The notes below the pieces were generated by a model, which was given only the letters and a program-made list of their open reading frames with translations, did no database searches and had not been told where the DNA came from. The position numbers were made by a program, and so were the translations under genes. Positions 1-32,167 of a DNA stretch of 32,167 nt are shown piece by piece (within the stretch, counting starts at the first letter, position 1; each line of letters begins with the position of its first letter). This DNA comes from a virus: the IMG/VR virus record IMGVR_UViG_3300025137_000159, positions 1-32,167 of that record; one strand, written 5' to 3'.

Positions 1-1448
1 GCAAAATTACCACCTTCATTGAGATCCTCAACAAGCCTAGAAACAATCGCTCTAGATGGTTCATCCAATTCCATACCATCCTTCAACATAGGTTTAGAGA
101 TGAGAGGCGCAGGTATTCCTGTTGATGTACCAGACCTAGTAGCAGCAATATCAGCCGCATTACGAGCTACATTTGCCCTAGGAATAGCTTGTGTAGGACG
201 TGCAGATTCAGGTGCTAATGGTGATTGGATATCAGCATCGAAGGTAACCCTTTCAGGATCTTGCTGTAATTTTTTAGCTCCAATTTCATCGGTCTGCCAT
301 CCACGAGATGCTTGACCTTCTTCAATAGCAGAAGCTAATGGGTCAACAGTTGCAGATGTACGGCCAGTATTAAAGTAAGATTGAAATAAAGCAGCATTCT
401 CTTCAATCAATGCATCCTGTTTAGTTTGCAGTAATGCAATATCAGATGGATCAGTAGTAATTGCTAGTTCATCTGCAATCTGAGAAATCTCTTCGTCTAA
501 TTCCATAGAACGAAAGACAGTATCAGGATCAGGATTCTCTCTAACTTTAATCTCTTTGAATGCTTTAGCTGCATCATCTTTTGGTTCAAACCAATTCATG
601 ATTGGCTTACCTGCTTTAAACAGGTAACCAATGGCATCACCAATTACGGATAGGCCACCTGCTTCCAGCATAAGTTTATTACGTCGTACTTCAGGTGAAT
701 CATCATCCATTACCTGAATAGCTTGCGGAACCTTTAAACCCATTGGTCTACCAATAGATTCTAAGAATTCATCAGTACTACGAGCTAAACCTTCATCACG
801 TTCTGAGTAATCAGAAAGATAAGCGATACTAGTATCAGCTACAGCACTAGCACCAACTGCTGCAATACCTGCTGCTACTTTACCACCATTAATAGCTGAT
901 ACAGCTCTACTAGCGGCAGGTCCTGCTACTAGAGAAGCTGCAACACTAGGGACAATGACAGAAGCCATATCTCGTGCAGCAGCAGTTGCAGGGTTTTTAA
1001 ACCTTGTCATTTCATCCCAGGAGTCATCAATAGATGCAGCACCAGGGATATTGCCAATAGCATCCATTCCAAAATCAACAAGGCCAAGTTCCATACCGAC
1101 CTTACCTAGAATGGCTGCCTCAGCCTCTGCGTCAGTATCAGCAGTAGCTGCTTCAATACCGGCAGCAATTGGACGACCAACAATGGGAATAGTCTGAGCT
1201 ACAGCACTACCAGCTCTACCAATTGTCTTTTTATTATCTTCGATAAACTGTCCAGCTTTTTCTAGAATGTTTGGTTCTTCAGCTTCAGGTTTTGGAGGAG
1301 CTTCCGTAGGAGCTACCTTACCATCAGGTCCTGGTCTACCTTCTTCAACATTAGGACCTTTATAAGATCCATCATCAGGGTTTTCGTAGTATCTCTTCAG
1401 TTGCTCTTCATCATCGTAAGTAGAAGGCTCGAAAGGAGAGTATGTCAT
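1..1448 (-). CDS. Large internal virion protein, gp16 slot (partial, runs off left edge)
   Basis: The reading frame is open from an ATG at 1448 to the left edge (about 482 codons). The ATG overlaps the TGA of the upstream virion gene (ATGA), which supports this start. The first 70 residues or so are rich in Pro, Asp and Glu. A long Ala/Gly/Val-rich, weakly hydrophobic stretch follows (about residues 75-230), then a charged helical region. I recognise no catalytic motif in the part present. By T7 gene order (tail tube B, gp14, gp15, gp16) this is the third large protein after tail tube B, the slot of the ejected core protein gp16. That assignment rests on position and size, not on a motif. T7 gp16 carries a lytic transglycosylase near its N-terminus; none is visible here, and the neighbouring protein carries the wall hydrolase instead. 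Confidence 0.75.
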   Translation of the reverse strand, partial: MTYSPFEPSTYDDEEQLKRYYENPDDGSYKGPNVEEGRPGPDGKVAPTEAPPKPEAEEPNILEKAGQFIEDNKKTIGRAGSAVAQTIPIVGRPIAAGIEAATADTDAEAEAAILGKVGMELGLVDFGMDAIGNIPGAASIDDSWDEMTRFKNPATAAARDMASVIVPSVAASLVAGPAASRAVSAINGGKVAAGIAAVGASAVADTSIAYLSDYSERDEGLARSTDEFLESIGRPMGLKVPQAIQVMDDDSPEVRRNKLMLEAGGLSVIGDAIGYLFKAGKPIMNWFEPKDDAAKAFKEIKVRENPDPDTVFRSMELDEEISQIADELAITTDPSDIALLQTKQDALIEENAALFQSYFNTGRTSATVDPLASAIEEGQASRGWQTDEIGAKKLQQDPERVTFDADIQSPLAPESARPTQAIPRANVARNAADIAATRSGTSTGIPAPLISKPMLKDGMELDEPSRAIVSRLVEDLNEGGNF

Positions 1449-4400
1449 GCTTTAGATCCATGTAGGAATGAGAAACGTCTACCATCAGGTAGTTGAATTA
1501 TTGCTTTATAGCCGAATGAAGTGTTATAACCACCAACTACACGAGCGCCTCCTTTAAGCTTCAGCAAGCTGCCACTAGCTGTTGGATAGTCCCATCCTAG
1601 GTGTATACCATTACGGTACTTCCTAGCGGCATAGAAGGATGTATTAGCGGGTCTATTACCCTTACCGTAATACTTCTCTGCTAGTTCTGACATACCAACT
1701 TCTCCAAATTCAGGATCACTTACAGAAACATAGTTCTCTAGTGCATCCTCATCAAAGTAAGCGTTTGTCTCATCAGCAGCAGTATTAGGATTATCTGCTT
1801 GTTTTACATCTAAATGTTCAGATGGATCCATACCAGGTGCCATAATATTTCCAGTCTTATAGAACACCTGTTTCATTGTAGGTGACATATAATTAGGATC
1901 AGTAGCTGGTGAACCTTTATATTCAATAATAGGTTGGTCTGGTTTAAAGCCCATACCTTCCAATACACCTAATGTCTTTGTTACATAATTAGGGTCAGTA
2001 GCATATCCTGCATTGTATATAGCTTCAACAGCTTGGCGATATGTCTTAGCTTCTTTAAACCCAGGCGCTTTAGATGCCCATGCATTCAGGTCTTTTACTG
2101 ACTCAAGAGGTGATGCATAGTTCTTAAAAGTAGAGGGTTGAGATATAGGCTGACCATCAATGAATTCTTTAGTTGTAGCTCGTGTACCCTGACCATCCTT
2201 ACTCTTAATATTAAATAGAGCATTAGGTCCATGTACAGTCTTACCACGACCAGTCTCTAATGCCCACATAGCAGCCGCTAGAGGAGGTGATTTGAAGCCT
2301 GCTGCAGTAGCTAAGGACATCACATCCTGTTCACCTTGGAAGCCCGTACGGACCTTGTTGACGGCATTACCAGAGCTAATGATTGATGTAGCAATACCAG
2401 CACGAGTAGGTTGCTTAAGCATACTTTCAAGTGCAGGGTTATCTACAATCTGTTCAGACAGTACATCATATGATCCTGGTTTAATTTCTTGTTTAATACC
2501 TGCAGCTTTTAACTGCTCATTCAATACTTCATAAGGTTTCTTTTTAGTAAGGCGTGCTACTTCATTAACCCATGGTGTATAAACAACAGAACGACCATTC
2601 TTTACATCACCTTCTAAATCAGCCAGGTAACCTGTTGATAGATATACCTTCTCTGCTAGTAGGCTAGGTGAAGCAGTAATGTCTTGATATTGTTTAGATA
2701 CATCAGAACGTTGTTCAGGTGTAAAGTTACCAACTCGAAAGTTCTTTACATAGCCTTGTGTTTTATCAGCTTTATTTGCAGGTACAACATAGAATGGATT
2801 CTTTTCATCATCCATACCATTAGCTACATAAGTAATTGTATCCTTCTTTGCTTCAATAGCTACCTGATCAGGAGTAAGCTTAGGATCTTCTGAAAGTTCT
2901 TTTAATCTATTGACATAGTAATCACCAGCAGTTGCTGTAGCCCAGCCAACGCTAGCATCAACACCAGTTCCAAGATCCATTTCGCCTAGCTTTGAACGGA
3001 ATAAAGCTTTAATTTCTGTTTCTACATCTTTTCGTTTATAACCTTCACGTTCAGGATTAGTAGTAGGTCCAAATTGTTGGATTCTTTCATTAAGGCTTGA
3101 GATCTGATTTTTATTTAACCAGTTCATATTCTGTTGAAGATCAAGCTCCGTCAATGTACCTTGATTAGCTTGTGCCTCAAGATCGACATAGGCTTTCGTT
3201 TTGTCAATCTTGTCAGCGTTACCAGGACCATACGCTTCAAATCTATCTACTGCACGCTGATATAAAGCAGGATCAGTAGCTCTATACTTAAGAAGTCCTC
3301 TTCGGATTTTTACAGCCTCAACACTATCAATACGTTGATCATTTTCTAAAGCAGTAGAGACAATAGTATCAACTTCTTCATCAACAATGGCCGCGTTACG
3401 AGTATCAACACTAGTTTCAATCCTGTCTTCACGCTCAGAAATAACCTTGTTTAATTCAAAGAGTGCTTCACTAGACTTGACATCCTCTAATGTACCTACT
3501 TGATCACCATTAAACATAAATTGTTGGTTATTAATCCACTGTTTAATGGCTGGCAGATCATTATCAAATTGACCAGTCTCTACAAGATCCTGTACTTGAG
3601 GCAGGTAAACACTATCTCTAATAAATGCCTTATCAATACTACCATCAGGTTTTAAGAATTTACCGCCAGACTCGACCGCAATGCGATTGATAGAACGTTC
3701 CATCGACATAGTAGAGTCAGGATTATCATTCTGAGTAAATCCAACATAAATTTCAGAAGTAAGAACTCTATTTTCAGATGCTTCCTGCTGTTTAACTTTT
3801 TGCTCTTCTACGTTAATTTCATTCGCAGCTAAAAATCTACCAATAGCCCGGTCTGCAGGATCAGTAAAATTTTTTTTAGTCCAAACTGGATCAAGTTTAT
3901 CGAATTCAACAGAATTAGCTACTCGCATTTTGAGTTGCTCAGTAGCTTGATAAGCCAACAGACCACCTCTATTTAAGGCATCCTGAACAGTAAATTCTAA
4001 CTCTTCACCATCTTGATCAGTAACTTTAATTCTAGAATCTAAATTCTCTTTTATATACTGAGGCATATAGTTTGCAACATGTGCAGCTTTAGCTTTCTGC
4101 CATATAAGAGGTTTATAACCTGCACCCATTTGACGTACAGGATCAGCTTGAAGCTCACCGGCTGTCTCGGCAATTTCATTCGCAGAGGAATTTGCAGTTG
4201 CATAATCAAGTAGACTTTGATTTTCCTCTGCTACTTTTAAACCAATTGTACGATTATACTGCTCTATATTAGTAGCTTTAAGTTGGTTTAACTCATTAGT
4301 TGCATCATAGAACTGTTGTATATTTTTCTCATTTTCTTTGTTAATCCAATTCTCTGTATAAACTTCACCAGCTTTAACAGAAAACTCACCAATAGATTTC

Positions 4401-4711
4401 CAAAAACTTTCAGAGTTTGCTCCTTGTTGTATGGTGTTAGCAATACGCTGATCCTCATTACGATTAACAGAATCCTGATAATCACGCCTAAAGGATTGTT
4501 CTAACTGAAAATTTTTGTCCCTATTTTGTTGCTCGTCTCTTAATTTTTGACGCATGACATCCATGTAGGAGCGTTGCTGCTCCTGAATCATGCGCTCTCT
4601 TTCTTGAAAGTTGCGAGACTCTTGTGCGTTAGCTTGCAGGATCCGTCTTGAACGTCCTGGATTCGGTGAAGTAGAAAAGGAGCCGTAGCTCCCATAAGAC
4701 CTGTATGCCAT
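1445..4711 (-). CDS. Internal virion protein with C-terminal peptidoglycan hydrolase domains (gp15 slot)
   Basis: 1088 residues. The N-terminal ~110 residues are polar, rich in Gln/Arg/Glu, and probably coiled coil; the middle is helical without known motifs. Around residues 800-960 there is a FlgJ/glucosaminidase-like domain (PF01832 type), with WALETGRGK carrying the expected catalytic Glu near residue 817, followed by NALFNIKS. Around 1035-1088 lies a segment resembling an M23 (LytM) metallopeptidase: HLGWD gives the H-x3-D metal motif, then GYNTSFGYKAII and FSFLHG. The protein stops five residues after that His, so the usual HxH motif looks incomplete. Wall-degrading domains in an ejected core protein would open the peptidoglycan during DNA entry, as T7 gp16 does. 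The upstream gap of 30 bases to the previous gene has no clear ribosome-binding site. The gp15 label rests on gene order only. Confidence 0.8.
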   Translation of the reverse strand: MAYRSYGSYGSFSTSPNPGRSRRILQANAQESRNFQERERMIQEQQRSYMDVMRQKLRDEQQNRDKNFQLEQSFRRDYQDSVNRNEDQRIANTIQQGANSESFWKSIGEFSVKAGEVYTENWINKENEKNIQQFYDATNELNQLKATNIEQYNRTIGLKVAEENQSLLDYATANSSANEIAETAGELQADPVRQMGAGYKPLIWQKAKAAHVANYMPQYIKENLDSRIKVTDQDGEELEFTVQDALNRGGLLAYQATEQLKMRVANSVEFDKLDPVWTKKNFTDPADRAIGRFLAANEINVEEQKVKQQEASENRVLTSEIYVGFTQNDNPDSTMSMERSINRIAVESGGKFLKPDGSIDKAFIRDSVYLPQVQDLVETGQFDNDLPAIKQWINNQQFMFNGDQVGTLEDVKSSEALFELNKVISEREDRIETSVDTRNAAIVDEEVDTIVSTALENDQRIDSVEAVKIRRGLLKYRATDPALYQRAVDRFEAYGPGNADKIDKTKAYVDLEAQANQGTLTELDLQQNMNWLNKNQISSLNERIQQFGPTTNPEREGYKRKDVETEIKALFRSKLGEMDLGTGVDASVGWATATAGDYYVNRLKELSEDPKLTPDQVAIEAKKDTITYVANGMDDEKNPFYVVPANKADKTQGYVKNFRVGNFTPEQRSDVSKQYQDITASPSLLAEKVYLSTGYLADLEGDVKNGRSVVYTPWVNEVARLTKKKPYEVLNEQLKAAGIKQEIKPGSYDVLSEQIVDNPALESMLKQPTRAGIATSIISSGNAVNKVRTGFQGEQDVMSLATAAGFKSPPLAAAMWALETGRGKTVHGPNALFNIKSKDGQGTRATTKEFIDGQPISQPSTFKNYASPLESVKDLNAWASKAPGFKEAKTYRQAVEAIYNAGYATDPNYVTKTLGVLEGMGFKPDQPIIEYKGSPATDPNYMSPTMKQVFYKTGNIMAPGMDPSEHLDVKQADNPNTAADETNAYFDEDALENYVSVSDPEFGEVGMSELAEKYYGKGNRPANTSFYAARKYRNGIHLGWDYPTASGSLLKLKGGARVVGGYNTSFGYKAIIQLPDGRRFSFLHGSKA

Positions 4712-4741
4712 TTTAAAATGATGTTTAGTTTGCTTTACTTA

Positions 4742-7702
4742 TTAGCCACCTAGAGCCTTATTAATAGCCCCAGCATTTGACAGAGTTAATGAAGCTATAT
4801 TACCTAGCCCCTGTCCAACAGCAGATAACACTGCTCCACCTTTAGCTACACCTTTGATAGGTTTAGGAGTTTCCATAGGCTCCCTTGGATCCTGGTAAAT
4901 AGTCTTAGGATATTTAAGGGGTTTAGCTGGTTTAGGACCTTTAACAGGTTTAACCAAACGATCTTTATCAGCCGTAAGGTCTGCACTATATTGATCCAAT
5001 GCAACACCTTTGACGTTAGCATCAAATGCTTTATCAATGGATTTGATAGATTGCTTGTACTCGTCTTTTTCAATCTCACGTTGTGCATCAGCACGTTTGA
5101 GTTCTTTGTTTTGTTGTGCTTCAGTAAGATCATAATCTCTAGAAGCAGATTTAAATGCTTCCTCAGCACCTAATTTATTAACTTTATAATCATCCTTAGC
5201 AGCAAGCTTAGCATTTTTAGAACGTTGAATATCAAAACCATATTGAGATAAGCTTGCATCTAATGATGCCATAAGCTGTTTCTTTTCAGTCGTCATTGAT
5301 GCAAGACTATTTTTAAAGACTTGATCTTCAAGCGTTATTTTATCCTCAGTTTGCTTTTTGACAAGCTCATTGTTGGCGCGCTGATTTTCAACAAGCCTAC
5401 CTTTATCTATATTCTGAAGACTTTCGGTTTCAACAATATCCTGCGTTTGACGTGCAGCATCAATCTCTGAAAGTTCTTTAATAGCATTTTGCTGCTTAAT
5501 ATCGCGATCACGATCAATTTGACTACGTTTAAGATTGTCTGTTTGATTGTCCACGCCCCGATTCATATCTGCTAAATCACGTTCAAGAGTTTGATTCCCT
5601 TGGTTCATAGCACGATCTCTATCTGCTCTATCTTGATCTAATCGAAGAGAATCCTGATTTAAAGCCCGATCCTTATCACCTTTTCTACGTTCTAGGTTTT
5701 GTGAATCTTGAAGTAGAGCACGATCCCTATCTGATAAGTTACGACTTAAAGTTTGATCAAGTTGATTTTTCCTTCTAGCTGTTGTACTCTCTTGGTCCCG
5801 TTCTGTTTCCAAATTCTGCGCTAAACGCCTGTCGCGGTCAATCGCCTCTCTAGATAAAGATTCTTTAGATTGATTCTTTAATAAGTCACTAGAGCCTTTA
5901 GAAAATGCTAAATCTTGTTCGGCCTGAGTAAGCCCTCTAGCGCGATCAGTAACACTTCTCTTGAAGGTATCCTGTTGGTCACGTTTACGGCGTTCATTCG
6001 ATATCTGCTGCATAGATTTTAAACTACCAGCTTCTTTGATACGTCGCCTAATATTAGTAACAAGATCGCCTTGCTGGATATCACCACGGAGAATACTGTC
6101 AGTAAGCTGTGCATTCGCACGACCTGCAGAAGCCATAGAAGAAGCTACAAGACGTGCAGCAGACCTTCCTCGACGACCAGATGCAGAAGCGATTCCTTGT
6201 GACTGTAGAGCCTCAAGATTGTTAGCCTGCTGCTGAAACATTTGTGTAGCGCGTTGCTGCTGATATTGCAATGCACTAGTAACCAATTCACCTTTAAGGT
6301 CAGAAATACGATTATTACCTTCAAATAGCTGGTATTTAGTTTGATCATCAAGATCAACAATAGCTTGATCTTTAGCAAGTCTTTGGTCTCCTAAAGTATC
6401 CTCAATAGACCCTATGGTTTGTTGAGTTTTTAATTGTGCAGATTGTAAATCACGATCTAGATTTTGTTGCAATTGCTGTGTAGCTAAACTAGAATCACCA
6501 AACTGATCTTTAATATTTTCCCTGGCTTGCTTATTAGCTAGTTTTTGAGATCCAAAATTACCTTGTAAATCAGCTTGTTGCTGTGCGGTGGCAAGAGCAG
6601 CATCACCAAACGAATCCATGATATTTGCACGATTCTGCTCACTAGCTAATGATTGATCACCAAATTGAGCACCAATATTTGAACGATTAATATCACTCTC
6701 CATGGATTGGCGTCCAAATTGCGCAGAGATATTTTCTTGATTCTGTTGATTAGCTAATTGTTTATCGCCATAGGCATCTGTAATTTCAGCCTTATTCTGC
6801 TCACTGGCTAATGATTGATCTCCAAAACTATCAGTAATACTGGCTATGTTTTGATTGATAGACATGATCTCACGATCACGCTTTGCAGCAATGGAATCTG
6901 TTTGCTGAGCATTTTGTAGCTTCTGATTAGCAAAGTTAGAATTAATGCCAGCTATATTTTGAGTAGAAGCAAGATTTGCATTGTCAATTTGATTTTGCAA
7001 AGCTTGTTTATTACCAAGCGTATTAGTCTCAAGAGAAGCTTGTTGATTAACAAAAGCCTCATCAGCGAGTGTTTTCTTATCTTTAACAAATCCTTTATTA
7101 GCTTTGGCTTCATTAATAGATAAATTTGCTGCCAATTTAGCTTGTTCTAAAGCATTTTCATTTCGTTTGTCAGAAATTGTTTGTGCAGCGGTAGCATCTT
7201 TTAAATTATTTTTATTACCCTTGAGCGCAAAATTTACTGCATCTTGATCTTTAAGATAGCTTAACTTATTACGAAGATTAGCGAAGTCTTGTTCTGCATA
7301 TTGTTCGTCACGTTTATTTTCTGTTTCTGTTACGGCAAGCTTGGCAAACTTTTCGTTGAGTTTAGTTTGATTTTTATAATCTTCCTCAGATGCCTGATAA
7401 GCTTCCTTTTCAGCATCGAAAACACGCTTCCGCTCTTCCAATGCACGATCATAACCCTGTTGATCAACAGCTTCCCGAAATGTAATCTCATTTTCGTTAT
7501 TCTGTCTATTAGTTTCAACAGTTTGTTTTTCATATTCGTAAACATCAGCCCTCTGATTGTTCTCAAACTTCCAATTCTTTTTGTCCTGCTGAAACTGTTT
7601 TTTGATCGCCTCTTTGTTTGCAGAATCAGCACTACTAGCACCAGCAACACTCGCGCCCAAACCCAATGCACTAACACCAAGACCTATCCATGCGGCTGGC
7701 AT
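4742..7702 (-). CDS. Internal virion protein with 18-residue helical repeats (gp14 slot)
   Basis: 986 residues, almost entirely Gln/Asn/Asp/Arg-rich helix. The N-terminus (residues 4-24, WIGLGVSALGLGASVAGASS) is a hydrophobic Gly/Ala segment like the N-terminus of T7 gp14, which forms the outer-membrane channel during ejection. Residues 253-450 are eleven in-register units of 18 residues (consensus like I-x-D-x-FGDQ-x-LA-x-x-Q-N-x-x-N). Residues 586-747 are nine further 18-residue units of a different type (DRDRALxQDSxxLxRDxx). Between them, about 500-530, lies a basic Ser/Ala-rich segment (SGRRGRSAARLVASSMASAG). The start has a strong AAAGGAG site eight bases upstream, inside the end of tail tube B. 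T7 gp14 is only about 200 residues, so this would be a repeat-expanded version if the slot assignment is right. Confidence 0.8.
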   Translation of the reverse strand: MPAAWIGLGVSALGLGASVAGASSADSANKEAIKKQFQQDKKNWKFENNQRADVYEYEKQTVETNRQNNENEITFREAVDQQGYDRALEERKRVFDAEKEAYQASEEDYKNQTKLNEKFAKLAVTETENKRDEQYAEQDFANLRNKLSYLKDQDAVNFALKGNKNNLKDATAAQTISDKRNENALEQAKLAANLSINEAKANKGFVKDKKTLADEAFVNQQASLETNTLGNKQALQNQIDNANLASTQNIAGINSNFANQKLQNAQQTDSIAAKRDREIMSINQNIASITDSFGDQSLASEQNKAEITDAYGDKQLANQQNQENISAQFGRQSMESDINRSNIGAQFGDQSLASEQNRANIMDSFGDAALATAQQQADLQGNFGSQKLANKQARENIKDQFGDSSLATQQLQQNLDRDLQSAQLKTQQTIGSIEDTLGDQRLAKDQAIVDLDDQTKYQLFEGNNRISDLKGELVTSALQYQQQRATQMFQQQANNLEALQSQGIASASGRRGRSAARLVASSMASAGRANAQLTDSILRGDIQQGDLVTNIRRRIKEAGSLKSMQQISNERRKRDQQDTFKRSVTDRARGLTQAEQDLAFSKGSSDLLKNQSKESLSREAIDRDRRLAQNLETERDQESTTARRKNQLDQTLSRNLSDRDRALLQDSQNLERRKGDKDRALNQDSLRLDQDRADRDRAMNQGNQTLERDLADMNRGVDNQTDNLKRSQIDRDRDIKQQNAIKELSEIDAARQTQDIVETESLQNIDKGRLVENQRANNELVKKQTEDKITLEDQVFKNSLASMTTEKKQLMASLDASLSQYGFDIQRSKNAKLAAKDDYKVNKLGAEEAFKSASRDYDLTEAQQNKELKRADAQREIEKDEYKQSIKSIDKAFDANVKGVALDQYSADLTADKDRLVKPVKGPKPAKPLKYPKTIYQDPREPMETPKPIKGVAKGGAVLSAVGQGLGNIASLTLSNAGAINKALGG

Positions 7703-7705
7703 AAT

Positions 7706-9958
7706 TTAACTCCTTTGATAATAACGTGGGGTATACACTCCCTCCCACATTAACTTGTTCAATGTTGAAGGATATGGTGAATCGCTAAAGATTCTAAAAT
7801 TAAAGTATTCATTCCGTTGATGAATAGGAATAGTAAATACTAATTGTTTGTAAATTGGTAACGTATCTGCCTTATAAAACTCTGTATTTGCTACGCTATA
7901 GGCTGTAGTAAATTCATCGTTATCGGTATAATTTTTAATTTGAAAATCAACAAGACCAGAATTAGTAAAAGAGAACTTGTAACGACTAATGCGTAAAGAC
8001 GCTGTGTAATCAGCAGATTCTCCAGACCTAAAGAATGTAGTAGGTAGGTCTAATATCATGTCATACTTATATCCGATTACGTAGTTAGAAGCATCAGGTA
8101 CAAAATTACCAATGATCTGAAAATTATTGCCTTGAATAGTTGCATCAAAAAAGGCTCCACACTGTTGATTACTGATAGGAGCACCGGCTGAACCAGCAGC
8201 AACTGCGGTAGTAGAGAAGATCAGACAGGGTTTAGCTCCAGATGAAGTATCAAGTATTGGGTAATTAGCAGGTACAGGAATTGTAGTTAAATCAGTACTA
8301 GAATCATACGTAGGTGTACCAGTATTACTTGTCCATAAATCAAGGTACGGCCCCAAAGCTATATTAGGAGCAGAGGTTAAGAGACTGTCATCGGGACTCT
8401 TATTTAGTGGTATTTCAAAAGCAATAACCTTATTATCTACAGTTCCAGCTAGACCAAACATAGTATCATTTGTAAATCTAGAGGCAAGTGAGTTACCAGG
8501 TAATTGCCATTTAAACCACGACGCTTGTTGCCGTTGACCACCATCCATAAATTGCTTATAAAACCATACATAAGACTGAGTTGAATCAGACATGGCTATG
8601 AATTGATTCTGTGGATTGGAAGTGAATTGATTAATGGATGACGGGATATACTCAGAAGCAATCTTACTTACCTCAGTAGTAACAGGGTCGTTATCCATAC
8701 CTCTAGTTAAAAGCCTGAAAGCATGAGAGTAACGAAGTGTTTTAGATATATAATAAAATTCACCACCTAACTCAACAGGCCTTAAGTTATCATCAACTTG
8801 ATAATTAGAGATTGATTTGATAATAGCAGTTTGTGGAGTGATAACACCAGAGTCTGCAACCATCATAAACTGCTCATTATTAGCAAATAATATGAGCCCC
8901 TGTGCTGCAGGAAGGACGTTAGAAAGACGTATGGATCTAACACTACTAGCATTTAAATCAACAGGGTCTGAAGCAATACTGATTTGTGCTGACTTATTGT
9001 AGAAGTCATGAACCTGTGGTGTAGCAGATACGTTGTCAGCCTTTAGCGGTTGAGACATAACAACGTTATCTTGAGATAGAAAACCTAACCTATTAAAATA
9101 AAAAAAGGTATCCTGAATGGTGCTTCCCACGAAACTAGGATGGAAATTAGTAGCATCGTCACCAACAGTTCTATCACTATAAAGCTCTTCCCCTAAAGTA
9201 AATGTATCTCTACCTGTTGGATTATCGATAGTTTTCAGTAAGTTATGTGGTGCAGTCCAATTATTAAATCCATTAGAAATTCCAGGGAGAATTGTTTCAG
9301 ACCAAGAGGAACCATTCCAGGTTACATAGTAATCGTCATTCTGAGTATTCTCAGTATTAATAATTTTATAAATACTGCTTACAGCAGGACTTACAGGTAA
9401 AGATGCAAAGGTAGATACACTGCCAGTTAAAGATCCAGAAGTAAGAATAGTGCTAGGACTAACAACCATCTTTCTATTTAAAAGAGTTGTTCCCTTCTCA
9501 ACAGTAATCGTCTTATAATCGTTCCTAGAACTACCAATTAGATAAGCTCTTGTTGTACCTGCTCCGCTGCCATCCTTGGACGAAGACGGATCAGTATCAT
9601 CCGAATAGACTATGTTGCACTCCAGGTTTGTACTAACATTCCACAGTCTGATTTGACCATACGTAGACAATGTTGACCCAGAATAAGTAGCTGGAATGAT
9701 ACAACCAAAGTATAATGAATCCTCTTCTCTAGAAATAGAGAACCAAAATGCATCCTTCACATCAACCAAGTTGACTGGATTGTTACTTAGATCTAGCAAT
9801 GTATTTAGATATTTACTACCTGGACGTTTCTGCAGACCAAATACAATATCAGGGTATCCATTCTGACATTCCTTTAGGAATCCAGGTTTCTTAACTACAT
9901 CAGGTTCTTGAGAGACTCCAAATATATAAGGAGAGATTTCTTGTGTAATAGCAGGCAT
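7706..9958 (-). CDS. Tail tube protein B (nozzle, gp12-like)
   Basis: 750 residues, beginning MPAITQEISPYIFGVSQEPD, then FGLQKRPGSKYLN, the typical opening of T7 gp12-type nozzle proteins in cyanopodoviruses. The rest is beta-rich, Ser/Thr/Asn-rich sequence, as expected for the propeller-like nozzle that continues the tail channel and contacts the fibres. No transmembrane segment or signal is seen. Its ATG shares one base with the stop codon of tail tube A (TAATG), so the two are translationally coupled, as in T7 where genes 11 and 12 are adjacent. The following gp14-slot gene starts four bases after its stop. The assignment combines the recognisable N-terminus, the length (T7 gp12 is about 794 residues) and the gene order. 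Confidence 0.9.
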   Translation of the reverse strand: MPAITQEISPYIFGVSQEPDVVKKPGFLKECQNGYPDIVFGLQKRPGSKYLNTLLDLSNNPVNLVDVKDAFWFSISREEDSLYFGCIIPATYSGSTLSTYGQIRLWNVSTNLECNIVYSDDTDPSSSKDGSGAGTTRAYLIGSSRNDYKTITVEKGTTLLNRKMVVSPSTILTSGSLTGSVSTFASLPVSPAVSSIYKIINTENTQNDDYYVTWNGSSWSETILPGISNGFNNWTAPHNLLKTIDNPTGRDTFTLGEELYSDRTVGDDATNFHPSFVGSTIQDTFFYFNRLGFLSQDNVVMSQPLKADNVSATPQVHDFYNKSAQISIASDPVDLNASSVRSIRLSNVLPAAQGLILFANNEQFMMVADSGVITPQTAIIKSISNYQVDDNLRPVELGGEFYYISKTLRYSHAFRLLTRGMDNDPVTTEVSKIASEYIPSSINQFTSNPQNQFIAMSDSTQSYVWFYKQFMDGGQRQQASWFKWQLPGNSLASRFTNDTMFGLAGTVDNKVIAFEIPLNKSPDDSLLTSAPNIALGPYLDLWTSNTGTPTYDSSTDLTTIPVPANYPILDTSSGAKPCLIFSTTAVAAGSAGAPISNQQCGAFFDATIQGNNFQIIGNFVPDASNYVIGYKYDMILDLPTTFFRSGESADYTASLRISRYKFSFTNSGLVDFQIKNYTDNDEFTTAYSVANTEFYKADTLPIYKQLVFTIPIHQRNEYFNFRIFSDSPYPSTLNKLMWEGVYTPRYYQRS

Positions 9959-10599
9959 TATCGAGTAAGTGCTTTGAAAGGTTGATAGCTGTTATAGAAC
10001 TGCCCATTATTGTTGTAGCCAAAGAAGTACCTATCGATCTGACGAGTATCATACTCTAGTGCATAAGCCCTACAGGTAACTTCCTGTTCAGCAAGTGCTG
10101 AGTATTGAGTACCGTCGCCAATAGTTCTTTGAGAAAAAAACTTAGCAGCTCTTGCAACAATGTAAGATTGAATAGGAATAGGTATTGCTACAAATTCTAC
10201 AAACCAAACCACATCACATTTAATAGTTTGAGACCATATAAATGAGTGGGAGATTATATCATATAATTTGCGTGTAGTAGAGCCTGTTGATTGAGTTCTG
10301 ACAACTGCTCTCTTATCTTTATTGTATGCATTGGAATCTGTCAATGATACCTGCAATGCTGTGCTAGGTACAGTAATTGTTCCATCGGATTGACGAACCA
10401 TACTGTAATCATATTCTCTATTAAAGGTCCAACCTTCAGCCTGCACATCCCTAGACACTTGCATCAGTGTGTCGTAAGCAATTGCAACGTCAGGGTTGGA
10501 TTGATTTAGGTTTGTAACAGGAGCCTGTCCAATGCTTTCTAGCATCTGATTAATGGCCTGTAATTCAAAGTGTGTTTTACTGAAAGCAGATTGTGTCAT
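9958..10599 (-). CDS. Tail tube protein A (gatekeeper, gp11-like)
   Basis: 213 residues from the ATG at 10599. The in-frame TTG at 10614 would add five residues but follows the terminator T-run closely, so I prefer the ATG. The hallmark near the N-terminus is ELQAINQMLESIGQAPV, typical of T7 gp11-like gatekeepers, followed by a Ser/Thr/Val-rich core, then RAAKFFSQRTIGD and the aromatic C-terminal part YFFGYNNNGQFYNSY. It forms the ring between the portal and the nozzle and closes the head-tail channel. It is the first gene downstream of the hairpin terminator at 10622-10651, and overlaps tail tube B by one base. Confidence 0.9.
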   Translation of the reverse strand: MTQSAFSKTHFELQAINQMLESIGQAPVTNLNQSNPDVAIAYDTLMQVSRDVQAEGWTFNREYDYSMVRQSDGTITVPSTALQVSLTDSNAYNKDKRAVVRTQSTGSTTRKLYDIISHSFIWSQTIKCDVVWFVEFVAIPIPIQSYIVARAAKFFSQRTIGDGTQYSALAEQEVTCRAYALEYDTRQIDRYFFGYNNNGQFYNSYQPFKALTR

Positions 10600-10621
10600 G
10601 AGATTTGTTCTCAATAAGAGA

Positions 10622-10651
10622 ATAAAAAAAAGGAGCCTCCGAAGAGACTCC
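10622..10651 (-). terminator. Rho-independent terminator with UUCG loop
   Basis: On the minus strand GGAGTCTC (10651-10644) pairs with GAGGCTCC (10639-10632), an 8-bp stem with one G-T pair closed by the extra-stable loop cTTCGg. Eight T follow (10631-10624). The site lies between the capsid gene cluster and tail tube A, exactly where T7 has Tphi after gene 10. It would set the ratio of capsid to tail transcripts. Confidence 0.9.
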
Positions 10652-10659
10652 CGTATAAA

Positions 10660-10848
10660 TCACGAGGTAGGAGGTACTCGTGGTGTGTTTTGCGACTTAG
10701 GATCGAGAGCTTCTGGCGAACCATAAGCAATACCACCTGTCCATTGTTCTGTTTCTGATTTAACCGTTGAACCTAAAACAGCACCCAGGCCAGAAGCACT
10801 GTAGGAGCTTTGTGTTTTAGCAACGGAATATCGTGTAGTAGTAGGCAT
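10660..10848 (-). CDS. Small conserved-type protein downstream of capsid gene
   Basis: 62 residues, starting MPTTTRYSVAKTQSSYSASG and rich in Ser, Thr and Gly, with no hydrophobic segment. Three bases separate it from the stop of the preceding small gene. It ends just before the Tphi-like terminator, so it is the last gene of the capsid transcript. Its low-complexity, polar composition and location in the morphogenesis block suggest a minor virion or capsid-associated protein. That is inference from place only; I do not recognise a family. Confidence 0.65.
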   Translation of the reverse strand: MPTTTRYSVAKTQSSYSASGLGAVLGSTVKSETEQWTGGIAYGSPEALDPKSQNTPRVPPTS

Positions 10849-10850
10849 AA

Positions 10851-11012
10851 TTAATTACCAAGAGTTGCAGTCCGACCAATCTCGATACCAACAGCAGGAT
10901 CCTGAGTTGTTGAAGACACAGGGTTAGCTTGCTTGTCAGTACGATTAGCCATTTCCGTATGAATTGAAGGATCAACTGTGTACGGAGCACTTGTACCAGG
11001 AGTTTGTGGCAT
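10851..11012 (-). CDS. Tiny protein between capsid gene and terminator
   Basis: 53 residues, MPQTPGTSAPYTVDPSIHTE..., ending DPAVGIEIGRTATLGN. It starts at the ATG at 11012 and stops at 10851. It is in tandem with the capsid gene (stop 17 bases upstream) and the 62-residue gene. An AAGGAG-like site (AAGGAGTAATTGGTT) stands about ten bases before the ATG and supports translation. The composition is polar with Pro/Thr at the N-terminus; no domain is recognised. Such small genes after gene 10 are usual in cyanopodoviruses; a structural role is plausible but not shown. Confidence 0.65.
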   Translation of the reverse strand: MPQTPGTSAPYTVDPSIHTEMANRTDKQANPVSSTTQDPAVGIEIGRTATLGN

Positions 11013-11028
11013 AACCAATTACTCCTTA

Positions 11029-12114
11029 TCAGCTCGCAGCTTGCAGCTCAATGGCGCAAGCAGGGTTGAGAGTACCAACACCCATAGCCAGACGGCCAAC
11101 GATGATGTCACCCTGATACATGGTTTTCACATCTGCACCAGTGGTCTGGACAGAAGGACCAATTCCTTCAACAACACCTGCAGCATCTTTCTGATAGATG
11201 AGTCCACATGATGTAGTGAAGTCGCCGCCATAGAAGTTGTTCTCACCAGCGACGGGATCAATAACACCTGCAGTTCCACCACCAGTAACCATAAATGGCA
11301 AGTTGTTGGAACGCTTGATCGTGATACCAGCAATCTCATAGAGACCTTCACCGGAGTTCAGGTTGCCCTGACTGTTTCCGTAGTCACGGTTGAGAATATT
11401 GCTATCGACTTGTGAGACAAGAGCGTAGTACTGACGTGGGGATAGCACAGCAGTGCGTCCATCACGGGGTACATTCTTCTCATCAAGAATGGAAGCAGCT
11501 TCAAAGAAGCTATCAACCAACGATTGAGCGTTGTACTGATTACCAGTACCAAGTTTGATGACCGAACCACCTGGCTCAGGACCAGGAGCAGCAGTGATCG
11601 GGTGTGCTTCGCGAGCTGCAAGAGCAACTGTACGGAACACTTTCTTGTCATAGGCTTCAGCTAGAGCATGTCCAATCTTCTTGGAGATCTCAGAGCGAAG
11701 GGAGTAATGAGCAAGTGTTTCATCGAGATCGTAGATGAAGGCTGAAGAAATCAGGAGGTCATCCATGATGATGGTCTTCTCTGCCACTGGAGGATCACCA
11801 CTACCAAGAATCGGAGTTCCAGGAGTGTGGTAACCAGCCGTCATACGACCAGTGAAGATAAATTGCATGGACTTACCATTGGCAAGTTGACGGTTTTGGA
11901 CCGTACCCTTAGCAATACATGCAGATTCATAAGCTTTAAACATTTCTCCACTGAAGAGTTTCAGATAGAGAGCGTACTTTCCAGTAGAATCACCAGGCTG
12001 ATAACCAGGTGTTGTAGCGTTTGTAGCCGTAGAAAGTCCGAGTTGTGGATTGGAGTTAATACTTCCAATCGGAGTTGAGGTACTATTAGGAGGAGTACCG
12101 GCAGCAGCAGTCAT
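11029..12114 (-). CDS. Major capsid protein (gp10-like)
   Basis: 361 residues, in the size range of T7 gp10A (345). It shows the HK97-fold pattern of T7-type capsids: an N-terminal arm, then GKYALYLKLFSGEMFKAYE, FTGRMTAGYHTPGTPILGS (E-loop region), KTIIMDDLLISSAFIYDLDE, HALAEAYDKKVFRTVALAARE and GLIYQKDAAGVVEGIGPSV near the C-terminus. It assembles the icosahedral head around the scaffold protein encoded upstream. Unlike T7, the scaffold and capsid genes are not adjacent: a block with RlpA-like, psbA, holin-like and peptidase genes lies between. The 5' untranslated region holds a structured RNA element (12170-12291). No clear ribosome-binding site precedes the ATG. Confidence 0.95.
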   Translation of the reverse strand: MTAAAGTPPNSTSTPIGSINSNPQLGLSTATNATTPGYQPGDSTGKYALYLKLFSGEMFKAYESACIAKGTVQNRQLANGKSMQFIFTGRMTAGYHTPGTPILGSGDPPVAEKTIIMDDLLISSAFIYDLDETLAHYSLRSEISKKIGHALAEAYDKKVFRTVALAAREAHPITAAPGPEPGGSVIKLGTGNQYNAQSLVDSFFEAASILDEKNVPRDGRTAVLSPRQYYALVSQVDSNILNRDYGNSQGNLNSGEGLYEIAGITIKRSNNLPFMVTGGGTAGVIDPVAGENNFYGGDFTTSCGLIYQKDAAGVVEGIGPSVQTTGADVKTMYQGDIIVGRLAMGVGTLNPACAIELQAAS

Positions 12115-12150
12115 TGTTTTAAAGAGGTTATTTGTGTGCTTTGTTGTCCT

Positions 12151-12160
12151 CTACGCGTAG
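12151..12160. repeat. Perfect 10-bp palindrome before the capsid gene
   Basis: CTACGCGTAG is identical to its reverse complement and lies about 37 bases upstream of the capsid start codon, in the leader. It could be a short hairpin or a protein site. One 10-bp palindrome is not remarkable by itself. Confidence 0.4.
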
Positions 12161-12169
12161 AAGTTATTT

Positions 12170-12291
12170 AGTTTTTTTATAAGCAGTCTTCTAACCGAGA
12201 CCATGGTTCGACAACAGCGTATCCTCGTAAGGGACTGAAGCCTAATACTGAAGGAAGGACTTGCACCTTCCAGTAAGCTTACTTATTCAGT
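12170..12291 (-). ncRNA. Structured leader RNA upstream of the capsid gene (element A)
   Basis: Read on the minus strand, ACTGAA (12291-12286) pairs with TTCAGT (12252-12247), and GGAAGG (12271-12266) pairs with CCTTCC (12258-12253) around the 7-base loop TGCAAGT. CCTTCC and TTCAGT are contiguous, so the two stems stack into 12 bp, like a tRNA acceptor stem plus T-arm; the loop fits the T-loop pattern T-x-C-R-A-x-T. The 14-base linker contains the palindrome AGTAAGCTTACT. Further down come CAGTATTAGG, AGTCC, ATGGTCT and an A-run (seven A), all also found in the leader of psbA. The 5' stem strand overlaps the last codons of the preceding 36-residue gene. Confidence 0.7.
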
Positions 12292-12389
12292 TGTTTGTAA
12301 ACTACACCACGATAACGAAGAGCATCAGCTTTATAATTTGCTGATTTTTTCTTTTGATTTGTGATGTAGCGGGTAACGATGTTGGACAT
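12279..12389 (-). CDS. 36-residue basic protein with YRG motif
   Basis: MSNIVTRYITNQKKKSAN... ending ALRYRGVVYKQLNK; ATG at 12389, TAA at 12281-12279. AAGG stands eight bases before the ATG, an acceptable ribosome-binding site. The motif YRGVVY resembles the short YRG-x-x-Y stretch of the cyanobacterial DUF4278 family, but the protein is too short to be sure. It is strongly basic. The last six codons overlap the 5' strand of the structured leader RNA, so translation of this gene could affect folding of that element. Confidence 0.6.
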   Translation of the reverse strand: MSNIVTRYITNQKKKSANYKADALRYRGVVYKQLNK

Positions 12390-12462
12390 TAGTAGTACCT
12401 TATGCATAGCTCCCGTTCCATAGCTATGTATCATGCGACCTTAAGGTTGAACGTAAGGTAAT
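12390..12462 (-). other. Intergenic stretch with a 7-bp stem-loop
   Basis: Between the C39-like peptidase gene and the 36-residue gene. CATAGCT (12405-12411) and AGCTATG (12422-12428) form a 7-bp stem with a 10-base loop; there is no T-run, so it is not a terminator. A second weak stem (CCTTA/TAAGG) lies upstream of it in the transcript. No open frame of note. The function is unknown; RNA processing or stability is one possibility. Confidence 0.4.
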
Positions 12463-12990
12463 TTATTTAGTAACAATCATTGCCCATCCATTATATGGAT
12501 TAGGGATTGCCCATCTTGGAAGCCAATTCTTAAATGAGTAGTGGAGACATGCACCATCTAATGATGGGAGGTAACCACCTGAACCAAGGTTAGCATCACC
12601 ATTAGGGTCATGCATGTAAAAACCAGTGTCATCATAACCTACAACAACGGACCAATGACCACCACCAGTTGGTGCAGAAGGAGGGCCATAATGTAGCCAA
12701 CCAACAGCAACTGGTCTCCCCTGATCAATCTCACCAATCAGGGTTTTCTTTTCACAATTAGTACGGAACCTTGGATCAAGTCCAAGACTACGTAATGCAG
12801 ACTCCTGTGCCATAGCATCAGTGCTGTCTCCATACTTCTGTCTAACTGCATTGTATGCATCATCCCCCTCAATGTAGCCATGATACATAGCAATCATTGC
12901 ACAAGAGGATGAGAAGCATTCTCTGTATCCGGTGCCACTTACATTATCTAATTGAGATTGATATGGTACATCCAGAATTTTTTTAGTCAT
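12463..12990 (-). CDS. C39-like (papain-fold) peptidase, probable cell-wall endopeptidase
   Basis: 175 residues. It starts with the C39_2-type signature: DVPYQSQLDN (Gln13 as oxyanion residue), then RECFSSSCAMIAMYHGY with Cys25 as nucleophile. Next come GHWSVVVGYDDTGFYMHDP with His112 as general base and Asp128 in the Asp position. The C-terminus is WAIPNPYNGWAMIVTK. Stand-alone C39-like domains in phages are usually peptidoglycan endopeptidases or host-protein proteases. The neighbours (a candidate holin just upstream, an RlpA-like protein across psbA) suggest the phage endolysin; T7 uses an amidase here instead. No signal peptide is seen, so release would need a holin. The lysis role is inferred from context. 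Confidence 0.8.
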   Translation of the reverse strand: MTKKILDVPYQSQLDNVSGTGYRECFSSSCAMIAMYHGYIEGDDAYNAVRQKYGDSTDAMAQESALRSLGLDPRFRTNCEKKTLIGEIDQGRPVAVGWLHYGPPSAPTGGGHWSVVVGYDDTGFYMHDPNGDANLGSGGYLPSLDGACLHYSFKNWLPRWAIPNPYNGWAMIVTK

Positions 12991-12992
12991 AT

Positions 12993-13154
12993 TTATTCAG
13001 GTAGAAGTGCACGACGAACAGCAGCGACTGCTTGATCATCGAGAGTGTTTTCAGTTTTTTTAGCAAGTGCTTCAAGCACGTCAACAATAAGTTGCTTGAC
13101 CTGTTTACTAGTCAGAAAGCTAAACAGAATAGGGCGGAGAACAGTAAAAATCAT
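12993..13154 (-). CDS. 53-residue membrane-associated small protein in the lysis region
   Basis: MIFTVLRPILFSFLTSKQVK..., ending AAVRRALLPE. The ATG at 13154 overlaps the TGA of the holin candidate (ATGA), which fixes the start. The first 15 residues form a short amphipathic or membrane-binding segment (IFTVLRPILFSFL), followed by a charged helix. The stop is three bases before the peptidase gene. Tight coupling between a one-TM protein and a peptidase suggests a lysis accessory, such as an antiholin or a second holin component. I do not recognise a named family. Confidence 0.7.
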   Translation of the reverse strand: MIFTVLRPILFSFLTSKQVKQLIVDVLEALAKKTENTLDDQAVAAVRRALLPE

Positions 13155-13375
13155 GATGATAATTTGTCGAGTTTATTTTCAATGCGGACCATATGATTTT
13201 CCATACGATCCAGAGCAGAAGTAAAATCAGCTTTAGATAAATATGATTCAGCTACCCTTAGTTCATGATGATCAACACGACGATCTAGACTATCAATTTT
13301 ACTGTGTAGCTGTCGGGTGGCAGCTCCAAGAGCAGTGAACAGCGCAAGAGCTACTGTTACACCAATCTCAGTCAT
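13151..13375 (-). CDS. Candidate holin: one membrane segment plus coiled coil
   Basis: 74 residues. Residues 3-20 (EIGVTVALALFTALGAAT) form one membrane segment; the remainder (SKIDSLDRRVDHHELRVAES..., ENHMVRIENKLDKLSS) is a charged, heptad-like helix. T7 gp17.5, a class II holin, is of similar size, also with a short hydrophobic segment. The gene overlaps the next one by ATGA and touches the previous one at 13375, so it sits in a run of coupled genes ending with a peptidase. Holin is the best guess; a spanin-like or structural membrane protein is possible. Confidence 0.6.
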   Translation of the reverse strand: MTEIGVTVALALFTALGAATRQLHSKIDSLDRRVDHHELRVAESYLSKADFTSALDRMENHMVRIENKLDKLSS

Positions 13376-13584
13376 TAGGCAACGACCTCTTCTGCGATAT
13401 CAGTTGTACCATCTGCTTTTTTACCAGACAGGACTTTACATGCAGCTAGGCGCTGTGCTGTTGTACCGGAGTTATAGCTGTCGCCATAACCAGTTGTAGG
13501 AACAAACCATTGATCACCTGTAGTGTTGACCATATATTGAACTTTACTCAAAGAACGATTGCTAGGGTTATATGCTAAGGACAT
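13375..13584 (-). CDS. Small protein of unknown function downstream of psbA
   Basis: 69 residues: MSLAYNPSNRSLSKVQYMVN..., FVPTTGYGDSYNSGTTAQRL, ending TDIAEEVVA. No membrane segment or known motif; the composition is polar with several Tyr and Gly. It starts 34 bases after the psbA stop and its stop shares one base with the next start codon. It is co-transcribed with psbA and the lysis-like genes. Function unknown. Confidence 0.65.
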   Translation of the reverse strand: MSLAYNPSNRSLSKVQYMVNTTGDQWFVPTTGYGDSYNSGTTAQRLAACKVLSGKKADGTTDIAEEVVA

Positions 13585-13617
13585 AATAATAAGAAATGAA
13601 GAAAGAGTAATTAATAA

Positions 13618-14694
13618 TTACCCGATAGAAGGTGCAGTCAGTGCTACTTCAGTAGTAGAAGCTGCTGCAAGATCAAGTGGGAAGTTGTGAGCATTCCGCT
13701 CATGCATGACTTCCATACCTAAACCACCACGGTTCAGGATGTCAGCCCAAGTATTTACGACATGTCCTCCATGGACAATCGATTGATTAAAGTTAAATCC
13801 GTTTAGGTTGAAAGCCATGGTAGATACACCAAGAGCAGTAAACCAGATACCAACAACAGGCCAAGCTGCCAAAAAGAAGTGGAGACTACGGCTGTTGTTA
13901 AAAGAAGCGTACTGAAAAATAAGACGACCAAAGTATCCATGAGCTGCAACAATGTTATAGGTCTCTTCCTCTTGACCGAACTTATAACCGTAGTTCTGAC
14001 TTACCTGTTCAGTCGTCTCACGAATGAGAGAAGACGTGACAAGGCTTCCGTGCATAGCAGAGAACAAAGCCCCACCAAATACGCCGGCAACACCAAGCAT
14101 ATGAAAAGGATGCATAAGAATATTATGCTCCGCTTGGAAGACGAGCATGTAATTGAAGGTCCCGGATATCCCGAGAGGCATTGCATCTGAGAAAGAACCT
14201 TGTCCAAATGGATAGACAAGAAAGACTGCCGACGCTGCGGCAACGGGTGCTGAGTATGCGACAAAGATCCAAGGCCTCATACCAAGTCGATAACTAAGTT
14301 CCCATTCTCGTCCCATGTAAGCGTAGATACCGACAAGGAAGTGAAAGACGACAAGTTGGAATGGTCCTCCGTTGTACAACCATTCATCGAGACTTGCTGC
14401 TTCCCAGATGGGGTAGAAATGAAGACCGATTGCGTTGGAACTTGGGACGACTGCCCCACTGATGATGTTGTTGCCATAGAGTAAAGAGCCTGCGACTGGT
14501 TCACGGATACCGTCGATATCAACGGGTGGTGCTGCAACGAATGCAACGATGAAGCATATAGTTGCTGCTAGTAAAGTAGGTATCATTAAGACACCGAACC
14601 AGCCAACATAAAGCCTGTTATCTGTTGAGGTAACCCATTTGCAAAAGGCTTCCCAGTTATTTTGTTTTTGTAGTCCTGAAAGAATAGTGGTCAT
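13618..14694 (-). CDS. psbA: Photosystem II D1 reaction-centre protein
   Basis: 358 residues, full length and intact. It carries the D1 landmarks: [31 protein letters not shown] (redox Tyr161 region), [15 protein letters not shown] (His190 and the chlorophyll ligand His198), [17 protein letters not shown], and the C-terminal [15 protein letters not shown] with the manganese-cluster ligands, followed by the processed tail. Residue 130 is Glu (YMGRE), the form linked in cyanobacteria to high-light D1. Phage D1 replaces the fast-turning-over host protein and keeps photosynthesis running during infection. The gene sits in a likely lysis region between RlpA-like and holin-like genes, far from hli. 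Its leader holds a structured RNA related to that of the capsid gene, which suggests shared late expression. Confidence 0.99.
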
Positions 14695-14711
14695 TAAAGT
14701 AATAGTGCATT

Positions 14712-14800
14712 TTTTTGTAGCAATTAGGTAAGACCATTTTTAGGACTTGGCTGTCCAATAGCTGCGGAGGGAATTGCACCCTCCTTATTCTATTCAGCTA
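14712..14800 (-). ncRNA. Structured leader RNA upstream of psbA (element B)
   Basis: Read on the minus strand, TAGCTG (14800-14795) pairs with CAGCTA (14764-14759), and GGAGGG (14784-14779) pairs with CCCTCC (14771-14766) around the 7-base loop TGCAATT. A single G separates the two 3' strands. The shape is that of a tRNA acceptor/T-arm minihelix, as in element A before the capsid gene. Shared downstream blocks are TATTGG, AAGTCC, ATGGTCT and an A-run of seven. TTGG/CCAA gives a further short hairpin. The first stem base is the TAG stop codon of the RlpA-like gene. PhotoRC-II is a known RNA family upstream of psbA in cyanophages; whether this is a member I cannot tell without a covariance search. 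Confidence 0.7.
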
Positions 14801-15094
14801 GTTCATTCGATAAACTTCAACAGGTGCTACACCAACATCTTTCATGCCAATGCGTGTAGCTGTTCCTTTAGATAGGTCAAGGTGCCGTCCAGGAATGTAC
14901 GGTCCTCTGTCTGTGATCATCACCACTTCGCAAGTCTTATAACAAACCCGTAGCCGGGTGCCAAAGGGGAGGGACTTGTGAGCCGCAGTACTGGCATACA
15001 TGTTGTACACGGAGCCATTAGCAGCGGTGCGACCATGGAAATAATCGCCATACCATGAAGCTGTTAATACGATAGTGGATAGGAGTGGAATCAT
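14798..15094 (-). CDS. RlpA-like double-psi beta-barrel protein
   Basis: 98 residues. After a short hydrophobic N-terminus (MIPLLSTIVLTASWYG) it shows the RlpA/expansin-type barrel in order: ASWYGDYFHGRTAANGSVYN, then LPFGTRLRV, then ITDRGPYIPGRHLDLSKGTA with the conserved Asp, and PVEVYRM at the end. Bacterial RlpA is a septal lytic transglycosylase acting on peptidoglycan lacking stem peptides; this protein is only the catalytic barrel. The N-terminus may be a weak signal sequence. The start ATG overlaps the end of the preceding small basic gene (ATGA). Together with the C39-like peptidase and holin candidate on the other side of psbA, it suggests a split lysis cassette. The enzyme activity is inferred from the fold. 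Confidence 0.85.
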   Translation of the reverse strand: MIPLLSTIVLTASWYGDYFHGRTAANGSVYNMYASTAAHKSLPFGTRLRVCYKTCEVVMITDRGPYIPGRHLDLSKGTATRIGMKDVGVAPVEVYRMN

Positions 15095-15247
15095 TTTTTC
15101 TTTTTTACACAGTTATTTACTCGGGTACCCCCTTTTACTTTGGTACCAGATTTTTTGTAGCCTTTCCAACAAGACTTATCAAGACGAGTCTTAGTAGCCT
15201 TTTTTTTTGCTGCCACCTTTGGCTCCTTTACATCCTTTCTTAGCCAT
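15091..15247 (-). pseudogene. Small Lys/Gly-rich basic protein, reading frame broken at a run of nine A
   Basis: From the ATG at 15247 (three bases after the scaffold stop) the frame reads MAKKGCKGAKGGSKKKGY and stops at 15191. Directly after nine A (15208-15200) another frame continues with convincing protein sequence: ATKTRLDKSCWKGYKKSG, then TKVKGGTRVNNCVKKKK, ending in a TGA at 15091 that overlaps the RlpA-like start. Removing one A joins both parts into 51 residues. The joined product is strongly basic with three Cys. Either the A-run causes productive slippage of polymerase or ribosome, or the sequence has a homopolymer error, or the gene is truly broken. The neat junctions at both ends argue that the full product is real. 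Confidence 0.75.
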
Positions 15248-15249
15248 AA

Positions 15250-16023
15250 TTAAAAATTCAAATTAGAACGTTCTAGTTTTTCCATTACTTCCTGACGATA
15301 TGCAGGATCCTTGTCATATTTAGCATCAGACATAGCTCGTACTACGGCTGCCTGACTCTTAAAGGTATCACCTTTATCTGAACGTGGAGCTTTACCTGTA
15401 AGCATCTCACCTTCTACACCCTGTGAATTCCCATAACGCGAGGCCAATGCTTGTACTGCAAAAAAGGCAGAAGCACGGTCACCATTCTGCATGACTTGAT
15501 CATACATAGCAATCTCTTGCTCATTAAATGCAGACTTTGCCCATGCCAACATATCAGTATAGGATTTAGCACCACCAACCATATCTTTTAAAGAAGTTAC
15601 ATCTTCATTACTCATGTTAGATACAGGCTGCGTACCTTGAAACCTAACATTTAGATAAGCTTCTGCTAAGTCAGCCTTAGACATAGACTGTAATGCAGAA
15701 TGAAGTTCATCAGAATAATTATCTGAATCATTCTGGGACTCTTCCCATAAACGTTCAAAAAAATCAATCTCCTCTTTCTGCGGCTCAGGTTCTTCAGGTG
15801 CTTCTGATTCTTCTACAGCCTTTGGTGCTTCTGATTTACCTTCGCTAAATTTAGATTGAAGTTCCACATAAGCTTTCTCCAATTCTTCAGCATCTTTGTA
15901 TTTACCAGCTAGGAGTTGTTGCTCCTGTTCAGCCATCTTTTCACCAACAGCTAGAGAGTCCTGCTCATCTGCTGAAAGTTCTCCTTCCTGTTGTTCAGAA
16001 GGGTTATACGTCATTGTTGCCAT
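15250..16023 (-). CDS. Capsid scaffolding protein (gp9-like)
   Basis: 257 residues from the ATG at 16023; a GTG at 16029 would add two, and another ATG at 16014 is possible. The protein is very acidic and helical (GELSADEQDSLAVGEKMAEQ, EESEAPEEPEPQKEEIDFFE), typical of phage scaffolds, which guide procapsid assembly and then leave. The C-terminal part is more basic and ordered (KYDKDPAYRQEVMEKLERS), as expected for the capsid-binding end. It lies downstream of the portal and a small gene, as in T7 (8 then 9). The assignment rests on composition, size (T7 gp9 is about 307) and position. Confidence 0.85.
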   Translation of the reverse strand: MATMTYNPSEQQEGELSADEQDSLAVGEKMAEQEQQLLAGKYKDAEELEKAYVELQSKFSEGKSEAPKAVEESEAPEEPEPQKEEIDFFERLWEESQNDSDNYSDELHSALQSMSKADLAEAYLNVRFQGTQPVSNMSNEDVTSLKDMVGGAKSYTDMLAWAKSAFNEQEIAMYDQVMQNGDRASAFFAVQALASRYGNSQGVEGEMLTGKAPRSDKGDTFKSQAAVVRAMSDAKYDKDPAYRQEVMEKLERSNLNF

Positions 16024-16234
16024 TTGCACTAATTACTTTTAAGTTTCCAAGACCAACCGTCTCAACATAATTGGTGGATCTGCCTAGGGTTGGAGTACCA
16101 ATTTTTGGACGTTGGGCATATTTGTTCGGGTTGCCAGCTATACCTGGACCGCGCTCCTCTTCAGGAGGAAGCTCTTCACGTTGTTGTGTTGGCTTCTTGC
16201 GAGTACGTGCTGGTTTCTTGTTTTCTTCTGTCAT
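16004..16234 (-). CDS. Small protein between portal and scaffold
   Basis: 76 residues: basic then acidic N-terminus (KKPARTRKKPTQQREELPPE), then Gly/Pro-rich, ending ETVGLGNLKVISANGNNDV. It looks largely unstructured and has no membrane segment. The ATG overlaps the portal stop codon (ATGA), and its end overlaps the start of the scaffold gene, so all three are coupled. The position suggests a role in head assembly; no family is recognised. Confidence 0.7.
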   Translation of the reverse strand: MTEENKKPARTRKKPTQQREELPPEEERGPGIAGNPNKYAQRPKIGTPTLGRSTNYVETVGLGNLKVISANGNNDV

Positions 16235-17787
16235 TGTTGTTGTTGCATCTGTGCTTGTTGCTGATCTAGTTGTGCAAACTGACCAGCTTGTTTAGCCATT
16301 TCCATATCAATAGCTGAGTTTTGCTGCTGTGATTGTTCAGATTGACGCTCGTCCATACTCTTAACTAAGTTAAGGACATCAATACCTTGAGCAGCAGCTA
16401 GACGTTTAATCACCTCATCACTATTGATATACTGCTGCATGGCTTCTGGACCAAGTGTCTGAGATACAGTGTTCATAAAATTAGTTAACGCTTCACCGTC
16501 TTGACCACGACCAATAGCACCTAGACCTGCAACAATAGTAGGGTTGACGAAATCTTTTGGAATCTTTGGTATATCCTTTGACTTCTGCAAAGTATCAAGT
16601 TTACGATTCAGATATGGAATCAAAAATTCAACGCTTAGCAAACCAAACAATCCACCAAGTTGCTTCTCTAGTTCCATCTGCGTCATACGTACTTCCTCAG
16701 CAGTAGTACGATCAGAGTCACGTACATTAAGGACAAGAAATGCTTCTGCTAGACGCTTTTCTAATATCTGCATCTGTTGCATGGCAGTCTGGAAATCTGC
16801 ACCCTTACCTACATTAATAACACCAATGTCTTCAGGTCTTCCTTGTACGATTGCACCGTTGCCTGCTGCCGCCAGAGTCTGTGGTTTAGTTGTACTGCTA
16901 GGAGATACAACAAAGACTACTTTAGCTGCTGCTGCTGAGCCCTCTACGATAGCCTGAGAGAGTGCCTCAAGGGACTTAAGGTCACCCATAAATTCCTCTA
17001 CTCTGCCTCGTCCATATGGTTCAGCATCTACTGTATTAAAACGAAGAGTGATCCAGGGATTAGTATCAAGTGGTGCCTTGCTAAATGATTTTGGCAAGCG
17101 TTCACCCATTGATTCCTGATACCAGATGACACGATTGTCCTCACGCTTTACGTGAGTGTAGACATCGACATCATCATCTTGAGTACTCTTGTTTCCATCA
17201 TCACCTACGGCATTGATTCGTTTCTTTGCAGAAGTAGGTGACTTACCTTCTACAATTTTTCTATTAATTCTTTCGCGTGTGACAATCTCTATGACATTAC
17301 CATCACCATCTCTATCGACAACATACCGGTTTAGTGGAAACAGTTTGAGCTTATCCTTACCCATAAAAATGAGTGCATTACCAGTAACAACTAAGTGTTT
17401 TAGTGCTTGATGTACGACTACACGATCATCAGAAGCAGAAATCATTTCATTAATTGTCCGCTCGATCTTGGCAAAGCTAAGATCCATTTCTGTTTTCATT
17501 TGTGCATCTACACCTTGCTGTAGTAACTTGGCTTCATCTAACTGAAGCTTAAAGAAACTAGTTTGTACAGGTAATATTGCAAGCATAAGTTTTGATGCCA
17601 AGGTGACAACACCTTTAGCTCCTACGCTTTGCCACGGAGTCAACAATTGACTACGTGATTTCACATTATCTTCATCATCCCATCGGATGATATAAGGAAG
17701 GGTAAGCTTTGCTGCTTCTACGGCAGTCTCTAGATATTGGTCACGGTCAGATCGGAGTGCCGTGTAGCGACTAAGAGCTGTTTCCAT
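16231..17787 (-). CDS. Portal protein (head-tail connector, gp8-like)
   Basis: 518 residues, close to T7 gp8 (536). Signature segments are ETAVEAAKLTLPYIIRWDDE, SVGAKGVVTLASKLMLAILP (typical of T7-type portals), VTGNALIFMGKDKLKLFPLN, EPYGRGRVEEFMGDLKSLEA, RDSDRTTAEEVRMTQMELEK and FLIPYLNRKLDTLQ. The C-terminus is a Gln-rich tail (QSEQSQQQN, DQQQAQMQQQQ). Twelve copies form the ring through which DNA is packaged and ejected. The gene follows a small lysine-rich gene by two bases and starts the capsid-assembly run. Confidence 0.95.
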   Translation of the reverse strand: METALSRYTALRSDRDQYLETAVEAAKLTLPYIIRWDDEDNVKSRSQLLTPWQSVGAKGVVTLASKLMLAILPVQTSFFKLQLDEAKLLQQGVDAQMKTEMDLSFAKIERTINEMISASDDRVVVHQALKHLVVTGNALIFMGKDKLKLFPLNRYVVDRDGDGNVIEIVTRERINRKIVEGKSPTSAKKRINAVGDDGNKSTQDDDVDVYTHVKREDNRVIWYQESMGERLPKSFSKAPLDTNPWITLRFNTVDAEPYGRGRVEEFMGDLKSLEALSQAIVEGSAAAAKVVFVVSPSSTTKPQTLAAAGNGAIVQGRPEDIGVINVGKGADFQTAMQQMQILEKRLAEAFLVLNVRDSDRTTAEEVRMTQMELEKQLGGLFGLLSVEFLIPYLNRKLDTLQKSKDIPKIPKDFVNPTIVAGLGAIGRGQDGEALTNFMNTVSQTLGPEAMQQYINSDEVIKRLAAAQGIDVLNLVKSMDERQSEQSQQQNSAIDMEMAKQAGQFAQLDQQQAQMQQQQ

Positions 17788-17789
17788 GA

Positions 17790-18440
17790 TTAGCGTTTAG
17801 ATTTTTTATTTTTGAAAGGATCTGGATTAAATTTAGAAAGCCTTCTAATCTGCTTTTTGTTTTTTTTAATATCCCTTGACAAGCCTTTATTGATCTTATT
17901 AAGATCCACTCTTTTTGTCTCATTAAAACTACCTCGAAGATTGTCGAGATAGCTTTTATACTTACCAGGCTCTTTAGCTTTACTAGCTAATCTGTCTACT
18001 TGTTTTTGAGTCCTGTCTAAATTATACTTCTCATCAATAGCGCTTACATCTATGGTCTCCATTTTATACGCTTGACTTGAAAAGTCCATATTATAATCTC
18101 TTACTTTTGGTTTATATTCTTCCTCTTTCTTTTCAGTCGGCTTTACTGGTGCACCATACTGTGGATTATTGTAGGCATTAATTAGTTTTTCTCTATCTGC
18201 CCTGCCCGTTACACCAGCAACACCTAGTTTCTCCCCGCCACCTTTCTTATAATTCTCCTTAAATTTCTTCCAAAACGCTTTCTCATCATTAAGCCTCCAC
18301 TCTTTAAAATAATTATTATCCTCACCAGGTCTACCAGAAAGTGCCTGACTTGAATACTGCTTGGCTAGATCTTGAATCTCTTCAGCAGCTATATAATTAT
18401 CCTTAGAGTACTCATTAAATTTTTTGTTAAAACTACCCAT
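17790..18440 (-). CDS. Lys/Asn-rich protein of unknown function upstream of portal
   Basis: 216 residues from the ATG at 18440, chosen because GGAG lies seven bases before it; a longer frame starts at 18461. The ATG overlaps the TAG of the previous gene by eight bases. The protein is hydrophilic and basic, with many Lys, Asn, Tyr and Asp, a central Lys/Glu stretch (PTEKKEEEYKPKVRDYNMDF) and a very basic C-terminus (KKNKKQIRRLSKFNPDPFKN). Probably helical and partly disordered; it may bind nucleic acid or be a virion component. I do not recognise the family. Confidence 0.7.
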   Translation of the reverse strand: MGSFNKKFNEYSKDNYIAAEEIQDLAKQYSSQALSGRPGEDNNYFKEWRLNDEKAFWKKFKENYKKGGGEKLGVAGVTGRADREKLINAYNNPQYGAPVKPTEKKEEEYKPKVRDYNMDFSSQAYKMETIDVSAIDEKYNLDRTQKQVDRLASKAKEPGKYKSYLDNLRGSFNETKRVDLNKINKGLSRDIKKNKKQIRRLSKFNPDPFKNKKSKR

Positions 18441-18630
18441 CGTTATTCTCCATCCTTTCAATCAACCATTCAACAACAGAACGTTGACCAGCTTTGTACA
18501 TAATTGTGTTCATATCGTCAGTTGGTGAGGGAGTAAATGGTGGAAAAGTTTGTTGTGCTTCGAGTGCTAAAGCGTTGGCTTGCATACCTTTAGCCTCTAG
18601 CAAACTAAGCATATTGTGGGAGGTTAACAT
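18433..18630 (-). CDS. Small protein with AGQRSVVEWL motif
   Basis: 65 residues. The C-terminal half, NTIMYKAGQRSVVEWLIERM, is the recognisable part: a short conserved-looking helix seen in small proteins upstream of the portal in T7-like marine phages. The N-terminal half is Leu/Ala-rich and then Pro/Thr-rich. It overlaps the end of the RNR small-subunit gene by 26 bases; an internal ATG at 18612 would reduce this to eight and is an equally good start. The function is unknown; it lies at the border between nucleotide metabolism and morphogenesis. Confidence 0.65.
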   Translation of the reverse strand: MLTSHNMLSLLEAKGMQANALALEAQQTFPPFTPSPTDDMNTIMYKAGQRSVVEWLIERMENNDG

Positions 18631-19321
18631 TACTATGCTCGAAGAATGCTGGCATCCTTGCTGACTTAGTAGCAGAAAGCTGTGGCGCTTTACCCTGATA
18701 CATTAAGGTGTCGCTAGAATCCAACCAAAATTTTTTATCTAGATATCTATCGGATGCACCTACCTTAAGTGGTTGCATCACCCAATTAATCGTGGCCAAG
18801 CGGAGCTTATCAAGACTAGGACTGATATCAAGCCCCAGCTCCCTACAAACAATACTATTGGTAGCAACGTGAATTTGTTCATCTCTGGAAATATCTGCAC
18901 TTACTGTTCGCATTCCAGCGTCACCATTAAAGCGAAAGAATGGTAGAAGAACGAAGAAAATTGCACGTTCGGCCACCATTGCTTTGGTAATTGTGTGATC
19001 AGGATGCGAGACCCAAGCATCACGTAACCGTAACGCTTCTGCTTCAGATGTTTCATCCATCCCGTAAGCATTGGCGATGTAGCCAAGAGCCACGTCGTGG
19101 TTTTCTTCGTCCCGGACATTGGATTCGAGTAGTTCCCTCGCCACGTCTGGAACTTCATTAACCAGGGCATCACGGATAAAATCTCCCACAGGTAGTTCCA
19201 TATGTCGCATAGCAAGTGCACGGTGAATCGTTTCCTCCGCACCGGTCTTGCATGTACCAGCACTTGTCTGAACTGGTGTCCATTTTCTTTTCCTTGATAG
19301 TAGTTTTTCGTATGGGTTCAT
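18605..19321 (-). CDS. nrdB: Ribonucleotide reductase small subunit (NrdB-like, ferritin fold)
   Basis: 238 residues from the ATG at 19321, which overlaps the stop of the large-subunit gene (ATGA). The diiron-type ligand pattern is present: Glu30-x-x-His33 (ETIH), Glu72-x-x-His75 (EENH), Glu118 (VAERA) and Glu148-x-x-His151 (EQIH). Such subunits generate the oxidising equivalent that the large subunit needs. In E. coli R2 the radical Tyr122 lies four residues after the His of the second pair; here that residue is Leu79, with a Tyr only at 81. The protein is much shorter than E. coli R2 (about 375) and has no obvious C-terminal docking tail. Cyanopodovirus enzymes of this type were once thought to be class II; the presence of this gene argues for class I. 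Confidence 0.85.
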   Translation of the reverse strand: MNPYEKLLSRKRKWTPVQTSAGTCKTGAEETIHRALAMRHMELPVGDFIRDALVNEVPDVARELLESNVRDEENHDVALGYIANAYGMDETSEAEALRLRDAWVSHPDHTITKAMVAERAIFFVLLPFFRFNGDAGMRTVSADISRDEQIHVATNSIVCRELGLDISPSLDKLRLATINWVMQPLKVGASDRYLDKKFWLDSSDTLMYQGKAPQLSATKSARMPAFFEHSNVNLPQYA

Positions 19322-20703
19322 TCTGCACAATCACATTGAGGTTCATTTGATTCTCGTTCAGGTGCTAAGAGACTGCTCAAATAATCATCCACTTCATCTT
19401 CAGCGATTGCTGCATAAGCATTAGATTTATCTTGCACATCTCCCATCACTTGAAGCGAATAATATAAAGAGGTTTGTGGAGACTGAAGCCACTCTTCAAT
19501 AAAGTCCTCATCCATGACAGTCATATCTGACCACCAGTTGAAAGAGTAACCGTGAAGAAGTCCACTGGATTGGTAGAGACGCATGATGCCGTCTGCTACC
19601 CGTTTGTAATTTTCCCAGCCAACTTCTGATGCAATTTCTACATCACCGTAGTTATAAGTTTGAACACCAAAGGTGCCAGAATCTCTATCAACAGTACGTG
19701 AGATAGGTGGTGCAATCTCAGGCGTACAGGTGTAACCATCAGCGTCCTTTGAACGGTAGCTACAAGACGCTGTAGGAGCGATAGCGAAGGCTCGCTTCAT
19801 TCCATACTTATGAGCAACTAGCGAAGCATCACGGATGCCATGAGCCATCTGTTGTACAAGAGAATAAGCAGCAGTAGCTTTTATTTCTCCTGCTGAGTAT
19901 TGATCTAAGGCTCGTCCGAACTGTTCGTAGGTGACACCGTACCTCCGCAAGAGGTTTGCGAGACCCAAGATTCCAAGTCCAACCTGTCTATCTGTGGAAG
20001 AAGATAAATATTCTCCAGTCTCTCCCACACCTGTTTTTGAATGTAACTGGCAAAGCTCTTGCATCCCTTCAACATAAGCACTAGGGATCTGTTCGAAGCT
20101 ACAGGCTCCAAGGTTAATGTGCTCCAATAAGCACGTACCTCGGGATGGCAAGTACACCTCAAGACATACATTTCCTCTAATTCGTTTTGTTCCTTCATAC
20201 TTTACTTTGTTTAGCCAGACATCTCCAGCTTTAATTGATTGAATAAGTAGATGTTTGATTGTTAATGGCAGTTCATCCCACCATTCTTGTGTGATATTGA
20301 CGCAACGTTTTACCCAAGGTAGAGCTGAACGTGGCGTAGTAATAAACTCTTCTATGTCTGGATGTGACGCGTCAAGATGGAGAACTACTGCTCCGTTTTT
20401 GTACTTACCGCCCCGTCTGAGAGTTTCGTTAAGAGCCGAATAGATTCGTCCAAATGATACAGGACCACTCGCAACGACGCCTGACTCTCTCTCGGTATCT
20501 TTAGCATCAAGTCTTGATAAGTGGATAGCAACTCCTGCTCCAAGTCTGAGAGCTTTAGAGCAGAAACGCCAAGATGCTTCAATTCCATTAGGTCCTTCGA
20601 GTTCATTGTCAACAACAAATACTGTGCACGACACAGGTAAACGGCCATTAGGATCATCGATCCATGATTGGACACGTCCAGTTCTAGAAATTAATTCAGC
20701 CAT
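19318..20703 (-). CDS. nrdA: Ribonucleotide reductase large subunit (short class I-type)
   Basis: 461 residues, reducing ribonucleotides to deoxyribonucleotides. Visible sites are Cys26 (PVSCTVF, redox Cys), the N-x-C-x-E motif Asn178-Cys180-Glu182 (RGNVCLEVYL) with the thiyl-radical Cys, Cys191 (GTCLLEHINLGA, partner Cys), APTASCSYRS (phosphate loop) and Tyr414-Tyr415 (SLYYSLQ). The Tyr pair is the class I radical-transfer dyad, and an NrdB-like gene follows, so this is class I rather than adenosylcobalamin class II. The C-terminal Cys pair (PQCDCAE) is the usual swinging dithiol. The N-terminal ATP-cone present in E. coli NrdA is missing, so overall activity control by dATP is probably absent. 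It overlaps the MazG-like gene by eight bases. Confidence 0.92.
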   Translation of the reverse strand: MAELISRTGRVQSWIDDPNGRLPVSCTVFVVDNELEGPNGIEASWRFCSKALRLGAGVAIHLSRLDAKDTERESGVVASGPVSFGRIYSALNETLRRGGKYKNGAVVLHLDASHPDIEEFITTPRSALPWVKRCVNITQEWWDELPLTIKHLLIQSIKAGDVWLNKVKYEGTKRIRGNVCLEVYLPSRGTCLLEHINLGACSFEQIPSAYVEGMQELCQLHSKTGVGETGEYLSSSTDRQVGLGILGLANLLRRYGVTYEQFGRALDQYSAGEIKATAAYSLVQQMAHGIRDASLVAHKYGMKRAFAIAPTASCSYRSKDADGYTCTPEIAPPISRTVDRDSGTFGVQTYNYGDVEIASEVGWENYKRVADGIMRLYQSSGLLHGYSFNWWSDMTVMDEDFIEEWLQSPQTSLYYSLQVMGDVQDKSNAYAAIAEDEVDDYLSSLLAPERESNEPQCDCAE

Positions 20704-20983
20704 TGATCAGATCGGTTAGTGTAGGTGGTGCATAGTTAGGACCTTTCAATACCTTCCCATCTTCACGACGGATAGGTTTTCCATACTCGTCTAGCTTTGA
20801 CAAGTTAGATTTATGGACACGCTGCATTGCTTCGTCCAGGTCCCATTCTTTAGCAGCAGCGTATTGATAGCAAACATAAACAAGGTCAGCTAATTCTTTT
20901 AGTTGCTCTTCAAAACCTTCATCTTGAAAAGCTGTACAAAATTCTTGATACTCCTCATCGATCAAACTCTTTTGCATAGTCAT
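20696..20983 (-). CDS. MazG-like nucleoside triphosphate pyrophosphohydrolase
   Basis: 95 residues from the ATG at 20983, chosen because GGAG stands nine bases upstream; the frame is open further but would overlap DUF3310 widely. The all-alpha NTP-PPase motif E-x-x-E, then 15 residues, then E-x-x-D is present: Glu11/Glu14 (DEEYQEF) and Glu30/Asp33 (KELADLV). After it come VHKSNLSKLDEYGKPIRRED and GKVLKGPNYAPP, the typical tail of the HisE/MazG-like phage group. These enzymes hydrolyse NTPs or dNTPs to monophosphates; in cyanophages a role in modified nucleotides or host stress signalling has been discussed. It lies in the nucleotide-metabolism run next to RNR. Confidence 0.85.
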   Translation of the reverse strand: MTMQKSLIDEEYQEFCTAFQDEGFEEQLKELADLVYVCYQYAAAKEWDLDEAMQRVHKSNLSKLDEYGKPIRREDGKVLKGPNYAPPTLTDLING

Positions 20984-21233
20984 CGGAGTCATCTCCAAAG
21001 AGTATGCTGACCGGAATTGGGTCGCCATCATCATTAGAGTTTGATTCTGTGTGTTGTAATTCATTCTGTAAATAGTGGATTGCTTTTTTAAGATCTTTAG
21101 TTTTGCTGTCTTTATATCCAGCTCTGCAGATATATTTAACAGCACACCCTAAATGATAGTTTAGTCCTTGGTCTCGTATAAAGTCCCAAGGCTCCATGGA
21201 ACCTCGGGTGTAGTAGGTGGGAGATTCGGCCAT
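20955..21233 (-). CDS. DUF3310 protein (putative phage nucleotide kinase-like)
   Basis: 92 residues. The DUF3310 signature is clear: EPWDFIRDQGLNYHLGCAVK, then YICRAGYKDSKTKDLKKAI and HYLQNEL. The N-terminus (MAESPTYYTRGS) is shared in DNA with the end of an overlapping NblA-like frame; an internal Met13 is another start. The C-terminus is acidic (SILFGDDSDDYAKEF). The family is sometimes named nucleotide kinase, but I know of no firm biochemical proof. It starts one codon after the exonuclease stop and overlaps the MazG-like gene. Confidence 0.85.
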   Translation of the reverse strand: MAESPTYYTRGSMEPWDFIRDQGLNYHLGCAVKYICRAGYKDSKTKDLKKAIHYLQNELQHTESNSNDDGDPIPVSILFGDDSDDYAKEFDR

Positions 21234-21433
21234 TGCTTAACTAGCTGTGAAACGTTGTTTGTGAGAATGAAGCATTGCTGCTGCAGAGTTAGAAATAAAG
21301 TTTGCATATCCTCCTTCGAGATCTTCTTCAGTCCGTCCTGAATCTGTCGCATCTTTAGATCCTGCTCCATCGTCAGTTCTAAGATGGGCATTGGAGGGAT
21401 CGAATAAGATTGGTTTTGTTCCGTCATAGTCAT
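21161..21433 (-). CDS. NblA-like small protein, overprinted on exonuclease 3' end
   Basis: Up to 90 residues (ATG at 21433; other starts at 21427, 21391 and 21370). The core LELTMEQDLKMRQIQDGLKK, then ISKEDMQTLFLTLQQQCFIL and TNNVSQLVKQW, follows the NblA layout: L-T-x-E-Q-x-x-x-x-R, a first helix, an S-[KR]-E-[DE] turn, then a second helix with L-x-x-L-x-x-Q-x-x-x-x-x-N. NblA is an adaptor that delivers phycobilisomes to Clp protease, and nblA genes are known in cyanophages. The frame covers the last ~197 bases of the exonuclease gene and the first 73 of DUF3310 in a different frame; no clear ribosome-binding site is seen. The C-terminus (EVPWSLGTLYETKD) is not part of NblA. It could still be a chance open frame, though the helix pattern argues against that. 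Confidence 0.55.
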   Translation of the reverse strand: MTMTEQNQSYSIPPMPILELTMEQDLKMRQIQDGLKKISKEDMQTLFLTLQQQCFILTNNVSQLVKQWPNLPPTTPEVPWSLGTLYETKD

Positions 21434-22100
21434 CTGATGTAAGTATCTTTGCTAGTCGTGCATTACGTAGAGCATCACCTTCAGTCAGTCCTTTTGACTT
21501 GAACGCTTGCACTACAGAATTCCAAGTGTATCCATTTTCGGCAAAAAATTTTGAGCTAGTTTTTACACCGAACCCAGGAGCACCTGAGTAACCATCAGTG
21601 CTATCACCAGCCAATGTCTGAATAAGAAACCATTCCCAGCCGCTTTGTTTGTCTATTGTGAACATTTCGTCTAGATTATATAGTGATCCTGGTATTTGTT
21701 TCATGTCCTTATCAGGGGATACAATTACACAGTCATCATTCGATGTTGCATATACTCCCATTGAATCATCAGCCTCTAGCGAAGGCATGATTATCACGCG
21801 ATAGCTCTCATGTAGTTTGTGGATTACTCGTTTATATCCGCATGGTTTCTTTCGGTTTCGGTGCCCTTTGTATGATGGGTCAACACTCTTACGAAAGTTA
21901 ATAGAATCAGAGAAGAACAGAATGACATCAGGATCAAAGAACTCTTGTTTAATACGATCGATGTCTCTAAGAACTCCTGCATAAGCTTCACTAAATTTAC
22001 TACCAACCATAATTACATCATTGCCCCAATCAATATCATATTCTGCTGCTGCACAACATTTATAAACGATGTAGTCAGCGTCTATTAATAATGAAGTCAT
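21237..22100 (-). CDS. 5'-3' exonuclease (gp6-like, FEN/5'-nuclease family)
   Basis: 287 residues, near T7 gp6 (300). Metal-binding acidic motifs are in the expected order: LLIDADYIVYK (Asp7/Asp9), IMPSLEADDSMGVYA, IVSPDKDMKQIPG, and LAGDSTDGYSGAPGFGVKTS (helix-hairpin-helix and Asp pair). It degrades host DNA and removes RNA primers, supplying nucleotides together with endonuclease I. The start ATG overlaps the stop of the preceding 38-residue gene (ATGA). The last ~65 residues are a Ser/Asp/Gly-rich tail (TDDGAGSKDATDSGRTEEDL) that looks poorly structured; the same DNA encodes the NblA-like frame. Confidence 0.93.
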   Translation of the reverse strand: MTSLLIDADYIVYKCCAAAEYDIDWGNDVIMVGSKFSEAYAGVLRDIDRIKQEFFDPDVILFFSDSINFRKSVDPSYKGHRNRKKPCGYKRVIHKLHESYRVIIMPSLEADDSMGVYATSNDDCVIVSPDKDMKQIPGSLYNLDEMFTIDKQSGWEWFLIQTLAGDSTDGYSGAPGFGVKTSSKFFAENGYTWNSVVQAFKSKGLTEGDALRNARLAKILTSDDYDGTKPILFDPSNAHLRTDDGAGSKDATDSGRTEEDLEGGYANFISNSAAAMLHSHKQRFTAS

Positions 22101-22213
22101 CCTTGACCTCTACTCATTTTACGATCACCTTTTGGTTTAGATCGTTTACCTTGTCCCTGTGCTGATTTCTTGCCAGGTTTTTGAATCTTTTGTTGTTTCT
22201 TTGCGTATAGCAT
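22097..22213 (-). CDS. 38-residue, very basic protein upstream of exonuclease
   Basis: MLYAKKQQKIQKPGKKSAQG..., ending KPKGDRKMSRGQG; about one third Lys plus Arg. Its TGA overlaps the ATG of the exonuclease gene (ATGA), the usual coupling in this operon, which favours a real gene. No ribosome-binding site is visible before the ATG at 22213. It may bind DNA or RNA electrostatically, or act mainly as a translational lead-in for the exonuclease. No family is recognised. Confidence 0.55.
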   Translation of the reverse strand: MLYAKKQQKIQKPGKKSAQGQGKRSKPKGDRKMSRGQG

Positions 22214-22232
22214 TAATGTGTTAGTGGATAGG

Positions 22233-22523
22233 TTAGTCCCAGAAAGTCTCGAAACCTTCAGGGGTTAATGATGGATGCCAGGAGATTGATAAAGTTTCTG
22301 GGTGTACTGAAATACAATAAACACCGGCTGAAGTCATACTTTTTGCTGTATGAGAGTAATAAAATAAGCCTTTTGCTTTGTGTCGTTGAGTCATTGATTT
22401 GACATCGCAGTCAATTGATTGACCGTTGATTTTAATGATTAAGTCAATACTGCCAGTACAACTAGAATTAGGAAATACTTCAGCACCACGTTTCAAAGCT
22501 TCTGTGATAACAATATGTTCCAT
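22233..22523 (-). CDS. Putative PD-(D/E)XK nuclease-like protein
   Basis: 96 residues from the ATG at 22523, chosen because AGGTGA stands just upstream; the frame is open back to an ATG at 22700, inside the polymerase gene. Upstream of and through the start the reading is RVGDIMEHIVITEALKRGAE, a G-x-x-x-E helix as in resolvase-type nucleases. Then SIDLII (Asp), and IDCDVKSM giving D-x-K. This is the helix, D, (D/E)-x-K order of the PD-(D/E)XK superfamily. The rest is YYSHTAKSMTSAGVYCISVH and SWHPSLTPEGFETFWD. It may be a small endonuclease of recombination or repair. Because the first Glu motif partly precedes the chosen ATG, the true start may lie further upstream. Confidence 0.6.
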   Translation of the reverse strand: MEHIVITEALKRGAEVFPNSSCTGSIDLIIKINGQSIDCDVKSMTQRHKAKGLFYYSHTAKSMTSAGVYCISVHPETLSISWHPSLTPEGFETFWD

Positions 22524-22545
22524 AATGTCACCTACTCTACTTCTA

Positions 22546-23880
22546 TTAATGGACTTCTGACCAGTTGTTTCCTTGCTTTGATTCTGCTTCAATTTTGATT
22601 CTGAGGTTGTAGTACTCTCCAGCCGCGATTGCGCTATATACCAAGGATGTTGATAAATCGGAAGCGTGGTCTGGTCTGCACTCGAACTGCAATTCGTCAT
22701 GTATGAATGCCAATTGACTGGCGCATAAATTTGTTTCTTTTACTGTTTGATCATTAATTACCATCCATCTTTTTGCGACTACACCAGCTCCTGATTGAAG
22801 CAAATAGTTCAACGCTTTATGAGATGAATCAACTGCAATTTTTCTACCGTCGATAGACTTGATGAACCCTTTTTCTGAAGCTTTCTTGATAGCGTCAAGT
22901 AAGTCTCCAAGTCCTTCAATTGCTTCGACGTATGCAGCACGAATCTCCTTACCTTTTCGCTTAGCACTTGTAGAGGAGAGTTGTTTGTCATAAGAATGTC
23001 CAATTTTTTCATCACCTGCCCCATACAGCATTGCGTAGGTGACCGTCTTGACTAATTTTCTGGAGATTCCAATCTTATCTGCGTTGACTTGATGGATGTC
23101 TCCATTGAGGAGGATGTCGGCGTATTTACCTCCATCCCACCTAGCGAGATAATGGCTAAGCATACGAAGCTCAATCCCAGACAAGTCAGCGCCCACCATG
23201 CATAAGCCTGGACTTGGGATAAAGAGTCTTCTAAATCTTTCGTCGCTTGGGACTTGCGCGAGGTTGGGTGATCGGTGTGCACAACGGTGTGTACTTGTTG
23301 CAACGCTGCAGTGATGATGTATCCGGTCATTCGTACATCGCTTCAGCCATGCGTTCACGCCTTCCGAGAGGAGCCCAAGCATTTTCGTTACCGTCAAACA
23401 TCTCGCGAACTTCATAGAAATCGGAGACGCTATATCTGTCAGAACAACTTCGTCGATGATAGGTTTCCCAGTAGCTGTCAAACTCGTCGGAATCCAGCCA
23501 TAAAATGTCTGCAATATCCATGCAATGTGATCTCGTGAAGTACAGTTTGTGTCTTTTAATCTAGTGAAAGGAGATCCTTTGATGTATCCCTGAGTTCTGT
23601 TATCTCTTTTTGGAGTGAAATCTGCTCCTTTGACGAAAGGGTGTCGCCTGCGAAGTACCTCTTCAATATCGCAAAGTTCTTGCTTGAGAGCCGATGTAAG
23701 CGACCATGCAGCCCGCTCATCGAAATGCCATCCATGAATCTCCTGTTGTGTAAGTATTGTTTGTACCTGATGTTCTAATTTCACCCATTCAGGTATTTTT
23801 GGAAGTGACAAAATAGTTTGGTGGTAACGTGTACATCTTGGATGCAATAGTCTTCCATTGATTGAGACCATTCTTTCCAA
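22546..23880 (-). CDS. DNA polymerase, polymerase domain (family A, gp5-like), separate frame
   Basis: Continues the polymerase from about residue 29 of this 444-codon frame (IPEWVKLEHQ); the earlier residues are an out-of-frame reading of the exonuclease part, and the first codon is a TTG. Family A motifs are intact: motif A MVGADLSGIELRMLSHYLA (Asp232), motif B RKLVKTVTYAMLYGAG (Lys278, Tyr286), motif C AFIHDELQFE (His394-Asp395-Glu396). It ends NNWSEVH, and the C-terminal His is shared with T7 polymerase. If translated alone there is no good start codon or ribosome-binding site at the junction, so a frameshift or a sequence error at 23796-23800 is more likely than a separate gene. It overlaps the next gene by up to 155 bases. 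Confidence 0.9.
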   Translation of the reverse strand: MERMVSINGRLLHPRCTRYHQTILSLPKIPEWVKLEHQVQTILTQQEIHGWHFDERAAWSLTSALKQELCDIEEVLRRRHPFVKGADFTPKRDNRTQGYIKGSPFTRLKDTNCTSRDHIAWILQTFYGWIPTSLTATGKPIIDEVVLTDIASPISMKFARCLTVTKMLGLLSEGVNAWLKRCTNDRIHHHCSVATSTHRCAHRSPNLAQVPSDERFRRLFIPSPGLCMVGADLSGIELRMLSHYLARWDGGKYADILLNGDIHQVNADKIGISRKLVKTVTYAMLYGAGDEKIGHSYDKQLSSTSAKRKGKEIRAAYVEAIEGLGDLLDAIKKASEKGFIKSIDGRKIAVDSSHKALNYLLQSGAGVVAKRWMVINDQTVKETNLCASQLAFIHDELQFECRPDHASDLSTSLVYSAIAAGEYYNLRIKIEAESKQGNNWSEVH

Positions 23881-24305
23881 TCAGTGTCTTTGCTGAATGA
23901 ACCTTTAAATTCACCTAATCGATAACCGTAGGATTCAAGAGAATGTCTGCCGTATAACTGCAACGGCATGTTTTTCCAGTTATGTCGCTTGTCTAACTCC
24001 ATCATGTTCGAGTGGTATAGACGTGATAAAAGTAAAGTATCAACGACAACCCCAGGAGATATAAACCAAGGGTAGATTTTGTGAATAACAGGGATATCGT
24101 ACCCAATAACATTATGACCCAAGATACAGTCAGCATCTGCCAATCGTTGTATCCCTCGTACAATAGGTTCTTCATTACCCTGGTCGTTATACGAGATAGT
24201 TTTCTTCGTATCGAAGTCATAGATAGCTAGACAATGAATGGTAGTAACATCAGCTAATAGTCCGTTTGTTTCTAAGTCAAAGATGAGACTCACTTCTTGT
24301 TCCAT
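23781..24305 (-). CDS. DNA polymerase, 3'-5' exonuclease domain (gp5-like N-terminal part)
   Basis: 174 residues. All three proofreading motifs are present: Exo I IFDLETNGL (Asp/Glu), Exo II LGHNVIGYDIPVI, Exo III DYCIQDVHVT (Tyr-x3-Asp). The frame ends six codons after a run of five A (minus strand, 23800-23796) with QKYLNG-stop, whereas the polymerase domain continues in the -1 frame. Six A instead of five would give HFQKIPEWVKLEHQ and one continuous polymerase of about 585 residues. The ATG at 24305 overlaps the end of a small gene. T7 gp5 is one 704-residue chain; a split exonuclease/polymerase would be unusual. Confidence 0.9.
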   Translation of the reverse strand: MEQEVSLIFDLETNGLLADVTTIHCLAIYDFDTKKTISYNDQGNEEPIVRGIQRLADADCILGHNVIGYDIPVIHKIYPWFISPGVVVDTLLLSRLYHSNMMELDKRHNWKNMPLQLYGRHSLESYGYRLGEFKGSFSKDTDWKEWSQSMEDYCIQDVHVTTKLFCHFQKYLNG

Positions 24306-24436
24306 ACATAAGTCTTGTCTACAAATTTTGCACGCTTAATAGCTTCTTCAGTTGGTGGTGTAGGTTTACGTACCAGACGATTACCTGTAAAACCAATAGT
24401 TTCAGAAGTCAGTGGCAGGGTTGAATTCAGATTCAA
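24290..24436 (-). CDS. 48-residue protein between primase-helicase and DNA polymerase
   Basis: Fills the 96-base gap between the two large genes. The frame reads TSETIGFTGNRLVRKPTPPT, then EEAIKRAKFVDKTYVWNKK and a TGA that overlaps the polymerase start by 16 bases. The best start is the TTG at 24436, eight bases after GAGGA, inside the end of the helicase gene; there is no ATG. The basic, helix-forming sequence looks like real protein rather than spacer. Function unknown. Confidence 0.55.
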   Translation of the reverse strand: MNLNSTLPLTSETIGFTGNRLVRKPTPPTEEAIKRAKFVDKTYVWNKK

Positions 24437-25991
24437 TTTCAGATTCCTCAAATTTACAGTTTTCTAAGTTATACTTAAGTGCACAAGCTATTCCAGTCTC
24501 GCCTGAATAGCGATTTTTAAGGACTCTAACTGTCGTAACACCTCCAGCTTGGTCTGATTGTTGGTTGCGTTCAAGTCCAATGACCGAATCGCTGAGCTGA
24601 GCAATAGCAGCAGATCCTCGTAATTGTCCAAGCGTAACTCGTCCTCCTTCTTCATGATTTTTGTCAGTAGTTGTACGTTTTAAATGTGAAACAAGGAATA
24701 GAGCAATACCGGTTCGTTCAACTAAGGAACGTAAGCGTGTCATGGTGATATCAATCATCCGACGTTCATCACCGTCTAGTCCTGACAACAGGATAGAGAG
24801 ATGATCAAGGAAGATAATCTTACAATCAAGACCGCTAGCCATATACTCAATACGATTATAGATAATGTCTGGATCATAAGAACCAAACCCATCAAATAAG
24901 AATAAGTTCCAGTTAGCAATTGTTTTATCAAATGCTTCTGTTAGTTCTTTATGTGTAGGTTCTCCAAGGTGTAAGGATTTACCTACTGAACTAGACATGA
25001 TGCCTAGAGCTGTTTGTCTGTTGGATTCTTCAAGAGCCAAATAACCGACTCGTTCTCCCCTTTGTAATAGAGAACTTGCAATACACCTGCAGAAGCTGGA
25101 CTTGCCGATACCGCTGCCTGAAGTAATTGTGCACAGTGTTCCACGTCGTATGCCATGGAGTTTATTGTTAAGTCCTGCAAAGGGATAGTCATAATCAGAT
25201 GGAGGTGTTGGTGTAGTTACTAGCTCTAATAGACTTTTAGCTTCAATAATGCCGTCAGGTCGATACGCTTTCTTTTCATAGAAAGCTTTATCAATAGCAG
25301 CCCTATCGTTAGCTTGCCATGCGTCTGAGAGGTCCTTATAAGACTCTATACGCGCTATGAATACCTTTCCAGGAGGTAACACACTTGCAGCAGCTTTTGC
25401 CGCATCCTGACCAGGTTCATCATTATCAAACCATAGAATGATCGAATCGTATCCCTGAAGAAATTCATAGTTCTTTTGTACGGCTTTCTTCGCACCTGCT
25501 GCTCCTGTTGGTAGCGAGACAACATCCCATGTTGGTAGTAGTTCCGCATACGTTGCAGCATCAAGCTCTCCCTCAGTAATGACGATTTGCTTACCATGAC
25601 CTTTCCATAGGTGTTGACCAAAGAAAGATCCGTCCGTCTCACCTTCGTAGGAGAAGATCTTATTAGCTGTGCGAATCTTCGCGCCGATAGGTTGGCCATT
25701 TGAGTTGTGATAGTAGAAACGTAGTTGATCTCCATCCCTGTAGATTTTGAATCTTTCACAAGTTTTTTCGGAGATATTTCTTTTTTGCAGCCGTCCGGCT
25801 GATCCTTTATAACTCACGTAAGTGGTTGTCGATTGTGAATAATTTTTCCCGTCTGGTGGTGTCCATGCATGACACACAAAACAATAAGTGTGACCATCTG
25901 TATAGACAGCTTGTCCATCAGATGAGCCACAGTTGTTACATGGATCATGCCGAAGAAACTCAGACGAACCAGTCGATTGGTATGTTTGCAA
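24402..25991 (-). CDS. DNA primase-helicase (gp4-like)
   Basis: 529 residues (T7 gp4 is 566). N-terminal zinc finger: Cys18, Cys21, Cys37, Cys40 (HDPCNNCGSSDG, YCFVCHAW), for primer-site recognition. TOPRIM primase core: IVITEGELDAATYAE (Glu140) and IILWFDNDEPGQDAA (DND 189-191). A linker follows, then the hexameric helicase: Walker A TSGSGIGKSSF (about 291-298), Walker B CKIIFLDHLSIL, and VSHLKR plus GQLRGSAAIAQLSD near the C-terminus. The start is a TTG at 25991, overlapping the endonuclease gene by 32 bases; the zinc finger follows directly, so little can be missing. It unwinds the fork and makes primers for the polymerase encoded downstream. Confidence 0.95.
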   Translation of the reverse strand: MQTYQSTGSSEFLRHDPCNNCGSSDGQAVYTDGHTYCFVCHAWTPPDGKNYSQSTTTYVSYKGSAGRLQKRNISEKTCERFKIYRDGDQLRFYYHNSNGQPIGAKIRTANKIFSYEGETDGSFFGQHLWKGHGKQIVITEGELDAATYAELLPTWDVVSLPTGAAGAKKAVQKNYEFLQGYDSIILWFDNDEPGQDAAKAAASVLPPGKVFIARIESYKDLSDAWQANDRAAIDKAFYEKKAYRPDGIIEAKSLLELVTTPTPPSDYDYPFAGLNNKLHGIRRGTLCTITSGSGIGKSSFCRCIASSLLQRGERVGYLALEESNRQTALGIMSSSVGKSLHLGEPTHKELTEAFDKTIANWNLFLFDGFGSYDPDIIYNRIEYMASGLDCKIIFLDHLSILLSGLDGDERRMIDITMTRLRSLVERTGIALFLVSHLKRTTTDKNHEEGGRVTLGQLRGSAAIAQLSDSVIGLERNQQSDQAGGVTTVRVLKNRYSGETGIACALKYNLENCKFEESEIESEFNPATDF

Positions 25992-26313
25992 AACTAGCCC
26001 AAGGTATATTTAGTTTTTCGCACCATTGTGCATATGTAGTTTTTGATTTCTTGCTAATCTTATTATATGGAGCTTGAAATACCATCCTTAAATCAATTTC
26101 TGGATGTTGCTGTTTGACGGCTTTAATCTTGCGACGATCCTCCGCTTCCCAGTACCCTTTGCACTCAAGATAAACACCATTAGGCAAAAGAAAGTCAGGA
26201 GTATAGTTATGTTGAATCTCATAAGGAACCTTTGTCGATTCATATTCGTACTTCACTCCTAACTCAACCATAAGATCAGCAACTCGTTCTTCAAGTCCTG
26301 ATCGAAAAGCCAT
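25960..26313 (-). CDS. Endonuclease I, Holliday-junction resolvase (gp3-like)
   Basis: 117 residues from the ATG at 26313, which shares one base with the hli stop (TAATG); a TTG at 26319 would add two. Strong similarity in pattern to T7 gp3: AFRSGLEERVADLM, YEYESTKVPYEI, HNYTPDFLLPNGVYLECKGY, WEAEDRRKIKAVKQQHPEID. Catalytic residues of the PD-(D/E)XK type are the Glu of SGLEE, the Asp of TPDFLL and Glu-x-Lys of LECKG. It resolves branched DNA and helps break down host DNA together with the exonuclease. It is followed directly by the primase-helicase, as in T7. Confidence 0.95.
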   Translation of the reverse strand: MAFRSGLEERVADLMVELGVKYEYESTKVPYEIQHNYTPDFLLPNGVYLECKGYWEAEDRRKIKAVKQQHPEIDLRMVFQAPYNKISKKSKTTYAQWCEKLNIPWASFANIPIDWFV

Positions 26314-26504
26314 TACCAAATACCAGGGATTAGCTGACCTGTGATGGCATAAGATCCAATTGCAGCGATAACACCTAGCATTGCAAGGCGTCCATTAAGC
26401 ATCTCTGCACGCTCATTGTGTGATTCGTTCATTTCCATAATCTCCATTAAAGGTTCTGTAGCAAATAAGTTTTGACGATCTCCATCTTCAGTAGTAACTG
26501 TCAT
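26313..26504 (-). CDS. hli: High-light-inducible protein (HLIP)
   Basis: 63 residues with the complete chlorophyll-binding helix: ESHNERAEMLNGRLAMLGVI, then AAIGSYAITGQLIPGIW. The E-x-x-N-G-R-x-A-M motif is the chlorophyll a/b-binding signature. The N-terminus (TTEDGDRQNLFATEPLMEIM) is soluble. HLIPs protect photosystem II by binding chlorophyll and carotenoid and dissipating light energy. Here it is not with psbA but inserted between SSB and endonuclease I, sharing bases with both neighbours (TGATG and TAATG). It is therefore expressed with replication genes rather than with psbA. Confidence 0.97.
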   Translation of the reverse strand: MTVTTEDGDRQNLFATEPLMEIMEMNESHNERAEMLNGRLAMLGVIAAIGSYAITGQLIPGIW

Positions 26505-27070
26505 CAGAAGTCAACCACTTCAGCATCAGTAGAAGGGACTACATTAGGTTCGGCGGCTTTATATCCTTTCGTGTTTCCGAAAAGTTCCGCGACATCTTCG
26601 CTGCTGAGGTTCCCTGAGTCGGTTCCTGCAGCAGAGCTGAGAGACACAACTTGCACACCAACGAGTTTAAGCGAAGTACCATAAGTAACACCATCCTTGA
26701 GAATGTATGGCTTCTGATAGAACGCGACCTTGACCTTTGAGCCAGAGTATAGAGGTGTTGATTCGTCTGTAATTGGAGTTCCTTCAGTGTCAACAATAGG
26801 TGGCTTGGTCTCATCGTTGTATGAGAACTTGACCTTGTATTGTCCATCAGATACCTCCTCCCATGGTTCAGGCTTGAGAGTAGAACGCTTAGGGTTCTTT
26901 AGTTTTGATTCAGCCCACTTAATATTCTCCGCACGATCTACTTCAAGAGCTTCAATCATGGACTCATCGATAACAGTGGACAATGAATAGCCAAATTTAC
27001 TTGGCTTCAGTACAGCTTGGAACCCTTCAAGGACAACAGGCTGTTCAGTTTTGTGGATAGTACGTGGCAT
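26504..27070 (-). CDS. Single-stranded DNA-binding protein (gp2.5-like)
   Basis: 188 residues. The layout matches T7 gp2.5-type SSB: an OB-fold core with GFQAVLKPSKFGYSLSTVID, LYSGSKVKVAFYQKPYILKD and GTSLKLVGVQVVSLSS, and an acidic C-terminal tail ending DAEVVDF. The terminal aromatic residue is typical of gp2.5 and contacts polymerase and helicase. The segment GNTKGYKAAEPNV precedes the tail. Position between RNA polymerase and endonuclease I agrees with T7 (2.5 before 3). It protects ssDNA and aids recombination. It shares one base with each neighbour. Confidence 0.85.
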   Translation of the reverse strand: MPRTIHKTEQPVVLEGFQAVLKPSKFGYSLSTVIDESMIEALEVDRAENIKWAESKLKNPKRSTLKPEPWEEVSDGQYKVKFSYNDETKPPIVDTEGTPITDESTPLYSGSKVKVAFYQKPYILKDGVTYGTSLKLVGVQVVSLSSAAGTDSGNLSSEDVAELFGNTKGYKAAEPNVVPSTDAEVVDF

Positions 27071-27297
27071 TAGTTAGTTTCTAGTGTTGATTTCTCTCCA
27101 GACACACGAATGTGTGCTTGCATAGAAGAGCGTTTATATCTATTGGCGAATACATCTGGCAACCAGTATGTTTCTATCCAATATATTGTGGGGCACAACC
27201 TAATGTGTTCTTCTACTGTGTGATTATGAAATCCAATCTGAATGTAACCATCGTGGGTTACACAATTGAACTCACTCCTGTAGATATACAGTTTCAC
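27070..27297 (-). CDS. Small protein between RNA polymerase and SSB, unknown function
   Basis: 75 residues: MKLYIYRSEFNCVTHDGYIQ, IGFHNHTVEEHIRLCPTIYW, ending RVSGEKSTLETN. The start is a GTG that shares one base with the RNA polymerase stop (TAGTG), and its stop shares one with the SSB start. It is rich in aromatic residues and His. No domain is recognised. The region of T7 between genes 1 and 2.5 carries small host-takeover genes such as gp2, an inhibitor of host RNA polymerase; there is no visible similarity to gp2. Confidence 0.7.
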   Translation of the reverse strand: MKLYIYRSEFNCVTHDGYIQIGFHNHTVEEHIRLCPTIYWIETYWLPDVFANRYKRSSMQAHIRVSGEKSTLETN

Positions 27298-29633
27298 TAA
27301 CAGAAAAAATAAGTTGATTCAATCACTGACTCAGGGCAGAGATCGCCAATGATTGGAGGTTTGGTTTCAGCACCTATCTGGCTTGCCCAAGTTTCAAGGT
27401 AGGAATTCTCAGCGAATAGGTGCATATATGTTTCACGAACAATGGATGAAAGAGTACCCATATCCGTTGCACGACACAGGACAGAATCATGTATTAGTGC
27501 TAGTGGAGCATCGAACCTTAGTGCAGATAGGTGTAGAAGACTTGCATCTAAGGAGTGGATTAAGTTCGGTGCTGTTGCATTCTTGTGATGTAAGAGATCT
27601 ACCTTGTCGCTGTCTTCAGTAGCAATACGAATCTCTACACGGCCAAGTAGCTGAAGCTTGACATTCTCAACCAATTTTTTGTTGAGCTTCTGAGTGACAA
27701 TGAATCCTGATGGTGTTACCCATTCAAGTTCACTGACACCTCGCTTAATAGCTTTAGCTACTTCAGACTCGATCCATTTCATAGCAGCCATAGGACCAGG
27801 GACTACTACAGCCATTGCTGCTCTAACAGCATTAACAGTTTCAGTTAAGTCCTCCTTACTAATCTCTACATTTTTGGATTTTAAAGCTTCACGAATGTAG
27901 CCTCTATTAGAATGTGGTTTAGCGTTATAAGGTACCGTCATAACTACACGTTTGACAGTCTTTCTATCCATGTAAGGTTGAATACTTACAGGACAGTTTG
28001 GTTTAGCTTGCTCGGCAACGATTTGATAGGCGTCTTGTGGCCGATCTGACGGCAAGACGTTGACCAATCTTGCAGTGGACGCATCTCTACAGAGTCCGGC
28101 GAGGATTTGTAACCCGGAACAAGTTGCATCGGTTGCAACTGGCAAAGAAGTATAATCTCGATCACATTTAATTACGCAATGGTAATACTCATCACATGCT
28201 GCTAAGAACTGCCAGGGTTCTTCTGCTGCTTCCCACATAGATATGGTGCTTATTGGGTCTTGAGCGACCGCAGAAATCACCGCATCGTTCTCTTGCACCC
28301 ATTGCATACGTTCATGCATAGGTGCTTTATCAAGACCATAAGTAGTAGCAACTTGAAACGCTAGCCAGTCTTCAGCATCAGGTGTCATGTATGACTCCTC
28401 ACTAAATTTAAGTAATGACTTACCAAAATCAGTATCCTGAGGAGTTAAGAAAGCAGGGATGGGATAAGCACGTCCTCTGTAATCAAAGGACCAAGGAATG
28501 AAGAACTCCTTCTTATCTTTGAATAGCTTTGCTGCTTCCATTGTCATGCGTGTTCTACATGACCTTTTAAATGAAGCTGCATTTGTATTTAATACTTCAG
28601 CAGCTCTTCGTCTGTAGTCTTTACGAGAATCTTTGTTCTCTGCAATATCTACAGGCTTAGGTGGTAGAGGGATTTCTACAATAGGGACAAACTTACCAAT
28701 AGGCATTCCAGCTTGCATCAACGTCTCAGCGACGTCTATTGTGAAAGAATTAATTCGATAGCCTACCTTCTGAATTTTATTCAAGAAGGCATAGGGTGTT
28801 TCTCCCTGTATACGTCCGACACCGCGTCGAACCATGTCGTGACCTCGAATTACCTCATTTAATAGGTAACCTCCTTGACGCGATTCAGACCAATCATTCG
28901 GTTCAATAAGCATGGGATAAGCGATGGGACTGAATAATTCAGCCGTTGCCATTACCTCATCCTTGATCTCAAGAAACTCAGGTGTTGGTATAACAAAAGA
29001 ATTTGTTTTTTTACCTTCACGCTTGAGTTCTTTCATGAACCAACCGCTTGACTCCATGATGCAATCTAGTAACCAACCGCCAAGCTTTACACGATCAGTA
29101 CGATGCCAAGATGACCATTGAGGTACATCATATCTTTGAATCAGCGTGCGAATAATGACAAACTTCTGATGTGTGCCAGTAGTATTATGCCAATAGTTCT
29201 TCTTGATAGTATGTAGCAGTCCAGGGCAATTCTTCTCATAGAACTGCATCTGAGCTTCTTGTTCTACTGCTGTACCAATAGCATCACATACGGTTAGAAG
29301 TAGATTAGCTTTATCTCTATAGCTAAATACCTTATCGAAGGTAATCTTCAGTGCAATTGCAGCACATGCACCAGCTTCTATTGGCTCAAGGTATTGATGT
29401 ATTTCCTTGAATGACTTTCCAATGCATCCTTCACGGATACGCTTTGTGGTGTCTTCAATCCGCTTGGTAACCAGAGGCAGAAGAGTAGAAATACTGCTGC
29501 ACCCATATACGCTAGCGGATGCATATGACTTTGCTTCGAGATCTCTCGTGTTTTTGCGTAGACGCTCAAGCCCGAGTCGGATTGCATCTCTTTCAAATTG
29601 AATTTGCTCATCTATTTGTGCTGGCGTTGCCAA
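27297..29633 (-). CDS. T7-type single-subunit RNA polymerase
   Basis: 778 residues, about 100 fewer than T7 (883), mainly in the N-terminal domain. Palm and fingers motifs are intact: IPWSFDYRGRAYPIPAFLTP, ATDATCSGLQILAGLCRD (catalytic Asp near 502), MDRKTVKRVVMTVPYNA (Arg557, Lys561, Tyr569, spaced exactly as T7 Arg627, Lys631, Tyr639), PNLIHSLDASLLHL and LALIHDSVL (second catalytic Asp near 716). The start is a TTG with GAGGA six bases upstream; no ATG fits better. It transcribes the phage genes downstream of itself. A sigma70-like promoter lies 31 bases upstream, consistent with early expression by host polymerase. Confidence 0.97.
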   Translation of the reverse strand: MATPAQIDEQIQFERDAIRLGLERLRKNTRDLEAKSYASASVYGCSSISTLLPLVTKRIEDTTKRIREGCIGKSFKEIHQYLEPIEAGACAAIALKITFDKVFSYRDKANLLLTVCDAIGTAVEQEAQMQFYEKNCPGLLHTIKKNYWHNTTGTHQKFVIIRTLIQRYDVPQWSSWHRTDRVKLGGWLLDCIMESSGWFMKELKREGKKTNSFVIPTPEFLEIKDEVMATAELFSPIAYPMLIEPNDWSESRQGGYLLNEVIRGHDMVRRGVGRIQGETPYAFLNKIQKVGYRINSFTIDVAETLMQAGMPIGKFVPIVEIPLPPKPVDIAENKDSRKDYRRRAAEVLNTNAASFKRSCRTRMTMEAAKLFKDKKEFFIPWSFDYRGRAYPIPAFLTPQDTDFGKSLLKFSEESYMTPDAEDWLAFQVATTYGLDKAPMHERMQWVQENDAVISAVAQDPISTISMWEAAEEPWQFLAACDEYYHCVIKCDRDYTSLPVATDATCSGLQILAGLCRDASTARLVNVLPSDRPQDAYQIVAEQAKPNCPVSIQPYMDRKTVKRVVMTVPYNAKPHSNRGYIREALKSKNVEISKEDLTETVNAVRAAMAVVVPGPMAAMKWIESEVAKAIKRGVSELEWVTPSGFIVTQKLNKKLVENVKLQLLGRVEIRIATEDSDKVDLLHHKNATAPNLIHSLDASLLHLSALRFDAPLALIHDSVLCRATDMGTLSSIVRETYMHLFAENSYLETWASQIGAETKPPIIGDLCPESVIESTYFFC

Positions 29634-29663
29634 TGAAATTCCTCGCTAGAACCAGTGAATAGA

Positions 29664-29692
29664 ATCATACCCTAGTGGATATGTGTGTGCAA
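29664..29692 (-). promoter_or_regulatory. Sigma70-like promoter of the RNA polymerase gene
   Basis: On the minus strand TTGCAC (29692-29687), 17 bases, TATGAT (29669-29664), ending 31 bases before the RNA polymerase start. The spacer contains ACATATCCACTAGGG, which with the -10 box repeats the element at the MarR-like gene promoter (18 of 22 bases identical). The -35 box touches the hairpin at 29692-29731. Confidence 0.7.
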
Positions 29693-29731
29693 CTGACGCC
29701 TCAGGCTTTTTTACCTGAGGTATACGTCAGT
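29692..29731. repeat. Interrupted inverted repeat (hairpin) next to attP
   Basis: ACTGACG plus CCTCAGG on one side match CCTGAGG, a 4-base TATA bulge and CGTCAGT on the other: two 7-bp stems, with an 8-base loop containing six T. It lies between the putative attP and the promoter of the RNA polymerase gene. There is no T-run after the stem in either direction, so it is not a canonical terminator. It could stop read-through from int, be a recombination-protein site, or insulate the promoter. Confidence 0.7.
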
Positions 29732-29749
29732 GATTAAGATTCGCCTTGG

Positions 29750-29789
29750 AACCTGAAACTAGCGCGTCTACCAATTCCGCCACATCCGC
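29750..29789 (-). other. Putative attP: 5' half of a leucine tRNA gene
   Basis: Forty bases on the minus strand read as the start of tRNA-Leu: GCGGATG acceptor, T8, the leucine-type D-arm GGCGGAATTGGTAGACGCGC, then TAGTTTCAGGT with anticodon CAG in the loop. After this the bases no longer pair with the anticodon stem and no variable or T-arm follows, so it is a fragment, not a gene. It lies directly downstream of the integrase gene. In phage P-SSP7 a 42-base match to a host leucine tRNA sits in the same place and was proposed as the integration site. The fragment holds the 5' half, whereas many integrating elements use the 3' end. Confidence 0.85.
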
Positions 29790-29872
29790 AGAGGGATTCC
29801 AGCGATGAGACTCACCGTAGAATCGCCGCTATTGCAGCTAGAAAATGGTATCACGCTACCCATTAGTCGCGC

Positions 29873-30769
29873 TCAGATAGCAGCCATCGCTTCCGAGAGT
29901 GCTGAATCTGTAGCTTTTGCATACCGTAATGTTGTTTCGATACGCTTGTGTCCGCACAAAGCCATGATGGATCTGATTGGGACGCCAGCATCAGCGAGCC
30001 ATGTTGCGTAACTGTGTCGAAGCGTGTGGAATACATAACCATCCTCTTTTCCTAAGAGTTTGTTGACCTTTCTAAAGGCTCTTAACAGTTGATCTTTGTC
30101 CCGCCATTCATCGCCAAAAATGCGAACTGTGGCGGACGATTGTGAACAACGAGAGTAAACCATGTCCTTGATCTTGTCATGAATTGGTATGGCTCTCCAA
30201 TTCTTAGGCTTGGTTATTTGAGTAGGGACGCCTCCAACGTGTATCAAGTTACTTACAACATCAATGTCCTGATTCCTTATCCGTAAGATTTCACCCTGTC
30301 GCATACCTGTATAGGCAGCGAATTGAATGATGTCAGATAAGTCATCACGCGTAAATACATCAGTGGACAAATGAGATAGTTGATTAACCTCACTTTTGGT
30401 GTACCAGAATACACGTCCCTCTGATTCCTTACGCCTACGAAACTTAGGAGCTGATTCAATCAACTCATCCATGAGTAGGTGGTTAAGGACAGTCGAGAGT
30501 GCACTGACGATTCGATTGATAGTAGCGTCGGATTTTCCTTCGTCTTCCCACTCAATACACCATTGATTGACAACGGCTGGCTTGATGCGTTGGACAGGGA
30601 AGGATCCTCCCGCGACCCGACTAATGTGCTCGCAATTAATTCGAGCTGTCTTTGATCCATTGCCATGTCTCCATGTGTGGCGAGTTTGGAATGTGTAGTT
30701 CATGGCTTGTTGCCATGTTTTGATCTCATCCATAGATAGTGGATTTGATAAGGTGGACAAGTGACTCAC
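29873..30769 (-). CDS. int: Tyrosine-family site-specific integrase
   Basis: 298 residues. The catalytic set is complete: Arg157 (AAYTGMRQGEILRIR), a Lys in TKPKNWRAIP (about 187-189), His248 and Arg251 (FHTLRHSYATWLADAG), His274 (LCGHKRIETT) and Tyr283 (LRYAKA). Residues ~15-110 form the core-binding SAM-like domain (QAMNYTFQTRHTWRHGNGSK, SALSTVLNHLLMDELIE). It would recombine the attP fragment just downstream with a host leucine tRNA gene. It overlaps the MarR-like gene by 44 bases; an internal Met13 would leave about 8. An intact enzyme next to a matching site suggests a working system, although a temperate life cycle has not been proven for related phages, to my knowledge. Confidence 0.95.
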   Translation of the reverse strand: MSHLSTLSNPLSMDEIKTWQQAMNYTFQTRHTWRHGNGSKTARINCEHISRVAGGSFPVQRIKPAVVNQWCIEWEDEGKSDATINRIVSALSTVLNHLLMDELIESAPKFRRRKESEGRVFWYTKSEVNQLSHLSTDVFTRDDLSDIIQFAAYTGMRQGEILRIRNQDIDVVSNLIHVGGVPTQITKPKNWRAIPIHDKIKDMVYSRCSQSSATVRIFGDEWRDKDQLLRAFRKVNKLLGKEDGYVFHTLRHSYATWLADAGVPIRSIMALCGHKRIETTLRYAKATDSALSEAMAAI

Positions 30770-31088
30770 CCTTGGAAGTTAGTTTCAACAGGTGTCTGCG
30801 TCCGTTACCAGGATCGGTGTACTTCTCAACTAAGCCAAGACCAGCCGATAACTTACCGGGCCGTTGTTTGCCATTAGTTAAAAAATCAATCATCCGTGAA
30901 CAGGATGCAGTCGTGAGATTCTGATCTTCTTCTATAGCCTGTTTATGACAGGGATTGTGTGAGGCTACATACAGAAGAACAGTTACCGCTTGCGCAGGTA
31001 TCTCACGATGCTGAAGACGTAACATCTCCCAAGCGTTGAGTAGATCATTCAGCTTGCTGTCTGTTTCTTCTCTTTTGAGGGGATCCAT
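30726..31088 (-). CDS. MarR-like winged-helix DNA-binding protein
   Basis: 120 residues. The layout is a helical N-terminus (DSKLNDLLNAWEMLRLQHRE), a helix-turn-helix (IPAQAVTVLLYVASHNP, EDQNLTTASCSRMIDFLTNG) and a beta wing (LGLVEKYTDPGNGRRHLLKL, TSKGESLVHLIK), as in MarR/PadR-type regulators. The wing sequence D-P-x-x-x-R-R-x-x-x-L-T-x-K-G is the usual MarR signature. It is the first gene after a sigma70-like promoter and is coupled to int. The element repeated in its own promoter and in that of the RNA polymerase gene is a natural candidate operator. A lysis/lysogeny switch role is inference. Confidence 0.8.
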   Translation of the reverse strand: MDPLKREETDSKLNDLLNAWEMLRLQHREIPAQAVTVLLYVASHNPCHKQAIEEDQNLTTASCSRMIDFLTNGKQRPGKLSAGLGLVEKYTDPGNGRRHLLKLTSKGESLVHLIKSTIYG

Positions 31089-31105
31089 GGTTCAAGCTGA
31101 ACTCC

Positions 31106-31135
31106 ATGATAAGCATACCACAGTGGACATGTAAA
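31106..31135 (-). promoter_or_regulatory. Sigma70-like promoter of the MarR-like/int operon
   Basis: On the minus strand TTTACA (31135-31130), 18 bases, TATCAT (31111-31106); TATGCT at 31117-31112 is an alternative -10. The transcript would start only about 10 bases before the ATG at 31088, so the mRNA would be nearly leaderless. The block 31132-31111 is 18/22 identical to the block at 29684-29663. Confidence 0.6.
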
Positions 31136-31232
31136 GTGCGACGTGAAATCCACACGTCATATCTAGAGATGTCATTGAAGCCAAAATAAAACAAAAGAAG
31201 TTAAGATAGACACAAGTGAAACATCGCAGCGA

Positions 31233-31400
31233 TTAACAAACGTCGTCGTTCGGTGTGATACCAAATGTAGATGCCTCTCTATGTAAATACATTTTGACTG
31301 CATCACTAATCAATTGAATCATGGTTTTGTCACGCTGTGCAGCTAGTACCTTAAGATCGCAATGCATACTGTCAGTAATGATACAAGTCACGCGCTTCAC
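31233..31400 (-). CDS. Tiny ribbon-helix-helix protein (Arc/CopG type)
   Basis: 55 residues from a GTG at 31400, directly after an in-frame stop; an ATG at codon 12 is too late for the fold. The layout is RHH: a beta strand (KRVTCIITDSMHCDLK), helix 1 (LKVLAAQRDKTMIQ) and helix 2 (MIQLISDAVKMYLHREAS). This matches the usual pattern R-x-x-x-x-[LI]-x-[DE]-x-x-x-x-x-[LK]-x-x-x-A, a [KR]-[ST]-x-[ST]-x-[LI]-[IL]-like turn, and A-[VI]-x-x-Y-L. RHH proteins bind DNA as dimers and often regulate their own operon. Together with the MarR-like protein downstream it makes two small DNA-binding proteins ahead of int. The ribosome-binding site is weak. Confidence 0.7.
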   Translation of the reverse strand: MKRVTCIITDSMHCDLKVLAAQRDKTMIQLISDAVKMYLHREASTFGITPNDDVC

Positions 31401-31437
31401 TCAAAATCTTGTTCAATTGGGCTCATGATAACAATAA

Positions 31438-31602
31438 TCAATAAGTAGACATGCTTAGTGGCGATGTAAATACATCCCAATTATCATACACTAGAGTATC
31501 ATTAGAGAATCCATACGCTAAAAAGGTAGTAAACTCCTCATGCGTGAGTTGTTCAAGCTTGGTCTGGTCGTTGGTGATCTGTTCAATCTGTTGTTTGGTC
31601 AT
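31438..31602 (-). CDS. 54-residue early protein, unknown
   Basis: MTKQQIEQITNDQTKLEQLT, HEEFTTFLAYGFSNDTLVYD, ending FTSPLSMSTY. ATG at 31602, TGA at 31440-31438. It overlaps the end of the 105-residue gene upstream by 20 bases. The first 20 residues are a Gln-rich amphipathic helix; the rest is aromatic and acidic. No family is recognised. Position among first-transcribed genes suggests a host-takeover role, which is inference only. Confidence 0.6.
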   Translation of the reverse strand: MTKQQIEQITNDQTKLEQLTHEEFTTFLAYGFSNDTLVYDNWDVFTSPLSMSTY

Positions 31603-31900
31603 TGTTTTTGGTGGTAACTAAGTGAATTGAATCTTCATTGCATATCGTCAAGATGTGTTTACCATCCATCAAATATTTGACCATGCGATCTTTGGCAGCA
31701 TGTGGCCGTTGATAACTGTGCTCAGTGATGGCACCTGTTTCTTTATGTTCTGCCCGAATAATGCACTGAACACTGGATGGAATCTCCCATCCATTAAGCT
31801 TAAATAGTTCAAACTCTTCCCATGTACAACCATCAAAATATTCACTAGGTGCGTCTTTGATAGCCTTCCAATTATTAGGGAACTCCTTCCTACCACTCAT
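31583..31900 (-). CDS. 105-residue early protein, unknown
   Basis: MSGRKEFPNNWKAIKDAPSE, then FELFKLNGWEIPSSVQCIIR, and HSYQRPHAAKDRMVKYLMDG, ending in a polar tail (VTTKNNDQTTD). No membrane segment and no recognised domain; the alternation of charged and aromatic residues looks like a small globular alpha/beta protein. The ATG at 31900 overlaps the end of the upstream gene by 11 bases. Function unknown. Confidence 0.7.
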   Translation of the reverse strand: MSGRKEFPNNWKAIKDAPSEYFDGCTWEEFELFKLNGWEIPSSVQCIIRAEHKETGAITEHSYQRPHAAKDRMVKYLMDGKHILTICNEDSIHLVTTKNNDQTTD

Positions 31901-32072
31901 CCGTTCTTCTCACATCCGTTAGTGTACAATTGCGTTGATCGGATAACTCAAGAGCTTGCCAAGCAGCACGCTCAGTATTAGGAGCCAGAACATATTCAAT
32001 GAATACATTCTCAACGTCATCTTTCAATATTACTTTGTATTGATCATACTTAGTGCGTCCAAGTAAAGGCAT
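31890..32072 (-). CDS. 60-residue early protein, unknown
   Basis: From the ATG at 32072: MPLLGRTKYDQYKVILKDDV, ENVFIEYVLAPNTERAAWQA, LELSDQRNCTLTDVRRTDEW. A longer frame begins with a TTG at 32105, but GGAG lies about 13 bases before the ATG and nothing precedes the TTG. The pattern of strand-strand-helix (YKVILKD, FIEYVLAPN, ERAAWQALELS) looks like a small ordered domain. No family is recognised. Confidence 0.65.
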   Translation of the reverse strand: MPLLGRTKYDQYKVILKDDVENVFIEYVLAPNTERAAWQALELSDQRNCTLTDVRRTDEW

Positions 32073-32167
32073 TGAATGACTGTCTCCGGAGTCGATTGTG
32101 AACAATTGTGGTTAATCAGATACACACATGCACCTGTAAAACTAATAATTATGGGAAGCAAGCCAAT
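32030..32167 (-). CDS. Possible small membrane protein, partial at right edge
   Basis: An open frame enters from the right edge and ends at 32032-32030: IGLLPIIISFTGACVYLINH, then NCSQSTPETVIQCLYLDALS and MINTK. The first ~18 residues would span a membrane. It overlaps the 60-residue gene by 43 bases. With the start outside the window it may be only a chance frame. Confidence 0.35.
   Translation of the reverse strand: MGLLPIIISFTGACVYLINHNCSQSTPETVIQCLYLDALSMINTK

Follow-up and report, generated by a model that had tools for sequence, protein, structure and literature searches.

The closest described parallel to the locus considered here is in the Pseudomonas phage LUZ100, where a MarR protein is proposed to bind sites at the promoter of the RNA polymerase gene and to restrain the polymerase (PMC10134795), in keeping with a model for temperate T7-like phages (Boeckman et al., 2022, as cited in PMC10134795). 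Another example is the cyanophage P-SSP7, whose pMarR (PSSP7_011) was reported as an activator of the host gene rne that shows weak binding at several sites (Lambrecht et al., 2022; PMC9692554). According to the same paper, pMarR is a proven DNA-binding dimer, something known for this P-SSP7 homolog only, and its residues S66, R67 and G106 are required for the calcium response, DNA binding and dimerisation (PMC9692554). P-SSP7 and a second cyanophage, S-TIP37, have a known tRNA-Leu attP and integrate transiently without stable lysogeny; the study describing this reported that homologs of known lytic-cycle repressors were lacking, and the term MarR is absent from its main text (Shitrit et al., 2021; PMC8776855).

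The window, meaning the whole 32,167-base stretch that was analysed (IMGVR_UViG_3300025137_000159), belongs to a T7-like cyanophage that carries the photosystem gene psbA and has its genes mostly on the minus strand, where all features located below also lie. In its early region, the closest annotated relative is S-CBP1. The early end begins with a ribbon-helix-helix-like (RHH) protein (31233..31400; Pfam 56B_RHH, E 5e-5, below the gathering score), followed by a MarR-like regulator (30726..31088; PHROG 9665, E 1.5e-30, with Pfam MarR_2 below its cut-off), a tyrosine integrase (int, 29873..30769; Pfam PF00589, E 1.3e-24), a tRNA-Leu fragment, a hairpin and the T7-like single-subunit RNA polymerase (RNAP, 27297..29633; Pfam PF00940, E 1e-65). 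The tRNA-Leu fragment (29746..29790) is partial, with no whole tRNA gene there, and its DNA matches to tRNA-Leu genes and cyanophage attP regions make it a candidate attP core, so that integrase and candidate attP are both present in the window. The strong hairpin (29692..29731; fold z -4.45 for the region) occupies the interval from attP to the RNAP promoter; relatives show stem changes with pairing retained, a clear T-tract is absent, and the structure may insulate RNAP from int transcription. A search of 29000-32167 against Rfam gave no match. The window stops short of the left-end early-promoter region seen in longer relatives. Separately, TTCACAATCGAC recurs in apparent gene leaders of the window, at 25831-25839 and 32094-32102.

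A first-pass annotation of this DNA had pointed to two 22-base blocks, identical at 18 positions, in the two early promoters. The count is exact: ACATGTCCACTGTGGTATGCTT at 31132-31111 and ACATATCCACTAGGGTATGATT at 29684-29663 differ at 4 of 22 bases. Judged from comparison with relatives, both blocks very probably serve to dock the MarR-type regulator that the virus itself encodes, and the element is probably an operator of the phage MarR-like protein over host-type early promoters, with repression as its most likely effect. When up to three mismatches are allowed, the shared pattern matches twice in the window, with no third copy (mean 0.01 over 100 shuffles), and because this pattern was made from the pair itself, fairer tests of chance than pattern shuffles were needed. 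The best 18-mer common to both 175-bp upstream regions agrees at 15 of 18 positions (p about 0.005), and the RNAP-side 18-mer, set against the 1.1 kb up to marR, finds 15 of 18, a score reached in 0 of 200 shuffles and by 0 of 29 control 18-mers taken from the same upstream region.

The same annotation held that both blocks include the -10 region of their predicted promoters, which is only roughly right. The RNAP-side copy (29663..29684) contains the -10 TATGAT of a sigma-70-like promoter at 29664..29692 (TTGCAC-17-TATGAT as read from the sequence, the scan giving the overlapping TGCACA-16-TATGAT), whereas the marR-side copy (31111..31132), which is conserved in relatives, sits in the spacer of TTTACA-18-TATCAT, the best sigma-70-like match for the marR-int operon (31106..31135). 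At the level of consensus promoters, the element overlaps the promoters of marR and of its putative target RNAP. The additional TCCACT cores near and inside int are coding sequence and look like chance, as had been thought possible. MarR operators are roughly palindromic and span 16-20 bp. The RNAP-side copy holds an inner imperfect dyad, CATATCC-ACTA-GGGTATG, at 29666-29683, and the dyads are clear in S-TIP37 and in two relatives (L032, L018). A generic symmetry score of upstream regions showed no difference between relatives with marR (5.12 of 7 pairs) and without it (5.09), so palindromy was dropped as proof.

A conserved small ORF of about 50 codons, beginning with TTG (31045..31194), overlaps the marR start and encloses the marR-side copy at the codons V-H-C-G-M. 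This ORF, unannotated in the window, has cyanopodovirus relatives, among them a P-SSP2 counterpart annotated as CYLG_00025, and is conserved across the group as ..YFGFND..YDIW..RRTLHVHCGMLI.E.SL.. Since this copy is coding, protein conservation could account for it. However, the codon choice is fixed in relatives (His CAC in 19/19, Gly GGT in 18/18 and Ile ATA in 9/9) while neighbouring codons vary, the preceding His being CAT in 12 of 15, and fixed codons amid varying neighbours argue for constraint at the nucleotide level. Three relatives (L021-L023) have lost the site from the ORF and carry a near-perfect palindrome, TACACTGCAGTATA, about 220 bp upstream of marR. In the diverged clades the marR-side coding position is without a clear site and its codons vary; because V-H-x-G codons partly force similarity, marR-side matches in those clades were left uncounted.

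Relatives were collected from viral contigs, 40 by MarR and 80 by RNAP, and among those with a MarR of at least about 60% identity, most have TMCACTNNGGTATR about 40 bp upstream of marR; ahead of RNAP, at a distance of about 45-65 bp, stands TMCACTNNSGTATR or a near variant of it. Of 11 dereplicated marR-bearing contigs, 10 have the RNAP-side site, compared with 2 of the 24 in which the locus has no marR (Fisher p 4e-6, a value that ignores ancestry, as these site statistics treat related contigs without full ancestry correction). Of the two exceptions, one contig ends inside int, before marR would be reached (L050), and the other is genuine (L074): over its positions 1-1720, neither marR nor int stands between the early genes and RNAP, and the RNAP-side site is retained, as if both genes had been lost naturally and the site had stayed. 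Whole-record scans of 44 contigs showed the strict motif to be confined to the marR clade and its near kin, every marR-less record being free of it. The looser form TRTVC-N6-GBAYA is 13 times denser in early regions with marR than without (0.39/kb vs 0.03/kb), a density that is descriptive and gives no independent test, because the form was read off the same sequences, just as the element consensus was built from the sequences that display it. Contigs reaching further left have noncoding copies at the left end, with two in tandem in several of them (L005, L007, L010, L016, L017), and the left-end copy of L072 sits in a canonical TTGACA-17-TATATT promoter.

Three further observations concern individual relatives. 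Extra TATCCACTAACGTATG-type copies occur at the start of the ssb gene after RNAP in L012 (7796), L014 (6957) and L142 (9081), with none in the window. S-SRP01 (L139, 2887-4501) has int and the tRNA-Leu attP yet no such site; an unannotated 120-aa protein stands at the position of marR, and TTTAGG-CGTATGA-CCTAA precedes RNAP. A clade with marR and int and with the tRNA-Leu attP absent before RNAP (L026, L028, L072, L121, L113) includes three members, L028, L072 and L121, that have a second, inverted TATACCC-like copy beside the RNAP site and TTCACAATC in their RNAP leaders.

It might be argued that the element is early-promoter architecture only, reflecting a preference of the host sigma factor with no phage regulator, and that the likeness arose from promoter duplication and consensus. 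The element does overlap -10/-35-like hexamers, its noncoding copies all point along the direction of transcription, and L074 retains it without marR. The first-pass annotation had named this very outcome, a similarity fully explained by promoter consensus in relatives that lack the regulators, as what would count against an operator. Nearly all relatives without marR are without the element, an absence that is partly trivial, since in these phages the RNAP gene mostly stands directly or closely behind an early ORF and has no separate promoter region of its own. Against pure promoter architecture there is also the conserved TCCACT-NN-GG, which lies outside the hexamers, the change of the element by clade in step at separate promoters, its presence in S-TIP37-like phages without the -10-like half, and its absence from marine cyanophages that have no marR. 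The relatives thus support a site for a trans-acting regulator over a bare promoter consensus, and we consider promoter architecture by itself improbable. From these comparisons, marR, int, attP and promoter together behave as a cassette.

In more diverged clades, the sequence is different and the promoters are the same. S-TIP37 and its kin, whose MarR is 43% identical to that of the window, have a pre-RNAP site at the same position (start -50) that reads CTGTGC-N6-GCACAG, and this sequence occurs exactly twice in the 45,477 bases of S-TIP37, once ahead of the first gene (569-586) and once ahead of RNAP (5043-5060). P-SSP7 has TATCCACTAAAGGACA before RNAP and TATCCACATCGGGACA at 294, with candidate sites at 294, 651 and 5980; S-CBP3, P-SSP2 and one further contig (L041) each have their own version of a shared site, and P-SSP7, S-CBP3 and P-SSP2 resemble the S-TIP37 pattern more weakly. 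With a single test for each clade, the recurrence of the RNAP site in the early region has a combined p of about 1e-5, while the within-genome test is individually not significant for L007, L018, L012, L028 and S-CBP1. The shared-18-mer comparison of the marR and RNAP upstream regions gives a significant result in the window and some relatives, is weak outside the window clade, falls short of significance in most diverged clades and was dropped as a general test. The site sequence shifts by clade in step at several separate promoters.

Two other roles for such an element were rejected. The element is kept in the clade without the tRNA-Leu attP, and its other copies are kilobases from attP, which argues that these are not integrase arm or att sites. 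Promoters of the phage's own T7-like RNA polymerase are suggested by the phage-type promoter that precedes RNAP in LUZ100 (PMC10134795), by the strand bias of the copies and by the ssb-gene copy of some relatives. The element was not found before middle and late genes, however, the two copies in the window and the two in the whole of S-TIP37 being all early; with late genes thus lacking it, we regard a phage-polymerase promoter as scarcely tenable. Mid-genome matches (helicase C-terminus, scaffold start, RNAP and int genes) fall inside coding frames and were rejected as coding.

Of the two DNA-binding proteins encoded nearby, the MarR-like protein is the better candidate for the binder, as the loci compared here suggest. 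The RHH gene is adjacent, and RHH proteins are often autoregulators, which would make the upstream RHH protein a second candidate regulator; many loci retain the sites with RHH missing or beyond recognition, among them L018 and L028, whose contigs extend 4 kb upstream, and the sites are tracked much better by MarR, so that regulation by RHH is very unlikely. The MarR-like protein has the winged-helix MarR fold (AlphaFold pLDDT 86.8), its Foldseek hits are MarR proteins (E 6e-5), and the top match is the MarR-operator complex 5h3r. It is 43% identical to P-SSP7 pMarR, and its S64, R65 and G107 align with S66, R67 and G106 of that protein and are invariant in 19 sequences. The helix preceding the SR pair is clade-dependent, reading TTASCSR in the window and STSNCSR in the S-TIP37 group, and these differences appear to run in step with the differing half-sites, which is suggestive only. 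A genome-collection scan for host MarR gave one Prochlorococcus single-cell contig (L141, 5001-5363), which encodes a MarR 81% identical to P-SSP7 pMarR and has no int or RNAP match; this is probably the phage regulator carried as a copy by the host.

From the arrangement of sites and genes, we infer that the operator would span the -35/-10 region of promoters used by host RNA polymerase, and that a dimer of the MarR expressed by the early marR-int operon would bind its own promoter, giving autoregulation, as well as the RNAP promoter and, in relatives, the left-end early promoters. Bound MarR would most likely block these promoters, and the resulting negative feedback could limit early transcription and gate synthesis of the phage RNAP; as a hairpin separates RNAP from int, expression of RNAP would then rest on its own gated promoter. 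If the phage were integrated, the same binding might keep RNAP off. Since pMarR activates host rne, the chief alternative is that the MarR-like protein binds the element and activates or re-times the promoters through the alpha subunit of host RNA polymerase. P-SSP7 pMarR raised reporter expression and bound alpha (PMC9692554). As textbook knowledge has it for MerR, a regulator whose site lies between -35 and -10 is able to activate; on the other hand, MarR proteins at a -10 or spacer site usually act by occlusion, and the studied rne site lies downstream of the start and so has a different geometry. Activation is rated unlikely, and repression by MarR is preferred.

The earlier proposal that a repressor binding both sites would couple int and RNAP agrees with the comparative evidence for a common regulator site, but it is too narrow, since sites at left-end early promoters would imply more than int/RNAP coupling. 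The further idea of a lytic/lysogenic decision stays hypothetical, as S-TIP37 and P-SSP7 have such sites and integrate transiently without stable lysogeny, and the P-SSP7 MarR is a reported activator. A wider reading, which we put forward tentatively as one that could well fail, is that marR-bearing marine T7-like cyanophages have a self-contained MarR regulon over all host-type early promoters, including that of RNAP, in which operator and MarR co-diverge by clade into immunity-like specificities and one operator lies inside a coding ORF. If the operator proposal is true, it names a repressor and supplies its target DNA for T7-like cyanophages, where no repressor was recognised, and adds to the action of pMarR on host rne a function on the phage genome itself. 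The question of dormancy would become testable in P-SSP7 and S-TIP37, for which purified protein or phage genetics exist, and L074 offers a natural comparison for the operator idea.

No report of an operator set of this type was found in the open literature searched, and the systems closest to it each share a part. The best fold match to the window protein, at 18% identity, is E. coli MarR in complex with its operator (PDB 5h3r), where a dimer occupies an operator of roughly palindromic form that overlaps promoter elements, comparable to the operator proposed here; E. coli MarR controls host drug efflux, whereas the proposed operator is at phage early promoters. P-SSP7 pMarR is homologous to the window protein, with equivalent invariant residues, and was studied at the host rne region only, a result on phage promoters being absent from the accessible text (PMC9692554). 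The integration modules of S-TIP37 and P-SSP7 are as in the window, with int and the tRNA-Leu attP before RNAP and marR upstream of int. LUZ100 shares the marR-int-RNAP gene order and a host-type promoter for marR-int, and differs in that the promoter right before its RNAP is phage-specific and its binding sites are hypothetical, while in the window clade the RNAP promoter looks host-type, relatives have left-end sites and the sites change by clade.
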